Part shown: positions 1 to 64,000 of the stretch, one piece after another
How the letters are laid out: each line of letters starts with the position of its first letter
Numbering within the stretch: the first letter of the stretch is position 1
Assembly: GCF_005404945.1 (NCBI RefSeq)
Contig: NZ_BJDG01000003.1
Coordinates: 124,001-188,000, forward strand
Direction of reading: 5' to 3'
Source of the DNA: Lactiplantibacillus pingfangensis
Lineage (GTDB): Bacteria > Bacillota > Bacilli > Lactobacillales > Lactobacillaceae
DNA: 64,000 bases
Notes under the pieces: generated by a model
Told to the model about the DNA's origin: nothing
Database searches by the model: none
What the model saw: only the letters and a program-made list of their open reading frames with translations
Position numbers and translations under genes: made by a program

Positions 1-2
1 GC

Positions 3-308
3 CAGCAACAATTTGAGCAGGCGCAACAGTTAATTGCGGCATTACCTTATGATGAAAACTTCAACTGTGTGGCTTATCAATTAGGACTTTGCCAGTTTAA
101 GGCTGGGCAATTTGACTTAGCTACACAGACCTTGCAGGCCGGGGTGCAACTAATTACTAAGCAGCAATCACATTATTTATTGGCAGATACGCTAGTGTTG
201 ATGGCGGCCGCTCTGGATCAACGTGGCGAGAAAATTGCTGCCCAAACAGCGCAAGCCGAGGGACAGCTCTTAGCAGCGTTATTCAAGCTACAACTGTATC
301 AATTCTAG
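3..308 (+). CDS. C-terminal fragment of a TPR-like protein (probable regulator), truncated by window edge
   Basis: The frame is open from the first bases of the window to a TAG at 306-308, so the start lies upstream. About 101 residues are visible. They form amphipathic helices spaced like tetratricopeptide repeats (a YQLGLCQFKAG segment, then LADTLVLMAAALDQRGE). This arrangement is typical of the C-terminal half of Rgg- or XRE-type regulators of lactobacilli, but the DNA-binding part is not visible, so that role is inference. It converges with the oxidoreductase on the other strand, and the two overlap by 4 bases. Confidence 0.5.
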   Translation, partial: QQQFEQAQQLIAALPYDENFNCVAYQLGLCQFKAGQFDLATQTLQAGVQLITKQQSHYLLADTLVLMAAALDQRGEKIAAQTAQAEGQLLAALFKLQLYQF

Positions 309-1228
309 TGAGAATAGCGCAGTAACGTCCGTCCTCGTTGACCCGGCTGCTGTGCGGCTTGCTGTGCCTGACGGACGTCATGAAAATCATACGTTGCTGC
401 GATTGCCGCGGTGAGCTGGCCAGTGGCAAGTTGGTCGAGTAGCCGACGATACTGCTGCGGCCAAATGGGACCGTTGACGAAGTGGAAAGCTTGCGTGGCA
501 GCTAGTGGTTGCCAATTTTGCTGGGCAATTGACCAAACTTGTAACTGTGGCTGCCCGGCTGCCAAGCTGTTCAGCAGCTGGGTGTTGCCGATGGTATCTA
601 ATAAGACCGTTGCTTTGGGCGCCGCTTGCAATTGTGTGGTCAGGTCGGTGGTGTAGTCGATTGTATCATTGGCACCCAGTTGGGTTAACCAGTCACGATT
701 GGCTGGTCGACTCAGTGCGAGTACGGTTGCGCCTTGTTGATGTAATAGTTGAACGAGGTAGCTGCCAACGCCCCCAGCCGCCCCGGTGACAAGTACGGTC
801 ATTCCCGCGTGGATTTTGGCTGCTTGCATCAGCTTGACTGCGGCGTCGGCACCACCAATCAAAGTTGTTGCGGCGGCTAGAGAAACTTGGTCTGGTACCG
901 GTAAGACAAGTGGAGAAGGCGCCAATAAATTTTGTTCACGTGCCGAGCCATGAAAATTAACGGTTAACAGACGTTGTCCAAGTAACGTTGTGCGTCGTAA
1001 TTGGCCTACTGCAGTCACGATTCCGGTGAGCGCGTAACTGAGCACATAAGGTGGTCTGGCCGGATTGAGTCCGGCGAGTTCACCGGTCGCACTGCGCCAA
1101 TCCCATGGTAAGACCGGTGTATAGGCCGTTTTGAGCTGAATCTGGGTGGCAGTTGGTTGTTTATCTGGAACGGTTGTCAGTTGGATGCCGTCCGCACCAG
1201 TGAAAGCAGTTTGTTGAATAATTTCCAT
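305..1228 (-). CDS. Zinc-free NADPH:quinone oxidoreductase-like alcohol dehydrogenase
   Basis: A 307-aa medium-chain dehydrogenase/reductase. The N-terminal GroES-like half (about 1-115) lacks the cysteine cluster of zinc enzymes. A Rossmann half follows with the nucleotide-binding motif TGAAGGVGSYLVQLL near residue 148. The family reduces quinones or enones with NADPH in the cytosol; the substrate here is unknown. An AGGAGG site 8 bases before the ATG supports the start. It is divergent from a PadR regulator, so it may be a target of that regulator, although the palindromic operator lies nearer the padR promoter. Confidence 0.8.
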   Translation of the reverse strand: MEIIQQTAFTGADGIQLTTVPDKQPTATQIQLKTAYTPVLPWDWRSATGELAGLNPARPPYVLSYALTGIVTAVGQLRRTTLLGQRLLTVNFHGSAREQNLLAPSPLVLPVPDQVSLAAATTLIGGADAAVKLMQAAKIHAGMTVLVTGAAGGVGSYLVQLLHQQGATVLALSRPANRDWLTQLGANDTIDYTTDLTTQLQAAPKATVLLDTIGNTQLLNSLAAGQPQLQVWSIAQQNWQPLAATQAFHFVNGPIWPQQYRRLLDQLATGQLTAAIAATYDFHDVRQAQQAAQQPGQRGRTLLRYSH

Positions 1229-1359
1229 TTTGACTAGACCTCCTGTGGGTGATAACCACAGGATAGGTCAGCAAGATAAAAGACGAAAATCAGTATTCTG
1301 ATATTTTGTCGCAAAAAAGCGAAATTTTAGTGAATTGCCTTTTTTTTGTGACAATTACT

Positions 1360-1416
1360 TTGACACACACAGTAATTGGTGGTAAATTATGTTTATTGAA
1401 TTACTGTGTGACACAC
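1360..1416 (+). promoter_or_regulatory. padR promoter with inverted-repeat operator
   Basis: TTGACA (1360-1365) is followed after 17 bases by TAAATT (1383-1388). A perfect 12-bp inverted repeat, CACACAGTAATT at 1366-1377 and its complement at 1399-1410, brackets the -10 element with 21 bases between the arms. The right arm is part of a local GTGTGACACAC near-palindrome. Repeats of this kind over the promoter are typical of autoregulated PadR genes. The assignment as PadR operator is inference. Confidence 0.65.
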
Positions 1417-1443
1417 AATACTTAATTTGAAAGGAAGGTCAGT

Positions 1444-1803
1444 ATGCAACCAGAAATTTCAAAAGAAACGATCCGCGGTCATACCACGACAATCGTTTTG
1501 AATATTTTGAATCAGGGAGAAAGTTATGGTTATGCGATTGCGAAGACCATTAAGACATTGAGTCATGGCGCTTATGATATCAATGAAGCCACGCTATACA
1601 CGGTATTTCGCCGGTTGGAGCAGCACGGTGAAATTACGAGTTACTGGGGAAATGAAACCCAAGGCGGTCGGCGAAAATATTATCAAATTACCGCGCAAGG
1701 CCAACAAACATTGGGGCGGAATGTCGCCGAATGGCACTTTGCAAAAAAAGTGATTGACGAGTTGATTTTAGGAAGGATTGAGGCAGATGTCAGAAAAGAT
1801 TGA
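1444..1803 (+). CDS. PadR family transcriptional regulator
   Basis: A 119-aa winged-helix protein. The PadR signature is clear: an N-terminal helix-turn-helix, then NEATLYTVFRRLEQHG (recognition helix and wing, about residues 41-56) and GGRRKYYQIT (wing strand, about 78-87). A GGAAGG site lies just before the ATG. The last 17 bases overlap the next gene, so the two are translationally coupled. PadR proteins usually repress their own operon in response to small molecules or envelope stress. The 12-bp inverted repeat over the promoter fits autoregulation. Confidence 0.88.
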   Translation: MQPEISKETIRGHTTTIVLNILNQGESYGYAIAKTIKTLSHGAYDINEATLYTVFRRLEQHGEITSYWGNETQGGRRKYYQITAQGQQTLGRNVAEWHFAKKVIDELILGRIEADVRKD

Positions 1804-3154
1804 ACAATTAGTCGCCATGCGGCTGAACACGTATTTTAAAACGCAAACGATGACGCCAGCAATGACCGAATTGAAAACGGAGTTAGCGACTGATTTAAAC
1901 GAAGCCGCCAACGATAAAAGTGCTTCAGGTTTGGAACCAGAGGCCGCAGTTGCAGAAGCCATTAGTGATTTTGGCGATATCAATGAACTGATCCAACAAG
2001 TCAACAGCGAAAACGGCAACGATCAGAAATTACATGCCCATCATGTGGTGATGGATGGTGACGGGCTTGAAATCGACGATGGGGATACCTTGAAAATTGA
2101 TTCTGACGGCATCACGATCAAAGGTGGCCACGTTTTTAGTGCGGATGCGACCGGAGTTTCGATTAATGATGGTGCGATTAAAGCGGATAAAAATGGGCTA
2201 AAATTGGGCGATTTAACGATCAACGGTGAAGGGATCAATCACCAGCAATCGGCCAACACGATGCCCGATTTTGGGACGCCCGTGCAACCATTGAATTTAG
2301 CTGGGGCCTATCATGATAATTTAGCCTTAGTGACAGAACAGCGGTTTGCCGTAGCTGACATTGACGAGGTCTCAATCAGTTATCGGTCTGCGCGAGTCAA
2401 AGTGTTGCCAACCGTTGGTGGTGACGATGAAATTATTGTTCGCGAATACATGAATCACAATAATGCCGCTTATAAGGCCACGACGGTCCAAACGGGCAGT
2501 GCCTTGAGCATTGAACAAGGAAAAATCCCATTTTTGATTCCATTGCGAGTGCATGCCCAAATTTTGATCCCTGCAAAATATGTCGGCAACTTGAAACTGG
2601 CTAGTGCTTCCGGCACCGTCCTAATGGCTGGTCTGAAGCAATTAAACGTGGTCAACTTGCGGGTCACGAGCGGCAGTTGCAAGCTGGATACACTCTCAGC
2701 ACAAGCTTTGAGCACCGACGTTGTTTCCGGCAGTTTGGTCATGGCACATGTTCAAGTGACGGATCAATTTGGCATGTTGGTCAAAAGTGGGCGCCTTAAA
2801 ATGGCTGCAGTCCAAGCCGGTCAATTCACGGTGACTGTCATCAGCGGGAGTATTCAAGGGATTCAGTTGGTCGGCGGTGGGAGCTGGACAGCTAAGTCTG
2901 GTGCGATGAAACTGGCCTTTGACCGACTAACCGGTGATTTAAACTTGAGTGATAAAAGTGGGTCGATTAAATTCAGCTTGCCACGCGATGCGAGTTATCG
3001 TTATGAACTTGAAGCACGCAGTGGCCGGGTCATTGCACCAAGCAATTCGCAGCCAGAACACATTGCGGATGGCTACCAGACTGGACAAGTCGGCACCACG
3101 CCAAACTATACCGTTAAGGGTCGGACGACTTCTGGTTCGATTCATTTGTATTAA
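1787..3154 (+). CDS. DUF4097 family beta-strand repeat protein
   Basis: A 455-aa protein partnered with PadR. The N-terminal 70 residues are helical, with an Asp/Glu/Ala-rich DUF1700-like character. Beyond about residue 185 the chain consists of short alternating beta strands (for example LKLASASGTVLMAGLK), the DUF4097 beta-solenoid pattern. No membrane segment is seen. The ATG at 1787 is preferred over a TTG at 1778, which sits only one base after the GGAAGG site. PadR-DUF4097 pairs are common in Firmicutes and linked to envelope stress, but the biochemical role is unknown. A terminator follows. Confidence 0.75.
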   Translation: MSEKIEQLVAMRLNTYFKTQTMTPAMTELKTELATDLNEAANDKSASGLEPEAAVAEAISDFGDINELIQQVNSENGNDQKLHAHHVVMDGDGLEIDDGDTLKIDSDGITIKGGHVFSADATGVSINDGAIKADKNGLKLGDLTINGEGINHQQSANTMPDFGTPVQPLNLAGAYHDNLALVTEQRFAVADIDEVSISYRSARVKVLPTVGGDDEIIVREYMNHNNAAYKATTVQTGSALSIEQGKIPFLIPLRVHAQILIPAKYVGNLKLASASGTVLMAGLKQLNVVNLRVTSGSCKLDTLSAQALSTDVVSGSLVMAHVQVTDQFGMLVKSGRLKMAAVQAGQFTVTVISGSIQGIQLVGGGSWTAKSGAMKLAFDRLTGDLNLSDKSGSIKFSLPRDASYRYELEARSGRVIAPSNSQPEHIADGYQTGQVGTTPNYTVKGRTTSGSIHLY

Positions 3155-3161
3155 TCAAGTA

Positions 3162-3200
3162 AAGACTTTGACCTGAAAATGGGTCAAGGCCTTTTTTTCT
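3162..3200 (+). terminator. Rho-independent terminator after padR operon
   Basis: The arms ACTTTGACC and GGGTCAAGGC enclose a TGAAAAT loop and are followed by seven T residues. Confidence 0.75.
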
Positions 3201-3274
3201 GAAAATAACAATCGGTTTTTCTTTTCGTTCGCAGATTGAAAAGGCTATAATCAAAGCAACAAGTAAATGGAAAA

Positions 3275-4615
3275 ATGGGGCATGGGGTCATGAGAATCAG
3301 TGAGCAACAAATAATTAATCGGTTGGTACCAACCGTCTTACGAATTAGGCAAACTGATTTTTATCGGGTGATACAACGGACAGTCATGCTGACCTTCCCG
3401 TTTGTCTTGATTGGGAGTTTTTGTCAGATCATTCAACTGACACTGTTAACGAAAACGGGATTTTTGGCGAGCATCTTTCACCTGTCAACTTGGGTGCCAT
3501 ACTATAAATATTTGCATTATCCATTTGACAGTCTCGCCAACTTAACTTTAGATAGTGTGGCCATTATTGCGGCCTTTGGCGCTGCTAAGTATTATGCCAA
3601 AATTTATCATCGCGATGACCAGTTGGCGGGATTGAGCGGGGCGATTGCCTTGTTACTGATCGCCTATGAGTATTCAGATCAGCGGGAAGAAACATTTAAT
3701 CCAGTATTGTTAGGCACGAATGGGTTCACGAGTGCGATTTTGATTGGCATCGTTATCGGTGTGCTTTTCCGGCTATTTGGCAAGTCGACGGATGCTTCTC
3801 GTGAGACCCACACCACGCAAATTTTAGATCGGACATTTGCCTCGCTATTACCGATGGCCTTGAGTTTTATGCTGGCTGTTGGTGTCGGCTTGGCCCTCAA
3901 TTGGTTTATGTTAGTTGATTATTCGGAACAGACGGCAGTACAACTACAAAAAATTGCCATGTCCAGTCATAATATTGGCCTAACGTTTGGACTGGCGGCG
4001 TTGACACTCTTAATGGAAATTCTAGGACTAGCCGGGCCATTAGAACAACGCCTGCTAGTGAACGCCCCCTCAATGACCACGAATTTAAATTATGCCCTTA
4101 GTCACCACTCTGCTTATCACGTGCCGTTTCCCTATACCGTGAACACGCTGTATAAGGCCTTTGGGACGTTCGGTGGCACTGGGATGCTATTAGCTTTAAT
4201 CATTGCAATTATCATGAGTAGTCATAATCATAATTATCATATTGTGGCTCGTTGGAGTCTAGTGCCGGCGCTGTTTAACAGCAGTGGCCCAATGATGACT
4301 GGGCTACCAGTTTTATATAATCCGATTTATGCGATACCGTTTATCGTGGCGCCATTAGTCAACATGGCGATTGGCGGATTGGCAATTTGGTTGCAGTGGC
4401 TGCCACCAATGGTCTATCCGGTGCCACTGGGTACACCTGGGCCACTGATTGCTTTCATTGGGACGAATGGGAATTTAGTGGCACTTTTTATTGGTGTGCT
4501 AGATTTAACCATTTCCGTTTTGATTTATTTGCCGTTCATGCGGTTAGCCGAGGCGACCTTGCATGCCGCCCATGAAGAAACCTTGCGATTGGAGATGACT
4601 GGTGATGAAAATTAA
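3275..4615 (+). CDS. PTS EIIC-like (lactose/cellobiose family) membrane protein, copy 1
   Basis: A 446-aa polytopic membrane protein with about ten hydrophobic segments and the EIIC-family layout: TFPFVLIGSF early, and the C-terminal signature FNSSGPMMTGLPVLYNP followed by PPMVYPVP. In sugar-transporting EIICs the same place reads NEPVIFGLPIVLNP, and its Glu is functionally important; here it is Gly. No EIIA or EIIB gene is nearby. The gene overlaps a DUF915 hydrolase, and the same pair recurs at 53916-56079. The start may be 3275 or 3290; neither has a strong ribosome site. A non-PTS or altered transport role is inference. Confidence 0.7.
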   Translation: MGHGVMRISEQQIINRLVPTVLRIRQTDFYRVIQRTVMLTFPFVLIGSFCQIIQLTLLTKTGFLASIFHLSTWVPYYKYLHYPFDSLANLTLDSVAIIAAFGAAKYYAKIYHRDDQLAGLSGAIALLLIAYEYSDQREETFNPVLLGTNGFTSAILIGIVIGVLFRLFGKSTDASRETHTTQILDRTFASLLPMALSFMLAVGVGLALNWFMLVDYSEQTAVQLQKIAMSSHNIGLTFGLAALTLLMEILGLAGPLEQRLLVNAPSMTTNLNYALSHHSAYHVPFPYTVNTLYKAFGTFGGTGMLLALIIAIIMSSHNHNYHIVARWSLVPALFNSSGPMMTGLPVLYNPIYAIPFIVAPLVNMAIGGLAIWLQWLPPMVYPVPLGTPGPLIAFIGTNGNLVALFIGVLDLTISVLIYLPFMRLAEATLHAAHEETLRLEMTGDEN

Positions 4616-5483
4616 CCTTTGGCAACGGCGTCGTCGTAATAGTTTGTGGGTGCTTGTGTTAGTCGCAATCTTTTTAGTGGCGTTGATTTTTCCAGCTTAT
4701 CAATGGACGCAAGCTAACGTTAAGTCGATGGCCGGCCGACATGATTCTAAGTTATCGCCAGTTATTTTGATTCCTGGCAGTAGTGCAACGCAGAACCGGT
4801 TTGATCGCTTAGTCACCCAGTTGAATAAAGCCGATAAACAGCGGCATAGCTTGATCAAGTTAACGGTCAAAACCGATGGCACCATCAAATCTACGGGGAC
4901 TTTACGGCCACGAGATAACGAACCGTTTATCGTCGTCGGCTTTCAGAATAATAAAGATGGTTACGATAATATTCAAAAACAAGCCAAATGGTTCTCATTA
5001 GCTTTTAAACAACTCGCGCGGCGTTATCAATTTAATAATTTTAAGGCAATCGGGCACTCGAACGGTGGCTTGATTTACACGTATTTCTTTGAGCATTACT
5101 TTACGCGCGATGATATTACGGTTAAAAAGTTAATGACAATTGGCTCACCGTATAATTTCTCGGAAGCCAACCTGAGTCACAAGACGCAAATGTTAGCAGA
5201 TTTTATTGATTACCGTGATCGCATTCCAAAGCAATTATCCGTCTATTCGGTTGCCGGAACGGAAAATTATGATTCTGATGGATTAGTGCCCGCGCGAAGT
5301 GTTGAAGCGGGAAAGTACGTCTATCAAGGTCAAGTGAAGCACTATACGGAGGTCACCGTGACCGGCGATAATGCCCAACACTCTGATTTGCCGCAAAATG
5401 AACAAATTGTGAGTCTCATCCAGGAATATATTTTGGATAGTAAGAAAAAGACGCCGACGAAATCACTGATGGGCGCGAACTAG
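4605..5483 (+). CDS. Membrane-anchored alpha/beta hydrolase, DUF915 family, copy 1
   Basis: About 292 aa. An N-terminal signal-anchor (basic start, hydrophobic roughly 15-35) puts the catalytic domain outside the cell. The alpha/beta hydrolase fold shows ILIPGSSATQNRF after the first strand, the nucleophile elbow GHSNGG (Ser), an acidic DSDGLVPARS segment and a terminal His in AQHSDLPQN. These complete a plausible Ser-Asp-His triad. The start overlaps the EIIC stop. ATG 4605 is chosen by analogy with the paralog at 55216; GTG 4602 is the alternative. The substrate is unknown; a lipase- or esterase-like action on envelope components is inference. Confidence 0.8.
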   Translation: MKINLWQRRRRNSLWVLVLVAIFLVALIFPAYQWTQANVKSMAGRHDSKLSPVILIPGSSATQNRFDRLVTQLNKADKQRHSLIKLTVKTDGTIKSTGTLRPRDNEPFIVVGFQNNKDGYDNIQKQAKWFSLAFKQLARRYQFNNFKAIGHSNGGLIYTYFFEHYFTRDDITVKKLMTIGSPYNFSEANLSHKTQMLADFIDYRDRIPKQLSVYSVAGTENYDSDGLVPARSVEAGKYVYQGQVKHYTEVTVTGDNAQHSDLPQNEQIVSLIQEYILDSKKKTPTKSLMGAN

Positions 5484-5497
5484 CGTTGTCGACAGAC

Positions 5498-5559
5498 AAA
5501 AAAATAGTGTCCAATTATGCGTGCATGTATCGCACGGACGTAATTGGACACTATTTTTA
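5498..5559. terminator. Bidirectional terminator between convergent genes
   Basis: The long inverted repeat AAAAATAGTGTCCAATTA / TAATTGGACACTATTTTT, with a GCGTGC/GCACG inner stem, has A and T runs at both ends. It serves the hydrolase and the convergent kinase. Confidence 0.85.
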
Positions 5560-7059
5560 GTTAAATTTCGCTAATTGTTGATAAATGGGTTGGTAAGCCG
5601 TGGCTAACTGTTCATAAATCGGATATAAGTCGCGATAGACGGCAACGTTTGTCGCGTTTGGTTGCCGTTGTTGATCGGGTTGAACCATCGTTTGCGCGGC
5701 ACTCAGATCGGAAATGACGCCTAAACTGTCAAAGCCTAAAATTGCCGCGCCCAAGCTGGAACTTTCAAAGCTGGCCGGAATGGTGACGGTCGTGTCAAAG
5801 GTATCCGCTAAAATCTGAAGCCATGTTTCGGAACGCGTAAAGCCGCCGCTGGCCTGCAAGTTTGTAAAGGGTCCAGTCAAGGCTTGGACCATTTTGGCAA
5901 CGTGGGCCAGATTGAAACAGATGCCTTCCAATGCCGCGCGGGCCATTTCTGCGCGCGTATGCCGGGCGGTTAATCCGAAATAAGCGCCACGCGCATTCGC
6001 ATCCCAAAGTGGCGCGCGTTCACCATTTAAATATGGATGCATGAGCAGCCCATGACTCCCAGCCGGAACTTTGGCCGCCAGACCCGTAATTAAGTCATAG
6101 TTATCGTGACCAGTGGTGGCTTTTTCAGCGGCGAATAAGGTTTCTTGAACCCAGTGCAAGACGTTGCCACCATTATTCACCGGTCCACCGATGACCCAGC
6201 GTTTGGGGGCGAGGTAGTAACAAAAGAGCCGGCCTTCGGGATCGAGTTGCGGTTGATCAGTGATCACGCGAACCGCGCCCGAAGTCCCAATGGTGACGGC
6301 GGCGATCCCAGGATCAATGGCATTGACACCCAGATTAGCCAGGCAACCATCACTGGCACCCACAATCAACGGCGTCTCTGGCGCGAGTTTAAGCTGATCA
6401 GCCAATGCCGGCGTTAGGCCCGTGAGTTGCGTCGTGGTGTCGACCAATTGTGGCAGTTGATCGGCGCGGACCTGCGCGAGCGCTAAGGCTTGCTGATCCC
6501 AAGTGAGTTGATGTAAATTAAAGAGACCAGTTGCATTGGCGATTGAATAGTCGGTCACCAATTGACCACAGAGCCGTTGTAAAATGTAGGCTTTGATGTC
6601 GACGAACCAACGGGCCTGTGCCTGCAATTTTGGCTGCGTCGTTGCTAGCCAAACTAACTTTGAAAGTGGCGTCATCGGATGGATTGGTGTGCCAGTTCGC
6701 AAGTAGAGGTCGTGGGCGTCGGGCCGTGCGCGTAATTGCGCTGCGGCCGCCGCGGCCCGATTGTCTGCCCAAGTAAGCATGCGGGTCAGCGGAGTGAAAT
6801 GGTCGTCAAGTAAAATCAAGCTGTGCATCGCCGCAGAAAAACTGATTCCCGCCACTGGTTGCGTCGCTTTCGCTGTCACTTCTGTCAGTCCAGCAATCAC
6901 CGCCTCATAGATGGCCGTGGGACTTTCTTCGGCCATGCCAGGCGTCGTTTGATAAAGTGGATAGCCGTGGTTGGCACTGGCAATCATCGTGCCCGCTTGA
7001 TCGTATAAGACGACTTTAGTGCTAGTTGTGCCGATGTCGACACCAATAATTTCTGTCAT
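5557..7059 (-). CDS. gntK: Gluconokinase (FGGY carbohydrate kinase)
   Basis: A 500-aa FGGY kinase, full length for the family. The N-terminal phosphate-binding motif is GVDIGTTSTKVVLYD (about residues 5-19). The middle has MHSLILLDDHFTPLTRMLTWADNRA, as in gluconate/xylulose kinases, and the C-terminal ATP-binding lobe has ASGGFTRSETWLQILAD. The GYPLYQTTPGMAEESP stretch resembles lactobacillar gluconokinases more than xylulokinases, so ATP-dependent phosphorylation of gluconate is the best call; another sugar is possible. It is divergent from an RpiR regulator that probably controls it. Confidence 0.72.
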   Translation of the reverse strand: MTEIIGVDIGTTSTKVVLYDQAGTMIASANHGYPLYQTTPGMAEESPTAIYEAVIAGLTEVTAKATQPVAGISFSAAMHSLILLDDHFTPLTRMLTWADNRAAAAAAQLRARPDAHDLYLRTGTPIHPMTPLSKLVWLATTQPKLQAQARWFVDIKAYILQRLCGQLVTDYSIANATGLFNLHQLTWDQQALALAQVRADQLPQLVDTTTQLTGLTPALADQLKLAPETPLIVGASDGCLANLGVNAIDPGIAAVTIGTSGAVRVITDQPQLDPEGRLFCYYLAPKRWVIGGPVNNGGNVLHWVQETLFAAEKATTGHDNYDLITGLAAKVPAGSHGLLMHPYLNGERAPLWDANARGAYFGLTARHTRAEMARAALEGICFNLAHVAKMVQALTGPFTNLQASGGFTRSETWLQILADTFDTTVTIPASFESSSLGAAILGFDSLGVISDLSAAQTMVQPDQQRQPNATNVAVYRDLYPIYEQLATAYQPIYQQLAKFN

Positions 7060-7180
7060 AATTGGGTTCCTTTCAGAGGCTTTAATACTCTTAGTTTAGT
7101 CATCTTTGGTAGCGGTCGCAATGAGAAATCTACGGGGAGTTAAGAACTGTGGTAAAATTTGGTCATGGAGGTGGGGCAGC

Positions 7181-8056
7181 GTGTCTGCAAAAGCCACACA
7201 TCGTAATCGCGTTTTGACCTTGATTCGGTCGTACTATCCTAATTTGAGTCACACCGATCGCAAAATTGCGGATTACATTATTCAGGACCCCGTGAAGACG
7301 GCGGCCCAATCAATTTCAGACTTGGCAGCGGCGGTAGGTGTTTCAACAGCGACAGTCTCACGCTTTGTCAAACGTATTAGTTTTAATAGCTTCCGCGACT
7401 TTTCACGGGAGTTGACTGCCGCAGAACCGCAGGAGCGAACTAACGCCGAAACTTTTCAGGATGTTGAAAAGCAGACGACGTTTAAAGGAATTGCGGATTC
7501 GACCTTTAGCAGTATTCGCAGTTCACTGGACCAAACGAGCCAGGTCATGACCGAAGCTGATTTGACAAAGGCCGTCAACTTACTCACGACTGCCCACACG
7601 ATCGGCTTCTACGGGCTGGGTGGGTCAGCCGTGGCGGCCTTGGATGGCTATCACAAGTTTGTCCGGACTGGGATTTTTTGCGCCCAAAATAGTGACTATG
7701 ATATGCAATTGATGCAAGCCGCTCAAATGACTGCGAAAGACGTGGCGGTAGTGATTTCACATACGGGTCGCAATCAGCAGACGTTACAGCTCTTAGCGAC
7801 ATTAGTTGCCCAAAAGGTGCCGGTGATTGCTTTAACGAGTTTTGGTAATTCCCCGTTGGCCCAAGGCAGCACGGTCGCGTTCATTTCCGTGGCGGAAGAA
7901 GTTAACTACCGTTCGGAAGGCTTAACGTCGCTAATTGCGCAAATGAGTATTATTGATAGTTTATTTTTAATGACAGCCGTTCATGGCAATGTGAAAATGG
8001 CGGCGAGTTTGGGTCGTGTTCGCCAAACAATCAGTCGGACACGGACAGAACTTTAG
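7181..8056 (+). CDS. MurR/RpiR family transcriptional regulator
   Basis: The GTG at 7181 has a GGAGGTGGGG ribosome site just upstream and gives 291 aa. An upstream in-frame ATG at 7106 would add 25 unrelated-looking residues and overlap the promoter-like TAAAAT at 7153. Residues about 1-75 form the RpiR helix-turn-helix (SISDLAAAVGVSTATVSRF). Residues about 115-250 form a SIS sugar-isomerase domain (GLGGSAVAALDGYHKF; VVISHTGRNQQTLQLL) that would bind a phosphosugar. Divergence from gntK suggests control by a gluconate-pathway sugar phosphate (inference). Confidence 0.85.
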   Translation: MSAKATHRNRVLTLIRSYYPNLSHTDRKIADYIIQDPVKTAAQSISDLAAAVGVSTATVSRFVKRISFNSFRDFSRELTAAEPQERTNAETFQDVEKQTTFKGIADSTFSSIRSSLDQTSQVMTEADLTKAVNLLTTAHTIGFYGLGGSAVAALDGYHKFVRTGIFCAQNSDYDMQLMQAAQMTAKDVAVVISHTGRNQQTLQLLATLVAQKVPVIALTSFGNSPLAQGSTVAFISVAEEVNYRSEGLTSLIAQMSIIDSLFLMTAVHGNVKMAASLGRVRQTISRTRTEL

Positions 8057-8079
8057 ATAAAATTTGCTAGTCAGATGGG

Positions 8080-8865
8080 ATGGGTGATATGACGAAACGA
8101 CAGCATTTTCGACCAGTATATGCGCAAACTCGCGGGGCTAAATGGCGCCGTCGTTTGGGCTGGTTGATAAGCCTGTTGCTCATTGCTGGGCTTGTTTGGG
8201 GCGGCCTACAAGGGCTACATAATCGCCAAACGGCGGTAGTCAAAGGCTTTAATATTCGCGGTATCGCGGTCACACAAAATGATGGCTATTTGGACTTTGA
8301 TGCGCTGGCGCACGATGGCTTGAAGTTTGTGTATCTCAAATCAACGCAAGGGGCCAGTTATACAGATGATAACTTTGCCAGCAATTATTCACGGATTCTG
8401 GGCACTAACCTTGGTGTCGGGGTCTCACAAGTATTCAGTTTTTCCAGTTCTGGCAAGGCGCAAGCGGCTTATTTTGAAAAAGTGGTTGGAAACAATATCG
8501 GTAATCTGCCGATTGCCATTCAAGTTCAATATTATGGCGACTATACCGCGAAAACGGTCTCGCTGCGAAAAACGCAGACGCAGTTGCGTGCCTTGGTATT
8601 AAAATTAACTGAGCATTATAATCGAACTTGTGTCATCTGGGCAGCACCAGCGGTCACGAAACAGCTGGTTAAACCGGTGATTACTAAATCGCCATTGTGG
8701 TTAGCGACTAGCGACACCCATCATCAGCCGAAACGGGTGATCTTCATGAATTATTCTGATCGCGCGGTGTACCGTCAAAATGGCACGAGTCAAGAATTTA
8801 CTGGGGTCGTTTTTAACGGTTCCAATCAAGACTATCAAGATTTAGTGGCTGCAGGATTAAACTAG
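8080..8865 (+). CDS. Membrane-anchored GH25-fold protein with lost catalytic acids
   Basis: A 261-aa protein: basic N-terminus, one transmembrane segment (about 27-45), then a GH25 lysozyme-like domain. Alignment by eye to the active enzyme at 50715 shows matching blocks (FVYLKSTQGASYTDDNFASNY; PLWLA; VVFNGS). The usual GIDVS Asp is Ala63 (GIAVTQ) and the usual DxE pair is Gln148/Gln150 (IAIQVQYYG). Muramidase activity is therefore unlikely, and a glycan-binding or scaffold role is inference. The start may be ATG 8089; neither start has a strong ribosome site. Confidence 0.72.
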   Translation: MGDMTKRQHFRPVYAQTRGAKWRRRLGWLISLLLIAGLVWGGLQGLHNRQTAVVKGFNIRGIAVTQNDGYLDFDALAHDGLKFVYLKSTQGASYTDDNFASNYSRILGTNLGVGVSQVFSFSSSGKAQAAYFEKVVGNNIGNLPIAIQVQYYGDYTAKTVSLRKTQTQLRALVLKLTEHYNRTCVIWAAPAVTKQLVKPVITKSPLWLATSDTHHQPKRVIFMNYSDRAVYRQNGTSQEFTGVVFNGSNQDYQDLVAAGLN

Positions 8866-8871
8866 ACCAAT

Positions 8872-8904
8872 AAAAAATTGCGACCGGTTATGGTCGCAAT
8901 TTTT
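8872..8904. terminator. Bidirectional terminator
   Basis: AAAAATTGCGACC and GGTCGCAATTTTT form a perfect stem around a short loop between convergent genes. Confidence 0.85.
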
Positions 8905-9286
8905 AGTCAGCAGCTTTGTTGAGCATACCTGGGGAGAGAATCACGTAATTGCGATTGTCCGCTTCGTCAAATAAACTCACTGGTCGCTGTTCATTGGCTT
9001 TAACTTGTAAGTGAAAGCCGTATTTATCCAGTAAGACAAGTTCGCTAGGTGAAATGGATTCCACCGTTGCTGGCATGGCCCGTCCGTCGATACGAATGAT
9101 CATATTTGGATCAATTTCAAGCTTGTGATCCCGGTGATGTTCTTCGTCGCGATAAGTCCATGTCCCAGCATAAAAGACAGCTAAATCACCTGTTGTCGTT
9201 TTTGAAGCGTGCTGTTTACGGAGAAAAGTGCTTGAGAGTCCTGCCAATAATGATAAGCCAAATAGGATGGCGCCACGTCGCTTCAC
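8903..9286 (-). CDS. Small membrane-anchored DUF4828-like protein
   Basis: A 127-aa protein with an N-terminal basic-hydrophobic segment (RGAILFGLSLLAGLSS), then a compact beta-rich domain containing FYAGTWTYRDEEHH and ELVLLDKYGFHLQVKA. Length and motifs resemble the DUF4828 family of lactobacilli (recognised from memory, not searched). It starts with GTG at 9286 behind AAGG. It is likely anchored outside the membrane. No function is known. Confidence 0.65.
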   Translation of the reverse strand: MKRRGAILFGLSLLAGLSSTFLRKQHASKTTTGDLAVFYAGTWTYRDEEHHRDHKLEIDPNMIIRIDGRAMPATVESISPSELVLLDKYGFHLQVKANEQRPVSLFDEADNRNYVILSPGMLNKAAD

Positions 9287-9635
9287 CGGATCAACCTTCT
9301 TTCATTAAGTTTACTCTTAAAATATACCACTAATGAAAGGACGCCGTCACGCAATAACCTGTTTCTTAGCAAAGGTTTTAGACCACTGTTACCTATTAGT
9401 AAAGAAAGTAATATTTCGTAAAATCTTGGGCGGCCTAGTTAACGAAAACAAGAGAAATTGAGATGTGGTTGTGAGTGGCGTTTCTGATTGTCACTGTCGC
9501 TTGAAGGCAGTGCAATCTTTACGATTTTACGGTCGAAAGTCCCGAAACAGGGCCTAAATGGGGTAAACTATGAGTATAACTAAAGTACAACGGTCAAAAT
9601 AAAAACGGTTACATTGATTTGGAGGACGGTTGAGT
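9287..9635. other. Intergenic region between divergent genes
   Basis: 349 bases without a credible ORF. It must hold the promoters of both flanking genes. CGTAAAAT near 9418 and ATTTTACG near 9523 are complementary. TAAACT/TATAAC-like -10 elements occur near 9565-9580. No known RNA family was recognised. Confidence 0.4.
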
Positions 9636-10646
9636 ATGTTAAAATTAGGAATCATTGGGACGAACTGGATTACGCAACAATTTATTGATGCGGCGAACGC
9701 GTCTGGTGAGTGGCAGTTGACGACAGTTTATTCACGACAGATGGCGCGGGCAAAGGCCTTCGCGGCGACGAATCATGCCCCTGAAACCTTTGATGAGTTA
9801 ACCGAGTTCTTTGCCAAAGGTAGTTTTGATGCGGTTTATATTGCGTCACCGAATAGCTTACATTTTGAACAAGCGAAGTTGGCCTTGGCCTATGAAAAAC
9901 ATGTGATTGTTGAAAAGCCTGTAGTGACGAATCCAGTTGAATTTGCGGAACTGGATGCCTGCTTGGCCGCTCATCCGCACTGCCTGTTGTTCGAAGCGGC
10001 ACGCCAAATTCATGAAGTTAACTTCAAGCAGATTCAAGCTCAGCTCGCAAAAATGCCTCAGATCCAAGGGGCGACGTTGACTTATATGAAGTACTCGTCC
10101 AGATATGATGCGGTTTTGGCTGGTGAGACACCGAATGTTTTTTCGTTGAAATTTGCTGGTGGTGCCCTGCAAGACTTGGGTGTTTACTTGGCCTATGATG
10201 CCGTGAGCTGGTTTGGCATGCCGGATACCGCGACGTATACCCCAACGCTGACGCGAACCAATGTGGATGGCAAAGGGGTGGCCGTGTTGCGCTATCCTAA
10301 GTTTACCGTGACTTTGAATGTTGGCAAGACGAGTCAGTCATTTTTACCGTCTGAAATCAATGGGTTGCGCGATGCCATCGTTATGAATAACCCCGCTGAA
10401 TTGGCGCAAGTGGCTTATCACGACGCCGACGGTCAGGTCACAACGATTGGGGTTCAGCCCGACGCTAATCCCATGTTGGCCGAAGCCCGTGATTTTGCGG
10501 CCGTCATTAACGATCCAGTTAGTCATCAAACCGATTATCAAAATTGGCGGCAACTCAGCCGCAATGTCAATCAACTATTATTTAATTTACGGCAATCCGG
10601 TCACATTTATTTCAGTGATGCTGAACGACAGTTGCCCGCTAAATAG
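9636..10646 (+). CDS. Gfo/Idh/MocA family oxidoreductase
   Basis: A 336-aa NAD(P)-dependent oxidoreductase. The Rossmann N-terminus starts LKLGIIGTNWITQQFI, with Thr-Asn in place of the usual GxGxxG. The family motif EKPVVTN carries the conserved Lys at about residue 95. The C-terminal domain has GGALQDLGVYLAYDAVSWFG. The ATG at 9636 is 9 bases from GGAGGA; a TTG at 9630 is too close to that site. The substrate is unknown. It is probably cotranscribed with the helicase 12 bases downstream. Confidence 0.85.
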   Translation: MLKLGIIGTNWITQQFIDAANASGEWQLTTVYSRQMARAKAFAATNHAPETFDELTEFFAKGSFDAVYIASPNSLHFEQAKLALAYEKHVIVEKPVVTNPVEFAELDACLAAHPHCLLFEAARQIHEVNFKQIQAQLAKMPQIQGATLTYMKYSSRYDAVLAGETPNVFSLKFAGGALQDLGVYLAYDAVSWFGMPDTATYTPTLTRTNVDGKGVAVLRYPKFTVTLNVGKTSQSFLPSEINGLRDAIVMNNPAELAQVAYHDADGQVTTIGVQPDANPMLAEARDFAAVINDPVSHQTDYQNWRQLSRNVNQLLFNLRQSGHIYFSDAERQLPAK

Positions 10647-10658
10647 AAATGAGGAACT

Positions 10659-12005
10659 ATGTTAGACGTATTTAAAGAAAAATTTGCCGCGGCGGGATTC
10701 ACCGAATTCTCACCGATTCAAACGGCAGTCGCAACGCCAATGGCTGAAGGGCTTTCTGTTTTAGGCTTAGCGCCGACTGGTTCAGGGAAAACCTTAGCGT
10801 TTACTTGGCCAATGTTAGAAGCAATTCGTGTCGGCGAAGGTACCCAGGCGATGATTTTAGCGCCGTCACAAGAGTTGGCGATGCAAACAACCAATGTGGT
10901 CCGTGATTGGGCCAAGCTGATTGATGCGAAGGTGTTGGCAATTACTGGTGGTGCCAATGTCAAACGGCAGGCCGAAAAGTTAAAGAAGCATCCAGAAATT
11001 GTGGTGGGAACCCCTGGACGGATGACGAATATGATTGCGGATGGCAAACTTAAGTTGGGCCATTTGAAATTGATGATTGTCGATGAAGCGGATGAATTAC
11101 TAACCGATGAAACCTTGGACCAAATTCGCGAAATCTTGGATGCAACTTTTGCTGAAACGTTACAATTAGGCTTTTTCTCAGCGACGGAAACGAAGATTTT
11201 GGACGAATTACCACGGTGGTTTGGTCAAAATGTTGAAAAAATTGACGTCCGCGCCATTGATCAAACACAAGGGGTGGTCCGTCATCGGACGATGGAAGTC
11301 GGCAATCGGCATCGGGTTGATTTGTTGAAACGAATTAGTCGTGTCGATCATTTACGCGCCCTCGTTTTCTTCAATAAAATGCAAGAATTGCAACATGTCT
11401 CCCTTGAATTACGCCATCAGCATGTGAGCTATGTCGCGCTAACGAGTAATCAACGTCAAGTTGAGCGTGAAAAGGCCTTACGCCTATTCCGGCAAGGAAA
11501 AGTCGAACTCTTGTTGACGACTGATTTGGCGGCACGGGGACTGGATGTTCCTGAATTGCCGGCTGTGATTAACTATCAACTGCCAAAAGATGTGACAACT
11601 TATATTCACCGGAGTGGTCGAACGGGCCGGATGGGGGCTGAAGGCTTGGTCTTAACCATGGGTGATGACCATGATATCCGGGACTTCAAGAAAATGATGA
11701 AGCCCACCGCCTATGACCTGAAACCAGGCTACTTGGTTGATTATCAAATTGTTGATACGAAACCAGAAAAGGTCAAACCAGCCTTAACCTTTGATCACCC
11801 AAGTTCCGATGCGGGCGCACCGACTGGTCGGCATCGTGTTGAAGGGGCCGGTCATCCTGATACGGTTAAACGTGGCGCAACACCAAGCAGTGCGGTACCA
11901 GTAAAAGCCAATGAATTTAATGCCCCTAAGAAACATAAGGGTCACAATAAGCATTCGAAGAAAAAAGGCATGCGGAAAAAGAATCGCGACCGTGCTGCCA
12001 AGTAA
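10659..12005 (+). CDS. DEAD-box RNA helicase
   Basis: A 448-aa ATP-dependent RNA helicase with all core motifs in order: Q motif (FTEFSPIQTA), Walker A APTGSGKT, GG and TPGR (GTPGRM), DEAD (VDEADELL), SAT (FSATE), and C-terminal TTDLAARGLD and HRSGRTGRMG. The last 60 residues are Lys/Arg/His-rich (KHKGHNKHSKKKG) and probably bind RNA. Proteins of this length aid ribosome assembly or cold-shock mRNA turnover; which paralog this is cannot be fixed by eye. A GAGGAA site precedes the ATG. Confidence 0.92.
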   Translation: MLDVFKEKFAAAGFTEFSPIQTAVATPMAEGLSVLGLAPTGSGKTLAFTWPMLEAIRVGEGTQAMILAPSQELAMQTTNVVRDWAKLIDAKVLAITGGANVKRQAEKLKKHPEIVVGTPGRMTNMIADGKLKLGHLKLMIVDEADELLTDETLDQIREILDATFAETLQLGFFSATETKILDELPRWFGQNVEKIDVRAIDQTQGVVRHRTMEVGNRHRVDLLKRISRVDHLRALVFFNKMQELQHVSLELRHQHVSYVALTSNQRQVEREKALRLFRQGKVELLLTTDLAARGLDVPELPAVINYQLPKDVTTYIHRSGRTGRMGAEGLVLTMGDDHDIRDFKKMMKPTAYDLKPGYLVDYQIVDTKPEKVKPALTFDHPSSDAGAPTGRHRVEGAGHPDTVKRGATPSSAVPVKANEFNAPKKHKGHNKHSKKKGMRKKNRDRAAK

Positions 12006-12017
12006 AGTTTGAAAATT

Positions 12018-12055
12018 TTTTCAATCCGTGAGATGATAATTAGCGGATTGATTTT
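12018..12055 (+). terminator. Weak terminator-like hairpin before tRNA
   Basis: TCAATCCG and CGGATTGA flank a 15-base loop and are followed by ATTTT. It lies between the helicase stop and the tRNA 5' end. Confidence 0.45.
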
Positions 12056-12128
12056 GGCCTCATAGCACAACTGGATAGGGCACCCGCCTCCTAAGCGGTT
12101 GATTCCGGTTCAAGTCCGGATGGGGTCA
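12056..12128 (+). tRNA. tRNA-Arg (anticodon CCT), prophage attachment site
   Basis: 73 nt. Acceptor GGCCTCA pairs with TGGGGTC (including G-T wobbles), discriminator A. The D loop contains CTGGATA. The anticodon loop CTCCTAA at 12088-12094 has CCT at 12090-12092. The T arm is CCGGTTCAAGTCCGG. CCA is not encoded. The last 14 bases are part of the 15-bp core shared with attR, so integration keeps the gene intact. Confidence 0.93.
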
Positions 12129-12129
12129 T
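12115..12129 (+). repeat. attL core
   Basis: TCCGGATGGGGTCAT is identical to 52625-52639. It spans the 3' T-arm strand and acceptor of tRNA-Arg plus one base. Confidence 0.92.
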
Positions 12130-12143
12130 ATTTATATCAAACT

Positions 12144-12190
12144 AACCGCTTCGTATCAACTTAAAACGTTGGTATGAAGCGGTTTTTGTT
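12144..12190 (+). terminator. Phage-borne terminator now serving tRNA-Arg
   Basis: A 17-bp stem (12144-12160 with 12168-12184, only two wobbles) is followed by TTTTTG TTTTT. It lies on the phage side of attL, so it replaces the host terminator that integration moved to 52668-52707. Confidence 0.8.
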
Positions 12191-12224
12191 TTTGGCAAAA
12201 CGCTAAAAAACGGTATAAAAGGAT

Positions 12225-12292
12225 ATTTTGGTGCAAATTTTGGTGCACATTAGGCGTTTTTGTAAGATTTGTGCACCGACTTGTGCACCAAA
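12225..12292. promoter_or_regulatory. Putative left arm-type integrase sites
   Basis: TTTGGTGCA occurs at 12227 and 12239 as direct repeats 12 bases apart, just after the integrase stop. An inverted copy lies at 12284-12292 inside the integrase 3' end, with a partial copy near 12271. Matching pairs lie near attR. Assignment as integrase arm sites is inference. Confidence 0.5.
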
Positions 12293-13431
12293 CCGTCCAT
12301 CGAACTTAGAGCCACAAGGGCTTTGACCGTCTCCTTTTTTTCCATTTCTCGCAAAAGGTGCGAGTAAACACGGATGGTTGTAGAATAATTAGAATGACCC
12401 AATCGTTCAGAGATATAGTAAATTGAGACACCTTTGTAAATCAAATATGAAGCGTGTGTATGGCGCAGTCCGTGAAAGGTAATATCTTTAGACCCAATAC
12501 GTTTTAAAACTCTGTGAAGCGTCTGATTGGCGCTTGTGTTGTCCGGTACACGTCCATACTGATTAATAAATATTAAATCAAGTGGATTATCAATTCCTAG
12601 TTCTTTTAACTTTATAATCTGTAGGGCGTGAAAACTTTTTAAAATATCAGCTAAGTGATCAGTAATTTTTATTAGCCGCTTGGACTGTTCGTTTTTGGTA
12701 TCAGCGAATCCATTTCGTTGTAATGTATCCCAGGTCTTATTGATTCTCAGGGTTTTGAAGTCAAAAGAGAAACAATCCCATGTTAGACCGGCAACTTCGC
12801 TGTAACGAGCACCAGTTTGCAAACTAACCAACGCCATCAGCTTAGTTAAATGAGCAAACGTTAAGTCTGATTCAAGCGCGCAAGTCAGCTTTTCCGCATC
12901 TTTACCGTCTAAATATTTCATTTCTTTAGGCTTTTCTGGGCGCCCACTAATTTTAGTGTGCGCTGTAAAATTGCGCTTAATAATACCATCATCAATAGCA
13001 TATTGGACGGCTGACTTAATTTGCACGTTAACTTTTTCGGAGCTGCTAAGCGAACGAGGGCTTCGACCTACAGGATTGGCATAATCGTTTAGAAACTTCT
13101 GATAATCGGTGCGTGTTATTTCATCTAACCGTTTGCCCGCAAAATAATTATTAACAATTCCAAGTGTATACTGATAACGTAATCGACTGGACTTTGCTAA
13201 AATTGGCTCCTTATAAGTCTGATACCATTTTAAAAAGTAATCCGTAAATAGTTGCTTACCTAATCTTGGATTTATACCATTGCTAACATCAATTTCATTT
13301 TGGTTAGCCCATTCTTGAGCTTCACGCTTAGTTCGAAAACCACCTTGATTGATAAATTTACGATTCCCTAAATCATCGTAATATGAAACACGCGCATTCC
13401 ATTTTTTACCACGCTTATTAATACTTGCCAT
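12250..13431 (-). CDS. int: Phage integrase (tyrosine recombinase)
   Basis: A 393-aa integrase of the Tn916/phage type. An N-terminal arm-binding domain (about 1-60) is followed by a SAM-like core-binding domain (60-165). The catalytic domain shows Arg209 (TGARYSEVAGL), Lys246, the HGLRH box (His320, Arg323), LGHS His346 and nucleophile Tyr356 (RVYSHLL). It catalyses site-specific recombination at tRNA-Arg(CCT). It reads toward attL, with paired TTTGGTGCA repeats just beyond its stop. An AGGAGG-type site precedes the ATG. Confidence 0.96.
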   Translation of the reverse strand: MASINKRGKKWNARVSYYDDLGNRKFINQGGFRTKREAQEWANQNEIDVSNGINPRLGKQLFTDYFLKWYQTYKEPILAKSSRLRYQYTLGIVNNYFAGKRLDEITRTDYQKFLNDYANPVGRSPRSLSSSEKVNVQIKSAVQYAIDDGIIKRNFTAHTKISGRPEKPKEMKYLDGKDAEKLTCALESDLTFAHLTKLMALVSLQTGARYSEVAGLTWDCFSFDFKTLRINKTWDTLQRNGFADTKNEQSKRLIKITDHLADILKSFHALQIIKLKELGIDNPLDLIFINQYGRVPDNTSANQTLHRVLKRIGSKDITFHGLRHTHASYLIYKGVSIYYISERLGHSNYSTTIRVYSHLLREMEKKETVKALVALSSMDGLVHKSVHKSYKNA

Positions 13432-13453
13432 TTATATTTCCTCCTTAAATTTC

Positions 13454-13467
13454 ACCTAGGCGGGTAG
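13454..13467 (+). repeat. ACCTAGGCGGGTAG repeat, copy 1
   Basis: This 14-mer, centred on palindromic CCTAGG, recurs exactly at 16995-17008. Its 12-base core recurs inverted at 52540-52551 near attR. This copy sits just upstream of the integrase start. Function is unknown; an excision or integration accessory site is one possibility. Confidence 0.55.
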
Positions 13468-13556
13468 AATTTTAAGGACTTGCAGGCATCACCTCCTTAG
13501 TTGTGATAATATTATGTATGTAAAAAGAGCGGAGCAATCCACTGGCTTTTATTGGC

Positions 13557-13597
13557 AGCACATCTTACTTCTTGGCGGGAGGGGATGTGCTTTTTTT
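13557..13597 (+). terminator. Terminator-like hairpin between integrase and tRNA-like gene
   Basis: AGCACATC (13557-13564) pairs with GATGTGCT (13584-13591), followed by seven T residues. As read it terminates plus-strand transcription, although both neighbours are on the minus strand. Confidence 0.6.
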
Positions 13598-13604
13598 GTT
13601 GCAA

Positions 13605-13690
13605 CGCGAGCGGCAGGAGTCGGACCTACATCTGAAAGTATCTAGTTAGCAATTCAAAGGAGTACTGTTCTACCGTTGAACTACGCTCGC
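13605..13690 (-). tRNA. tRNA-like gene A with non-canonical centre (pseudo-tRNA or phage tRNA)
   Basis: On the minus strand the ends form a perfect 7-bp acceptor (GCGAGCG/CGCTCGC), a D arm (GTTC-AACGGTA-GAAC) and a T arm (GTAGG-TCCGACT-CCTGC) with an altered loop. The 37 bases between D and T arms do not make a clean anticodon arm. The best fit (GTACT/ATTGC) has one mismatch and C instead of T at position 33, then about 19 extra bases. The acceptor and D arm are identical to the second copy at 13946-14036. Total length is 86 nt. No amino acid is assigned. Confidence 0.6.
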
Positions 13691-13737
13691 AAGATGCCAA
13701 CTGAAATGATTCAATTGGCTTGACTTGCAAAATTTTA

Positions 13738-13920
13738 CTATTCCTTTCCTTGCTTGAAGCGTGTCACCAAATCGTCTTTAATTCCTTTAAGCATACGGTC
13801 GTATTCTGCTTCGGAATAGCTATCTTTTGATAGGTAGAGAATGGCGTCAGATTTTACAAAGACTGTTAAGTCACTGATAATATCTTCTATTAGTTCGTAC
13901 CTTGAAATATCTTGATGCAT
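13738..13920 (-). CDS. Hypothetical 60-aa phage protein between two tRNA-like genes
   Basis: A 60-aa charged, mainly helical protein (YELIEDIISDLTVFVKSDAILYLSK). AGAAGG lies 7 bases before the ATG. No family was recognised. It sits in the leftward lysogeny transcript between the two tRNA-like genes, so processing of those RNAs would cut out its message (inference). Confidence 0.6.
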   Translation of the reverse strand: MHQDISRYELIEDIISDLTVFVKSDAILYLSKDSYSEAEYDRMLKGIKDDLVTRFKQGKE

Positions 13921-13945
13921 AGTATGCCTTCTTTCTTTATTTTAA

Positions 13946-14036
13946 TGCGAGCGGCAGGAGTCGAACCTGCATAGTAGTTGTTAAGAGCGGGGACTCTATT
14001 ATTGATGGACATGTTCTACCGTTGAACTACGCTCGC
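13946..14036 (-). tRNA. tRNA-like gene B with enlarged centre
   Basis: 91 nt on the minus strand. Perfect acceptor GCGAGCG/CGCTCGC with discriminator A, D arm GTTC-AACGGTA-GAAC, and a canonical T arm GCAGG-TTCGACT-CCTGC. The 42 bases between GAAC and the T arm contain an AGAG-TCCCCG-CTCT hairpin but no standard 5-bp/7-nt anticodon arm that I can find. The first 26 bases match tRNA-like A. It may be a decaying tRNA, a class II-like phage tRNA, or an RNA-processing signal. Confidence 0.6.
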
Positions 14037-14082
14037 ATGTTGCCCGCTAGGCTGGTAGTGGGCAGGGTGCAAAATATATTTA

Positions 14083-14793
14083 CTATTTTGCGGTTAGCTT
14101 AATGCTTTCAAGTGCATTGTTGAGAACTTGTCCATTTGACAAGTCAACATTAACTTTTGTCACTTGTCCTGAATCCTTATCGGAAGTAGTACCCAGAATT
14201 TCATTAAGATCTCCATCATCAGTAGTTAAATTACCACTACCTTGTAGGGCTGTGATTTCATAACGACCAGCTTTGATGTCTTTCCCTACTACCCAGTCTC
14301 CTGCGGATAGTGTCGTCTTAAACGAGCGCTTGGCTGGTGTAGGAGTGAAAGTAACAGACTGCAAGCTTTCTAGTTTAACTTCAGCATTCTTCTTTAAATC
14401 GGTTGTGTAACTGTCGACTTGCCCTAAATCATTGTCAACTGTGGTTCCAAGGATAAGGTTTAAGTCATTGTCACCGGAAACGTTCCCACTTCCAGACTTT
14501 GCTCGAATAACATAGCGTCCTGGTTGAATATCACGGCCGACTTTATAAGTTCCCGCTCCGAGTATCACAGCTTTAGCTGTGTTTTTTTCAACGGTTTGTT
14601 TCTTTTTGCTAGAGCTTTTTGCGGTTGAACTGGTGTTACTAGAGCTACTATCAGAGTCAGATCCGCCAAACATAGCAAATAGAAAAATTACAACAATAAT
14701 TGCAATGACCCAAACCCACCATTTTTTGTACCAAGGCTTTTTCTCTTTAACAACATAAGTTTTCCCGTCTTCCCCTGTCACCTTTTTACTCAT
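14083..14793 (-). CDS. Membrane-anchored repeat protein (probable lysogenic-conversion gene)
   Basis: A 236-aa protein. The cytoplasmic start is Lys-rich. One transmembrane segment (about 24-43) leads to a Ser/Lys-rich linker. Two copies of a beta-rich repeat follow, each with the pattern G-Y-VGRDI-x-G-RY-I (GRDIQPGRYVIRA and GKDIKAGRYEITA) and ending ILGTT. GGAGGA precedes the ATG at 14793; the upstream TTG overlaps that site. The external repeats suggest a surface role such as host modification or superinfection exclusion (inference). It lies in the lysogeny operon and is probably expressed from the resident prophage. Confidence 0.7.
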   Translation of the reverse strand: MSKKVTGEDGKTYVVKEKKPWYKKWWVWVIAIIVVIFLFAMFGGSDSDSSSSNTSSTAKSSSKKKQTVEKNTAKAVILGAGTYKVGRDIQPGRYVIRAKSGSGNVSGDNDLNLILGTTVDNDLGQVDSYTTDLKKNAEVKLESLQSVTFTPTPAKRSFKTTLSAGDWVVGKDIKAGRYEITALQGSGNLTTDDGDLNEILGTTSDKDSGQVTKVNVDLSNGQVLNNALESIKLTAK

Positions 14794-14849
14794 AATAAAT
14801 TCCTCCAATAAATTTCAGCTTTTACCGACATCCGTATCTGGTCTATAAG

Positions 14850-15128
14850 TTATCCGAACATAATATTGAAACTCCGTATAGATTGCCTGTCAGCATATCC
14901 TTCAGCGCGTAATACTTCCACTAATCTTGCGTTCGTTAGGTTGCCGCTATTATTTTCATAGTGTGAAGCCTCATGCAATGCTGTTTTAAGCCAATCAATG
15001 TCATCTTGAAGAGTATTGATATAGACGTCAGTGCCGACGATACAGCCGTGATAGTGTGGATTGTTGACTTCGATACCCCAAAATTTAAGTTGTGGATACA
15101 TATCTTCAATCTTTTCCAAGTCTGTCAT
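14850..15128 (-). CDS. ImmA/IrrE-like zinc metallopeptidase (antirepressor protease)
   Basis: A 92-aa protein carrying HEASH (HExxH) in KTALHEASHYENN, the zinc-binding motif of ImmA/IrrE-type phage peptidases. Upstream comes a short beta segment (CIVGTDVYINTLQDD). It is shorter than typical 120-150 aa ImmA proteins. It lies immediately downstream of the short CI-like repressor, as in ImmR/ImmA pairs where the protease cleaves the repressor on DNA damage. ATG 15128 is preferred (AGGTG 7 bases upstream); GTG 15137 is an alternative. Confidence 0.75.
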   Translation of the reverse strand: MTDLEKIEDMYPQLKFWGIEVNNPHYHGCIVGTDVYINTLQDDIDWLKTALHEASHYENNSGNLTNARLVEVLRAEGYADRQSIRSFNIMFG

Positions 15129-15137
15129 ACCGGTCAC

Positions 15138-15476
15138 CTACAGTCTACGACGAAATTTCATTGCTTCCTTGACCATATTTATTATGGCCTGACGTTCCTC
15201 ATCTGATATATCCGGGTCAATGGAGTAGGCAATTAATTTTTGATTCTTTGTCAAGTCATCAGATGAAGTAGAGGGCTCTGGATTATCTGTATTGCCCAAT
15301 AAGTAATCAACAGAAACATTTAGAACATCAGCAACGGCTTTGACCTTGTCGACAGAAGGTGTTTTTGTTTTCCACGAATAAATAACATTCTGTTTAAATC
15401 CCACTTTTTCGTTTAATTGGGCAAGGGTTAACCCTCTCTTTTTAGAAATTTCTTTTATTCTATCAAACATTGTCAT
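15138..15476 (-). CDS. CI-like XRE repressor (short form)
   Basis: A 112-aa protein with an N-terminal XRE helix-turn-helix (KKRGLTLAQLNEKVGFKQNVIYSWK, about residues 11-35) and VADVLNVSVDYLLG. The C-terminus is a short helical tail with no LexA-type self-cleavage domain. Inactivation would therefore depend on another protein, probably the adjacent HExxH protease or the antirepressor (inference). It is divergent from a Cro-like gene across three palindromic operators. ATG 15476 follows GGGAG. Confidence 0.85.
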   Translation of the reverse strand: MTMFDRIKEISKKRGLTLAQLNEKVGFKQNVIYSWKTKTPSVDKVKAVADVLNVSVDYLLGNTDNPEPSTSSDDLTKNQKLIAYSIDPDISDEERQAIINMVKEAMKFRRRL

Positions 15477-15509
15477 AATGGTATTTCTCCCATGTTTGAT
15501 GAACAACAA

Positions 15510-15688
15510 ATAAACTTTAGTTATAAAAATGTTGCAATTATTAAACTATAGTTGTATTATTAGTTCATCAAGTAATTAAGCAACAAAAAAACACATCTAT
15601 CAAAACAATAACTTTGGCGAGGAATTGCGGTAGTAGTAGGTTTTGAATTGCTTATTTAATACGCCTCAATATTAAACTATAGTTTAAT
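15510..15688. promoter_or_regulatory. Lysogeny switch region with three operators
   Basis: A perfect 18-bp palindrome, ATTAAACTATAGTTTAAT, lies at 15671-15688. Diverged copies lie at 15540-15557 (ATTAAACTATAGTTGTAT) and about 15510-15526. They sit between the divergent repressor and Cro-like genes, the expected place for CI/Cro operators. A half-copy lies at 52460-52472 near attR. Confidence 0.75.
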
Positions 15689-15734
15689 TAAAGTCAATAA
15701 CTTGATGAATAAATTGTGTAAAGGAGGAGTAAAA

Positions 15735-15956
15735 ATGCCAGAACAAACAATCGAAGATGTCGCATTGGAAATTGAAATTAAATACAAAACTGCATTGAGC
15801 CGCCACAAAATTTCTCAAAAAGAAATGGCTGAAATGCTTACCACTAAGTCCGAAAAGGTCATGCCTTCACAAGTTAACCGTGCAATCAAAGGTGGCAACG
15901 AACCCAAGTCAAGACGGATTCGGTCACAAATGGCCAAAATTTTAGGAATTCAATGA
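15735..15956 (+). CDS. Cro-like DNA-binding protein
   Basis: A 73-aa small helix-turn-helix protein (SRHKISQKEMAEMLTTKSEKVMPSQVNRAIKGG). It is the first gene of the rightward early operon, directly after the palindromic operator. AAGGAGG lies 8 bases before ATG 15735; the upstream ATG at 15702 lacks a ribosome site. The role as Cro antagonist of the repressor is inferred from position and fold. Confidence 0.75.
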   Translation: MPEQTIEDVALEIEIKYKTALSRHKISQKEMAEMLTTKSEKVMPSQVNRAIKGGNEPKSRRIRSQMAKILGIQ

Positions 15957-15969
15957 AAGGAATGATCAC

Positions 15970-16677
15970 ATGAATGATTTAGTAATTATGAAGAATAAGC
16001 AAGCCGTTACTAGTAGCTTGCAAGTGGCAGAGGTATTTGAAAAGAACCATCGAGATGTTTTGAAAGCTATCACTAATCTTAAAAAAGATGTGCGCAATTT
16101 TGCGCAGATGTTCAGTGAAACAAATATTCCAGATAGCTACGGCCGTAATCGCCGGGCTTTCTACATGAATCGTGACGGTTTCACTTTGCTAGCAATGGGA
16201 TTCACGGGAGATAAGGCACTTAAATTTAAACTTCAGTACATTGAGGCATTCAACTCTATGGAAGAACAAGTTAAATTTCAAGTGCCATCTACGTTGCCAG
16301 AAGCATTACGTTTGGCTGCTGATCAAGCAGAAAAAATTTCAGTGCTACAGCCCAAGGCGGATTACACCGATAGCATGTTAGCTAACAAGGGACTGGAAAC
16401 AATCTCAATGATTGCTAAGAACTACGGTTACTCGACACGTGAGTTTAACAAGTTGCTACATGGTTTAGGCATTCAATACAGGCAAGGCAAAACGTGGCTA
16501 TTGTACGCGAAGTATCAAGACGAAGGCTATACGCACGTTGAACCATACGAGTATACGAATAGCGATAGCATCAAGCAGGTACGTAACACGATGAAGTGGA
16601 CGCAGGCGGGGCAAAAGTTCTTATACGACTTTTTAAAGTCAAAGGGAATCATGCCATTAGTTGAACAGCCAGCATAG
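15970..16677 (+). CDS. Phage antirepressor, Rha family with KilAC domain
   Basis: A 235-aa two-domain protein. Residues about 1-95 are a Rha/AntA-type regulatory domain (VAEVFEKNHRDVLKAI; FYMNRDGFTLLAMGFTG). Residues about 120-230 are a KilAC-type DNA-binding domain (DSMLANKGLETISMIAKNYG; GKTWLLYAKYQDEGYT; WTQAGQKFLYDFL). Such proteins interfere with phage repressors during induction. It lies second in the early operon with AAAGGAATGATC before the ATG. Confidence 0.88.
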   Translation: MNDLVIMKNKQAVTSSLQVAEVFEKNHRDVLKAITNLKKDVRNFAQMFSETNIPDSYGRNRRAFYMNRDGFTLLAMGFTGDKALKFKLQYIEAFNSMEEQVKFQVPSTLPEALRLAADQAEKISVLQPKADYTDSMLANKGLETISMIAKNYGYSTREFNKLLHGLGIQYRQGKTWLLYAKYQDEGYTHVEPYEYTNSDSIKQVRNTMKWTQAGQKFLYDFLKSKGIMPLVEQPA

Positions 16678-16689
16678 GAGGCGAGTTGG

Positions 16690-16992
16690 GTGGAATTAAC
16701 AATTAAAGGTACACCGAAAGGAGTGACCGGGATGGACAGTTTGATAAGTGCTTTGTCGAAACTCTTCACGCAAGCATATGAACAAGGAATCGCGGATGGG
16801 CGTAGTCAACAAGCTGTTGATCATAAAATGATTGGACGTAAAGAATTTGATGCCGAGTTTGGTATTAAAGTTGATGCGTTTGACAAGCATTATCGCAATA
16901 AGAATGGCTTCCCCAAGCCTGAAGGTGACGGAAAGTGGTATGCACCAGCTGTTAGCAAGTGGTTAATGGATCATCAGCAATTGAATAACTAA
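16690..16992 (+). CDS. DUF771-like excisionase-type DNA-binding protein
   Basis: A 100-aa protein beginning with GTG behind AGGAGGCGAG. The C-terminal half (MIGRKEFDAEFGIKVDAFDKHY, then a WYAPAVSKWL segment) resembles the DUF771/winged-helix phage proteins often found after antirepressors. It may be an accessory transcription factor or excisionase. The prophage has no other obvious Xis, so an excision role is possible but unproven. Confidence 0.65.
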   Translation: MELTIKGTPKGVTGMDSLISALSKLFTQAYEQGIADGRSQQAVDHKMIGRKEFDAEFGIKVDAFDKHYRNKNGFPKPEGDGKWYAPAVSKWLMDHQQLNN

Positions 16993-16994
16993 AA

Positions 16995-17008
16995 ACCTAG
17001 GCGGGTAG
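16995..17008 (+). repeat. ACCTAGGCGGGTAG repeat, copy 2
   Basis: An exact 14-base match to 13454-13467. It falls just after the stop of the DUF771-like gene. Confidence 0.55.
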
Positions 17009-17040
17009 TTGTTGATCCATGTTCAAGACGGAGGATTAAA

Positions 17041-17145
17041 ATGGAAATTTTATACGGAATCGTTTTACTCGGTTTGCTAGTCCGGTCAATCCAAGTTGGC
17101 TGGTGGCAAATGGTCAAAGAAGTCGTTAACATGTTTGGAATTTAG
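17041..17145 (+). CDS. 34-aa small membrane protein
   Basis: The reading frame runs from ATG 17041 to TAG, with GGAGG 6-7 bases upstream. It starts MEILYGIVLLGLLVRSIQVG and is a single predicted transmembrane helix. No family was recognised. It is tightly packed in the early operon. Confidence 0.6.
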   Translation: MEILYGIVLLGLLVRSIQVGWWQMVKEVVNMFGI

Positions 17146-17157
17146 GAGGTCGATTTG

Positions 17158-17355
17158 ATGGTTAAAGTTGGCGATCGTGTGAGCTATTCCAGCGTTTATG
17201 CACTGGGTCGGCTGATGGTCAAAGGTGGCACCGGCCAAGTAATGGAAATCAAGCCGGATCCGTATGGCAAGACTTCACGCCAAGTTGCAATTGTAAAAGG
17301 AAATCGTGGCAAAAAATTCGTAATGTTTGCGTCAGCGCTAAAAGTTGTAAATTAG
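17158..17355 (+). CDS. Small basic beta-rich phage protein
   Basis: 65 aa, SH3/KOW-like in composition (VKVGDRVSYSS, then GGTGQVMEIKPDPYGK and KKFVMFASALKVVN). ATG 17158 is 8 bases from AGGAGG; the TTG at 17155 is also possible. Function unknown; a nucleic-acid-binding role is a guess from the fold pattern. Confidence 0.65.
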   Translation: MVKVGDRVSYSSVYALGRLMVKGGTGQVMEIKPDPYGKTSRQVAIVKGNRGKKFVMFASALKVVN

Positions 17356-17364
17356 GAGGATTTT

Positions 17365-17532
17365 ATGAAAAAAGTAAGCAGAGTACCATTTGAAATTTGG
17401 CTCAAACAACAAAATACCCACCACCGGTTGCAGCCAGTAGCGGGTACTAAATTAGAAGTTAATCAAATTTATCTACGTGTTTATCATACGCCCAAGCCGA
17501 GTGTTTGGCAACGAGTTCGGGGGTGGTTTTAA
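17365..17532 (+). CDS. 55-aa basic hypothetical phage protein
   Basis: ATG 17365 follows TAGGAGGA. The 55 residues include PFEIWLKQQNTHHRLQP and end WQRVRGWF. The stop overlaps the next start (TAATG), which supports real translation. No family was recognised. Confidence 0.6.
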   Translation: MKKVSRVPFEIWLKQQNTHHRLQPVAGTKLEVNQIYLRVYHTPKPSVWQRVRGWF

Positions 17533-17693
17533 TGGCAATTAAGTCGTTGATTAATGCCACACTCGCACGGATTAATATGCTTGAAGTCCTAATCGGAACT
17601 ATCTGGATTGGTGACACGGTTTCACTGACACGGCTATACAAATTGCTTGACGACGCTGACGAACAACTTAATGAATTACGGGGGATCGAATAA
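17532..17693 (+). CDS. 53-aa hypothetical phage protein
   Basis: Starts in the TAATG overlap at 17532. The protein is amphipathic and helical (MAIKSLINATLARINMLEVL) with an acidic C-terminus (LLDDADEQLNELRG). Its stop overlaps the next ATG by one base, giving a translationally coupled chain. Function unknown. Confidence 0.6.
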   Translation: MAIKSLINATLARINMLEVLIGTIWIGDTVSLTRLYKLLDDADEQLNELRGIE

Positions 17694-18226
17694 TGTTGAA
17701 CTCATTGTTAAAAGAAGAACTGACCACGATTAACGAACGTGAGCATGAGGGCTTTCAGATTGACTCATTGCAATCTGCCGATTGGGCAATGCGAAAGCTA
17801 CAGGCTATTGAGGAACACAATACGGAGGTTCAGAATGCCGCCAAGGCAGATATGGACCAGACCATTGCGTGGCGGGATCGGAAGCTAACTGAAAACCAAG
17901 CAAGTCGGGAATATTTTGAGAACTTGCTTAAAGATTATCTTTACCGGGAACGCCAGCACGACAAAAAGTTCAAAATCGATACGCCACACGGTAAGGTCAC
18001 AACTCGTAAAACTCCTGCCGGATTGAAGTATGAGGATGCGACTGTGCTGAAATCGTTACGTGATCAGGGCATCAAAGAATTTATCCGAGTTAAGGAGGAA
18101 GTCAACAAGAAGGACCTGAAGAAAGCTGGCTCAATCATCAACGGTAAATTTGTATTAGATGACGGTCAAATTGTGGATGGTGTGGCCGAAAAGCCGGCCG
18201 GTGAATCCGTTAAATTTGATTTGTAG
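17693..18226 (+). CDS. Host-nuclease inhibitor Gam-like protein
   Basis: A 177-aa protein. A long helical hairpin (about 20-95) precedes a beta-hairpin segment with FKIDTPHGKVTTRKTPAGLKY, then KEFIRVKEEVNKKDLKKAG. This order is that of the Gam family, DNA-end mimics that protect phage DNA from RecBCD/AddAB nucleases. It starts a recombination block with the AAA ATPase and the DUF669 protein downstream. Confidence 0.75.
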   Translation: MLNSLLKEELTTINEREHEGFQIDSLQSADWAMRKLQAIEEHNTEVQNAAKADMDQTIAWRDRKLTENQASREYFENLLKDYLYRERQHDKKFKIDTPHGKVTTRKTPAGLKYEDATVLKSLRDQGIKEFIRVKEEVNKKDLKKAGSIINGKFVLDDGQIVDGVAEKPAGESVKFDL

Positions 18227-18234
18227 GTGACAAT

Positions 18235-18891
18235 ATGAAGTTTTATGAGGATGGGAAGATTCCCGTGATTCCAAATATGTATTTTATCTATGGTGACGGC
18301 GGAACTGGCAAAACGTCCTTGGTTAGACAATTTGTAGGACACAAGTTACTGTTCAGCTTTGACCTGTCGAGTAACGTGCTGATTGGTAACAAAGATGTAG
18401 ATGTTGTTATTTTTGAACATCAGGATGCACCAAATGTGCAGGGACTCGTTGAACAAATGATTATGCGAGCAATTGCTAATCCCAAGTATCAAATTATTGT
18501 ACTTGACAACGTGACGGCCCTGCAGAACTTGGTACTAGCAAATATCAATGATTCCAAGGATAACCGACAAAACTATCAAGCGTTGCAACTGTGGTTTCGT
18601 GACCTTGGAACAATCCTAAAAGAGAGCGGCAAAACCATCTATGCAACTGCCCATCAGATTGATAACGGTTCGGACGGCATGAATAACGATGGTCGATTCG
18701 CAGCCGATATGAATGAGAAGACCTTTAATGCTTTCACAGGATTGTTTGACCTAGTTGGTCGGATTTATCTGAAAGATGGTAAACGGATGATCGATATGGA
18801 TCCGGAGAAGGGCAATCATGCGAAAAACAGAATTGATGAACGTAAGTTGATTAATGCGGATGAACTAATTAAACCTAAGGGAGAGAAATAA
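18235..18891 (+). CDS. Phage AAA/RecA-like ATPase (Sak4-type)
   Basis: A 218-aa P-loop ATPase. Walker A GDGGTGKTS sits at about residues 21-29 and the Walker B-like strand IIVLDNV at about 88. Later comes a TIYATAHQID sensor strand. Lone RecA-like ATPases next to Gam and DUF669 genes are usually Sak4-type single-strand annealing/recombination proteins. The start overlaps the ribosome site TAGGTGACA. Confidence 0.75.
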   Translation: MKFYEDGKIPVIPNMYFIYGDGGTGKTSLVRQFVGHKLLFSFDLSSNVLIGNKDVDVVIFEHQDAPNVQGLVEQMIMRAIANPKYQIIVLDNVTALQNLVLANINDSKDNRQNYQALQLWFRDLGTILKESGKTIYATAHQIDNGSDGMNNDGRFAADMNEKTFNAFTGLFDLVGRIYLKDGKRMIDMDPEKGNHAKNRIDERKLINADELIKPKGEK

Positions 18892-18893
18892 AT

Positions 18894-19544
18894 ATGGCTT
18901 TATTTACAGCAGATTCAAAGAATGTTTTCGGACAAACAGTAGAGGAAGCGGGTACCTACAACGTTGTTGTTGCGCCTAGTTCTCAATTCACCAATAGTAA
19001 GCAAACTGGTAAGCCGATGGCGGTTTTTGACTACGAGGTTATCGATGGTAAGTATGCTGGCGGTCAGATTCGATTCGACAATGAAGTTTGGGACGGGTCA
19101 ACCAAAGAGAAAGCGGACCAATCGGCCAAGCGATTTAGCACTATTGCTGTGGCATTAGGCGCTGCGGATGGAACGGCGTTTGATTCAGTTGAACAATTTG
19201 TTAGTCAAGCAGTTGGTAACAGACTGGCTGTGAATGTTGATTGGGAGACTGGTCAAAACGGCAAGACGTACCTTGTTGTTCGAGGGTATCAAGCATTTAT
19301 GCCAGACGGGAGCAAGCCAAACGGCAAGATGCGCCCGCAAGGACAGGCAAACACACCAAGTAACGGATTTGGCAGTAAAAGTGCTGTTAAACCAAACGCC
19401 AGTGGTTTTGGGAACCAGCCTGCTGGTCAGACCAATGCGTTTGGCACACAAGCACCACTGTCAAACAACACTGGTGCTGGGTATTCCAACGCGAACTATC
19501 GGGGAGGCATGTCCGATGATGTTCCGGACAATATGCCCTTTTAA
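18894..19544 (+). CDS. DUF669 protein with SSB-like acidic tail
   Basis: A 216-aa protein. The N-terminal 130 residues match the DUF669 pattern (FTADSKNVFGQTVEEAGTYN; WDGSTKEKADQSAKRF; NVDWETGQNGKTYLVVRGY) with an OB-like beta order. A Gly/Asn/Gln-rich linker ends in DDVPDNMPF, which resembles the protein-docking tip of bacterial SSB. Together with the ATPase upstream this suggests an ssDNA-binding partner (inference). GGGAGAG precedes the ATG. Confidence 0.75.
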   Translation: MALFTADSKNVFGQTVEEAGTYNVVVAPSSQFTNSKQTGKPMAVFDYEVIDGKYAGGQIRFDNEVWDGSTKEKADQSAKRFSTIAVALGAADGTAFDSVEQFVSQAVGNRLAVNVDWETGQNGKTYLVVRGYQAFMPDGSKPNGKMRPQGQANTPSNGFGSKSAVKPNASGFGNQPAGQTNAFGTQAPLSNNTGAGYSNANYRGGMSDDVPDNMPF

Positions 19545-19602
19545 CTGGAACGATTTAATGACTAAGTTGCAAGACGGTTCAACACTACACCGGGTGAATT
19601 AA

Positions 19603-20295
19603 ATGCAACAATCAAGAACTCAGCTAGTCGAGAGTGAAGGCAAGATTTATCTAGTCACAGAATTGGACGAAATGCCCAATTTGGACCATGTAGAGACTGT
19701 TAGCGGTACACGAGACCAATTCTACATGGACTGGGAAATAGCCGACACGCGCAAAGCTAGACCACAACAGCGACGCCTATTCTTCGCGCTGTTAAATGAC
19801 ATCGCTGACTGGTCGGTCACACCTCAAGACTATTTGAAGTCACTCTTTTACTTGCAGTATCAGATTTATACGAATGGCAAGCAGATAAGTCTGTCAGACG
19901 TCACAAAATCGAGTGTTAGCGACGCAAATGTATTGCTCGACCTAGTTATCGATTTCATGTTTGAGTGGCGTGTGCCGTTTAAGAAGGGCTATGAGCTATT
20001 GCCCCGTGATCAGGAGTATTACTTGTTTGAGTGCTGTCGCCATCGAGTTTGCATGATTTGCGGTAATCGGGCCGACATTCATCATGTTGATGTTATTGGT
20101 GCCGGAATGAATCGGACTATCGTTGACCACACTAAACGGCATGTAATGGCGTTGTGTCGTAAACATCATGGGGAGATCGAGCAGATCGGACCGGATAAAT
20201 TTAGCGCTAAGTACCACGTACCAGTGGACGGCATAAGGCTGGACGTAGAAACGTTAAAACGAATTGGCTTGAAAGGTAATTACAGCAGTGACTGA
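19603..20295 (+). CDS. Putative HNH nuclease (HNHc_6-like)
   Basis: A 230-aa protein. The C-terminal HNH fold shows CMICGN (Cys pair), ADIHHVDVIGAG (His-His) and HVMALCRKHHGEIEQIG (second Cys and metal His). The N-terminal 140 residues are phage-specific. Such nucleases in replication modules probably process recombination or replication intermediates. The ATG is used without a strong ribosome site, which is a weak point of the call. Confidence 0.78.
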   Translation: MQQSRTQLVESEGKIYLVTELDEMPNLDHVETVSGTRDQFYMDWEIADTRKARPQQRRLFFALLNDIADWSVTPQDYLKSLFYLQYQIYTNGKQISLSDVTKSSVSDANVLLDLVIDFMFEWRVPFKKGYELLPRDQEYYLFECCRHRVCMICGNRADIHHVDVIGAGMNRTIVDHTKRHVMALCRKHHGEIEQIGPDKFSAKYHVPVDGIRLDVETLKRIGLKGNYSSD

Positions 20296-20336
20296 ATCCA
20301 CCGGACGGCTGGAAGGGCCGTTGATTGGAGGTAATT

Positions 20337-20486
20337 ATGGTTTATGTATTGTCAGATTGTAATGGCGTAATTGCCGTTTACTCAAATAAAAAGAATGCGC
20401 GGGCTGACCTAGCAAAGTTTGCGGACAGGATTATCGGCATGAAAATCACTGTGGTGCCTTTTCGCCGCGATTCCGTGTTGGATTGA
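20337..20486 (+). CDS. 49-aa hypothetical phage protein
   Basis: ATG 20337 follows TTGGAGGTAATT. The compact alpha/beta sequence starts MVYVLSDCNGVIAVYSNKKN and ends VVPFRRDSVLD. No family was recognised. Confidence 0.6.
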   Translation: MVYVLSDCNGVIAVYSNKKNARADLAKFADRIIGMKITVVPFRRDSVLD

Positions 20487-20497
20487 GGTGAAATAGA

Positions 20498-21313
20498 TTG
20501 GCAGGAATTCACTGGATAAAACTTAAAACAGCCATGTTCGATGATGAAAAGATTCGGTTAATTGAATCGATGCCGGAAGCTGATGCAATCATTGTTATCT
20601 GGATCCGATTGCTAGTGCTGGCCGGTAAAACTAATGATTCGGGCTTGATTTACATTCAACGCGACATGTCGTATTCAGACGAGATGCTAGCAGCGTTGTT
20701 CAATCGGCCTATCAACACAGTTCGACTGGCTATGAAGACGCTAGAGAACTTTGACATGATTGATGTTAGTGAGAACGGCGTAATCAGCATTAATAACTGG
20801 GATAAGCACCAAAATATCGAGGGCATGGAGAAGGTGCGAATCCAGACGGCTGAACGGGTTCAACGCTTTCGGGATAAGCAGAAGCAACAGCAAATCGAGA
20901 GTAGCGTTACCCGTAACGTTACAGTAACGGAAGGTAACGCAACAGAATCAGACTCAGAATCAGATTCAGAAACAGAATCAGATAGTAAAGAACATAGTCC
21001 GGCTACCGCCGAACAGTTCGACTGGCAAACAGTAATTGACTACCTCAATGAGAAGACTGGTAAGAAGTTTAAGCATACTGATTCTAACAAGCGCTTGGTG
21101 GTGGCTCGTCATAAGGACGGTGGCTATACCGTTGATGACATGAAGCAGGCAATTGATAATCAGTGCGCTGCATGGTTGAACAATCCTAATATGAATCAAT
21201 ATTTGCGCCCGGCTACGCTGTTTCGTGCTTCCAAGTTTGAGGGCTACCTGAACAACGGACCAAAGCAGAGTGTACCAACAACACGAGAGGACTGGTTTGG
21301 TGAAACGAGTTAA
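20498..21313 (+). CDS. Phage replisome organizer (replication initiator)
   Basis: 271 aa from TTG 20498 (GAGGTGAAATAG upstream). The N-terminal winged-helix domain (HWIKLKTAMFDDEKIRLIESMPEADAI split over residues 4-30; LAALFNRPINTVRLAMKTLENFDMI) is the phage_rep_org_N type. A Ser/Asp/Glu-rich linker (about 145-165) leads to a C-terminal helical domain (DWQTVIDYLNEKTGKKF; YLRPATLFRASKFEGYL). It would bind the phage origin and recruit the helicase loader encoded next. The linker DNA carries repeats that may be the origin. Confidence 0.85.
   Translation: MAGIHWIKLKTAMFDDEKIRLIESMPEADAIIVIWIRLLVLAGKTNDSGLIYIQRDMSYSDEMLAALFNRPINTVRLAMKTLENFDMIDVSENGVISINNWDKHQNIEGMEKVRIQTAERVQRFRDKQKQQQIESSVTRNVTVTEGNATESDSESDSETESDSKEHSPATAEQFDWQTVIDYLNEKTGKKFKHTDSNKRLVVARHKDGGYTVDDMKQAIDNQCAAWLNNPNMNQYLRPATLFRASKFEGYLNNGPKQSVPTTREDWFGETS
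20901..20990 (+). other. Candidate phage replication origin inside the organizer gene
   Basis: The linker-coding DNA holds a cluster of GTAACG/CGTTAC words (20904, 20912, 20916, 20923 and 20934 region), followed by several CAGAATCAGA-type repeats to 20990. Many phages place iterons in the middle of the initiator gene. The origin assignment is inference. Confidence 0.45.
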
Positions 21314-22085
21314 AGAACTATTTGATCCGGCTAAAGTCCAGGCGATTGCGGCGGCTAAGGGCATTGACGTGAGTAAACTGCCAACCAAGGAACAATTGGA
21401 CGAGGCGACATTAAAACGAGCCCAGCAGGCTGTGGTGGTCAATCATCAACGCTACTATCGTGCCATGTCGGTCTGGTCGGGAAACGTGCGACTGCAGTTC
21501 AAATTTAGCGATTGGGACGTACAAAAGCAAACAAATATCGAGGTAGCTAAAAGGCTTGGAAATCAAGCATTTGTACTAGCCAAGCAACTAAAAACTGCCA
21601 AATTTAATGTGCTATTGTCTGGCATATACGGTGTTGGCAAGACCTCACTGGCGCTAGCGATTGCGGATCAATTAGCGCAGGCAGGTCAGACAGTCATGTT
21701 TGTTTCGACGGCCGAGCTACTCCGGCTGGTCAACGACAAGTATGAGGCGCCGGACGTACGGATCAAGTTGATTGAGATCACTAAGGCCATGAAGTCGGTG
21801 GACGTGCTAGTTCTGGATGACTTCGGCACCGAGGGCGGTAAGCCAACCGAGAATAATTATTATCGGCCGGTGCACCGTGACTTACAAACGATGATGTATC
21901 AAGTTGCCAATGCCCGCTGCGACTTTGAGTACAATGAGGTGAAGCACTCAACTATTGTCACTACCAATAACACGCGAGGCCAATTGGAATCCATGTATGA
22001 CAAGAAGATTATTGACCGGCTATTGAGCAAGATTAAAGATCATCAATTGCTATTTGACGAGATGAAGGGAGTTCGGAACGTATGA
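21300..22085 (+). CDS. DnaC/IstB-like helicase-loading ATPase
   Basis: 261 aa from GTG 21300 (GAGAGG 9 bases upstream), overlapping the organizer by 14 bases. The AAA+ core shows Walker A SGIYGVGKTS (about residue 107), Walker B DVLVLDDFGTEGG (about 170) and sensor 1 STIVTTNNTRGQL. It would load the replicative helicase at the phage origin together with the organizer. A GTG at 21270 would lengthen the N-terminus by ten residues. Confidence 0.86.
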   Translation: MKRVKELFDPAKVQAIAAAKGIDVSKLPTKEQLDEATLKRAQQAVVVNHQRYYRAMSVWSGNVRLQFKFSDWDVQKQTNIEVAKRLGNQAFVLAKQLKTAKFNVLLSGIYGVGKTSLALAIADQLAQAGQTVMFVSTAELLRLVNDKYEAPDVRIKLIEITKAMKSVDVLVLDDFGTEGGKPTENNYYRPVHRDLQTMMYQVANARCDFEYNEVKHSTIVTTNNTRGQLESMYDKKIIDRLLSKIKDHQLLFDEMKGVRNV

Positions 22086-22339
22086 AGATTATTGATAAAC
22101 GAGCTGCAAGTGAAATGGAAGGGTACAAGATTGGCAATATTTTCGCGTCCGGAAAGTCAGTCTATATGGTTTGCCGAATTGATGGCGAAACGTTTGGCAA
22201 TGACGGGTACGCCTTGCTCAATCTAGTGACAGGGGAAGTCTTTGGATTCGAGCGTGATTTGGATGCTTTGTTCCGCTATAGCGGCAGTAAAACGGATAGA
22301 AAACTAAATGTGGAACTAATCATAAAGGGCGATGCGTAA
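22082..22339 (+). CDS. 85-aa hypothetical phage protein
   Basis: An ATGA overlap with the loader supports coupling. The protein is alpha/beta, with GYKIGNIFASGKSVYMV and a LLNLVTGEVFGFERDL strand-turn-strand. No family was recognised. Confidence 0.65.
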   Translation: MKIIDKRAASEMEGYKIGNIFASGKSVYMVCRIDGETFGNDGYALLNLVTGEVFGFERDLDALFRYSGSKTDRKLNVELIIKGDA

Positions 22340-22509
22340 TGGGATGCAAATTATGTGGTGGCGCACGAGTTGTGCAGCAGGAGATTATGCCGGGTGTGGT
22401 GACCGTGGCGCCATGTCCCAATTGTACCGAATTTAAGCATGATCACTACGAAAAGGAGTTGGAGGCGATTAAGCATGAAAAAGTATCGCCACGAATTGCC
22501 GTGGAATAA
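22339..22509 (+). CDS. 56-aa zinc-ribbon-like phage protein
   Basis: Starts in a TAATG overlap at 22339. Two Cys pairs, CKLC near the start and CPNC about 24 residues on, form a treble-clef or zinc-ribbon pattern. The tail is acidic and helical. It probably binds zinc; its partner is unknown. Confidence 0.65.
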   Translation: MGCKLCGGARVVQQEIMPGVVTVAPCPNCTEFKHDHYEKELEAIKHEKVSPRIAVE

Positions 22510-22780
22510 AATTCATGATGCCGAAAAGAAATATCAAAGTTTGATTAACGCCCCGCCAGAAGTATTGGCGGAAATCCAGCAAATTACCGCGATGGACGGT
22601 GACGTTGATGCGCAGATTGTCGGCTTGACTGAGCATCAACTCAATATTCTAAATTATGTCATCAACGGTGAAATGACGCCTAATGCTGCTGAGGGATTTG
22701 TGCGGCACTCGCGGACATGGATCAATGCACGGATTGTGGCAATAAAAACTGGGAACTATTTTATTCTGGAGGAAAAGTGA
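22475..22780 (+). CDS. 101-aa hypothetical phage protein
   Basis: ATG 22475 follows GGAGTTGGAGG and overlaps the previous gene. The protein is helical; the segment LTEHQLNILNYVINGEMTPNAAEGF followed by SRTWINARI resembles a small helix-turn-helix. It may be a DNA-binding regulator (weak inference). Confidence 0.65.
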   Translation: MKKYRHELPWNKIHDAEKKYQSLINAPPEVLAEIQQITAMDGDVDAQIVGLTEHQLNILNYVINGEMTPNAAEGFVRHSRTWINARIVAIKTGNYFILEEK

Positions 22781-22936
22781 ATGACGAAGCAACGAAAGCA
22801 CACGAAAAAGTCGACACTAAAGAAAAAAGCTCGGCGGATGCGCCAGAATGCCGACAAGCACAGCAAGGCCGCCAGTGAGCGGTCGAGAATGCTGCACGAC
22901 TATGTGCCATACAAGGTGGGTGATCGTAGTGAATAA
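22781..22936 (+). CDS. 51-aa highly basic phage protein
   Basis: ATG 22781 directly follows the previous stop, with GGAGGAAAAG upstream. About a third of the residues are Lys or Arg (KKSTLKKKARRMRQ). It probably binds nucleic acid. No family was recognised. Confidence 0.6.
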   Translation: MTKQRKHTKKSTLKKKARRMRQNADKHSKAASERSRMLHDYVPYKVGDRSE

Positions 22937-23135
22937 CGAAATGGGTTTGTTTATGGCTACTTTGATGGACTCGGCGGATGCAATCGTACGAGCCCAGAAA
23001 GTTTACTACGACAAATGTATTGAGCAAGGATTTGATCACAACGATGCTATCTACTTGACCTACCACTACAATCCGCTTTTATTCGTGGAACATAGTGGTG
23101 ACAGTGAGCAAGATGCCGATGATAACGGATATTGA
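22929..23135 (+). CDS. 68-aa hypothetical phage protein
   Basis: GTG 22929 (GGTGGGTGATC upstream) overlaps the previous stop; ATG 22941 is an alternative. The protein is helical with AIVRAQKVYYDKCIEQGFDHNDAIYL and an acidic end. No family was recognised. Confidence 0.6.
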   Translation: MNNEMGLFMATLMDSADAIVRAQKVYYDKCIEQGFDHNDAIYLTYHYNPLLFVEHSGDSEQDADDNGY

Positions 23136-23148
23136 GGGGGGCGTTTTA

Positions 23149-23217
23149 TTGATTGAAGTCAAGGAGCCAACCAACGAAGAGCGCAAGCAGGCGTTCGAAA
23201 CTTTCGGGGAGGACTAG
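23149..23217 (+). CDS. Very small phage ORF (22-34 aa)
   Basis: TTG 23149 lies behind a strong GAGGGGGG site and encodes 22 aa ending FETFGED. The same frame is open from ATG 23113, which would add 12 residues and overlap the previous gene. Translation is plausible, but nothing else supports it. Confidence 0.35.
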   Translation: MIEVKEPTNEERKQAFETFGED

Positions 23218-23219
23218 GG

Positions 23220-23489
23220 ATGAGTAAATTAGATTTAATCCCATCGGTCGTAAGCGATTTTATCGATGAAGATATTTTGCCCGAATTAGCGAATGGTAAG
23301 CGGTCGGCACGCAAAATCACTCAAATTGTCGTTGATCAGGCATATAGCTGGTTAACGGATGAAGCCGAAGGTCACAATCCAATTAGTGATGATAAGTGCC
23401 TGAGTTATTGTTGGGTCATTGCGTGCAAGCTTCATCGTGACTTGATGGTCGAGTACATCGATCATGCTTTTGAAAACTTTGAGGAGTGA
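23220..23489 (+). CDS. 89-aa hypothetical phage protein
   Basis: ATG 23220 follows GGGGAGGAC. The protein is acidic and helical (VVSDFIDEDILPELANGK) with a CLSYCWVIACKLH segment rich in Cys. No family was recognised. Confidence 0.65.
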   Translation: MSKLDLIPSVVSDFIDEDILPELANGKRSARKITQIVVDQAYSWLTDEAEGHNPISDDKCLSYCWVIACKLHRDLMVEYIDHAFENFEE

Positions 23490-23493
23490 CAGC

Positions 23494-23871
23494 ATGAATA
23501 AGCGAATTCTGTGGAAGAAGATAAAACAGCGCGGGCCTATTCTATGGAGCAATACAGATTGCGGCTCGCGCATGGCGGGCTATTCGGGCGAATATGACAA
23601 AGATGGCAATTTCATAATCGACAAGTCGTTTGGTTGGTTCCCAGCAACCTATTTCATTCGAAGCTATCCGGGTAGTCAACTGAACCCTTATGAGAGCCTT
23701 TCAGCGCTTCGACCGTGTGGAAGCAAGAAAAACCCACACGAGTTTGAGGCCCTTATATATGATGAAGACGAGGGTGCTTATGACGACTGGGAAGTGTCAG
23801 AGGTCAGGCACCCATTGAAGTGGCAAACCGAACGGGAATTCTTGGAGGCAAAACATGCAAAAGATATTTGA
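23494..23871 (+). CDS. 125-aa hypothetical phage protein
   Basis: ATG 23494 follows GAGGAGTGACAGC. The protein is alpha/beta with many aromatic residues (RGPILWSNTDCGSR; FGWFPATYFIRSYPGSQ) and an acidic patch YDEDEGAYDDWE. No family was recognised. The last bases overlap the next small gene. Confidence 0.65.
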   Translation: MNKRILWKKIKQRGPILWSNTDCGSRMAGYSGEYDKDGNFIIDKSFGWFPATYFIRSYPGSQLNPYESLSALRPCGSKKNPHEFEALIYDEDEGAYDDWEVSEVRHPLKWQTEREFLEAKHAKDI

Positions 23872-24004
23872 GCTAATTTGGACTGCGACACCGGGACAAA
23901 TCTTTACGTGGATCGGCCTAGGATTACTAGGAATAGTCATTGCCTATGCACTAATTTGGGGAATTATTTGGCTTGCGCTCAGATTGAAGTACGGGAAGTG
24001 GTGA
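23855..24004 (+). CDS. 49-aa single-span membrane protein
   Basis: ATG 23855 follows TTGGAGGCAAAAC inside the end of the previous gene. One long hydrophobic helix (GLGLLGIVIAYALIWGIIWL) ends in a basic tail. No family was recognised. Confidence 0.6.
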   Translation: MQKIFELIWTATPGQIFTWIGLGLLGIVIAYALIWGIIWLALRLKYGKW

Positions 24005-24007
24005 AGC

Positions 24008-24187
24008 ATGATTAGTGACCAGATTAAATGCTATGATCATGATTTTTGGTACTTGGTATCAATATGCGGATTGTCGTTCAGACAAGCAAGGCGAAAGTTA
24101 AAAGCAACCTATCCAAGTATTTATTACGATGTGTGGAAAGAGCTGTATATTGTTGACGGTAAGGAGTACACAGTTGCTGGGGATTAG
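24008..24187 (+). CDS. 59-aa hypothetical phage protein
   Basis: ATG 24008 lies three bases after the previous stop, with GGGAAGTGGTGAAGC upstream. The protein is Tyr/Trp-rich with a basic helix (SFRQARRKLKATYP). No family was recognised. Confidence 0.55.
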   Translation: MISDQIKCYDHDFWYLVSICGLSFRQARRKLKATYPSIYYDVWKELYIVDGKEYTVAGD

Positions 24188-24196
24188 GAGATTGAC

Positions 24197-24655
24197 ATGA
24201 CTAAAACAACTGAGACTAAACATATTGAACACGTTCTTTGGGACTTTACTCATGAAAAATTAGGCGTTTATGGGTGTTTTGAAGTTACCCTTGGCCTGGG
24301 AATGGCAAATGACCATCGAGAGATTGTTGACTACGTGACTTATGATAAGGCCGACGTGATCCGCTGCTATGAGATTAAGACTAGCTATGCCGACTTTAAA
24401 AGTCACGCCCGTAAGTCATGGTGGGGTAACTATAACTATTTGTTGACTACCACGGAAGTGTACGGGCAGATTACAGGCCACGGCGATACTCTAGGTGGCC
24501 TAGGCGTATATATTGTTGACGGTGACGGCATGCGATCAGTACGTCGAAGCACTAAGCACCAACTTACCGTGGGAGAACGAGTTGCCATTATTGAAAGTAT
24601 GGTCCGCTCAATGGATCGTGAGGAGCAGAAACTATACGCAGTTAGCCCTTACTAG
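24197..24655 (+). CDS. Putative PD-(D/E)XK-like nuclease
   Basis: A 152-aa protein. The core pattern is an Asp in REIVDYVTYDKAD, then EIKTSYADFKSH (E-x-K) on the next strand. A later strand-turn, NYLLTTTEVYG, and YIVDGDG fit a small restriction-like nuclease fold similar to MmcB/VRR-type phage proteins. Assignment is by motif only. It sits in the early/middle gene cluster before the late regulator. Confidence 0.55.
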   Translation: MTKTTETKHIEHVLWDFTHEKLGVYGCFEVTLGLGMANDHREIVDYVTYDKADVIRCYEIKTSYADFKSHARKSWWGNYNYLLTTTEVYGQITGHGDTLGGLGVYIVDGDGMRSVRRSTKHQLTVGERVAIIESMVRSMDREEQKLYAVSPY

Positions 24656-24666
24656 GAGATGTGAAT

Positions 24667-24831
24667 GTGCCGATAACAATTAAAGATTTAATCAACTTGC
24701 TTGAACTTCAGGATCCGGATGCACCAGTGGCTATTCTTGACAGCCGAACTAACTCGATACTGTGGCTTGATGACTTGAATGGCAAAGTGATTGATGAAAA
24801 AGATGGCATTGTGATGCTGATTGGCAGCTAG
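24667..24831 (+). CDS. 54-aa hypothetical phage protein
   Basis: GTG 24667 follows TAGGAGATGTGAAT. The protein begins MPITIKDLINLLELQDPDAP and ends GIVMLIGS, a small alpha/beta unit common next to late regulators. No function is known. Confidence 0.6.
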   Translation: MPITIKDLINLLELQDPDAPVAILDSRTNSILWLDDLNGKVIDEKDGIVMLIGS

Positions 24832-24843
24832 GAGGAATGTGGC

Positions 24844-25269
24844 TTGAAACGATCGACAATTCGCAAAGTGGAAGACATTTTGCGGGACTATCCAAAGATT
24901 GACAAGTATATCGAAGAACGGGAGCAAGAACTACGTTATCCATCAGGACAAAGCGATGAGAATGTCGGCGGTGGCCGTGCTCAGTACAAGTACAACAATC
25001 AGACGCTTAGCACCCTCATTACGATTGATGAGGACCGGCGAATCAATGCGCTTAGGCGGCAACATGACGTGATTGATGACTGCTTGGACGGTGTGGGTGA
25101 TGATACAGAGGTTATTGTGAATGAGTTGTATTTTAGAAAACGGCAGCAATACACAATTGACGGATTGGTAATGAATCAGTTAATCCATGTAAGTCGCCGG
25201 AAAGCCTTTGATTTAAAGCGATTGTTTCTTGAGGATTGTGCCAAGGGATTCGGACTTTACGAAGTATGA
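24844..25269 (+). CDS. ArpU/RinA-type late transcription regulator
   Basis: 141 aa from TTG 24844 behind TAGGAGGAATG. Length and order (helical start ILRDYPKIDKYIEEREQEL, linker ENVGGGRAQYKYNNQ, C-terminal helix-turn-helix YTIDGLVMNQLIHVSRRKAFDLKR split at about 112-135) match phage regulators that switch on packaging and lysis genes. Its position directly before the terminase block supports this. The controlled promoter is probably between 25270 and 25532. Confidence 0.78.
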   Translation: MKRSTIRKVEDILRDYPKIDKYIEEREQELRYPSGQSDENVGGGRAQYKYNNQTLSTLITIDEDRRINALRRQHDVIDDCLDGVGDDTEVIVNELYFRKRQQYTIDGLVMNQLIHVSRRKAFDLKRLFLEDCAKGFGLYEV

Positions 25270-25379
25270 TAATTTGCACTAACTGTGCACTTTTGACCTA
25301 TAAAAACGTGGTAAATTGGTAGTATGCCAAGTAGGTATGAATAGCATTAATGCCCTCCAAACATTAATTACAGACAGGT

Positions 25380-25439
25380 GTCGCCGTGGGCTAATTGGTA
25401 AGCCACAATGTGATGCGGGTTCGAAACCCGCCGGCGATA
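25380..25439 (+). tRNA. Truncated tRNA-like element lacking a normal anticodon arm
   Basis: 60 nt. The acceptor is GTCGCCG/CGGCGAT with discriminator A. The D arm is GGCT-AATTGGTA-AGCC. The T arm is a perfect GCGGG-TTCGAAA-CCCGC. Only ACAATGTGAT (10 nt) lies between D and T arms, where a tRNA needs about 22. CAC-AAT-GTG could at most form a 3-bp hairpin overlapping the D stem. It cannot decode a codon in the usual way. It lies between the late regulator and the packaging genes. Confidence 0.65.
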
Positions 25440-25532
25440 TTTCATGAAATGTTTTTGAGAGTAATTGCTGGAATTATCAATCGTTAACGCCTATCATTCC
25501 ACTAAGTATAGTAATGAATAGGTGGTGAAATA

Positions 25533-25634
25533 ATGGACGACGAGTTAATTACTGAAGAAACAATTGAAGAACAAAATGCTGAAGAAGGTATTGTTATTGG
25601 AGAAGGCACAATGCGTGACCTCGAAGACTTCTAG
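25533..25634 (+). CDS. 33-aa very acidic peptide
   Basis: ATG 25533 follows AGGTGGTGAAATA. It starts MDDELITEETIEEQNAEEG and ends MRDLEDF; about 13 residues are Asp/Glu and only one is basic. A strong terminator follows 13 bases later. No family was recognised. Such small acidic proteins can mimic DNA or bind regulators (inference). Confidence 0.5.
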   Translation: MDDELITEETIEEQNAEEGIVIGEGTMRDLEDF

Positions 25635-25646
25635 ATTGAATATTAT

Positions 25647-25680
25647 ACAAAAACTCTCGCTTAATGGCGGGAGTTTTTGT
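25647..25680 (+). terminator. Strong terminator before accessory locus
   Basis: ACAAAAACTCTCGC (25647-25660) pairs with GCGGGAGTTTTTGT (25667-25680), 14 bp with one wobble. The A and T flanks could act in both directions. Confidence 0.85.
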
Positions 25681-25725
25681 ATAATTAATTTAGTTAAAAA
25701 TCTAATTAATAGGGAGACTTAAGGT

Positions 25726-26160
25726 ATGACTACATCGAAATTATCTGCTCAGATTGTTGTTTCTGAAAACATTGACCGTGTAAATAACCCTAACGGATTA
25801 GGTGATACAGTGAGATTAGTAAATCCTACTTTGACACTTGGAATGCCCATTGTACCCACTGCACTTTCTTTTTCGATATCTGTTCTAACTGATGGTTTGA
25901 GTTTTGACACCGATCATCATATTAAATTGGCGATTGAAGATGAAAGTAACAACGAGATTAGTAAGGTTGAGGGTGACGTTAAATCGTTTGCTGCGCCCCA
26001 TATGGGTGGCTTCAACATCAACTTTGATTTCAGAAATGTAGTCTTTCAAAAATCAGGAAGATACACTGCAATATTTAGCATAGATGGTGATCCTGTTCAA
26101 AGCCAAAAGTTTAGAACCTTTTCAGATAAAAATGAAGCAACTGTAAATAGAGTCGATTAA
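25726..26160 (+). CDS. Beta-sandwich accessory protein (DUF6941-like)
   Basis: A 144-aa protein of alternating beta strands with the order TALSFSISVLTDGLSF, HIKLAIEDESNNEISK, FNINFDFRNVVFQKSGRYTAIFSIDGDPV. This resembles Ig-like DUF6941 proteins found in accessory loci, recognised by pattern only. It is AT-rich, bracketed by terminators and not part of the usual phage gene order, so it looks like a cargo (moron) gene. The next gene follows after 4 bases, so the two act together (inference). Confidence 0.6.
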   Translation: MTTSKLSAQIVVSENIDRVNNPNGLGDTVRLVNPTLTLGMPIVPTALSFSISVLTDGLSFDTDHHIKLAIEDESNNEISKVEGDVKSFAAPHMGGFNINFDFRNVVFQKSGRYTAIFSIDGDPVQSQKFRTFSDKNEATVNRVD

Positions 26161-26164
26161 ACTC

Positions 26165-26743
26165 ATGGAGCCTACTAATAATATATTTCTTGACGCAGAT
26201 CCAGATTTCAATGAAGAAAACGTGCCTTTTAACGATAAAAGAAGGCTTTTGACTGCTGTTTTTGGAGCTTTTGTGGTAGCATCATCTATAAATAGTAGTC
26301 CAATTAATATACAAACTGTTAATCCCAATATTAAAAGTTCAAGTGTCAAAATTGAGAATCGTGGAACTCATGATACTTTAAATTACCAATTGGATGGAGG
26401 GTCTATTATGTCTGAAAATAATGGTTTTTTAAACGGAAGAGACTATGAATCCCTCAATAAGCTTATTGATAAGCAAAATCAACACCTTGAGCAACAAATT
26501 GCTATGACTAAAGAAATCATTGATACCCAAGAAAAAAATCAAAAAGAGAATATGGAACGTATTGAAACAACTATAAAAGAATTGAATAAAAAAATTGATG
26601 GTTTGCCAAGTCAAGAAGAAACGGTTAACAAAATTAGAGATGAAATAAGAGCTGACCACAGGCAGTGGAAGACTTGGGCAATAGCAATTGGTGCTATTGT
26701 GATTCCAAGCGTGGTACAAGTCGTTTTACATTTTTTGAATTAG
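26165..26743 (+). CDS. Two-span membrane protein with coiled coil (accessory locus)
   Basis: A 192-aa protein. A moderately hydrophobic segment (LLTAVFGAFVVASSINSS, about 28-45) precedes a linker. A long coiled coil (about 98-160, with MERIETTIKELNKKIDGL) leads to a C-terminal transmembrane helix (TWAIAIGAIVIPSVVQVVL). The ribosome site is weak, which suggests coupling to the gene before it. AT-rich composition and its own terminator mark it as cargo, perhaps for superinfection exclusion or abortive infection (inference). Confidence 0.62.
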   Translation: MEPTNNIFLDADPDFNEENVPFNDKRRLLTAVFGAFVVASSINSSPINIQTVNPNIKSSSVKIENRGTHDTLNYQLDGGSIMSENNGFLNGRDYESLNKLIDKQNQHLEQQIAMTKEIIDTQEKNQKENMERIETTIKELNKKIDGLPSQEETVNKIRDEIRADHRQWKTWAIAIGAIVIPSVVQVVLHFLN

Positions 26744-26777
26744 AAGCTTCACTTAATTGTGAGGGTTCTTTTTTTGT
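26742..26777 (+). terminator. Terminator after accessory locus
   Basis: AGAAGCTTCAC pairs imperfectly with GTGAGGGTTCT around TTAATT, followed by seven T residues. Confidence 0.7.
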
Positions 26778-26814
26778 TCTATATAAAAAGGAAAATGAGG
26801 TGTGGTGATATGTA

Positions 26815-27588
26815 ATGGATAAACGAGAACAGGCTGGTCAGGATTACGCGGCTGGAATGAAGTACAAAGACATCTCAGCCAAATACGACGTACCGGTCAA
26901 CACCTTAAAATCTTGGCGCACTCGCGACCATTGGAAACGGGGTGCACCCGCAACCAAAGAGGTGCACCCAAAACGAAAAAGAAATGCACCCAAAGTTGCA
27001 CCCAAAATAGTAGATGAATTAGAGGCAAACGACAAACTTACAGATAAGCAAAAATCGTTCTGTCTCTTTTATTTACAACGATTTAACGCAACGTGGGCGT
27101 ACCAGAAAGCTTATCAGTGTAGCTATGAGACAGCAATGTCAGAGGGTAGTAAGTGCCTAAGAAATCCCAAGGTCAAAGCGCAGCTTATCGAGCTTAAAAA
27201 GCAACAGCGTACTGATCTTTTTGTGACCGCTGAGGACGTCGCAAGGCAATATGCCAAACAGGCTTTTGCTGATTTGGGCGACTACATCGATTTTGGAACT
27301 AGCGAAGAAATAGTACGTGATGGCTGGCATAAGCCTGTTAAAGATAAGATAACCGGAGATTATCTGAAAAGAAAGGTATCGTTTGTACAGCTCAAAGACA
27401 TTGATGATGTTGACACATCACTCTTAAAAGGCGTTCACATCGGCAAAGAGGGTGTTGTGGTCGAGCTTTACGACAAGCAGAAAGCGATGGCCGAGCTAAG
27501 GAGATACCTAAGTGAAAACAAATCTAGTGGCGATAATTTCACAATAAACTTTATACGAAGTGACCGGAGGGACAAGGATGGAGATTAA
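26815..27588 (+). CDS. terS: Terminase small subunit
   Basis: A 257-aa protein. The N-terminal helix-turn-helix (YAAGMKYKDISAKYDVPVNTLKSWR, about 10-35) is the DNA-recognition domain of phage small terminases. The central KQKSFCLFYLQRFNATWAYQKAYQCS is the terminase_2 domain signature. It would bind viral DNA at the packaging start and activate the large subunit, whose start it overlaps. Four TGCACCC repeats lie within the gene at 26943-27003. Confidence 0.9.
   Translation: MDKREQAGQDYAAGMKYKDISAKYDVPVNTLKSWRTRDHWKRGAPATKEVHPKRKRNAPKVAPKIVDELEANDKLTDKQKSFCLFYLQRFNATWAYQKAYQCSYETAMSEGSKCLRNPKVKAQLIELKKQQRTDLFVTAEDVARQYAKQAFADLGDYIDFGTSEEIVRDGWHKPVKDKITGDYLKRKVSFVQLKDIDDVDTSLLKGVHIGKEGVVVELYDKQKAMAELRRYLSENKSSGDNFTINFIRSDRRDKDGD
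26943..27003 (+). repeat. TGCACCC repeats inside terS (candidate packaging site)
   Basis: TGCACCC occurs at 26943, 26963, 26985 and 26997; the last three continue as AAA. Headful phages such as SPP1 and P22 place pac sequences in or next to the small-terminase gene. Assignment is inference; the repeat also encodes a HPK/APK-type protein repeat. Confidence 0.4.
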
Positions 27589-28888
27589 CGTGGATGTTGA
27601 TGCTATGATTAATCCTCATTTTGACGATGTTTTATACTCAAACGCGCTTAACAAGGTATTAAAGGGTGGACGTGGATCAACCAAGTCATCAGTCATCAGC
27701 TTACAGCTAGTGTTGGACTTTATAGGAGACCCAAACGGCAATGCTTTAATCATGCGTAAGGTTGCGAATACTATCGAACTTTCGATTTATGAGCAGATAA
27801 AGTGGGCAATTTACGAATTACATGTCCAAGACCTATTCACTTTTAAAACATCACCTTACCGGATCACACATGTTCCAACAGGTACTGCATTTTACTTTAG
27901 TGGCGTTGATGACCCTCAAAAGCTAAAATCAATGATTATCGCAAAAGGTTATGTCCGCTGGTTGTGGTTCGAAGAACTGGCTGAGTTTAATAGCTGGGCC
28001 GAGGTTGATGCTGTGCGTGCTTCGTTTACACGTAAGAAATTGCCAACCGGACTGCATGTTATTACCTATTACAGTTACAATCCTCCTAAAAATCCTTATG
28101 AATGGATTAATGAATGGGTTGAAGGCCGTGCAGGTTTGCATAATTGGTACGTTGATCACTCGACTTATCTTGATGACAAGTTAAATCTGCTCTCGAATGA
28201 CTATATTGCAGAAATAAATCAAGTTAAAAATAATGACTATGACTATTACCGGTGGATGTACGGTGGCGAGGTGATAGGACTTGGCACCAACATTTATAAT
28301 GCAAAGCTGTTTCACCCAATAGTTGCATTCCCAGATGACGATTACATCAAGTCACTATATTTTAGTCAAGATACTGGTCAGCAAGTGTCTGCGACGACTG
28401 AGCTGTGCATTGCATTGACTGCTAAGAAGCGAGTTATTTTGCTAGATACTTATTACTATAGCCCTGCACATCAATCGGTTAAGAAGCCGCCTAGTGAGCT
28501 TGCAGACGATTTGTATAAGTTTGAAGAAAGCCGTGAAGCCCAATGGAACAAGGTGGCTTGGAAACGCTCGGCCGATGAAGCGACTTCTGATTACGCCATT
28601 GACCATGAATATTTCAAAAAGTATGGTCGGCATTGGCACCACGTTCATAAAGTTGAAAAAACGAAGATGATTGACCACGTCCAGGACTTACTAGCCACTG
28701 GACGTTTTTATTACCTCGATAACGAGGCCAACAAAATATTTATTGATGAGCATCGTAAGTATCAGTGGGATGGAAACACGCTTGAAACCGATAAGCCAAA
28801 GGTCATCAAAATTGATGATCATACTTGCGACGCGTTTCAATATTTTGTCTTGGACAACTTAGCTGACCTCGATTTGAAATGGAGGTGA
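27578..28888 (+). CDS. terL: Terminase large subunit (PBSX type)
   Basis: 436 aa from ATG 27578 behind CCGGAGGG. The ATPase domain has the Walker A-like KGGRGSTKSS (about residue 31) and Walker B WLWFEELAEF. TYYSYNPPKNPYEWINEW is typical of PBSX-family large terminases. The C-terminal nuclease half holds acidic residues in LYFSQDTGQ, KKRVILLDTYYY and DEATSDYAI. It drives ATP-powered DNA packaging and cuts the concatemer. Confidence 0.92.
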   Translation: MEINVDVDAMINPHFDDVLYSNALNKVLKGGRGSTKSSVISLQLVLDFIGDPNGNALIMRKVANTIELSIYEQIKWAIYELHVQDLFTFKTSPYRITHVPTGTAFYFSGVDDPQKLKSMIIAKGYVRWLWFEELAEFNSWAEVDAVRASFTRKKLPTGLHVITYYSYNPPKNPYEWINEWVEGRAGLHNWYVDHSTYLDDKLNLLSNDYIAEINQVKNNDYDYYRWMYGGEVIGLGTNIYNAKLFHPIVAFPDDDYIKSLYFSQDTGQQVSATTELCIALTAKKRVILLDTYYYSPAHQSVKKPPSELADDLYKFEESREAQWNKVAWKRSADEATSDYAIDHEYFKKYGRHWHHVHKVEKTKMIDHVQDLLATGRFYYLDNEANKIFIDEHRKYQWDGNTLETDKPKVIKIDDHTCDAFQYFVLDNLADLDLKWR

Positions 28889-28893
28889 AATGA

Positions 28894-30417
28894 TTGGGAC
28901 TAATTCAACGGATTAAAAATCTATTTAGGAAAGGGGTGAACGCTGTGCCAGAAACTAACTCATTAGGACAGATTACAGATGACTATCGGATTAGCATTGA
29001 TCCAGATGAATATGTGCGGATTCAACGTAATCTGGATTATTACAGTGATAAAAAGCATTACGTTGAATATCAAGCAAATGGTGGTGACATGAAACGTCGG
29101 CCGAAGAACACGATCAACATGACTAAGACTGCTGCACGGCGTATTGCCTCAGTGGTTTTTAACGAGAAAGCCGAAATCCATGTTAATGGCAATGAAGCGG
29201 CGGACAAGTTCTTAAATCGAGTGTTGTTAGAAAACGACTTCAAGAATAAGTTTGAAGAAGCATTAGAGAAAGGTATTGCCTTAGGTGGCTTTGCAATGCG
29301 GCCTTATGTTGACGGAAATCATATTAAGATTGCTTGGGTAAGAGCGGATCAATTTTACCCGCTGCAATCTAACACCAACAGCATTTCAGAAGCCGCTATC
29401 GCTAGTCGAACTCAACGGACAGAAGGCGATGTGACTAAATACTACACTTTGCTTGAATTCCATCAGTGGGGTGGTGGTGAGGTTTATCAGATTACAAATG
29501 AGCTTTATAAGTCCGACAGCCCAGACGTAGTTGGCGACCAAGTAGCGCTTAGTTCACTGCCAGTATATGCGGACCTACAACCATTAGTTACCATTGATGG
29601 CTTGCAGCGCCCGTTATTTGCTTACTTTAAGACGCCGGGAGCTAATAACATCAATATTGAGAGCCCGCTAGGTGTCGGCATTGTGGATAATGCTAAGCAC
29701 GTTCTGGACGACATCAACGAGACCCACGATCAGTTCTACTGGGAAATCAAGATTGGTCAGAAGCACATCGCAGTTCAACCGGAGATGCTCAAATACGATA
29801 AGGAACATAAACCATATTTCGATACCGACCAAAACGTCTTCACTGGGGTTTTATCTGATGATAGTAATGGCATTGGCATAAAAGATATGACGACACCATT
29901 GCGGACTGTTCAGTATAAAGACGCAATTGATCACTTCATCAAAGAACTCGAAGTCCAGATTGGCCTTTCATCAGGGACGTTTTCTTATTCATCTGACGGT
30001 GTTAAAACGGCTACTGAGGTTGTCAGCAATAACTCAATGACTTATCAGACACGTAGTAGCTATCTGACGATGGTTGAGAAGGCAATCGACGAATTATGTG
30101 TGTCAATTTTTGAATTGGCTAGTGCGCCACAGCTATTTGACGACAAACCACTCTTTAAGATTGACTTAGCTGCTACCCCAATTGAAATTGAATGTCACTT
30201 TGATGATGGGGTATTTGTTGATAAAGACAAGCAACTCGAAGAGGATACGAAAACTCTGGTGGCTGGTGCACTATCTAAGCTGACATTTTTACGCCGCAAT
30301 TACGGCATGTCTGAGCAAGAGGCAAAGGACGAACTAGCGCTTATTCAGGCAGAGGCACCGACTGACACATTTGAAGGCCAGCAAATGGCAGACTTAGGCG
30401 GTGGTGATGGTGAATGA
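28894..30417 (+). CDS. Phage portal protein (SPP1 gp6-like)
   Basis: 507 aa from TTG 28894 behind GGAGGTGAAATGA. Family features include an N-terminal KKHYVEYQANGGDMKRRPKN, a MTKTAARRIASVVFNEKAEI helix and a later GLSSGTFSYSSDGVKTATEV. It forms the dodecameric DNA entry channel at one capsid vertex and docks the terminase. Its end overlaps the minor capsid gene by 4 bases. Confidence 0.9.
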   Translation: MGLIQRIKNLFRKGVNAVPETNSLGQITDDYRISIDPDEYVRIQRNLDYYSDKKHYVEYQANGGDMKRRPKNTINMTKTAARRIASVVFNEKAEIHVNGNEAADKFLNRVLLENDFKNKFEEALEKGIALGGFAMRPYVDGNHIKIAWVRADQFYPLQSNTNSISEAAIASRTQRTEGDVTKYYTLLEFHQWGGGEVYQITNELYKSDSPDVVGDQVALSSLPVYADLQPLVTIDGLQRPLFAYFKTPGANNINIESPLGVGIVDNAKHVLDDINETHDQFYWEIKIGQKHIAVQPEMLKYDKEHKPYFDTDQNVFTGVLSDDSNGIGIKDMTTPLRTVQYKDAIDHFIKELEVQIGLSSGTFSYSSDGVKTATEVVSNNSMTYQTRSSYLTMVEKAIDELCVSIFELASAPQLFDDKPLFKIDLAATPIEIECHFDDGVFVDKDKQLEEDTKTLVAGALSKLTFLRRNYGMSEQEAKDELALIQAEAPTDTFEGQQMADLGGGDGE

Positions 30418-32474
30418 TTACCCAAGATTCCATGATGAAGGACGCAAATGCCGCGGTTGACATTTACTCAAAACTTGAGCAAGACATTTATGTCAGAATC
30501 ATTCGGGCACTCAAATCATCCAGCCTTGACCAAGTGGACAGTAATAATGCGGTTCGCTGGCAAGTAGAACAGTTGTCTAAGATGGGTGTTCTTAACAAGC
30601 AAGTAGTTGGGCTGGTTGCCAAATATGCAGGCCGGTCCAAAAAAGCCGTCGAAAAGCTTGTGCACGATAATGGATTGCAGATTGTTAATGAGGTTGACGC
30701 GACGTTAAGCCAGCAGTTGCAAAAAAAGGTGAGTGTTGACGCTGAAATTAGGGACACATTGAATTCGATTCAGAATCAGACGTGGTGTGACCTAGATAAC
30801 TCGGTCAATCAGTCGCTCTTATCCACTAATTACGGGCAGAATGGTGCAATGCGAGCTTATCAGAACATTATCAAGCAAACTACCATGGAAACAACGGTTG
30901 GGCTTAAAACGCACGAAAAGGCGTTAAACGAAGCCGTTTATAAAATGGTTGGCTCCGGCATTAAGTCTAACTTAGTTGATAAAGGTGGTCATAATTGGTC
31001 AATTGAGGGCTATGCTCGAACTGTTATCCAGACGACAGCCCATAGGACATTTAACAACTTGCGTTTAAAGCGGATGAAGGACTACGGGACAACACTAGCT
31101 GTGATGAGCTCACATCCAGCCGCCCGTGAAGCTTGTGCACCAATACAAGGCCAAGTAGTCAATCTGACGGAGCCAGGTAGTGATACATTTAATCCAAAGT
31201 ATGACAGCCTATTTAACCATGGTTATGGGACGGCTGCTGGGACACAAGGCGTTAATTGTAGCCATACACTCTATCCATTTATTGAGGGTGTGAACACAAA
31301 TAACCAGCCACAATATGACCCTGAGGAAGCCAAAGCCAATGGCGACATTCAAGCTAAACAACGTGGCTATGAACGAGCAATCCGGCAGTCTAAGAAAAAG
31401 TTGGCTGCTGCGCAGGAGTTGGGAGATGATGCTGGCGTGTCCCACTACAAATCATTGATTAGTAACCAACAGAAATCGTTACGAGAATTAGTGAATGGAC
31501 ATGAATTCCTACATCGAGATTATAGTCGGGAACAAGTTTATAGTTCAAATATCACTCAACAAAAGCCGGTTACACAAGAACCAAATAAAACCGAGTTCAA
31601 GTCATCTGTCAAAGATTCGGACATCGTTAATGCTTTTGATAAGGCTAATATCAAAGAGGCTTTTGGTGACGAATATTATAAACAATTCAAGAGTAGTGTT
31701 TCAAACTTAAAAGATGAACAACTTCGCAAGTTGTATGCCAATTATGGTCAAGACCTTAAGTTTGAAAACGTGTCTAAAACCGGTGATAATTACGCTAGCA
31801 CTAGTACGGTTCATTTAAGTAATTCTGCTTTTGAAGGCAATAAAATAAGTGAGCCAATGGAGACGGTTTATCATGAAATTGGGCATGCAATTGACAGCAC
31901 ATCTATGAATGATATGTTTGGTAAACAGTTGATACCAACTGGCCGTCAAATCAAGCAACGTTTAGCTGGAAAGACGTACAAATTTGATGAACAGGCGTCT
32001 CACCTTAGTGGAAATCCAGCAATTAATCTTGGGACAGCCATTAAGCAGGATTTATTTGACTACATTAATCACGGTGAAGCTAAGTCTCCAATGCAGATGG
32101 GCAAGAAGCCACGTAAAAAGGCTGAAAAAGCAATTTGGATGGAAGAGGATAGCAAATCGTGGGAAGGTGTCGAAAAGATACGCAAATTTATTCGTGATAC
32201 CAAGCCGACAGCCTTGGAGAATATGAGGAAATATAGTAATGTGTCTGACATGATTGAAGGCACGGGCTATGATGCGTTTGATTATCCGTGGAACACTGGC
32301 CATGGGTCAAAATATTGGAAGGATTATGGCAAGCAAGAGACTGAATTTTTTGCCGAGTATACTTCATCAAGGGCAGCGAACCCAGCTTCGTTGGCACTGA
32401 TTAAAGAAATATTCCCAAATGCCGCTAAAATATGCGATTCGTTGATTGATACAATGGTGGAGGCGAAAAAATAA
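30414..32474 (+). CDS. Minor capsid protein fused to a HEIGH metalloprotease-like domain
   Basis: A 686-aa protein. Residues about 1-375 are the usual Gram-positive phage minor capsid protein 2 (SIEGYARTVIQTTAHRTFNN; MSSHPAAREACAPIQGQVV; GVNCSHTLYPF). A C-terminal extension of about 310 residues follows a Gln/Pro/Asn linker. It carries HEIGHAID (His487, Glu488, His491) and QETEFFAEYTSSRA with Glu648 as a possible third zinc ligand. Related capsid proteins of other phages carry toxin-like C-terminal domains. Ejection with DNA or virion maturation are both possible roles (inference). Confidence 0.82.
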   Translation: MITQDSMMKDANAAVDIYSKLEQDIYVRIIRALKSSSLDQVDSNNAVRWQVEQLSKMGVLNKQVVGLVAKYAGRSKKAVEKLVHDNGLQIVNEVDATLSQQLQKKVSVDAEIRDTLNSIQNQTWCDLDNSVNQSLLSTNYGQNGAMRAYQNIIKQTTMETTVGLKTHEKALNEAVYKMVGSGIKSNLVDKGGHNWSIEGYARTVIQTTAHRTFNNLRLKRMKDYGTTLAVMSSHPAAREACAPIQGQVVNLTEPGSDTFNPKYDSLFNHGYGTAAGTQGVNCSHTLYPFIEGVNTNNQPQYDPEEAKANGDIQAKQRGYERAIRQSKKKLAAAQELGDDAGVSHYKSLISNQQKSLRELVNGHEFLHRDYSREQVYSSNITQQKPVTQEPNKTEFKSSVKDSDIVNAFDKANIKEAFGDEYYKQFKSSVSNLKDEQLRKLYANYGQDLKFENVSKTGDNYASTSTVHLSNSAFEGNKISEPMETVYHEIGHAIDSTSMNDMFGKQLIPTGRQIKQRLAGKTYKFDEQASHLSGNPAINLGTAIKQDLFDYINHGEAKSPMQMGKKPRKKAEKAIWMEEDSKSWEGVEKIRKFIRDTKPTALENMRKYSNVSDMIEGTGYDAFDYPWNTGHGSKYWKDYGKQETEFFAEYTSSRAANPASLALIKEIFPNAAKICDSLIDTMVEAKK

Positions 32475-32704
32475 TGCTATTTGTGGAAGATGGGGCAGCA
32501 CTGATCATGAATGCCGCAATTCAGAGGTACGAAGATAACTTCAAGGTTGATTTCCCACTATATGAGCATTTAGATATTACACGTAGTGATGGATATGATG
32601 TTTCGATCAGTGGTGCGAAGAATTTGGCCGCATTTATCGAAACACGTATCAAAAATAATGATCCGGTTGAAATCCCAGAAGGGTATGAAGATCGGATGTA
32701 TTAG
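32474..32704 (+). CDS. 76-aa acidic protein overlapping the capsid metalloprotease gene
   Basis: A TAATG overlap couples it to the gene before. It has an acidic alpha/beta sequence (FKVDFPLYEHLDITRSDGYD; PVEIPEGYEDRMY). No family was recognised. Size, charge and coupling are those expected of an inhibitor or immunity protein for the preceding domain, but this is inference; it could be an unrelated virion protein. Confidence 0.65.
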   Translation: MLFVEDGAALIMNAAIQRYEDNFKVDFPLYEHLDITRSDGYDVSISGAKNLAAFIETRIKNNDPVEIPEGYEDRMY

Positions 32705-32806
32705 TTTAAGCAATTCGACCTGAGCATGTCGCTAAACTGCTCATTACTTATGCAATCAATTCGCGCGGCCGTTACCGCGTAATAAATAACGTTAGGAGCG
32801 ATTGAC

Positions 32807-33418
32807 ATGGAACGTAAGGATTTAGAAAAATTAGGGTTAGACGATAAACAAACGACCGAGGTGATGAAGCTTTATAACGCTGGCTTGGAACCAGTGAAGT
32901 CAGAGCTTGCAGATACTAAATCAGAGCTTGAGTCATCTAAGACACAAGTAACGTCGCGTGATGAAAAGATCAAAACGTTAGGCACTCAGGCGGGCAATTC
33001 TGAAAAGCTAAACAAACAAATTGCTGAGCTTCAACAAGCCATCAAGGACAAGGATGGCGAAAGTGCCGCTGAGTTAACACAAGTTCGGACAGATAACGCA
33101 ATTCAATTAGCACTACGTGATGCAAACGCGCGTGATGCTAAGGCAATCATGCCGTTTCTGGACCGTGATACCATCAAGCTAGGCGATGACGGCAACTTGT
33201 CGGGTATTAAGGAACAAATTGAGGGCTTGCAGAAGTCTCACGACTACTTGTTTGGTCAAGCAGCGGAGAAGAAAACGAATAAAGTAACCATTACTGCCGG
33301 TGGTAACCCGTCTGGTGGTGGTGATGGTCATAAGGCGTTGAGCGATATGACCTTAGCGGAACAAGGGAAGCTTTATCGTGAAGATCCTAAAAAGTGGGAA
33401 ACGTTAGCAAATAATTAA
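32807..33418 (+). CDS. Scaffold protein (phage GP20-like)
   Basis: A 203-aa protein. The N-terminal half is a highly charged coiled coil (SELADTKSELESSKTQV; QIAELQQAIKDKDGESA). Then comes the GP20 signature LRDANARDAKAIMPFLD, and a Gly-rich C-terminal segment. It is a procapsid assembly scaffold encoded directly before the major capsid protein. GTTAGGAGC precedes the ATG. Confidence 0.88.
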   Translation: MERKDLEKLGLDDKQTTEVMKLYNAGLEPVKSELADTKSELESSKTQVTSRDEKIKTLGTQAGNSEKLNKQIAELQQAIKDKDGESAAELTQVRTDNAIQLALRDANARDAKAIMPFLDRDTIKLGDDGNLSGIKEQIEGLQKSHDYLFGQAAEKKTNKVTITAGGNPSGGGDGHKALSDMTLAEQGKLYREDPKKWETLANN

Positions 33419-33431
33419 GGAGGCCATACAA

Positions 33432-34487
33432 ATGGCAGAAACACATTTATCGGATTTAATCATCCCTGAAGTATTCGGAAACTACGTTACGAATCGTATC
33501 ATCAAGACTAACCGATTCGTTCAATCTGGAATTTTAACACCAGATCCTGATCTTGGACCACACTTACTAGAAGCAGGGACTCGCATTACAATTCCATTTC
33601 TAAATGACTTATCCGGGGACCCAGACAATTGGACTGATAGCGATGATATTGAAGTAAACAATCTTACTTCTGGTAAGCAGCAAGGAATTAAATTTTACCA
33701 AACGAAGGCATATGGTTACACAGACTTGGGCACTATGATTTCTGGCGCACCAGTTCAAGAGACAATTGGTAATCAGTTTGCAGCTTTCTGGCAACGTGCT
33801 GATCAGAAGGGCTTATTGAGTGTCCTTAAGGGCGTGATGGGTGTCACTAAGATTGCCAATTCAAAGGTCTATGACCAAACTAAGATCTCGCCAGCAGAAC
33901 CAATGTTTGGTGCTAAAGGTTTTACTGGTGCAATTGGATTAATGGGTGACTTGCAGGACACGACATTTGGTGCGATTGCAGTCAACTCCGCAACATACGC
34001 ACTCATGAAAGTTCAAGGGCTGATTGAAACCATCCAACCACAAAATGGTGTGACACCTTTTGAAGCGTATAACGGTTTACGCATTGTGTTAGACGATGAC
34101 ATCGAAATCGACCTATCTGATAAGACAAAACCGGTTACAACCAGCTATATCTTTGCGCCGGGTGCGGTGCGTTATTCGACTAACATGCGCTCAACTGAAA
34201 CAAAATACGATCCTTTAAAAAATGGTGGTCAAGATTCCGTTATTCAAAAACGTGTCGGCACTATCCACGTTGTTGGTACTAGCGTAAAATCTGGTTTTTC
34301 ACCAGCTAAAGCCAGCTTCCCCACAATTGATGAACTCGCTAAGGCAACTACTTGGGAAGTTGTTGATGGCATCGACCCTCGAAGCATTGGCGTAGTTGCT
34401 TATACAGCTCAACTAGATCCATCATTAACTCCTGGCGCCGAAATGCCCGCAGTTGAAGCAAGTCCTGATGCTGGTGTTACTAAGTAG
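33432..34487 (+). CDS. Major capsid protein
   Basis: 351 aa, of HK97-like order: N-terminal arm (LSDLIIPEVFGNYVTNRII), then a beta-rich P domain and A domain (GDLQDTTFGAIAVNSATYALM; TSYIFAPGAVRYSTN). Position after scaffold and before connectors supports the call. A strong AAGGAGG site fits high expression. Confidence 0.9.
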   Translation: MAETHLSDLIIPEVFGNYVTNRIIKTNRFVQSGILTPDPDLGPHLLEAGTRITIPFLNDLSGDPDNWTDSDDIEVNNLTSGKQQGIKFYQTKAYGYTDLGTMISGAPVQETIGNQFAAFWQRADQKGLLSVLKGVMGVTKIANSKVYDQTKISPAEPMFGAKGFTGAIGLMGDLQDTTFGAIAVNSATYALMKVQGLIETIQPQNGVTPFEAYNGLRIVLDDDIEIDLSDKTKPVTTSYIFAPGAVRYSTNMRSTETKYDPLKNGGQDSVIQKRVGTIHVVGTSVKSGFSPAKASFPTIDELAKATTWEVVDGIDPRSIGVVAYTAQLDPSLTPGAEMPAVEASPDAGVTK

Positions 34488-34514
34488 AATCCTATTTGAA
34501 TTGGAGGCGGTTAG

Positions 34515-34946
34515 ATGGCCTACCTAACATTTGATGAGTATAAGCAATTGGGCTTCACAAAAATCACTGATAAAGATACGTTTAACCGTCACGAACAGGC
34601 TGCCGAAACTCAGATCGATATTACAACTCGATTCTTTTACAACGTAGACTTGAATCATCACGATTTGACTGATGATTTGACATCTGATGAGCCATTCGCT
34701 GTGTTTCGTGCTAAACAATTTAAGCGGGCGGCAGCATTGCAGTGCGACTACTTTGATGAGTTGGGTGCTGACACTCCGGTAGGAATCGCTAATAACGATC
34801 TGTCAAGCGTTGAGATTGGCCGAACTCATTTGCAAAAGAATGCAAGTGTTAGTTCCACTAACTACGGCAAGACGGGGATTGCGACTGGTGTTGCGGCAAT
34901 TCTAGTTGAGCTTGGCATGATGACCCGGGCGGTGAGCTATCAATGA
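34515..34946 (+). CDS. Head-tail connector protein
   Basis: 143 aa, mostly helical, starting MAYLTFDEYKQLGFTKITDKD and with FRAKQFKRAAALQCDYFDELG. This pattern is that of gp6/gp15-like head completion proteins that bind under the portal. First of four small connector genes with overlapping ends. Confidence 0.75.
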   Translation: MAYLTFDEYKQLGFTKITDKDTFNRHEQAAETQIDITTRFFYNVDLNHHDLTDDLTSDEPFAVFRAKQFKRAAALQCDYFDELGADTPVGIANNDLSSVEIGRTHLQKNASVSSTNYGKTGIATGVAAILVELGMMTRAVSYQ

Positions 34947-35293
34947 TGAAACCACCTAAGTCAATGTGTCGGCAGTCGATAACGTTGACACTTACTGATG
35001 TGGCTAAGACGGATGACTGGGGTAAACCACTTAAGCTAGATCCGATTAAAATTGAACATTGCGTCGTGCAGCCTCAGACAATCTACTCTGGGAGCAACAA
35101 TGATCGGACAATCGTAGCTAATGCGGTTGTTTTTTTGTACCCCGGAATTAGTAGCCCATTGCCCACGATTACCAAGAATAATGTTGGCTCTAAGCTTACA
35201 TTTGAGGGCATGGAGTACACTGTGCAGAAAATTATTGATAATCGGGACCCTTTCGGAAATGCAGTTTATTCGTATGAGTTGGAGGTGCTGTAA
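34943..35293 (+). CDS. Head closure / minor capsid protein
   Basis: A 116-aa beta-rich protein (ITLTLTDVAKTDDWGKP; GSKLTFEGMEYTVQKIIDNRDPFG) resembling SPP1 gp16-type stoppers or Minor_capsid_1. Start overlaps the previous stop. It probably closes the filled head. Confidence 0.75.
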   Translation: MMKPPKSMCRQSITLTLTDVAKTDDWGKPLKLDPIKIEHCVVQPQTIYSGSNNDRTIVANAVVFLYPGISSPLPTITKNNVGSKLTFEGMEYTVQKIIDNRDPFGNAVYSYELEVL

Positions 35294-35637
35294 TGCCTTT
35301 AAAAACACATGTCAATCTTGATGGGTTTATGGAAAAGACAAGCCCCGGGAACATCAAGCTTGCACAGTATGCGTTGGTTAATCAAGTGATGTCTGACATG
35401 GAGCAATTTGTCCCCAAGGAACAGAACCACTTACGTGATTCGGCTCATTTAAATTCTTCTGGCGATTCGATTGTCTACGCAATGCCGTACGCTAAGGCTC
35501 AATTCTACGGCATGATTGGTAGCAGTCGGATTCATAACTACACAACTCCGGGAACTTCAAGACGCTGGGACTTGAGAGCCAAGTCAATGTTTATCAGTGA
35601 CTGGATGGATGTGTTTAAGAAGGGAATGATGAAGTAA
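35293..35637 (+). CDS. Minor capsid / neck protein
   Basis: A 114-aa protein containing GNIKLAQYALVNQVMSDMEQF, then PYAKAQFYGMIG and TSRRWDLRAKS, the minor capsid protein 2 signature of lactobacillus phages. It overlaps both neighbours. Probable neck/tail-attachment role. Confidence 0.75.
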   Translation: MPLKTHVNLDGFMEKTSPGNIKLAQYALVNQVMSDMEQFVPKEQNHLRDSAHLNSSGDSIVYAMPYAKAQFYGMIGSSRIHNYTTPGTSRRWDLRAKSMFISDWMDVFKKGMMK

Positions 35638-36041
35638 TGGATCTGCTAGAACGTCTTAAAGATTCAATTAATACGATTTCTGAGTTGCCGTTGCATTGTA
35701 AACTTGGCTATTTGTCTGTCAGTGAATCACTTGTACTTTATCCGCTGCCCGGAAGCCGGGTGCTTGATGAAGATTATGCTGGCAATCAAACGTGGCAGAT
35801 GAATTACGAGCTTGGAATTAGGACTACTGATCAGGAGCAGGCTAATGCGGTATTGTGGCTAGCGTCCCGGCACCTTGATTTACTGACTGATGAAGAATTA
35901 GTCAGCTCCAATCATAGTTTTGAGTTCCAATCGCTAGACATCAATGGGCAGCCAAGTATCTCACAGCAAGACACTCAAGGCTTCACGATTTATCAGCTTA
36001 GTTTTTCTGTAATTGTTAATACCTCATTAGACGCTGCTTAG
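35637..36041 (+). CDS. Tail terminator / tail completion protein
   Basis: 134 aa, alpha/beta (LLERLKDSINTISELPL; NYELGIRTTDQEQANAVLW; YQLSFSVIVNTSL), the pattern of minor capsid protein C / tail terminators that cap the tail tube. It is placed just before the major tail protein. Confidence 0.72.
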   Translation: MDLLERLKDSINTISELPLHCKLGYLSVSESLVLYPLPGSRVLDEDYAGNQTWQMNYELGIRTTDQEQANAVLWLASRHLDLLTDEELVSSNHSFEFQSLDINGQPSISQQDTQGFTIYQLSFSVIVNTSLDAA

Positions 36042-36082
36042 CGTCTTTTTTAATACCAAAATTGAAAGGAAGTAGTTATTAA

Positions 36083-36628
36083 ATGTCAAAATTTGCAATG
36101 AATTACAAGAATAAATTTGAAATTGACACTGCTGGGACTCAAGACCCGAAGGATACAACCAAAGCAACTTGGGCACTTTTAGCGGCTGGTATTTCCGGTG
36201 TTACGCCTGCTGCCAATGAAACAGACGATAACACTGCATATTACGATGGAGATGGGTTCACAGATGCCGATGTGACTGGTAAACGGATTACCTTGGCGTT
36301 CACTGGTCATCGTGTTCTCGGTGATGCCGCACAAGACTTCGTGGCGTCTAAGTTCTTAGCCATCGGCGGTAGCTTAAAGACTTTAGGCCGTTGGACCAAT
36401 CCAGATGGTTCAACTATCGTTGCAAGCGTCACTATGACTTCCATTGTCCCAATGGGTGGCAATGCCAACGCTAAGCAAACGTTTAGCTTCACGATGTCAT
36501 TTAATGGCAAGCCACTTATGACTGATAAGTCCGGTAAGACTGTTGAATATGACGAAGACGAAACAACTAGTGCAGATGGCACGATTAGTACCGGTTCTGA
36601 TGCTGGCAAGACCAAAACACCAGCATAA
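36083..36628 (+). CDS. Major tail tube protein
   Basis: A 181-aa protein, MNYKNKFEIDTAGTQDP at the start, beta-rich (ITLAFTGHRVLGDAAQDFV) with a Ser/Thr/Asp-rich tail. Position between tail terminator and chaperone genes supports the tube role. A GGAAG site precedes the ATG. Confidence 0.85.
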   Translation: MSKFAMNYKNKFEIDTAGTQDPKDTTKATWALLAAGISGVTPAANETDDNTAYYDGDGFTDADVTGKRITLAFTGHRVLGDAAQDFVASKFLAIGGSLKTLGRWTNPDGSTIVASVTMTSIVPMGGNANAKQTFSFTMSFNGKPLMTDKSGKTVEYDEDETTSADGTISTGSDAGKTKTPA

Positions 36629-36630
36629 TT

Positions 36631-36646
36631 TAGGGGCTTCGGCCCC
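36631..36646. other. GGGGC-TTCG-GCCCC hairpin
   Basis: A perfect 5-bp GC stem with a UUCG tetraloop lies just after the tail tube stop, without a T run. It probably stabilises the abundant upstream mRNA or attenuates transcription (inference). Confidence 0.6.
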
Positions 36647-36677
36647 ATACATAACCATAAACTAGGAGGAATTCAAA

Positions 36678-37115
36678 ATGGCAATTAATACAATCAACTT
36701 GGCAGGCGGACCACAAGAATTTGCGGAGTTCAAGATCGGTGATGTAACAAAGAAGCTCTATTACAACGACGATTTGAATTTGAAGATTGCAAACACTCAA
36801 CTTAGCGTTAGCAAGCGGCTCAAAGCATTAGGCGACCAAAAAGAGATGGCAGCACTTGATGATAAGACCGTTGACCAGCAACGCGACTATCTGGTCAAGT
36901 TGTATGCAGATTTGCGTAAAGAACTGACAGAGTTTTTTGACGAACAATTTGGCAAGGGAACGGGTGACAAGCTGTATTTACTCACTAATAAGAGCACTGA
37001 GCGAATGGCCGCGGCCTTTAATATGGTTGCACGGGAGTACGACACTTTACGCGAGCGCCGTGATCATAATATTGAGTTGATGTATTCCAATCGCAAAGCA
37101 CGTCGTAAGAAGTGA
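36678..37115 (+). CDS. Tail assembly chaperone (first)
   Basis: A 145-aa helical protein starting MAINTINLAGGPQEFAEFKIGD with a basic C-terminus (YSNRKARRKK). It is the usual gene before Gp15-like chaperones. The next gene is in another frame and has an in-frame stop at 37118-37120, so a classical frameshift fusion is not seen. AGGAGG precedes the ATG. Confidence 0.75.
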   Translation: MAINTINLAGGPQEFAEFKIGDVTKKLYYNDDLNLKIANTQLSVSKRLKALGDQKEMAALDDKTVDQQRDYLVKLYADLRKELTEFFDEQFGKGTGDKLYLLTNKSTERMAAAFNMVAREYDTLRERRDHNIELMYSNRKARRKK

Positions 37116-37120
37116 TGTGA

Positions 37121-37744
37121 ATGTTGAGCCTAACAAAGCCACTTGAAGATTCAATCAAGATTGACGAAGCAGAGTGGGCACTTGACTTGAGCTTTGATAA
37201 TGTACTGCGGTGGTATGAACTGCTAGATGATGAATCAGTTGATGACACCATAAAAATTGAGCAGGCATTTAATATGTTTGTTGGTTTCGGGACCGAAGCT
37301 ACTCCTGATCAGCAAGTCAACGCAGTATCACAGGTCTCTGATTATATTCAAGCAACGGTTTATGGTGATAGCGACGATGAACCTGAAACTGATCTGAATG
37401 GCGACCCTGTACCTCAGGAGCACTTTTTCAGTTATCAGAAAGACGCGGAAGCGATTTACTCATCGTTTATGGCCGATTACAAAATTGACCTAATTGATGA
37501 ACAAGGCAAGCTACGGTGGGAGAAGTTTCGGGCACTGTTTAATGGCCTGAGTGAATCTACTCAGTTCAGACGGATTGTGGCAATCCGTCAGCGTTCAACG
37601 ACTGGCCTTGAAGGCGAAGAACTTAGTGATTTGATTGATGCTCAAGAATTCTATCGGCTAGACGATGATGATACGCAATCTAATTTAGACAGCCAAATGG
37701 GAGCTGTATTTAGCATGCTGGCAGTCAAAGCAAAGGAGGATTAA
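37121..37744 (+). CDS. Gp15-like tail assembly protein
   Basis: 207 aa, starting MLSLTKPLEDSIKID and containing LSFDNVLRWYELLDDESV and LRWEKFRALFNGLSEST, the bacteriophage Gp15 signature. It chaperones the tape measure during tail assembly. The ribosome site is weak, suggesting coupling to the gene before. Confidence 0.82.
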   Translation: MLSLTKPLEDSIKIDEAEWALDLSFDNVLRWYELLDDESVDDTIKIEQAFNMFVGFGTEATPDQQVNAVSQVSDYIQATVYGDSDDEPETDLNGDPVPQEHFFSYQKDAEAIYSSFMADYKIDLIDEQGKLRWEKFRALFNGLSESTQFRRIVAIRQRSTTGLEGEELSDLIDAQEFYRLDDDDTQSNLDSQMGAVFSMLAVKAKED

Positions 37745-37747
37745 TCC

Positions 37748-40700
37748 ATGGCAGACGGAACAATTAAAATTGATGTTTTACTTGGAACCGAGCAACTCAT
37801 GAGTGATCGGCCGCGGATTAATAGCCTGCTTACTACGCTTGGTGCTAATGCCGGTGACCAAATGGACCAATCATTTGAGAAGAACGCTAGCAAAGTTAAG
37901 AATGATGCTGAGCAAGCACATAGCAAGGTTAAATCTGAATTCGGTCAGCCGGTTGAAGCTAAATTGATTGCTAAAGGTGAAGAAGCCGGTATCAAAAATT
38001 TTAAGTCATTACTGGGACGAATTCCGAAAGAAAAACGTACCGAGCTGATGGCTAAGGCTGAACGTGGTGAAGCCATTAACTGGGAAGAAACAATGCGTAA
38101 AATGCCACGCTCGGTTATTACCAAAATGAAGTTAGATAAAAACCAAGCGTCGGAGGGTCTAACTTCACTTAAGAACCAAACTGAATCAACTGGTAAAGGC
38201 TTCTCACACCTTAAAGAAATCATGGCCGGTACCTTCTTGGGTGGTGCGATCCAAGCTGGTGTTCAAGGGGTAGTCACAGGATTAAAAGACGCTGCCAAGG
38301 CCGGCATGGAGTACAACAAAGAGCAAGATACTATGAAGACTGTTTGGACCGCTCTAACGACTGAGGCGCCCAAAGATGGCAAACAATTAGTCGATTATAT
38401 TAATTCGTTATCGCAGCACTCGATTTATGCTGCTGGAACGATCAATGAAATGGCCCAAAGCTTCTATCACGTTCACAGTAATGTTGAGGAAACCAAGCGT
38501 TGGACAGACTCGTTTGTTGCCTTAGGATCGACGCTTCACATGTCTAACGATGCTTTAGCCGAATCTGGCGAACAATTCGCGAAAATTGTTGCTGGTGGCA
38601 AGGCGTCCGCCGAAGACATGAGTGTCATGATTAACCGGTTCCCTATGTTTGGTGAAGCTTTACAACAGGCTACCGGAAAGAGTATGAAACAGCTTTACGC
38701 TATGTCAGCGTCTGGGAAGATGACTGCAACTCAATTTACCGAGGCGTTGGATTACTTGGGAAAGAAGTACAAGGGCGGTACTCAGGAAGCCATGACAAGC
38801 TTCCAAGGCATGTCAATGTACATCAAGTCTCGCTGGTCAGTGTTGACTGGTGAAGTTATGGCATCCTCGTTCAAAATGTCTAAGGGCGTTGCTGGCGATA
38901 TGAAAAACCTGCTTAGCGATGACATGATGAAAAAATATGCTGCAGTGGCGTCTGGTGCAATTTCAACTGTGATGAGTTGGTTTGTCAAGCTCATTGGATA
39001 CATTGACGCCCATAAAGAAACTATTGTCGATATTATCGGTAATCTCGGTAAGATTGTTGGGATTATCGGCAAGACAATCTGGGCGACATTTAGTGATATT
39101 ATTTACGACATTGCCAAAATGTTTGGGTTAGTCGGCAGTAAGGCGAAAGAATCCAAGGATCCGTTAGATAAACTTGATGACGCTTTGAAGGGATTAGCCA
39201 AGAATCAAACTCTGGTCGAGAATTTAACTAAGGCCTTCATTGCAATGTTTGCCATAAAAAAAGGTATGGAATTCATTGGAATGCTTGCAAGCCTAAGAAG
39301 CTCGCTAATTCAAACTGCTGCCGTGCAGAAGCTCGTTGATCTGTCCGGCGGTGGTTCTGGCGCTGCAGCTACCGCAACTCAGTCGGTTGGTAAAACAGCC
39401 GCCAATGTGGCAGGCTCAGCGGCTTCAAGTGGAATGCTGGGGCGCCTGTTTGCTAAGGGTGGCGCTACATCAACTGCTGAATTGGAGGCAGCAAGCGGTC
39501 TTGGTGGGGGAAAACTTTTAGCGGGGGTTTCTGGTATCAGCAAGATGGTCCCGTACATGAGTGTACTTGCATCAATTCCTGAACTTTTTGGGACGACTGC
39601 TGGCACGGCCGGTAAGCATGTAGGTGGGTTTGCGGGTTCTACCGGTGGCGCCATTGCTGGTGCAGCCGCTGGGTCTGCAATTATGCCGGGTGTCGGCACG
39701 ATTATCGGCGGTGCAGCTGGTGGATTGATTGGCAGTAAGCTAGGGCGATCAATTGGTGATGGTCTTCAAAAAGGTGTTAAAGAATCTTTCCCCAAATTGA
39801 GCAATCAGATGTCAGATTTGGGCACGGATTTGTCAAGCAAATTCAGTAGTAAGTTTAAGCCGTCGATTAACGCTAAGGAGTTCTCAAAGCAATATACCAA
39901 GCTATCGAAATCCTTAAATAGTGAAGCCGCACTTAAAATTAAAGCTGATCCTAAAAGCCTAGATTTAGCCAAGCAGTCAACTGATACGCTTTATCAGCAA
40001 ATGGGTAAGGCTGTTGATAAGTATTATAGGAATAAGCAAAAATCTTCCAAATCTGACTACAAAACATTAGTAAAAAATGATGTTATGTTTCAAGACGAAG
40101 CGGATTCAATGCTGAAAAAAGGCAAAGAAAACGATAAGAAGAAGGCTGCCGCCCAAAAAGCAAACATTAAACAGATGAAGAAAGACTCGGATTCTTACTA
40201 TAAGTCTATGAAGAAGACCGAGGATCAAAAAAACGCTGATTTGAAGAAAGCACGTGCGGCTGATGGTAAGAATCACAAGGCTTACTTATCTGATAAAAAG
40301 GTAATTGAAGGCCAGTACCAAGCTAATGCTAGTGCCGCCCGCAAGAAGTATATCAAGTCGTTGTCCAAAGACGAATCAAAAATGAACGATTCAGTTACCA
40401 AGGCAACTAAGATTTCGTCAGGAAAACAGCTTGATATTCTTGAAAACTTGAAGTCGCGTAAGACCAAGATTTCAAAACAGGAAATGACAGAGAGCATCAA
40501 AAACTCTGTCAAAGAACGCGATGAAACCATAAAGAACGCTGGTAAACAGCGTGACAAAGTAGTTGATTCTGCTAATTCGAAGTACAAGAAGACTGTTGCC
40601 GCTGCGGACAAAGAACGTTATGAAAATGGTACTATGAGCCGAAAACAGTACAACGAAGTTGTCAAAGACGCCCGAGACCAGCGTGACAGAACGATAGATG

Positions 40701-42535
40701 CAGCGGAAAATCAGCGAAAGAGCACAGTCGAAAAAGCCCAGGATACACATAAAAAGGTTGTTGCAGAGGCAACCAAGCAGGCTGGTGAGCATAAGGGTGC
40801 TGTTGATTCCGAAACTGGTGAAGTTAAGGGGTCTTGGAGTGAATTTATTACCAACATGCGTAGCTCGTGGAATGGCATGATTGGCGGGATTAATGGTGTT
40901 TTACATGCACTGAATAAAAAATGGGGCAATATCCCAGAATGGAAAGTGGGCAGTAAGCATGCCGCCGGTTTAAATGGTTCAATGGGCGAACATACGGCCC
41001 TGGTTGGTGAAGAAGGATTTGAATACATGGGCACCAATGACGGTTCGATTACGCCCATTGGGACTGATGGGCCGGAAATTAGAAACATCCCAGCCGGTGC
41101 TTCAATTCTTCCTCATGGTATGTCGGTTGAATTTGGCAAGATGGCACAAGGCCTTCCCGGCTATAAAATTGGCTTGCCCGGCTGGCTGACTAACACTTTT
41201 AGCACTTTGAAGAAAGGTGCCGAGGGTGCTGCCGATTTAGTCACACAAGGTGCGGATGGCGTTGTAAATAAAATTGCTGACGCAACTGGGATTAGTGGAC
41301 TAGCAAAGAAGTTTACTGATAACACAACCGCGTTCGGAGCGATTGCCAGCAGTGCTAAAGATTCATTGATTGAAAATGCAATTAAATATGTCCAAGACTT
41401 CTTTGACCAATTTACAGCCAACCAAGATGACGGTGGTGGTTCTGGATCGCTTGCACCTCATTTTGGATCGCCGTTCAAACAATCATCAGGATATGGCCCA
41501 CGATCAGGAGGGTTTCATAAAGGGATTGACTTCGCGGCACCCCGCGGGACTCCCATCCCTGCTCAATATGGCGGGACTGTCGTAGAGGCAGGCCCTGCAA
41601 GTGGATTTGGTAACTGGGTTGTTATTAAACCATCAGGAGCGTCAGTAGATACGATTTACGGTCATATGAAACGGATGAAAGTAAAGAAAGGCCAGAAAGT
41701 TAAAGCTGGTCAAACGATTGCGTGGGTTGGTAGCGAAGGCCAATCAAGTGGGCCGCACGTCCATTATGAACTGCGTGCAGGTCTAGGCGGTAAAAGTTAC
41801 AATCCTATGACTTATGGTGCTAGTTCTGGTGGTACAAAACCAACTGGCGGTCATATGAATTGGCTAAAACAAGCAGGATTCAGTTCTTCTGAATACGCTG
41901 CGGCCAATAAGATAATCTCACAAGAATCTGGCTGGAATCCGAGAGCTGTAAACCCAAGTTCGGGTGCTTATGGGATTCCCCAATCTTTACCAGCTAGCAA
42001 AATGGCTAGTGCAGGTAGCGACTGGCGGACCAATCCGATTACCCAGTTAAAGTGGATGAAATCGTATGTTGATGGTCGCTACGGTGGTACTAATCAAGCG
42101 CTGGCGTACCGTAATCGCGTTGGCTGGTATGCTGACGGTGGTTGGGGTAATCCAAATCATGATTTCGACATCTTTAATGAGGATAAGAGTCAACCTGAAA
42201 TTGTAGTAAATCCATCACGGTCTAGCGCCGACGGACATATTATTGAAGCTGCCAAAGCACGTGCACAGAAGTCGCCTAATGGTTTAATTGCCAAGACTAT
42301 GCGAGTAGTCAATCAAGCAAAATTGGGCATGCAGCGGACGGCTCCAAGCTTTGCAACTAGCGGTGGCGTTAATATGACTGGTCAGCTGACTAGTGGTAAC
42401 GCTGCTATTGGTGGCGATATGAGTCTTACCGTAAAGCTTGACAGTGCAGTGATTGCGCATGAAATTTATCCAAAGACGAAGTTATTACAACAGCGTGACA
42501 TCACGATTCAAGCTAAGAAAGGGGGATTAAGTTAA
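37748..42535 (+). CDS. Tape measure protein with M23 peptidase and lytic transglycosylase domains
   Basis: A 1595-aa protein. The N-terminal tape-measure domain (about 190-400) includes NEMAQSFYHVHSNVEETKRW. It is followed by hydrophobic and Gly/Ala-rich segments (530-680) and a long Lys-rich coiled coil (about 730-1080). An M23 domain (about 1238-1345) shows FHKGIDFAAPRG and GPHVHYELR with metal-binding His/Asp. A goose-lysozyme/SLT-like domain (about 1370-1465) has IISQESGWNPRAVN with catalytic Glu and GAYGIPQSLP. It sets tail length and probably cuts peptidoglycan during DNA entry. Confidence 0.93.
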   Translation: MADGTIKIDVLLGTEQLMSDRPRINSLLTTLGANAGDQMDQSFEKNASKVKNDAEQAHSKVKSEFGQPVEAKLIAKGEEAGIKNFKSLLGRIPKEKRTELMAKAERGEAINWEETMRKMPRSVITKMKLDKNQASEGLTSLKNQTESTGKGFSHLKEIMAGTFLGGAIQAGVQGVVTGLKDAAKAGMEYNKEQDTMKTVWTALTTEAPKDGKQLVDYINSLSQHSIYAAGTINEMAQSFYHVHSNVEETKRWTDSFVALGSTLHMSNDALAESGEQFAKIVAGGKASAEDMSVMINRFPMFGEALQQATGKSMKQLYAMSASGKMTATQFTEALDYLGKKYKGGTQEAMTSFQGMSMYIKSRWSVLTGEVMASSFKMSKGVAGDMKNLLSDDMMKKYAAVASGAISTVMSWFVKLIGYIDAHKETIVDIIGNLGKIVGIIGKTIWATFSDIIYDIAKMFGLVGSKAKESKDPLDKLDDALKGLAKNQTLVENLTKAFIAMFAIKKGMEFIGMLASLRSSLIQTAAVQKLVDLSGGGSGAAATATQSVGKTAANVAGSAASSGMLGRLFAKGGATSTAELEAASGLGGGKLLAGVSGISKMVPYMSVLASIPELFGTTAGTAGKHVGGFAGSTGGAIAGAAAGSAIMPGVGTIIGGAAGGLIGSKLGRSIGDGLQKGVKESFPKLSNQMSDLGTDLSSKFSSKFKPSINAKEFSKQYTKLSKSLNSEAALKIKADPKSLDLAKQSTDTLYQQMGKAVDKYYRNKQKSSKSDYKTLVKNDVMFQDEADSMLKKGKENDKKKAAAQKANIKQMKKDSDSYYKSMKKTEDQKNADLKKARAADGKNHKAYLSDKKVIEGQYQANASAARKKYIKSLSKDESKMNDSVTKATKISSGKQLDILENLKSRKTKISKQEMTESIKNSVKERDETIKNAGKQRDKVVDSANSKYKKTVAAADKERYENGTMSRKQYNEVVKDARDQRDRTIDAAENQRKSTVEKAQDTHKKVVAEATKQAGEHKGAVDSETGEVKGSWSEFITNMRSSWNGMIGGINGVLHALNKKWGNIPEWKVGSKHAAGLNGSMGEHTALVGEEGFEYMGTNDGSITPIGTDGPEIRNIPAGASILPHGMSVEFGKMAQGLPGYKIGLPGWLTNTFSTLKKGAEGAADLVTQGADGVVNKIADATGISGLAKKFTDNTTAFGAIASSAKDSLIENAIKYVQDFFDQFTANQDDGGGSGSLAPHFGSPFKQSSGYGPRSGGFHKGIDFAAPRGTPIPAQYGGTVVEAGPASGFGNWVVIKPSGASVDTIYGHMKRMKVKKGQKVKAGQTIAWVGSEGQSSGPHVHYELRAGLGGKSYNPMTYGASSGGTKPTGGHMNWLKQAGFSSSEYAAANKIISQESGWNPRAVNPSSGAYGIPQSLPASKMASAGSDWRTNPITQLKWMKSYVDGRYGGTNQALAYRNRVGWYADGGWGNPNHDFDIFNEDKSQPEIVVNPSRSSADGHIIEAAKARAQKSPNGLIAKTMRVVNQAKLGMQRTAPSFATSGGVNMTGQLTSGNAAIGGDMSLTVKLDSAVIAHEIYPKTKLLQQRDITIQAKKGGLS

Positions 42536-43344
42536 TGAGTACAATTCTGATTCAGAAAATGGACGGAACTACTTATGATCTGGATAAATTAGGCATTCGG
42601 GTAATATCTTTTGATCCACCCGGTCCTAATTACCAGTACACTTTTACCCAAATGAGTGAGTACCGGTCCGTCTTAACTGATACTCAAATGCAGCAAACGT
42701 CAATCCCTCTGGTATTTAAGGTTGTCGCGAATGATAACTATGATTACGAATTAATGCGAATGCGAGTATTGAAGACGTTTGCGGGCTATGAACCGTTTTA
42801 CGTTATCAATACCCGCATTTCATATTTGAGATGGAAAGTAGTTCCCGAGAGCTACTCATATTCGCGCCAGTCCAACTTTTGGGGAACTCAAGCGACAACG
42901 GTCAACCTGACGTGCATTGATGGTGCTGCTGAAACAGTTCTGACAACGCTTGATAAAGGCTTCTTGAATGGATTCGGAATGAGTGCGAATTTAATCAATA
43001 TTCCACAATACCAGTTCACTAATCAATCAAGTTTTACGGTTTGGAATGGTAGCACAATCCCACTGAGAGCAGAGGAACACCCTGTTTTAATTAGCATTGA
43101 TTGTGCTACTAGCAAGTCAGTGTCAATTACTAATCAGACAACAAATCAAACTGTCACGGTTACTGCACCACTCACTAGAGGACAACCATTAATGATTTAC
43201 GGATTAAAGATGGCTGTTGGTTCTACGTCAGTGTATGGCAAATCAAATCATGCCTACCTAGATTTCATGCCTGGTAACAACCAATTATCAGTTAGTGGGA
43301 TAAGCAATTTTACAATCAGTTTTAAGACACATTTCTACTACTAA
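42535..43344 (+). CDS. Distal tail protein (Dit)
   Basis: 269 aa. The N-terminal domain has the Dit-type DLDKLGIRVISFDPPGPNY, then VFKVVANDNYDYELMRMR and PFYVINTRISYLRWKVVPES. The C-terminal part is galectin-like and beta-rich. It forms the hexameric hub between tail tube and baseplate. It overlaps the tape measure by one base. Confidence 0.85.
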   Translation: MSTILIQKMDGTTYDLDKLGIRVISFDPPGPNYQYTFTQMSEYRSVLTDTQMQQTSIPLVFKVVANDNYDYELMRMRVLKTFAGYEPFYVINTRISYLRWKVVPESYSYSRQSNFWGTQATTVNLTCIDGAAETVLTTLDKGFLNGFGMSANLINIPQYQFTNQSSFTVWNGSTIPLRAEEHPVLISIDCATSKSVSITNQTTNQTVTVTAPLTRGQPLMIYGLKMAVGSTSVYGKSNHAYLDFMPGNNQLSVSGISNFTISFKTHFYY

Positions 43345-43358
43345 GGGAGGCTTCGGAA

Positions 43359-44477
43359 ATGTTGATCATAACGGATTACACGGGAGCAACAGAAGCTCTC
43401 AAAGTAGCAGATTTGCAAGAAACACAGCAATTAGGCCAAGTCACACAGTTAGATTTTACGACATGGAACGAAGAATCAAATTTGGCCGCATATAACATGC
43501 TTTCACCGCGCTGTTTAGTAGAATTGCCAGAAACTGGGGATTTGTTTCGAGTTACAGAAAATGACGGAGCCACACAGGGAACCTATTATAGTCGTTCATT
43601 AACCTTTTTGAGCGTCATGCAGGACCTTGACGATAAGATGGTTCATTCGTTGATTACGGGGAGCCAGTCTTTACAAACATGTATGAACATGATTGTAAGT
43701 GGCACCAAATTCACTTATACGATCCACGATAATATTGGCAATCATGATTTCGGTGATGAGGGATTTGGAAATGGTCACGGATTAGATTTGTTCTTAAACA
43801 CCCTGTCAGGCAGCTTTAACTTTGAATGGACCAATATAAACTACCATATCGACATCTACAGAACTGTCGGCAGGAAAGATGCTTTTGTATTCGTTGATGG
43901 CGATGACGTTTCTGCGGTAGCTGAGACCCAAGACTATACGACAATCACGACTAAAATTCATGGTGAGGGCAAGCATGATGACAACGACAAGCCGGTATGT
44001 ATATATGACTATACAAACCCCAATGTAAGTATTTATGGCGAAATTGAGGCTGATGACTTCCAGTCTGATTCAATTACAACTGTCGATCAATTAAAACAGT
44101 TGCTTCCAAGCAAAGTTCAATCCTATCCGAAGATTCAATATACGGCAAACTTGAATACTTTTGGTAAAGCTTCGCCAATTGGGGTAGAGAATGACGCTTC
44201 GATTGGCAATTACGGTTATTTGCGAACACGAAGTGGAGTTGACGTAAATACGCGGATCACAGCCAAAACGCTGTATTTGCAAAACAACCATTCGATCTCA
44301 ACGGTGACATTTGGGAATCTAAAGGAAGACCCAGCCATGATTACGGCTAGCCTACGAGCGAACCATAATCAAACAGTTGAAGAGATCAAACAAATCAAAA
44401 ATGAAAATAATCACTTGGCTACTGGGGTGGCTGCTAGCATAACGGCACTTGATAAGGTCGGTGACGTAAATGACTGA
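43359..44477 (+). CDS. Tail-associated protein (Tal / gp27-like hub)
   Basis: 372 aa. It has the prophage endopeptidase-tail fold: LIITDYTGATEALKVADLQ at the start, PRCLVELPETGDLFRVTEN, and TTITTKIHGEG in the mid domain. It ends in a short coiled region and lacks a separate lysin domain, so it is a short structural Tal. It caps the tail channel. A GGGAGG site precedes the ATG. Confidence 0.8.
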   Translation: MLIITDYTGATEALKVADLQETQQLGQVTQLDFTTWNEESNLAAYNMLSPRCLVELPETGDLFRVTENDGATQGTYYSRSLTFLSVMQDLDDKMVHSLITGSQSLQTCMNMIVSGTKFTYTIHDNIGNHDFGDEGFGNGHGLDLFLNTLSGSFNFEWTNINYHIDIYRTVGRKDAFVFVDGDDVSAVAETQDYTTITTKIHGEGKHDDNDKPVCIYDYTNPNVSIYGEIEADDFQSDSITTVDQLKQLLPSKVQSYPKIQYTANLNTFGKASPIGVENDASIGNYGYLRTRSGVDVNTRITAKTLYLQNNHSISTVTFGNLKEDPAMITASLRANHNQTVEEIKQIKNENNHLATGVAASITALDKVGDVND

Positions 44478-46101
44478 AATTAGGCCGATTGCCGATGCAA
44501 ATAAGATCGAGTTTTATCCACAAACACATTATCAAGCTGTTAAAGGTTTTGACGCTGGTGTGAACGGCTATATACAAAGTAATCCGGCGGCAGTTTTTAA
44601 TTTAATCAAAGCGAACGTTGAGGCTTGGCATGACGCATTGCCTACTTATTCAGTGGCAACGATAGTTAGCGATGGATTGATGTCTTTCACCGATAAGGCC
44701 AAACTTGATAGCCTACACCTTTACGCAAATGCAACCACGGCAAGCGACGGTCTCATGTCTGCCACCGATAAGATTAAGCTCAACGGCCTGCGGACTTATA
44801 GCCTTGTGACTAAGACTAGTGACGGCCTAATGGCGGCGAGCGATAAGTTAAAGCTTGATAGTAGTGCGTCGCTTGTTGAGTCAATGGCCGTTTCAAGTAG
44901 TCAGGCGGTCAGTGGCATTACAGCTATTTCTGCGGCAGCTGAAGTTGGCAAATCAGCGGCAGATAGTGCTGGCAAGGTCGCGACAAGTAACGCCGGGCAA
45001 ATTGAGTCGCAGGGTGTTGAGCTAAGCTCTGCACAGGGTTCAATCGACGATTTAAAGTCTGCTACGTCAACCAATGCTGTTGGGCTGAGTGAGGCAAAGT
45101 CATCAATTGGATCGGCTGCCAGTGCAATCGAGGCCAACTCGGCAAGTATTGTGAAGACGAGTGCGGCGGCAGTTACAAATTCAAGCGGCGTTATCAGGCT
45201 CCAAAGCCAAGTAAACAGCAACATCGCGCAAATCAGTGCAGTGTCTGGGGTTGCGAGTCAGGCCGTGAGTGCTAATGCGGTGACTTCTCAAGTGTTGACG
45301 ACCAAGGTTGACGAGTCAGCCTACAAGTCTGATCAAGCCGCAGCTACGTCTCAGATGGCTACCAAGGTTGGGACTAACGACTTCAATGCCTATAAATCTC
45401 AGGCCGCCAGTTCAGTTACCAGTGCCGCTGGTAAGGCCAACAGCTATGCAGACAGCGGTAGTTCTAAGGCACTTAGTTCGGCAAATCTTTATGCGGACAG
45501 TGCGGTGGCGGTCAGCACTAGCCAAGCGAAAAGCTATGCGACGAGTGCTGCCAGCCAGGCCAACACAGACGCGGAGAGCTACGCTAACTCAACCTTTGTC
45601 AAAAACACGACATGGACGACAGACAAAGCAACGCTAAATAGTCTAATTGCTGGCAAGGTCGCCACAACCGACTTTACTACTTACAAGACGCAAACTGCTG
45701 CGACAATCGGCGCCAAGTCTGTTTATCCAAAAGTTGTGGACTTGTCAGCAAGCCTAATGCCCGTCAATGCTTCATGGACGGTCACTAATGCCGTCATCTA
45801 TGCCGTGCAATTGACTGACACGATCGGTTATCTGAGCTTGCTCTTTAATGCAGTTTGCGTTAACCCACAATTGTCCAATACATCATGGGACGTGGCAACA
45901 ATCAGCAGTTCAACTGGAACGCCTAATGTAATTGTTGGTGATACTGGGCTTTACGGCGTAGCAAACGACAAGAGCAATGTAGGCAACGCATACATCTCGG
46001 CAACCTCAGGCAAGACAATGACGATCGGCGTTGAGCACAAGTTTTCGGTGGATGCAAACGCTATGAGAACTATAAATATGAAAATTCCACTCAAATATTA
46101 A
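44470..46101 (+). CDS. Baseplate/tail fibre protein with SDGLM repeats and long Ala/Ser coiled coil
   Basis: 543 aa. Three tandem fibre repeats of the form SDGLM-x3-DK-x-KL (about residues 66-125) are followed by about 270 residues of Ala/Ser/Val-rich heptad-like sequence (SAKSSIGSAASAIEANS). A C-terminal beta domain (about 410-543) carries WTVTNAVIYAVQLTDTIGYL. The layout suggests a trimeric fibre carrying a host-binding head. It overlaps the Tal gene by 8 bases. Confidence 0.78.
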   Translation: MTEIRPIADANKIEFYPQTHYQAVKGFDAGVNGYIQSNPAAVFNLIKANVEAWHDALPTYSVATIVSDGLMSFTDKAKLDSLHLYANATTASDGLMSATDKIKLNGLRTYSLVTKTSDGLMAASDKLKLDSSASLVESMAVSSSQAVSGITAISAAAEVGKSAADSAGKVATSNAGQIESQGVELSSAQGSIDDLKSATSTNAVGLSEAKSSIGSAASAIEANSASIVKTSAAAVTNSSGVIRLQSQVNSNIAQISAVSGVASQAVSANAVTSQVLTTKVDESAYKSDQAAATSQMATKVGTNDFNAYKSQAASSVTSAAGKANSYADSGSSKALSSANLYADSAVAVSTSQAKSYATSAASQANTDAESYANSTFVKNTTWTTDKATLNSLIAGKVATTDFTTYKTQTAATIGAKSVYPKVVDLSASLMPVNASWTVTNAVIYAVQLTDTIGYLSLLFNAVCVNPQLSNTSWDVATISSSTGTPNVIVGDTGLYGVANDKSNVGNAYISATSGKTMTIGVEHKFSVDANAMRTINMKIPLKY

Positions 46102-46112
46102 GGGGTGAGCAA

Positions 46113-46418
46113 ATGGCAAGTGCTTCAGACATTGTAACAGATGGATTTTCGACTGTTTTAGACGAAAATTTTAGAAATCAACTAGTTGGCAATTTTAAGA
46201 TCATCAAGGCCTTATTAGGTGGGATTGATGGGTTAGCCGATAAAGTGGATACAGATACTGATGCCAAAGTAAAGGATCTACAAGTAGAGTTAGAAGCTAA
46301 CCTTGATAAGCAGCTTAAACAGCTCGGAGCCCGAATTAATCGCATTGTTGTAGGCACCGATGATGAGTCGATAAGAATTGTTGTAACAGAAATTTTACAA
46401 GAAAAGGGGGTGATTTAG
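46113..46418 (+). CDS. Small coiled-coil baseplate protein
   Basis: A 101-aa protein starting MASASDIVTDGFSTVLDENF with a coiled-coil middle (VKDLQVELEANLDKQLKQLG). GGGGTGAG precedes the ATG. It is packed between the fibre and BppU-like genes. Structural role inferred from position. Confidence 0.65.
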   Translation: MASASDIVTDGFSTVLDENFRNQLVGNFKIIKALLGGIDGLADKVDTDTDAKVKDLQVELEANLDKQLKQLGARINRIVVGTDDESIRIVVTEILQEKGVI

Positions 46419-46419
46419 A

Positions 46420-47523
46420 ATGCAAACACTAACATATAAAATCGGTGCAGATAGACGTGCGCTAGTTAATAACGTGCAGAACTTTCAAATTAATTTCGAT
46501 TCTTCGAAGTTTAACTGGGTTCAAGCTCGGCAATATGAAAGCACTATGCGCCAAGTCTTTGCTAACGTCCAAAACGAGGACGGTACGCCGTTTGACCTAA
46601 CCGGTTGCAACATCTGGTTTGAAGGAATCTTGCCCGACAAGGTGCACAAGATTCTGGACGCTAGCCACGGAATCATCTTAGACCCACTGAATGGGCAATT
46701 CAGATTTGACATGCCAAAACAAGCGTTTGCGGTAGCTGGTAGCTACGTGCAGGCGTTTTTTAGAATCATGAAAGATGGCGACAGTGTAACTACGCTTGAA
46801 TTTGACCTGCAGGTCTTGGCTGACAAGGTAATTTCTGGGCTGATTCCTGCCGACTACATCACGCCGTTTGAAGACCTTTACGGCCAGCTTGAAGTAATCC
46901 TTACTAAGGCTGGGGACGACGCCAAAGCCTTGCTGGATACGTGGAAGCAGAACTTTGCCAACGCTGTTAAGACCATGACTGACCAAACAACATTGTTTGC
47001 AACCAACGGACAGACCTTAATTAACAAGTGGAAGCAAAAATTTAGCGATGCGGTAACTGCTTGGAACACCAACTATGCTGACTTAGTGGCGGCCAAGAAC
47101 GCGTTGACTGAGCAGTTCGCGGCACTGTCCAAACAGATCAGTGATAAAAACCTAGTCACAACCGACCAGATTAAGATGGAGACACTGGCGGGTTTAACCC
47201 TGTCAGTAGACACATCAGGTCTAGCAATTAATGATTATCCGCGGTTTAAGGCGTGGGGTTACTACAACGGCGCTGGCATCCCACAAACCGGGGATGGCTA
47301 TTTTGGAGTCAAGGACATGTTCGACTTTGACTTGAAGGTAACACTCCAAGATAACGGACAAACGGTAATCCCATACTTTAAGACTGCTGAAGTCACCAAG
47401 ACTTTGCCTGAATTCAATCCAAACCAGATCACCGTAAATAACGCGAGTGATCGCAAGTGGGTTTATTTGGTCTCAGACATCGCCACAATTGGCATCGAAT
47501 GCTTGAACGCGAAATTTAAATAG
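46420..47523 (+). CDS. BppU-like upper baseplate protein
   Basis: A 367-aa protein. The N-terminal 130 residues match the BppU N-terminal Ig-like fold (NFQINFDSSKFNWVQARQYE; DGTPFDLTGCNIWFEG; FRFDMPKQAFAVAGSYVQAF). A coiled-coil stalk (about 165-250) and a C-terminal beta domain follow. BppU links receptor-binding proteins to the baseplate in lactococcal-type phages. Confidence 0.8.
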   Translation: MQTLTYKIGADRRALVNNVQNFQINFDSSKFNWVQARQYESTMRQVFANVQNEDGTPFDLTGCNIWFEGILPDKVHKILDASHGIILDPLNGQFRFDMPKQAFAVAGSYVQAFFRIMKDGDSVTTLEFDLQVLADKVISGLIPADYITPFEDLYGQLEVILTKAGDDAKALLDTWKQNFANAVKTMTDQTTLFATNGQTLINKWKQKFSDAVTAWNTNYADLVAAKNALTEQFAALSKQISDKNLVTTDQIKMETLAGLTLSVDTSGLAINDYPRFKAWGYYNGAGIPQTGDGYFGVKDMFDFDLKVTLQDNGQTVIPYFKTAEVTKTLPEFNPNQITVNNASDRKWVYLVSDIATIGIECLNAKFK

Positions 47524-47534
47524 GAGGTTCTATC

Positions 47535-47642
47535 ATGAAAATTAAAAACACATTAGAATTTAACGGGGGGGGGCAGAAACACCTAAGCAACGGCGTTTCT
47601 AACCTCTTTGCCACTTTGATTGGTGGTGCTTACTATGGCTAA
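47535..47642 (+). CDS. 35-aa G-tract leader peptide, cassette 1
   Basis: ATG 47535 follows AGGAGGTTCT. The peptide begins MKIKNTLEFNGGG and ends IGGAYYG. Its stop overlaps the next gene (ATGGCTAA). The DNA contains nine G residues followed by a hairpin. A near copy lies at 49173-49274. It may be a small baseplate peptide or a translational leader for the tail-tip protein. Confidence 0.55.
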   Translation: MKIKNTLEFNGGGQKHLSNGVSNLFATLIGGAYYG

Positions 47643-48102
47643 CATTCAAATGATTGACCCTGCCCAAGCTGGTTGGGATGAAATTTTCAATCAGAATCTT
47701 AAGCTAATGGGAAATGGTAGCACCACATATTCGGACACAGGATATGTGAACGGTGCCATTACTTTACTCAATGGGATCACCCAATATAGCGACTATGAGG
47801 GCGATACGCCAAGTTATCGGATCATTCAAAGTGGTTCAATTGAGGCGCTTATCCTTAAAGGTTCAATTCGAGGATTTGATTTAGCAGTGGGCAATAATGA
47901 TGTAAAAGTTGCCACATTCCCGACCGCTGTTTTCGATTGGCTGAATTCGCACAAACAAACCAACGGCCATTGGTCAACAACGGCGATTGACCGTCAATTA
48001 AGTTGGCGAATCGGCACCGACAGCGGATTATATTTAAATTATAACTATCAGACGGTCACTAAGGACACTTGGGGACGGTTTGACACAGTATTTGTAGCGT
48101 AA
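47635..48102 (+). CDS. Tail-tip protein paralog 1
   Basis: 155 aa from ATG 47635, inside the leader peptide's end. The N-terminal adapter MANIQMIDPAQAGWDEIFNQN is related to the two paralogs at 48151 and 49267 (common core AGWD). The rest is beta-rich and ends GLYLNYNYQTV plus a short tail. Probable accessory baseplate or receptor-binding protein, by position and modular pattern. Confidence 0.65.
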   Translation: MANIQMIDPAQAGWDEIFNQNLKLMGNGSTTYSDTGYVNGAITLLNGITQYSDYEGDTPSYRIIQSGSIEALILKGSIRGFDLAVGNNDVKVATFPTAVFDWLNSHKQTNGHWSTTAIDRQLSWRIGTDSGLYLNYNYQTVTKDTWGRFDTVFVA

Positions 48103-48103
48103 T

Positions 48104-48130
48104 GGTCGTCCATAATTGGGCGGCCTTTTA
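48104..48130 (+). terminator. Weak terminator or hairpin between tail-tip genes
   Basis: GGTCGTCC and GGGCGGCC flank ATAATT, followed by TTTT. Read-through is probably needed for the genes downstream. Confidence 0.45.
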
Positions 48131-48150
48131 TATAGAAAGGAAGTTCAATT

Positions 48151-48558
48151 ATGAGCGTAAATTTAGTAACAGTAGATCCCGGTGCGGCTGGCTGGGATAA
48201 GAGTATTGAGGCCAACTTTGACGCGTTAAACCAAGATACGGGCGAGGTTCCGTTAACGATGATGGGTGCAGTGAAGAGACTGTATAGCAATAGTGTTCCA
48301 TCAGCCCGGCGAATTAACGGACAGGTCCACTTATCCAGTGGGATTAAGTCAACTGATGTCCTACCATCTAAGACGCAAATCTTAGCTTTGCCAGACCAAT
48401 TTATGGGACAGGAGAGCCTCATCTTCTTGTTTTGTCGCAACGACTCGACTCAAGAACCGTTTCCCGTATATGTAAGCGATGGTGGCCTTTTTATCGCAAA
48501 AGAACTACCGAGTGGCTGGAACCTTGATTTTAGCAATCTCTACTACCCGGGTAAATAA
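48151..48558 (+). CDS. Tail-tip protein paralog 2
   Basis: A 135-aa protein with AAAGGAAG upstream. The N-terminus VTVDPGAAGWDKSIEANF is almost the same as paralog 3, while the body diverges (QILALPDQFMGQESLIFLF; VSDGGLFIAKELPSG). Conserved adapter with variable body fits receptor-binding module exchange (inference). Confidence 0.65.
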   Translation: MSVNLVTVDPGAAGWDKSIEANFDALNQDTGEVPLTMMGAVKRLYSNSVPSARRINGQVHLSSGIKSTDVLPSKTQILALPDQFMGQESLIFLFCRNDSTQEPFPVYVSDGGLFIAKELPSGWNLDFSNLYYPGK

Positions 48559-48574
48559 GTAAAGGAGTATTCAA

Positions 48575-49027
48575 ATGAAGAGAGTAATTTATTTTTACAA
48601 TCTCAGCACTAAAGAGCTAGATCATAGTGAAGTGCTGATGGACGACATGGCACCAGTCCCAACTACTGGCACTAATGCGTCCGGTGAAGCACTCGGTGTC
48701 ACACTGATTAAGCCAGCAGACGGCCTTTACACGCCAATTAAAATTGACCTTGTGAAGCAAGCTTGGTTCGGTGCAACGCGTGAGGATTGGCTCGCAGGTC
48801 TTCCAGACCCGGCGCCAACAACACCGACCGCGGATCAACAGAATCAGGCCGCACTAATGTTGCAAGTGGCTCAAATGAAAACAGACCAAGCCAATTTCGA
48901 TGCGCAAATCATGTTACAAGTTGCTAGTTTGAAGAGCAACACAGCCACTGCACCAGCCACTGACGCAAGCACTACGACAACGCCGACTAACACAACCACT
49001 GACACGACAGCAGCACCAGTTGAATAG
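48575..49027 (+). CDS. 150-aa tail protein with Thr/Pro/Ala-rich end
   Basis: The N-terminal 70 residues are compact (MKRVIYFYNLSTKELDHSEV; GLYTPIKIDLVKQAWFGATRE). A helical Gln/Ala/Met segment and a low-complexity tail of Thr, Ala and Pro follow. It is encoded just before the XkdX-like gene, a usual order in Firmicutes phages. Function unknown. Confidence 0.65.
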   Translation: MKRVIYFYNLSTKELDHSEVLMDDMAPVPTTGTNASGEALGVTLIKPADGLYTPIKIDLVKQAWFGATREDWLAGLPDPAPTTPTADQQNQAALMLQVAQMKTDQANFDAQIMLQVASLKSNTATAPATDASTTTTPTNTTTDTTAAPVE

Positions 49028-49038
49028 GAGGAATTAAA

Positions 49039-49173
49039 ATGTTTGTATATGTTAAACAATTTTACCAAATGGGACTTTACACGGTGGCCGACTTAGCAAC
49101 CTTTAAAGCGGCTGCTATGATCACATCAGCGCAATACGACGAATTGACGACTAAAACTGCGGAGGTAGCGTAA
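49039..49173 (+). CDS. XkdX-like small phage protein
   Basis: A 44-aa protein: MFVYVKQFYQMGLYTVADLA followed by ITSAQYDELT, the short XkdX pattern. AGGAGGAATT precedes the ATG at 49039. Its stop overlaps the start of the second leader peptide. Common in tail regions; role unknown. Confidence 0.72.
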   Translation: MFVYVKQFYQMGLYTVADLATFKAAAMITSAQYDELTTKTAEVA

Positions 49174-49274
49174 TGATTAAAAATACATTAGAATTTAACG
49201 GGGGGGTAGAATGCCTATCTAACGGCATTTCTAACCCTGTTACAATCTTGATTGGTGGTGTTTACCATGGCTAA
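49173..49274 (+). CDS. 33-aa G-tract leader peptide, cassette 2
   Basis: The peptide starts MIKNTLEFNGGVECLSNG and ends IGGVYHG, closely like cassette 1. It has seven G residues and the same downstream hairpin. GGAGGTAGCGTA precedes the ATG. Its stop overlaps the start of tail-tip paralog 3 in the same ATGGCTAA arrangement. Confidence 0.55.
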   Translation: MIKNTLEFNGGVECLSNGISNPVTILIGGVYHG

Positions 49275-49710
49275 ACTAGTAAACATTGATTCTGGCGCTG
49301 CCGGTTGGGATAAGAGTATCGAAGCAAACTTTGAAGCATTAAATCAGGATAGCGGCTGGATTACGCCAACAATTATCGCGCCAGCTATGGCGCCAGTTGG
49401 CAACTCACCGGTTGAGATGAGACTTTATAAAGGGATCGTATTAATGGATGGCGGCGTTGTCCTGAGCGAAGACATTAACTTCGGTGGCGACGGTAATCCC
49501 ACAAATGCAGGAATTAAGATCATCAGTTTCCCAACGCAGTTTGCACCGGCTGGTGGCTGGATTTGGTGTGAAGCGGTTGAGAGTTTTGCCCAAGAAACTG
49601 CACGGATTAGCATTCAGCCAGACGGGATTTATTTACACAAGTCACTATTAAAGACGGCGTCACTAGATTTCGGCAGCGTCCCTGCATACATCGCAAAGGT
49701 AAGCAACTAG
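49267..49710 (+). CDS. Tail-tip protein paralog 3
   Basis: 147 aa from ATG 49267. The adapter NIDSGAAGWDKSIEANF matches paralog 2, and the body is different (VLSEDINFGGDGNPTNAG; ISIQPDGIYLHKSLLK). It ends the tail-tip block before the lysis genes. Probable accessory receptor-binding protein (inference). Confidence 0.65.
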   Translation: MAKLVNIDSGAAGWDKSIEANFEALNQDSGWITPTIIAPAMAPVGNSPVEMRLYKGIVLMDGGVVLSEDINFGGDGNPTNAGIKIISFPTQFAPAGGWIWCEAVESFAQETARISIQPDGIYLHKSLLKTASLDFGSVPAYIAKVSN

Positions 49711-49770
49711 GATTATCAGCAATTGAGTTGCATGATATTTCTTTGAAAATAATAAAGGAGATGATGCTAT

Positions 49771-50157
49771 GTGTCGAAAGGAATCAGAAAAAATTATTCA
49801 CTGCTAATCACAGGCGTTGAGATTATCATGCTCGGCGCTTTTTTTGTGGCAAATTCACTGCGATTCGATCGGCCGGACTTGCTGAATTCACTGGCGAGCC
49901 ACATCGACGACCCGCCGTTTGCAAGTATTGACATCATTGTGGGAACCATCATTGTGATGGTCGCCTACTTTGACATTCATCACTTAATCAAGTGGTGCTA
50001 CGCAGGTGCAGCGTTTATCTGGACGATTTATGGTTTTGCTTTCATGCTGCAGAACGTCGAAGTGATGGGTCACGCATTTAGACGCTTAGATTGCTGGTTG
50101 ATGTTTGGCATTGCAATCCGGGTAATTCTTGAATCGTGGGCTGGTGGGCGCAAATGA
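49771..50157 (+). CDS. 128-aa membrane protein before the holin genes
   Basis: GTG 49771 follows AAAGGAGATGATG. Three to four hydrophobic segments (SLLITGVEIIMLGAFFV; IDIIVGTIIVMVAYF; YAGAAFIWTIYGFAFML; WLMFGIAIRVIL). No family was recognised. It is the first gene of the lysis block and may be an accessory holin-like protein. Confidence 0.65.
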   Translation: MSKGIRKNYSLLITGVEIIMLGAFFVANSLRFDRPDLLNSLASHIDDPPFASIDIIVGTIIVMVAYFDIHHLIKWCYAGAAFIWTIYGFAFMLQNVEVMGHAFRRLDCWLMFGIAIRVILESWAGGRK

Positions 50158-50426
50158 ATTGGACAACAGTGGTTCAATCGTTTTTCACGTTTGCGACAGG
50201 TTTTGCGGCGGCACTGCTTGCTCTCAAAGGTAACATCGCCAAGGCTAACATCGGCAACGAGCGGATTTATGCGGATAAGACCGACGATCTATTTGATCGG
50301 ATTGATAAATTAACAGACGAGCGCGACGACCTCAAGGGTCAAGTCTTGAAGCTCCAATCAGAGGTCAAAGCTCTGACGCAAGCAGTTGAGAGCTTAAAGG
50401 ACGAGATGAAGAAAGAAGGAATTTGA
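50154..50426 (+). CDS. 90-aa membrane-tethered coiled-coil protein
   Basis: An ATGA overlap with the gene before. One N-terminal hydrophobic helix (SFFTFATGFAAALLAL) is followed by a coiled coil (DLFDRIDKLTDERDDLKG). This is the layout of spanin-like or XhlA-like phage lysis accessories. Function inferred from position only. Confidence 0.65.
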   Translation: MNWTTVVQSFFTFATGFAAALLALKGNIAKANIGNERIYADKTDDLFDRIDKLTDERDDLKGQVLKLQSEVKALTQAVESLKDEMKKEGI

Positions 50427-50427
50427 T

Positions 50428-50715
50428 TTGAGCAGTTTAGTAAATATTGCAAACGGCAGTACAGTGTTCCTGATTGCATTGGTGGTCTATTTGGTGGTAT
50501 GGGCAATCAAGCAAAGTAAGCTGGATAACCAATATCTACCGATCGTGGCTGAGATTATTGGCGGTGTGATTGGTTTGGCAATCAGCTTGCTTCAAGGCGA
50601 CGTAAGTGCAGTTCTTGGCGTAATCGATGGCTTAGCGGCTGGCGCGATCAGTGTCGGCGGCAACGAGCTTATCAAGTCAGTTGCCGCTGTGTTTCCGACA
50701 AAGGAGGCAAAATAA
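50428..50715 (+). CDS. Holin (A118/Hol118-like)
   Basis: 95 aa from TTG 50428. Hydrophobic segments (TVFLIALVVYLVVWAI; IVAEIIGGVIGLAISLL; GVIDGLAAGAISVGG) with a short charged linker KQSKLDNQYLP are typical of the A118-type holin family. It would permeabilise the membrane to release the endolysin encoded directly after it. Confidence 0.78.
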   Translation: MSSLVNIANGSTVFLIALVVYLVVWAIKQSKLDNQYLPIVAEIIGGVIGLAISLLQGDVSAVLGVIDGLAAGAISVGGNELIKSVAAVFPTKEAK

Positions 50716-51788
50716 TGGCAATGAATGGGATTGATTTAGCAAGTTTCCAATCCGGGTTAGACGTGACTGCAGTGACTGGCGACTTCGCAATCGTGAAGGC
50801 TACAGAAGGGACGGGCTACACTAATCCGTGCTTTAGCGGCCACGCAAAGCAAACAATGGCGTCTGGTAAGAAGCTGGGTATTTACCACTTTATTCGCAAC
50901 GATGTGGACATTAAGCAACAGGCCGATTACTTCCTAGCAGCCGCTAAAGATTACATTGGCCGGGCTGTCTTAGTTTTAGACTTCGAGAATACGACAGGTT
51001 CGACAATCCAAAATCAAGCGGGCGTTGGTCTAGCTAAGCAATGGCTTGACTACGTTTATCAGCAAACGGGCGCGCGACCTATGCTCTATACGGGGATCAG
51101 TTGTGAAAACACGCTTGATTGGTCGTCGGTTGTTGCTGGTGGCTACGCTCTGTGGATTGCCCAGTACAACAATTACAATCAGGTAGCGGGCTACCAACCG
51201 CGTGACCTGTACGGCTCACTTAAGTATTGGAAGTCAGCAGCCATTTTCCAATACACGAGTTCTGGCCGTTTATCAGGTTGGGGCGCTAACCTAGACCTTA
51301 ACGTGTTTTATGGCGATGGAGCCGCATGGGACAACTATGCTAAAGCATCCAAGACATCAACGGTCAGTGGACCAGCGATAGTAAATCCAGCTCCAACCAG
51401 CGGCCCGCAATGGGTGTCTGAATCTAAGACTTACACGCTGGTGACTGCGGTCAAACTCCGTACTGACGCATCTACCGGTTCTAGTGTGATTATGACTTTA
51501 GCAGCAGGCCAAACGGTCAAAACGGATGCAGCAATTATCCAAAATGGTTTCCGCTGGGTCCGCCAACCTCGTTCTGGTGGCTATGCTTATATGGCGACCG
51601 GTCCCGTTGGTGACACGCTGGCTTATGTCAAAAGTGGTGCCGCTCACACGTATTACACAGTCAAGTCTGGCGACAGTTGGTGGTCAATCGCTCAGCGAAA
51701 CGGCCTAAGTATGACTACATTAGCTAGTCAGAACGGCAAGACGATCTACACCACTATCTATCCTGGCCAGCGATTGGTGGTGCGGTAA
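50715..51788 (+). CDS. Endolysin: GH25 muramidase with SH3 and LysM domains
   Basis: A 357-aa protein. The GH25 domain (about 1-200) has GIDLASFQ with Asp7 and VLVLDFEN with Asp89/Glu91, the catalytic pair. A bacterial SH3 domain (about 230-300; KTYTLVTAVKLRTDAST; GFRWVRQPRSGGYAYM) and a C-terminal LysM (about 310-357; YYTVKSGDSWWSIAQRNGLS) bind the wall. It hydrolyses the MurNAc-GlcNAc bond at lysis. No signal peptide, so it needs a holin. Confidence 0.94.
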   Translation: MAMNGIDLASFQSGLDVTAVTGDFAIVKATEGTGYTNPCFSGHAKQTMASGKKLGIYHFIRNDVDIKQQADYFLAAAKDYIGRAVLVLDFENTTGSTIQNQAGVGLAKQWLDYVYQQTGARPMLYTGISCENTLDWSSVVAGGYALWIAQYNNYNQVAGYQPRDLYGSLKYWKSAAIFQYTSSGRLSGWGANLDLNVFYGDGAAWDNYAKASKTSTVSGPAIVNPAPTSGPQWVSESKTYTLVTAVKLRTDASTGSSVIMTLAAGQTVKTDAAIIQNGFRWVRQPRSGGYAYMATGPVGDTLAYVKSGAAHTYYTVKSGDSWWSIAQRNGLSMTTLASQNGKTIYTTIYPGQRLVVR

Positions 51789-52085
51789 TTGCATACACTA
51801 TTAGGATTAGGTTGGGATGAATGGGGATCGATTGTTGCCATTGTCACTAGTATTTGTGTATTAGCTAATTGGATTCTCAATAAGACGGTCCGTATCCCGC
51901 TTAACGATTTAGGCAAGCGGCTTAGCCGTTTTACCGATGAAAGTTTAAAAGCGAGACAGCAAAACGCCGACACAATGAACGCTATTGAAAATCGGGTCAT
52001 TAAGGTAGAAGGCCGGTTAGATGGCCATGACATTGAATTTAAACACCTATATGAAAAGGAAGCCAAAGAAAATGAAAAAAATTAG
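51789..52085 (+). CDS. 98-aa membrane protein with coiled coil (XhlA-like)
   Basis: TTG 51789 directly after the endolysin stop. An N-terminal membrane segment (WGSIVAIVTSICVLANWIL) is followed by a helical tail with a coiled-coil stretch (NADTMNAIENRVIKVEGRLD). It resembles XhlA/hemolysin-type lysis accessories by layout only. It overlaps the following holin gene by 14 bases. Confidence 0.62.
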   Translation: MHTLLGLGWDEWGSIVAIVTSICVLANWILNKTVRIPLNDLGKRLSRFTDESLKARQQNADTMNAIENRVIKVEGRLDGHDIEFKHLYEKEAKENEKN

Positions 52086-52446
52086 CTTCAAGAATGCTGA
52101 CGGAAGTTTGAATGGTAAATTGATCGCTGGGATTATTTCCTTACTGATCGTTTTAGTCCAACAAGTCTTTGCCATGTTTGGCATTAAGTTTACCGGTGAC
52201 TGGTCAGCAATTATCGCAGTAGTGAACACAGTATTAACGATCCTTGGTATGCTGGGCGTTATTACTGACGTTCAAACATTGACAGCACCAACGGTTAAAA
52301 GTGACGAGGAAAGCCAAGTTGAAGCGACGGCTAATAAGGTTGCTGACGAAGTTAAAACACCAACGTCCGCAGTTGCTGCAGTGAATAGTTCTGCATCATC
52401 TGAAACTGAAGCGGCGTTAGAATCCGCCTCACAAGCAGCAAAATAG
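52072..52446 (+). CDS. Second holin (phi-LC3 family)
   Basis: 124 aa. The start MKKISFKNADGSLNGKLIAG and the two helices (IISLLIVLVQQVFAMFGI; AIIAVVNTVLTILGMLGVITD) are the phi-LC3 holin signature. The C-terminal 55 residues are a Ser/Ala/Glu-rich tail, longer than usual. ATG 52072 is the homologous start. It is the last phage gene. Confidence 0.82.
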   Translation: MKKISFKNADGSLNGKLIAGIISLLIVLVQQVFAMFGIKFTGDWSAIIAVVNTVLTILGMLGVITDVQTLTAPTVKSDEESQVEATANKVADEVKTPTSAVAAVNSSASSETEAALESASQAAK

Positions 52447-52500
52447 TACTATAACTTGATATATAGTTTAATTAATTGCGGAGCTTGATCACTCTGCAAC

Positions 52501-52534
52501 TTTTCCCCTGCGTTTCGGCGTGGGGGAATTTTTA
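52501..52534 (+). terminator. Terminator at the end of the late operon
   Basis: TTCCCCTGCG pairs with CGTGGGGGAA around a short loop, followed by five T residues. Confidence 0.75.
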
Positions 52535-52539
52535 TGTAT

Positions 52540-52575
52540 TACCCGCCTAGGAATTTTGGTGCACATTTGGTGCAC
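52540..52575. promoter_or_regulatory. Putative right arm-type sites and inverted CCTAGGCGGGTA repeat
   Basis: 52540-52551 is the inverted copy of CCTAGGCGGGTA. Two direct TTTGGTGCA repeats follow at 52555 and 52566, matching the pair just after the integrase stop at the left end. Shared motifs at both ends suggest integrase or accessory-protein binding (inference). Confidence 0.5.
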
Positions 52576-52624
52576 GCCGTGAAACAAAACGTTGCTATGT
52601 CAGTACCTAACCACCGTATACTAC

Positions 52625-52639
52625 TCCGGATGGGGTCAT
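52625..52639 (+). repeat. attR core
   Basis: TCCGGATGGGGTCAT is identical to attL. Flanks differ on both sides, defining the core as 15 bp. Confidence 0.92.
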
Positions 52640-52667
52640 CGAATTGTTGATTTTGGGAAATAATGGA

Positions 52668-52707
52668 AGTGATAAATAGCTGGTAACGGTATTTATCACT
52701 TTTTTTG
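52668..52707 (+). terminator. Displaced native terminator of tRNA-Arg
   Basis: AGTGATAAATA (52668-52678) and TATTTATCACT (52690-52700) form a perfect 11-bp stem, then seven T residues. It begins 29 bases beyond the attR core, where the tRNA terminator would lie in the uninserted site. Confidence 0.75.
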
Positions 52708-52745
52708 TACATGAAAAGTTCTTTAGCTAAACTTGGAGGTGTCAA

Positions 52746-53282
52746 ATGAAGTATCTATTATTATTACGCGGGGTCAATGTTGGTGGCAATCATCGTGTCC
52801 CAATGGCAACGTTACGCGACCTGTTCACCACTGCTGGTTGCAGACAGGTTCAGTCATACATCAATAGTGGTAATTTGTGCTTTACGAGTGACCTTGAGCG
52901 CGCCGAAGTTGAGGCGTTGGTCGTCGACATTTTGACGACTAACTTTGACTTTCCAATTGATTTTCGTGTGTTAACTGAGGCTGAATTTAAAACCGACTTG
53001 GCACAGGCGCCAACGTGGTGGGGCGCTGATCCAACACTGCGGCACAATGCTTTGTTTAAATTGCGGTCATATGATCAAAGTCACGATAGCTGGCTACCGA
53101 CGAAGTTGACTGCCTACGATCAAGTATTGATTACGCCTAATATTATTTTTTGGACGTCGACATTCCGGGTGAATTTCAGTAAATCATTCTATTCAAAGCT
53201 GCTCGGCACACCATTTTATCAGCAGACGAGTGCCCGGAATTTTAACACGACAATGAAGCTTGAAAAATTACTCGACCGATAA
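52746..53282 (+). CDS. DUF1697 family protein
   Basis: 178 aa. The family signature is clear: YLLLLRGVNVGGNHRVPMAT, then VQSYINSGNLCFTSD and a C-terminal TSARNFNTTMKLEKLL. DUF1697 proteins have a ferredoxin-like fold and no known activity. GGAGGTGTCAA precedes the ATG. It is the first host gene after the prophage. Confidence 0.9.
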   Translation: MKYLLLLRGVNVGGNHRVPMATLRDLFTTAGCRQVQSYINSGNLCFTSDLERAEVEALVVDILTTNFDFPIDFRVLTEAEFKTDLAQAPTWWGADPTLRHNALFKLRSYDQSHDSWLPTKLTAYDQVLITPNIIFWTSTFRVNFSKSFYSKLLGTPFYQQTSARNFNTTMKLEKLLDR

Positions 53283-53284
53283 AC

Positions 53285-53323
53285 AAACGCCATCACCTAC
53301 GAGCCTGCAGGGGATGGCGTTTC
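53285..53323. terminator. Bidirectional terminator
   Basis: AAACGCCATC and GATGGCGTTT form a stem between convergent genes. Confidence 0.75.
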
Positions 53324-53331
53324 CGTGTTAT

Positions 53332-53772
53332 TTAGCGAATCACAATCACATTGCAAGGCGCGTGGTCGACGACGTAACTCGTCGTTGAGCCAACGGCGAC
53401 ACGATGTGGGGAGTCCTTGCCAGTTGCGCCGAGAACGACGAGATCAATTTCAGGATGTTGTTTGGCATAGTCAATAATTAAACGCTTCGGATTACCATAA
53501 GCCACCTCGGCTTTGAAATCGGCTACGGTGGTCGTTTGGACAAACTGGCGGCGATCCACCATAGCTGCTTTGGCGTGAGCGGCCTCGGCATCGAGTAATT
53601 CACCCAAGACAGGATCTAATGCCGGCGTATGATAGGCGCTATCGTCGACCACATAGAAGGTCGTTAGTTTGGCTTGATGACGCTGGGCAATATTAACGGC
53701 TTCGTTAAATGCCGCTTGGGCTGCAGCCGAACTGTCAACCGGAACTAACACGTGCTGGTAAGTACTAGGCAT
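53332..53772 (-). CDS. Universal stress protein (UspA family)
   Basis: 146 aa. Begins YQHVLVPVDSSAAAQAAF and ends with the ATP-binding motif GATGKDSPHRVAVGSTTSYV (G-x2-G-x9-G-S) and a CNVIVIR strand. Cytosolic ATP-binding stress protein. GGAGGTGG precedes the ATG. Confidence 0.92.
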   Translation of the reverse strand: MPSTYQHVLVPVDSSAAAQAAFNEAVNIAQRHQAKLTTFYVVDDSAYHTPALDPVLGELLDAEAAHAKAAMVDRRQFVQTTTVADFKAEVAYGNPKRLIIDYAKQHPEIDLVVLGATGKDSPHRVAVGSTTSYVVDHAPCNVIVIR

Positions 53773-53915
53773 GATACCACCTCCATTAAGTTGACTTAAG
53801 CATAACCGATTTGAGAACGCTTAGGAAGCTAAATGCACCTTTAAAGTAAGTCTAGTCGCCAATTGACGGTTGAGCGTGTATATTATCATTAGGTATGTCA
53901 TTTGAGGGGACGAGT

Positions 53916-55226
53916 GTGATCAAACAAATTGCAAATCAATTATTAAAGTGGGAAGCGTGGCTCAACCAGCGGCGCTATTTCCACGCACTACGAGATACCT
54001 TAACGTTACTGTTTCCATTTGTGTTAATTGGCGCTTTTATTAATATTTTTAATCAAGCAATTTTTCATAAAAATGGTTTTTTAGCGCAAATCTATCACTT
54101 GAGCAGCTGGTTTCCAGGATTCAAGTCGCTGATGACTTACACGACCATGTTGAGCGCAACTGTCAATGGCGTGATTGCCGTGGTTGCGGCATTTACCGCT
54201 GCTAATTTTGCGGCGCGCGCGCTAAAACGTGATAATTTGTTGGCTGGTTTAACTGCGGCCGTGAGTTTTTGTCTGCTGAATTTTAATTACGCGGCGTTCA
54301 CGAAGCAAGGTCAAGGCGCTAGCTCACAATTCCTAGAACAGAATTTAGGATCGCAAGGTATTTTTCTCGCGCTACTCGTGGGATTAATCACCGGCTGGTT
54401 ATTCAACCATTTAACGTTCAAACCGCATTCACACCAATTGATTGAAACGCGTCGCCATTTACTGAACCGCGCGCAAGAAAATTGGTTGCCAATGACCGTC
54501 ACGTTAGTTGTTTTCAGTCTTCTGAGCTACGGCATTAGCTTTGTCAGTAAAAATGGACTCAATGGGTTGTTTTACAGTGCGTTCCGTTCACCGTTCGTCA
54601 ATCCAGGGAGCGTCTTTTTAAATATTGTGAGCGTGACCTTGTTGAGTAACTTTTTCTGGGTCATCGGAATCATTGGACCGATTGATTTTAGCGGGAATAG
54701 TTCGGTGAGCACCGTCCAAAATTTGGAGTATGCCTTGCAGCATGGTTCGGCCTGGGGCGCCCCCAACCCGATCACGTTGCATACGGTCTTTGACAGCTTT
54801 GCCAATGTCGGGGGTCCTGGGATGACCTTGGCCTTAATTATTGCCATTTTGTGGCGCTCACACAACGCGGACTTTCGGACTGTCGCGAAAGCCAGTTGGT
54901 TACCAAGTTTATTTAACTTTAATCAACCACTGCTAGTTGGGTTGCCAATCATGTTTAGCCCAATTTTGGCGATCCCGTTCTTATTAGCGCCAATGGCCAG
55001 TCTGTTGATTACCTGGGGCGCGTTAAAACTGTCATTCATGCCACCGGTGGTTTATCCGGTGGAGCGGACCATGCCTGGATTTTTAGTTGGCTGGTTAGGT
55101 ACTGGCGGCGATTGGCGCGCCTTATTGGTCAGCTTGATAAATTTAGCGGTGGCAACCGCGATCTATTTGCCATTTATTCTGTTAGAGAACCGATCAATGG
55201 AAGGGGGACGGACAGATGAAGCGTAA
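53916..55226 (+). CDS. PTS EIIC-like membrane protein, copy 2
   Basis: 436 aa from GTG 53916 (GAGGGG 7 bases upstream); an ATG at 53895 is the alternative. Same layout as the copy at 3275: TLLFPFVLIGAFINIF, NGFLAQIYHLSSWFPGF, then FNFNQPLLVGLPIMFSP and PPVVYPVERTMPG. The position held by Glu in the NEP motif of transporting EIICs is Gln here. No EIIA/EIIB is adjacent. It overlaps a DUF915 hydrolase gene, repeating the arrangement on the other side of the prophage. Substrate unknown. Confidence 0.72.
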   Translation: MIKQIANQLLKWEAWLNQRRYFHALRDTLTLLFPFVLIGAFINIFNQAIFHKNGFLAQIYHLSSWFPGFKSLMTYTTMLSATVNGVIAVVAAFTAANFAARALKRDNLLAGLTAAVSFCLLNFNYAAFTKQGQGASSQFLEQNLGSQGIFLALLVGLITGWLFNHLTFKPHSHQLIETRRHLLNRAQENWLPMTVTLVVFSLLSYGISFVSKNGLNGLFYSAFRSPFVNPGSVFLNIVSVTLLSNFFWVIGIIGPIDFSGNSSVSTVQNLEYALQHGSAWGAPNPITLHTVFDSFANVGGPGMTLALIIAILWRSHNADFRTVAKASWLPSLFNFNQPLLVGLPIMFSPILAIPFLLAPMASLLITWGALKLSFMPPVVYPVERTMPGFLVGWLGTGGDWRALLVSLINLAVATAIYLPFILLENRSMEGGRTDEA

Positions 55227-56079
55227 TTGGTGGCGATGGTGTCTAGGTCTGATCGTCTTGATTGGCGTTTGCTGGCCGGCCTATACTTGGTCAAAGGCGA
55301 ACATTAAATCACTCAAAACTGCTGGGCGAACTCGGATGGCGCCAGTAATCATGGTGCCAGGGTCGAGCGCAAGCCAGAACCGGTTTGATGATTTGATTAC
55401 TGAGTTAGGAAAAGAAACGCCACAGCAACATAGCGTTTTGAAATTAACTGTTCAGACCAATGGTAAAATTAAATATAGTGGCAATATTGGGCGCAATGAC
55501 AATCAACCCTTTATTATTGTGGCATTTGCAAATAATAAGGATGGCAAGGCCAATATTGATCAACAAGCTGTTTGGTTGAACGATGCCTTCAAGGACTTGG
55601 TGAAGACGTATAAATTTAATCATTTTCGGGCACTGGGACATTCGAATGGTGGGCTAATTTGGACGCTCTTCTTGGAACGTTATCTTAAACAATCGCCCAA
55701 GGTCCACATTGACCGATTGATGACGATTGCGGCGCCATTTAATATGGAATCGACGAGTACCACGGCCAAAACGAGCATGTTCAATGAACTTTATGAGTAT
55801 CGAACAGGTCTCCCAAATGGGCTGACAGCTTATTCGATCGCGGGAACCGAGAATTATACGAGCGATGGCACCGTGCCATATAACAGTGTTAACTTTGGCA
55901 AATATATCTTCCAAGATGAAATCAAGCATTTTACGGAAATTACAGTCACTGGGGCGAATACTGCCCATTCTGATTTACCGCAGAACAAGCAAATTGTTAG
56001 CTTGATTCGTCAATATCTCTTGGATGAAAATGTGCCAAGTAAGCTTCGGAAACAAAATCAACAACAATTGAAAAATTAA
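55216..56079 (+). CDS. Membrane-anchored alpha/beta hydrolase, DUF915 family, copy 2
   Basis: 287 aa. The signal anchor (about 5-25), VIMVPGSSASQNRF, nucleophile GHSNGG, TSDGTVPYNS and the terminal TAHSDLPQN match the copy at 4605 along the whole length. AAGGGGGAC precedes the ATG, which overlaps the EIIC-like stop. Extracellular esterase- or lipase-like activity is expected from the intact triad; the substrate is unknown. Confidence 0.82.
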   Translation: MKRNWWRWCLGLIVLIGVCWPAYTWSKANIKSLKTAGRTRMAPVIMVPGSSASQNRFDDLITELGKETPQQHSVLKLTVQTNGKIKYSGNIGRNDNQPFIIVAFANNKDGKANIDQQAVWLNDAFKDLVKTYKFNHFRALGHSNGGLIWTLFLERYLKQSPKVHIDRLMTIAAPFNMESTSTTAKTSMFNELYEYRTGLPNGLTAYSIAGTENYTSDGTVPYNSVNFGKYIFQDEIKHFTEITVTGANTAHSDLPQNKQIVSLIRQYLLDENVPSKLRKQNQQQLKN

Positions 56080-56099
56080 GCAAAAACGCCGATCAAGAG

Positions 56100-56235
56100 T
56101 GGGACAAAAGGCGGGTTGCTACCGAGCATAGCCTAGGGAACCGGATGATTGGGGCTTTCAATCGTTCGGTTCCCGTAGCTCTGTTGCATCCGTGTCTTTC
56201 GTTCCACGTTTCGACTATTAATATTCGGAGTTACA
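56100..56235. repeat. Structured intergenic element
   Basis: A 16-bp near-perfect stem (56136-56151 with 56159-56174, GGGAACCG...CGGTTCCC) lies in a region beginning GAGTGGGACAAAAG. Elements with GGGACAAAA starts recur between genes in lactobacilli, as I recall. No coding potential. Function unknown. Confidence 0.45.
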
Positions 56236-56266
56236 AAAAGAGTCTGGGGTTTTGCCCCAGACTCCT
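56236..56266 (-). terminator. Terminator for the minus-strand cationic protein gene
   Basis: GAGTCTGGGG and CCCCAGACTC form a perfect 10-bp stem. On the minus strand it is followed by a T run. Confidence 0.8.
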
Positions 56267-56269
56267 TGA

Positions 56270-56473
56270 TTAGCGATGGCGCGTGGTTCGATGGCGCCTA
56301 ACAACGGTGACTTTGTGTTGTTGCTTGGCTGGGCGCTTGACCTTTAAACGCAGGCGCATCATTGGTCGCGCTGCGGGTCGGCGTACGGCCATGGCGGTCA
56401 GGGGCGGTGTGACGGCCAAAGATGCGGTAAGTCCTAAAACTAAGCCGATAATGCCAACTTTTTTTAACTTCAT
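56270..56473 (-). CDS. Small secreted highly cationic protein
   Basis: A 67-aa protein. A classic signal peptide (MKLKKVGIIGLVLGLTASLA, cleavage probably after TAMA) leaves about 38 residues with some 18 Arg/Lys/His and no acidic residue, ending VTVVRRHRTTRHR. GGGGGACAACCGCG precedes the ATG. A strong terminator follows. Possible roles are binding wall teichoic acid, DNA or competing microbes; none is shown. Confidence 0.6.
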   Translation of the reverse strand: MKLKKVGIIGLVLGLTASLAVTPPLTAMAVRRPAARPMMRLRLKVKRPAKQQHKVTVVRRHRTTRHR

Positions 56474-56666
56474 CGCGGTTGTCCCCCTTATTTAGGTGAT
56501 TCAAGATTATCGTTTAGGCGGTGGCCGGTCAATAGCTAGTGGCTAATTATTTACCAAACTTTTACGTGACGTTAATAAAGAATTAACGAAAACCGGCGAA
56601 ATTTGATTGTATTTTGACAGGCTTTCCTTTAAGGTGAAGATATTAACAAAAAGGGAGTTACTCAAC

Positions 56667-57113
56667 ATGAATATTGAAATCTTAAACTCAGCGATTCAAG
56701 ATCTTCATTTCCAAATCGTTTATGATCGAGACGAATCAAAAGATGAACCTGGCAAGGGCCAATTTAGTTATACGCCCGCTAATCCAGATGTTAAGAAGAC
56801 TTTTGGCGATGATGTCGTTCAGGCACAACTAGAAGTGACTTATAAGGAAGACATGTATGATCTTTCTGCCACGGTCTTCGCGATTGTTCGCCTCAGTGGT
56901 GAAATGGTTGGCATTATCGAACGTCAATCAGGCGACAAAAAGGTTGAAGATGACGAACAGGCGATGTTAGATAATTTGAACAATGCCATCATCCCAGCAC
57001 TTTCTGCCAAAGCACGGGCCTATGCTGCCTTGCTATCCACTGAAGCTAGCAACTTTGCCATTATGCCAGCCGATTTTGATAACCAACAAGCTAACGATCC
57101 AGAAGCAGAATAA
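56667..57113 (+). CDS. DUF1149 family protein
   Basis: A 148-aa protein, MNIEILNSAIQDLHFQIVYD at the start and YALLSTEASNFAIMPADFD near the end, a pattern of the DUF1149 (SecB-like) family of lactobacilli and streptococci. AAGGGAG lies 8 bases before ATG 56667. Cytosolic, function unknown; a chaperone-like fold has been proposed for related proteins. Confidence 0.78.
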   Translation: MNIEILNSAIQDLHFQIVYDRDESKDEPGKGQFSYTPANPDVKKTFGDDVVQAQLEVTYKEDMYDLSATVFAIVRLSGEMVGIIERQSGDKKVEDDEQAMLDNLNNAIIPALSAKARAYAALLSTEASNFAIMPADFDNQQANDPEAE

Positions 57114-57133
57114 TTGATTCAGCGATTAAAGTA

Positions 57134-57163
57134 GCGACTTACAAGCAATTGTAGGTCGTTTTT
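57134..57163 (+). terminator. Terminator after DUF1149 gene
   Basis: CGACTTACAA pairs with TTGTAGGTCG, followed by six T residues. Confidence 0.85.
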
Positions 57164-57201
57164 TGAGTTAATTAGTTGTGCAAGTAAACTTAATTTTTAG
57201 T

Positions 57202-57498
57202 TTGTGTAACCGTTAACAAGAGTGATATAATAAACCTAAGCCTAGATAAGAACTGTTAGCTTGCATTGGTATCAGTTGGAAGTGTCAAAAGGTTTTTGGA
57301 GGGTTTGCAATTATCGAATTGGTTCGTCGCGCCAAAATGGTTTTGTCAAAGTTGGGGGTGACGGTTTGAGTGAAGTTGAGCCGTCAGCACACATACTTTT
57401 TCATTTCACAAATGCGCACATAGAATTGACAACCAAACGACGATCAAGTAAACGGTGCAAGATTACGGATTCAGCGTAATTTTGACACCGTTTTTTAG
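57202..57498 (+). ncRNA. Candidate noncoding transcript with its own promoter and terminator
   Basis: TTGTGT (57202-57207) is followed after 18 bases by TATAAT (57226-57231). About 260 bases later AAACGGTG and CACCGTTT form a terminator stem with six T residues (57450-57497). GTGTCAAAA near 57283 can also pair with TTTTGACAC at the terminator, an alternative fold. No convincing gene lies inside; tiny frames at 57305 and 57367 are weak. No known RNA family was recognised. Confidence 0.4.
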
Positions 57499-57575
57499 TG
57501 GCTTCAGCGATGGTGCCAAAATAGCTGAAAACTGAAACGTGAAAGCGTATACTAACGGTGAGGGGAGTGACCGAC

Positions 57576-58139
57576 ATGTTTAAACCAATGGCATCCGTTT
57601 TTACGAATCATCAAATCGCCGGACATTACCGGGCGATTGATCGTGCTCAAAAATGTATCGTCCCATTTCATTTTGAAATTCAAGGGGTTGAATATCCAAA
57701 ACCAGCACCAGAACGTAATTGGCTCCGTCGCTTATCGGGGACTCGTAGTGAAAAGTATGCGGTTGTTGAATTGACGCCAACTAAAGTTGTACTTTGGTCA
57801 CCAGAGCAACGCAATTTAGGTGAGATGGCGTTGTCCGACGTGAAGTTGATTCAAGTTGGCGCAATTCGTTGGCACGTAACACAAGGCCTTGATCCACGCC
57901 ACGCTTTTCGCGCCACCATTTTTGTTGTCACTGACAAAGGCAATTATTATTTTGCCAATTCTGATATGGAAGTTTTGCCAGCTATTTTCAAATTTGCACA
58001 CACGCATGGTATTCCAGTTGAAGATCCACTACGTTTATTGCCATTATTGAAGTTAGGCTGGAAAGTCGCTGCGGTGACATTGCATGAGACCTATGCCCAG
58101 CTCGCAGCACATACCGGCTACCCAAATTCTAAAGTATAA
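57576..58139 (+). CDS. Conserved hypothetical protein (187 aa)
   Basis: GAGGGGAGTGACC precedes ATG 57576. Beta-rich cytosolic sequence: CIVPFHFEIQGVEYP, YAVVELTPTKVVLWSPEQR, ATIFVVTDKGNYYFANSD, then C-terminal helices. The strand order resembles a PH-like or ligand-binding fold, but no family was recognised. A TATACT -10 element lies at 57547. Confidence 0.65.
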   Translation: MFKPMASVFTNHQIAGHYRAIDRAQKCIVPFHFEIQGVEYPKPAPERNWLRRLSGTRSEKYAVVELTPTKVVLWSPEQRNLGEMALSDVKLIQVGAIRWHVTQGLDPRHAFRATIFVVTDKGNYYFANSDMEVLPAIFKFAHTHGIPVEDPLRLLPLLKLGWKVAAVTLHETYAQLAAHTGYPNSKV

Positions 58140-58162
58140 AATTAGTTATAGCGAACATTATC

Positions 58163-58214
58163 AAAAAAGAACCATTTGTCGGTCAAATTAATGACTAACA
58201 AATGGTTCTTTTTA
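58163..58214. terminator. Bidirectional terminator
   Basis: AAAAAGAACCATTTGT and ACAAATGGTTCTTTTT form a perfect 16-bp stem between convergent genes. Confidence 0.88.
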
Positions 58215-58224
58215 ATGGGTACTG

Positions 58225-59601
<1,377 letters not shown>

Positions 59602-59825
59602 TTAACTATGATTCATATTCTAATGGTTTTGTTCGTTAATTGCACGAGTTAAATTGACTAACTTTCCGTGAGATTTTAGTGATAATGCTATATTTTGATG
59701 AAAATAATAATATTTACATATTGAATCATAAATAGTCGTTCGGTGGCCTAACATTGGTTTGGTTTTACGTGCATTTTTTTCGCGACCGTCGTATTCTTGC
59801 CGCATAAAGATTGGGGGGGATCATC

Positions 59826-60725
59826 ATGAAACGTCAAGGATTAGTGATCACGGCGGTGATTGGGCTGATCGTAGCTGTTGGCCTTGGGACTTGGACGGTT
59901 AAGCAGGTCGCGGCGACTAAAGCGACCCACGAAACCGTCGACAGTGCGTCGATTGTCGTCAAAAAAACGGCACCACAACATCGCGCGGGCAATTATACGA
60001 AGGCACAGGCGCTGGCAAAGATTGATACGTTGATGAAAAATGCGCATATTATGGGAACCCTGCTGATTACTAATAATGGTCCAGCCGGGGTGATGACGCG
60101 GTCATACGGCTATGCGGATGTTGCGAGTGCCAAGAAAAACAGTGCTGATGAAGTCTATCCGTTAGCCTCCCTCCAAAAGGCCATCACGGGGACGGTGATT
60201 CAAGGCTTGATCAATCAAGGAAAATTGACCATGACGACACGCTTGAGTCGATATTTTCCGCAGATCCCGTATGCTAAAAATATTACCATTCGTGAGTTAT
60301 TAGATCATCGTTCTGGCTTAAGGATGGGGGAACCAGTTCCGGCCAGCATTCTGCCTAACGAAGCCGCCGAAGTGGCGTATACCGTCTCCCATTTAACGTC
60401 AACGAATAACCACGCTTTCGCGTATTCAAATGCGAATTTTACGATGCTGGCCGGGGTAATCAGAAAAGTTACCGGTAAATCTTATCAGACGAATGTGCGT
60501 AATATTATTTTAAAACCACTAGCAATGCACCACACTTATGATTATAATCAAATACCTATCAATGTGATTGATCCGAACTCCTATCAATTGACGAAAGGCT
60601 ATTCGCAAAGCGCAGTGATCTCAAAACCGTTGCAGTCAAGTGAATTAGGCGCTGGTAGTTTATATAGTAGTGTTGCCCGAATTGTCAAATCAAGTGCAAC
60701 AACCAACCATGAAGATAAACATTAA
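59826..60725 (+). pseudogene. Serine hydrolase (beta-lactamase class C-like), 5' part, interrupted by an IS
   Basis: The native sequence runs to 60675 (about 283 residues). Signal anchor at about 7-25, SxxK as Ser115-Leu-Gln-Lys118 in PLASLQKAITG, and YSN at Tyr200-Asn202. After SSELGAGSLYSSV the frame enters the IS and ends with 16 foreign residues. The rest of the gene lies at 61845-62147. Without the insertion the product would be about 380 aa. The intact gene at 62165 is a paralog. GGGGGGATC precedes ATG 59826. Confidence 0.85.
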
Positions 60726-61844
60726 GATGTCAGTGATTTCTGAAACAGACTGGCGGCAGTCTTATAGTCAAGAATTCGGCGATGCTTTTGATTCAGTGCA
60801 GTTTGAATTTGAGTAATTGTGGCTACTGTGAAATTGTACAGTGATTGGCCCTTAGGAATGTACTCACGGATTAATCCATTTTGATTTTCATTACTACCGC
60901 GCTCCCAAGGTGCAGATGGATGAGTAAAGTAAATCTTAGGACCCTTGATTTGGTTTAACAGCTTGAACTCAGAACCATTATCAAATGTGATTGATTTGAA
61001 GCTCTTCGCGCTTTTATCAATTAACTGCTGTAGATAAGCTAAACATGTTGTGGCGTGATAGTTGGGAATCTTCACAATAATCTCATAACGCGTTTTACGT
61101 TCGGTTAGCGTCATTAATGCTGGTTCGCTCGCTTTTCGCTTTCCTTTGACCAGATCACCCTCCCAGTGACCAAAACTTTGGCGTTGATTGACCGAAGCGG
61201 GTCGCTGCTCAATTGATGTTCCAGCTAATCGTTTATTAATACGTGCGTGGCCATGGTGGTTGCCCTTAACATGGCGTTTGAGCTTAGCCGGTAGGTCAAT
61301 GTTTTGAATATCCAGACGTCCTTGATCAATATACCGATAGACCGTAGGTGTCGAAGGGCAAGGTTTATCTGGATACATCTGTTTAAAGGCATTGATAAAG
61401 CTATCAATACTTTCACTACGTGGACGTTGCTTAAGGGTCTTAATTAACATCGCAAAAAATAGCCAACACCGTTTTAAAAGGCCCTTAGAATGGCACTTTT
61501 GACGTTTTTGATCGTGAAATAGCTGACTGGTGTCCGCATAGTAAAGATAAACGAATTGGTAATCGTAACGACGTTGTTGGACAAGGCCACGCTTGATTTC
61601 ACGAGAGATAGTGCTACGACTACGGTGTAGTCGATGAGCAATTTCTGCCTGTGATTTTTCTGCTCTTAGGTAGGCTTCAATCTCACCTCGTTCTTCTGGG
61701 GTTAGTTGTTGGTAATGTTTAACAGTGCTAGACTTGGGTTGGGTCATGGAGATGTCCTTTCTTTTGAGTTGTGTCACTTAAAGTTTAGGTCTCCATGGCC
61801 TATTTGTATAATTTTATCTGTTGCACTTAGATTTTAAATCCGGC
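60676..61844 (-). mobile_element. IS30-family insertion sequence
   Basis: 1169 bp with imperfect terminal inverted repeats of about 26 bp (both reading AAGTGCAACA internally). It is flanked by identical 13-bp TATAGTAGTGTTG at 60663-60675 and 61845-61857. Removing the IS and one copy restores the serine-hydrolase frame exactly. Confidence 0.88.
60722..61747 (-). CDS. IS30-family transposase
   Basis: 341 aa from ATG 61747 (AAAGGA 8 bases upstream); GTG 61777 is an alternative. The N-terminal helix-turn-helix is LTPEERGEIEAYLRAEKSQ followed by IAHRLHRSRSTISREIKRG, the IS30 signature. The DDE catalytic domain shows GHWEGDLVKGK, ITFDNGSEFK and APWERGSNENQNGLIREY. It appears intact and may be active. 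Confidence 0.94.
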   Translation of the reverse strand: MTQPKSSTVKHYQQLTPEERGEIEAYLRAEKSQAEIAHRLHRSRSTISREIKRGLVQQRRYDYQFVYLYYADTSQLFHDQKRQKCHSKGLLKRCWLFFAMLIKTLKQRPRSESIDSFINAFKQMYPDKPCPSTPTVYRYIDQGRLDIQNIDLPAKLKRHVKGNHHGHARINKRLAGTSIEQRPASVNQRQSFGHWEGDLVKGKRKASEPALMTLTERKTRYEIIVKIPNYHATTCLAYLQQLIDKSAKSFKSITFDNGSEFKLLNQIKGPKIYFTHPSAPWERGSNENQNGLIREYIPKGQSLYNFTVATITQIQTALNQKHRRILDYKTAASLFQKSLTS

Positions 61845-62147
61845 TATAGTAGTGTTGGCGATTATTATAAATTTATTCATGCGTTGTTTACTGGCAAGCT
61901 GGTCGGCAAGGCTGGGTTTGATGAATTAGCTGCAGATCAAAAAATAAGTTACGCCGGTGGCATTTATTATCTTGGACACGGCAATGTGCGGATCGGTGGG
62001 AGTGACAATTCGTTTCAAACGTACTACATGGGTACGGTGGACGCTAAAATTGGGGTCGTCTTATTCGATAATCAAGGCGTCTTTGATGGGGATAACAGCG
62101 TTGGCTTTGCCATTCAAGCTATTTTGGCAAAATCAGATCCATTTTAA
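61845..62147 (+). pseudogene. Serine hydrolase 3' part, separated by the IS
   Basis: It continues the frame broken at 60675: YSSVGDYYKFIHALFTG, then GGIYYLGHGNVRIGGSDNSF and VVLFDNQG, homologous to the C-terminus of the intact paralog (TVTDYFRFVAAF, AGLYYGTDG, VVLFMNQG). An open frame from a TTG at 61821 in the IS end exists but has no ribosome site. Confidence 0.85.
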
Positions 62148-62164
62148 ATTTTGGGGGTGACAGG

Positions 62165-63718
62165 ATGGGACTTAAACGTATTGGCATTGGAGGACTGAGC
62201 CTGTTACTAGGCTTATTGCTCTGGCCAATTAGCTGTCACGAGTCCTTGGCGAAAGTGGTTTACGTGACGATTCCAACGGCGACTGTCAGGACCGTCGCGA
62301 AAGTTCCAATGGCAAATCAATCAGCTGATCCTAAGCAGACGGTTGACTTGCCGGCCGGACAGCTCTATTTAGGCACTTTACACGCGAATTATTTGAAAAC
62401 GCGTTACTTGCGGTTGACCACCTTAGCTGGTCAACGCTTGGGCTGGGTGGCACGTCAATCCGTGCACGTCTTGACGACTATCCCCGCAAAAAGTCAGTTA
62501 CAACAGTGGTCATCACAAAATTTGAATGGTCGTTTGCGTTTAGGCCAAGCGGCGACGCACGTCGTGGTCACGGCTGGTGGGCCGATTGGAACGGTCAAAG
62601 CCAAAAATTCTTGGACCAAATCAGCGGAACAATTGACTCGTCCAGAATTTCAAGTGATTCGCCGCGTTCAAACACCGATGGGCCGGTATTATTTGTTGCA
62701 ACGTAATCAGCACAATTACGGTTGGGTGTCGGCAGCGTCATTTCATTATGAAACGACATCATTTCAACAAATTAGTGCGACGACTTGGCGCAGAATTGAT
62801 CAATTAATTAAGGCCCAAGGAATTCAGGGGACATTGCTGGTCGCTCAGGCGGGCAAAGCACAGCCCAACATTCGAAGTTATGGCTTAGCAGATCGGCAGA
62901 CTAGACGACCGAATGCCGCCGCGACCGTTTATCCAATTGCGTCATTACAAAAGGCGATGACCGGTGTGATGATTGGTCAATTGATTGCGCAGCACCGCTT
63001 GAGTTTGCAGACGACCCTTAAATCCTTTTATCCGCAGTTAAAAGGGGCGTCACAAATTACCATTCAGCAATTATTGAATCATACCTCAGGGATTTGGATG
63101 CCCGAGGTTGCGCCGCCAAAAAGTTTGTCCGAAGCGGCGGCAATTCGGTGGAACCTGCAGCATTTGACGAGTACTGGAGAACATCGCTGGCACTATTGCA
63201 GTGCAAACTATACGTTACTAGCGGGGATCATTCGCCAAGCGACGGGCAAATCCTATGCGACCAATTTAACACAGCGAATTTTGCGGCCAGCTGGCATGAC
63301 GCAGACCATGACTTGGAATCAATTTGGTCCGGAAAAGGTGGCCACGCCATATTTGCCAGATGGCACTCCGGCGACAATTTCCACGCCGTTGCTTTCAAGT
63401 GAACTAGGAGCCGGCGATATTGGAACAACTGTGACTGACTACTTTCGGTTCGTAGCGGCCTTTAATCAAGGCGTATTTCTGTCAACGGCAATGCAGCGTC
63501 AGCTAACAGCCGTTCGAACGAATACATACGCGGCCGGGTTATATTATGGGACGGATGGCGCGCAACATGCCACTGGTTTTGATAATAATATTAGCAATTT
63601 TTATAGTCGCTCTGCAGCGGGGGATGCGACGGTGGTCTTGTTTATGAATCAAGGCAACCACTATCGCGCGAAGCTGTTAGTCCATGAAATTATGACCCTC
63701 ATCGAATCAAGTCGGTAA
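62165..63718 (+). CDS. Secreted serine hydrolase with SH3/GW-like N-terminal domains
   Basis: 517 aa. A signal peptide or lipobox-like start (about 1-29, LLWPISCHESLA), then two GW/SH3-like modules (about 30-105 and 120-197; YLRLTTLAGQRLGWVARQSV and YYLLQRNQHNYGWVSAASF). The S12 beta-lactamase-like domain (about 205-517) has SxxK as Ser260-Lys263. The usual YxN is Tyr344-Cys-Ser346. Loss of that Asn may reduce or change activity. Family members act on D-Ala peptides or teichoic-acid D-Ala. GGGGGTGACAGG precedes the ATG. Confidence 0.82.
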   Translation: MGLKRIGIGGLSLLLGLLLWPISCHESLAKVVYVTIPTATVRTVAKVPMANQSADPKQTVDLPAGQLYLGTLHANYLKTRYLRLTTLAGQRLGWVARQSVHVLTTIPAKSQLQQWSSQNLNGRLRLGQAATHVVVTAGGPIGTVKAKNSWTKSAEQLTRPEFQVIRRVQTPMGRYYLLQRNQHNYGWVSAASFHYETTSFQQISATTWRRIDQLIKAQGIQGTLLVAQAGKAQPNIRSYGLADRQTRRPNAAATVYPIASLQKAMTGVMIGQLIAQHRLSLQTTLKSFYPQLKGASQITIQQLLNHTSGIWMPEVAPPKSLSEAAAIRWNLQHLTSTGEHRWHYCSANYTLLAGIIRQATGKSYATNLTQRILRPAGMTQTMTWNQFGPEKVATPYLPDGTPATISTPLLSSELGAGDIGTTVTDYFRFVAAFNQGVFLSTAMQRQLTAVRTNTYAAGLYYGTDGAQHATGFDNNISNFYSRSAAGDATVVLFMNQGNHYRAKLLVHEIMTLIESSR

Positions 63719-63739
63719 GCACTGGCTTGATTTTTTTAT
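63702..63739 (+). terminator. Terminator after serine hydrolase
   Basis: ATCAAGTC and GGCTTGAT flank a short loop overlapping the stop codon, followed by seven T residues. Confidence 0.7.
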
Positions 63740-63834
63740 TTGGTTTGTCAGATTAACGAGTTATTAATAATGAGTGACTTTTAATTTAATAGCGACTAAA
63801 CTTGCCGCAATCAAAAGATGAGGGGGAGATTTTG

Positions 63835-64000
63835 ATGCGACGGATACAATTGATTGGGCTTATTGGGGGATTGAGTTTACTTGTCACTGGGCCAATAACT
63901 GCGACTGCGGCGAGCAAAGTCAGCTATGTCAGGATTAAAACGATGTCGGGGCGGTTGGCGGTATATTCGCGGTTGCCACGCGAAGCGCAGCGGCGTCCTA
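63835..64000 (+). CDS. N-terminus of a third exported SH3/serine-hydrolase-type protein, cut by window end
   Basis: ATG 63835 follows GAGGGGGAGATTT. The frame is open to the edge (55 residues). A signal peptide (MRRIQLIGLIGGLSLLVTGP, cleavage probably after ATAA) is followed by SKVSYVRIKTMSGRLAVYSR. This is like the start of the SH3/GW-like module in the gene before (KVVYVTIPTATVRTVAKVP). Probably a tandem paralog. Confidence 0.7.
   Translation, partial: MRRIQLIGLIGGLSLLVTGPITATAASKVSYVRIKTMSGRLAVYSRLPREAQRRP

Follow-up and report, generated by a model that had tools for sequence, protein, structure and literature searches.

The window, a 64,000-nt stretch of the Lactiplantibacillus pingfangensis genome, encodes on its forward strand a 60-nt tRNA-like element without an anticodon arm (25380–25439). 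It belongs to a conserved family whose stems covary across types that are unrelated in sequence. These observations support the view, drawn from sequence comparison, that the element is a conserved tRNA mimic, neither a chance fold nor a decayed tRNA. We give about an even chance to the proposal that such anticodon-free mimics are "cut-here" tags read by the RNase P and RNase Z of the host.

Anatomy of the element

The acceptor stem (25380–25386 with 25432–25438) has seven pairs, the first of them G-U. Two bases separate it from the D stem (25389–25392 with 25401–25404), which closes an 8-nt loop containing GG. A 10-nt linker (25405–25414) replaces the anticodon arm and joins the D arm to the T arm, whose stem (25415–25419 with 25427–25431) carries the loop TTCGAAA. 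The discriminator, A73, is position 25439, and no CCA is encoded after it. A sequence-only reading of this DNA had described intact acceptor, D and T arms with 10 bases between the last two, stems that are perfect or wobble-paired, and an inability to decode in the usual way. The sequence and the Rfam score of 45.8 bits bear out the first point, and the seven-pair acceptor with its G-U and the wholly absent anticodon arm agree with the others.

That score was obtained with the Rfam tRNA model in a scan of a 501-base stretch (gathering score 29, E = 1.1e-8), and most of the anticodon arm is deleted in the alignment. A whole-genome tRNA search also recovers the element. The first cmscan of the whole window, run with Rfam's fast filters, missed it, and ARAGORN called no tRNA at this position or in five related loci that bear the element. 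Given that ARAGORN is blind to the element in all six sources checked, a widespread class of phage RNA may have gone unlisted so far. The folding energy corresponds to z = −2.9, and the minimum-energy fold consists of the three stems at their expected places and a few extra pairs.

Compared with canonical tRNA (RF00005), the element has the acceptor, D and T stems, the T-loop motif, T8, A14, the G18G19 pair and the core pair 15–48, which is A-U in all 71 distinct elements of the window's type (type 1), and it scores above the gathering threshold. Unlike canonical tRNA, it has the 10-nt linker in place of an anticodon arm with a 7-nt loop, cannot decode and leaves ARAGORN silent. Two other identities were rejected on score: YrlA (RF02553; 16.6 bits against a gathering score of 69) and permuted tmRNA (12.3 bits against a cut-off of 47).

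Genomic setting

Upstream of the element lies a late-type transcriptional regulator of 141 aa, RinA/ArpU-like (24844–25269, forward strand; phrog_36, E = 6e-18). An alignment of 21 loci shows a recurrent layout between regulator and element: a direct repeat, then TTTTGAC or a near match, then TGn-TAAATT or a near match. The two halves of the repeat change together from phage to phage, and the layout is common in outline to type 1 loci and to those of the second type described below. The window's version is a putative activator-dependent promoter (25274–25317, forward strand), in which a GCAC direct repeat with an 11-nt period is followed by TGG-TAAATT, with the extended −10 at 25309–25317; the list from a sigma-70 scan of the window did not include it. 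We infer from this arrangement of motifs that the layout would be the regulator's own late promoter. A short conserved leader (CCTCCAAA...ACAGAC.GGT; 25354–25379, forward strand) follows, partly kept in phage JL-1 and in a same-genus genome (L267).

Directly behind the discriminator is a U (25440), at the expected RNase Z cleavage site. Further along the same strand are a possible, putative 33-aa ORF (25533–25634), which has no Pfam match and is the same in L267, and a terminator-like hairpin with a 20-bp stem that closes the cassette (25642–25685). The hairpin core recurs in related contexts: a core within two substitutions of CTCTCGCTTATTGGCGGGAG is present within 1.6 kb in 41 of 67 such contexts, and a terminator-like hairpin precedes the first ORF of at least 90 aa in 53 of the 67. 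It is therefore more apt to regard the unit that holds the element as a separate cassette than as a late mRNA leader. Two ORFs (25726–26743) and the hairpin separate the element from terS, and the terminases (26815–28888) match Pfam Terminase_2 and Terminase_3. The earlier placement of the element between late regulator and terminases is thus correct, while the description of that spot as the place where late transcription begins holds only in part, because the two ORFs and the hairpin come before terS.

Of the two cargo genes at 25726–26743, one matches DUF6941 and the other has only weak matches. The DNA of this interval had no match in the phage collection, but the ORF starts are the same in L267. 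An identical element stands in that genome, with the same cargo over the part inspected, but the regulator region upstream differs; the switch to the differing sequence falls about 26 nt before the element.

A tRNA-Arg(CCT) gene at 12056–12128 adjoins the integrase and is likely the prophage attachment site. The idea that 25380–25439 is itself a fragment of an integration-site tRNA was rejected: both halves are present, the element lies between regulator and terminase, and the tRNA-Arg beside the integrase is the likelier attachment site.

Conservation in loci fetched by the regulator

In BLAST searches against phages, JL-1 matches the 60-nt stretch 25381–25440 at 86.7% identity, and Sha1 and zrk29-2 match the element together with the upstream leader. 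A loose first regular expression returned mostly noise and was replaced by pairing-based finders. To have loci that were not chosen by the element, the regulator protein was used as the query against viral contigs, which gave 102 encoded relatives, of which 80 were kept. An armless element is present in 76 of these 80 RinA-like loci, +74 to +113 nt after the regulator stop. A length of 60 nt is shared by 68 of the elements, in 38 distinct sequences; of the rest, one has 61 nt and seven belong to a second type (type 2), unrelated in sequence and 58–61 nt long. Within type 1 the D arm is the least variable part and is nearly invariant in the 38 distinct 60-nt sequences; between-part entropy comparisons use this regulator-fetched set. 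Among the four loci that lack the element by the definition used here, one (L049) has it cut off after the first 10 bases, and three (L006, L008, L010) have a different tRNA-like RNA of 72–73 nt further down. Two more loci (L007, L009) have elements with mismatched acceptors.

The 72–73-nt RNA occurs at 4787–4859 of L006 and also in L008, L009 and L010. Judged by eye, the L006 copy has a loop that would present UUA as the anticodon and so pair with the stop codon UAA.

A further 84 loci were fetched with ArpU-like proteins alone, and the finder was applied to the interval that starts 300 nt ahead of the regulator end and extends 1.5 kb beyond it. It found an armless element in 54 of the 84, a count that includes a weak 57-nt candidate in L287 (score 32). 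The same finder made 0 matches elsewhere in those loci (1,049,580 nt, both strands) and 1 match in 1.42 Mb of mononucleotide-shuffled sequence. Nineteen of the 30 loci without an armless element, again by our definition, were scanned with Rfam. Four (L270, L272, L277, L284) have a 67-nt type 2 homologue with a 3-bp mini-arm, ten have other tRNA matches of 71–73 nt, and five (L286, L302, L338, L349, L351) gave no match in that scan; L302, which ends 51 nt past the regulator and is uninformative, is nevertheless counted among the 30. The 67-nt homologue of the 58-nt type 2 element, with its 3-bp mini-arm, is seen at L270 4049–4115 and in similar loci, and L269 and L274 each hold both forms.

Structure kept without sequence

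A covariance model of type 1, searched against 201 genomes of the window's family, found further short elements that are unrelated in sequence. The model also matches class II tRNAs in other genera, so that nearly only matches of 47–67 nt were followed. Matches of 47 nt in L263 and L264 were set aside, as the sequence just upstream of them resembles a class II tRNA 5′ half. At six loci (L256, L258, L259, L260, L261, L262) the regulator, marked by a shared SP....MP motif, lies upstream of the element, and in most of them the ORF after the element was taken by eye as a terminase small subunit. The L258 element, 67 nt long with a possible mini-arm, is not strictly armless. L257 has its element in a different setting; in L265, where no regulator ORF was seen, the element is related to type 1. 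A generic armless covariance model proved useless as a screen: it matched 294 of 295 genomes, and among the rows listed only the window's element and one 67-nt match depart from ordinary tRNA lengths.

Across an alignment of 17 elements, 98.9% of cells are paired and 76 cells are changed on both sides, against 21.7 in shuffles, a count that leans towards structure as the alignment was fitted to the model. Covariation of the stems in relatives is what the sequence-only reading had proposed to look for, and it had named the lack of a conserved fold, or a recent deletion within a normal tRNA, as what would speak against it. Conservation and covariation contradict both and support its core claim of a conserved tRNA mimic.

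A second family in the same window

On the reverse strand, the window holds two tRNA-like elements of a second family. In one (13946–14036; Rfam tRNA 48.2 bits) a 42-nt insert replaces the anticodon arm, and the other (13605–13690; 42.6 bits) is a second copy of the scaffold with a different insert of 37 nt. Both exceed the Rfam tRNA gathering score, and they share the scaffold halves and differ in the insert. Among the matches listed, the family comprises 163 unique contexts and 66 distinct inserts of 34–50 nt in 15 clusters. By the criterion used here, none of the 66 inserts forms a standard anticodon arm. The discriminator is followed by T in 163 of 163 listed contexts. These contexts, most of them from viral contigs, were found by the 5′ half of the scaffold, and only the constancy of the 3′ half is unbiased.

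Second-family elements sit between small lysogeny genes, with up to three copies per locus. Downstream, 149 of 160 cases have the start of an ORF preceded by a Shine-Dalgarno sequence within 400 nt (median 51 nt); upstream, 146 of 160 have the end of an ORF within the same distance (median 42 nt). The link that had been drawn between these twins and the element at 25380–25439 is well founded in their common anatomy: acceptor, D and T arms are kept and the anticodon arm is not.

A wider set in IMG/VR

At least 120 stretches in IMG/VR match a pattern of the common D arm followed within 5–14 nt by the start of a T arm, a pattern that leaves the acceptor and the pair 15–48 free. All figures in this section are for the matches listed. 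We read 80 matches, in 80 loci, which yield 61 distinct elements of 55–61 nt; 11 are of type 2, and 50 fall outside the earlier types. At least six of the seven acceptor pairs form in 53 of the 61 elements (42 of the 50), and the eight of the 61 that pair poorly may be something else. Counted by distinct acceptors, 40 of 47 pair at 6 or 7 positions, against 3.3% for mismatched halves. The core pair 15–48 is G-C in 21 of 40, A-U in 16 and something else in 3. A hairpin of at least 3 bp is possible in 3 of 48 distinct linkers. CCA is encoded after five of the 50 (5 of the 80 matches), and 24 of the 80 loci have an ordinary tRNA on the same strand no more than 1 kb away. As the loci collected by D arm, scaffold or pattern were picked by sequence, their counts are not frequencies.

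Neighbours were looked up for 14 of these loci (20 proteins). Two (L501, L542) have a terminase small subunit within 90 nt downstream, and a third (L535) has a terminase large subunit about 1.5 kb downstream, beyond an endolysin-like protein. The L505 neighbours are DNA-binding and HNH proteins, one of them with a weaker terminase-family match as well. Elsewhere the element is near tail proteins (L486, L537), a DNA polymerase (L475), an endonuclease VII match (L478) or a lipase-like protein (L511). For the neighbours in L477 and L517 the only matches are to families of unknown function; for those in L521, L525 and L550 the look-up gave no match.

The 3′ boundary and the cargo

In 85 contexts that share the leader, information stands at about 1.7–1.9 bits per base inside the element and 1.91 at the U, then falls to 0.88, 0.60 and about 0.2–0.3. 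Because some of the 85 were selected through their D arm, the values within the element are inflated, but the drop is not. The 5′ side has no such sharp edge, and the leader remains at 1.2–1.6 bits. Behind the boundary, the 85 contexts have 30 unrelated downstream clusters (49 with all types pooled), and the cargo in the window's relatives includes ROOL RNA, tRNA-like RNAs, terminators and genes. Among the matches listed, 126 of the 127 type 1 contexts and all 7 of type 2 have T after A73, and CCA is encoded in none of these 134. Once type 2 is set aside, the 42 well-paired elements of the wider IMG/VR set have C after position 73 in 29 cases and T in 7. The U at +1 is therefore a mark of the window's relatives and not of the whole class.

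ROOL was sought in 35 hand-picked records, partly chosen for long intervals behind the element. It lies directly 3′ of the element in five (L022, L026, L047, L073, L079), where the ROOL model starts 13 nt inside the element and the ROOL body begins at the predicted cut; the five look closely related and amount to about one case. In L047, L022 and L016, the last sharing the flanks of the other two and standing outside the ROOL search, a closing helix starts 2 nt after the element and a tRNA-like RNA lies 4 nt past the helix end. A closing helix behind the element is not general: one of at least 7 bp occurs in 14 of 49 cargos, while shuffled sequence gives 13% and internal control positions give 8–14 of 49. 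An earlier matched-ends test of the cargos lost its value because the second tRNA-like RNA was poorly recognised.

The 201 whole genomes contain four ROOL loci. In one (L355), a 49-nt stretch 12 nt before the model start has, by eye, an acceptor, a short D arm and a T arm without an anticodon arm; the finder did not call it. A tRNA-Lys follows 5 nt after the model end. The other three loci have no convincing tRNA-like RNA flanking on the same strand, where the finder made two matches of the lowest score. No gathering-level ROOL match occurs in the window or in its genome, so that ROOL is a cargo in relatives only.

What the element may do

RNase P binds the stack of T arm and acceptor and measures from the elbow, according to an extract of PMC4919913. 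The enzyme thus reads parts that do not include the anticodon arm, and the element keeps just these; a processing tag is therefore the simplest account. On this account the element would be a dedicated tRNA mimic that retains the acceptor stem, D/T elbow and T loop read by end-processing enzymes and has dropped the part read by the ribosome. It would be transcribed within the leader of a short RNA cassette that the late regulator is expected to activate. Cleavage of the element by host RNase P at the 5′ end and by RNase Z behind A73 would then release the downstream RNA with a fixed start; in relatives, what follows is ROOL, tRNA-like RNAs, hairpins or small genes. The twins would do likewise between the small genes of the lysogeny operon. 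Beyond the observed anatomy, conservation, covariation, position and 3′ boundary, we infer transcription, cleavage by the two enzymes and a benefit to the phage. Of the three functions first offered for the element, a processing signal fits best, although for the adjoining RNA or gene cassette, with a hairpin before the ORF in 53 of 67 contexts, rather than for late mRNA as such.

The 3′ end agrees with this account. RNase Z cuts after the discriminator of tRNAs that lack CCA, including a streptococcal case with U as the first trailer base (extract of PMC8549757), and the cut predicted for a CCA-less tRNA coincides with the sharp 3′ edge of the element. Several observations count against a processing tag. 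Some cassettes leave little to release (L038, L062, L056, with a terminator-like hairpin starting 17, 30 or 50 nt after the element), the type 1 D arm varies less than shape alone would need, C follows position 73 in most of the wider set, three of the four whole-genome ROOL loci are without a convincing flanking tRNA-like RNA, the closing helix is not general, and 4 of 80 and 30 of 84 regulator loci have no element by our definition.

The sparse cassettes, the nearly invariant D arm and the C after position 73 leave room for a different role, in which the mature armless RNA is itself the product. It would act in trans by occupying a host tRNA-binding protein such as the CCA-adding enzyme, RNase P or a defence nuclease directed at anticodon loops, perhaps once CCA has been added; the minihelix substrate suggested earlier, or another trans-acting role, may belong here. 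We consider this unlikely, though it is the alternative that survives best. It is favoured by the L038, L056 and L062 cassettes, which hold little beyond leader, element and terminator, by the D arm, nearly invariant also in the 38 distinct regulator-fetched sequences, and by the CCA encoded after 5 of the 80 wider matches. However, the sequence is replaced wholesale between types at the same place, which fits recognition of shape better than one specific partner, and the second family carries unrelated inserts. We know of no target for such a mimic.

It is improbable that the element is mainly a recombination junction for exchange of regulator and cargo modules, with the tRNA shape an ancestral leftover. 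One element does occur with different upstream modules (the RinA leader, the ArpU context, JL-1, L267) and many cargos, and the twin scaffolds flank exchangeable small genes. Yet a homology tag needs no pairing, and the stems and the 15–48 pair persist while the sequence changes.

A decayed or recently deleted tRNA without function is highly improbable: a few relatives have lost or damaged the element (L006, L008, L010 and L049; mismatched acceptors in L007 and L009), and the 67-nt type 2 homologue with its mini-arm suggests that gradual arm loss is possible, but the 55–61-nt form is conserved across many phages with compensatory changes. The earlier suggestion of a structure for DNA packaging, or related to cos, has been weakened to a very slight chance: the element precedes terminase genes in many of the phages looked at and lies about 160 nt from the end of the record in JL-1, but the terminases differ in type (P27-type in Sha1, L004 and L005, Terminase_2 in the window), elsewhere the neighbours are tail or polymerase genes, the T-loop and core features are those of a tRNA, and the sister family sits in the lysogeny module.

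The processing account can be widened to phages of many hosts. Their portable anticodon-free tags would be recognised, through tRNA elbow and acceptor, by the RNase P and RNase Z of the host, which would cut phage transcripts into RNAs and mRNAs of defined extent and, in some phages, set free the cage-forming ROOL RNA. We hold this version only tentatively, as rather more doubtful than even; that the U is not the rule in the wider set lowered its probability.

Relation to known systems

tRNA punctuation, in which tRNAs between genes are excised by RNase P and RNase Z, is best known in mitochondria. The phage elements resemble it in that tRNA-shaped elements, the twins especially, lie between adjacent genes or RNAs (149/160 and 146/160 for the second family, and the ROOL cases), and the U at +1 and the missing CCA are consistent with the predicted end cleavage. 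Unlike punctuation tRNAs, the spacers here are non-decoding, anticodon-free mimics in phages, and their cleavage is putative. The tRNA-like module of YrlA, a bacterial Y RNA, likewise mimics tRNA through T-loop and D-loop modules. The MALAT1 mascRNA and the tRNA-like structures of plant viruses are tRNA-shaped RNAs that serve as processing signals or 3′-end mimics, as is proposed here; those are eukaryotic or RNA-virus systems, and the likeness is one of shape. The minimal mitochondrial tRNAs of mites and nematodes also lack an arm, in the extract of PMC2797822 the D or the T arm, whereas the phage element lacks the anticodon arm. ROOL (RF03087) is one cargo of the element. Its occurrence near phage tRNA islands is published and its function described as unknown (PMC12286853), and the extract of that paper does not mention an anticodon-free tRNA at the 5′ edge of ROOL.

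A search of the open-access literature by title and abstract, a scope outside which most subscription papers and preprints fall, returned no description of phage tRNAs without an anticodon arm. We would place the element among tRNA-like processing elements, in an anticodon-free form that appears not to have been described for phages in that literature. If the processing account is right, phages define RNA ends with a tRNA-shaped tag stripped of its decoding part, ROOL RNA gains a concrete route of biogenesis, and bacterial genetics gains a compact RNA-processing tag. Should the RNA instead act in trans, it would be a tRNA decoy that anticodon-cutting enzymes could not cut.

One record stands apart by its label. 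L003 (OP650937.1), labelled Hujiaoplasma phage zrk29-2, has the same element, leader and twin scaffold as Lactobacillus phages, and its host label may be wrong.
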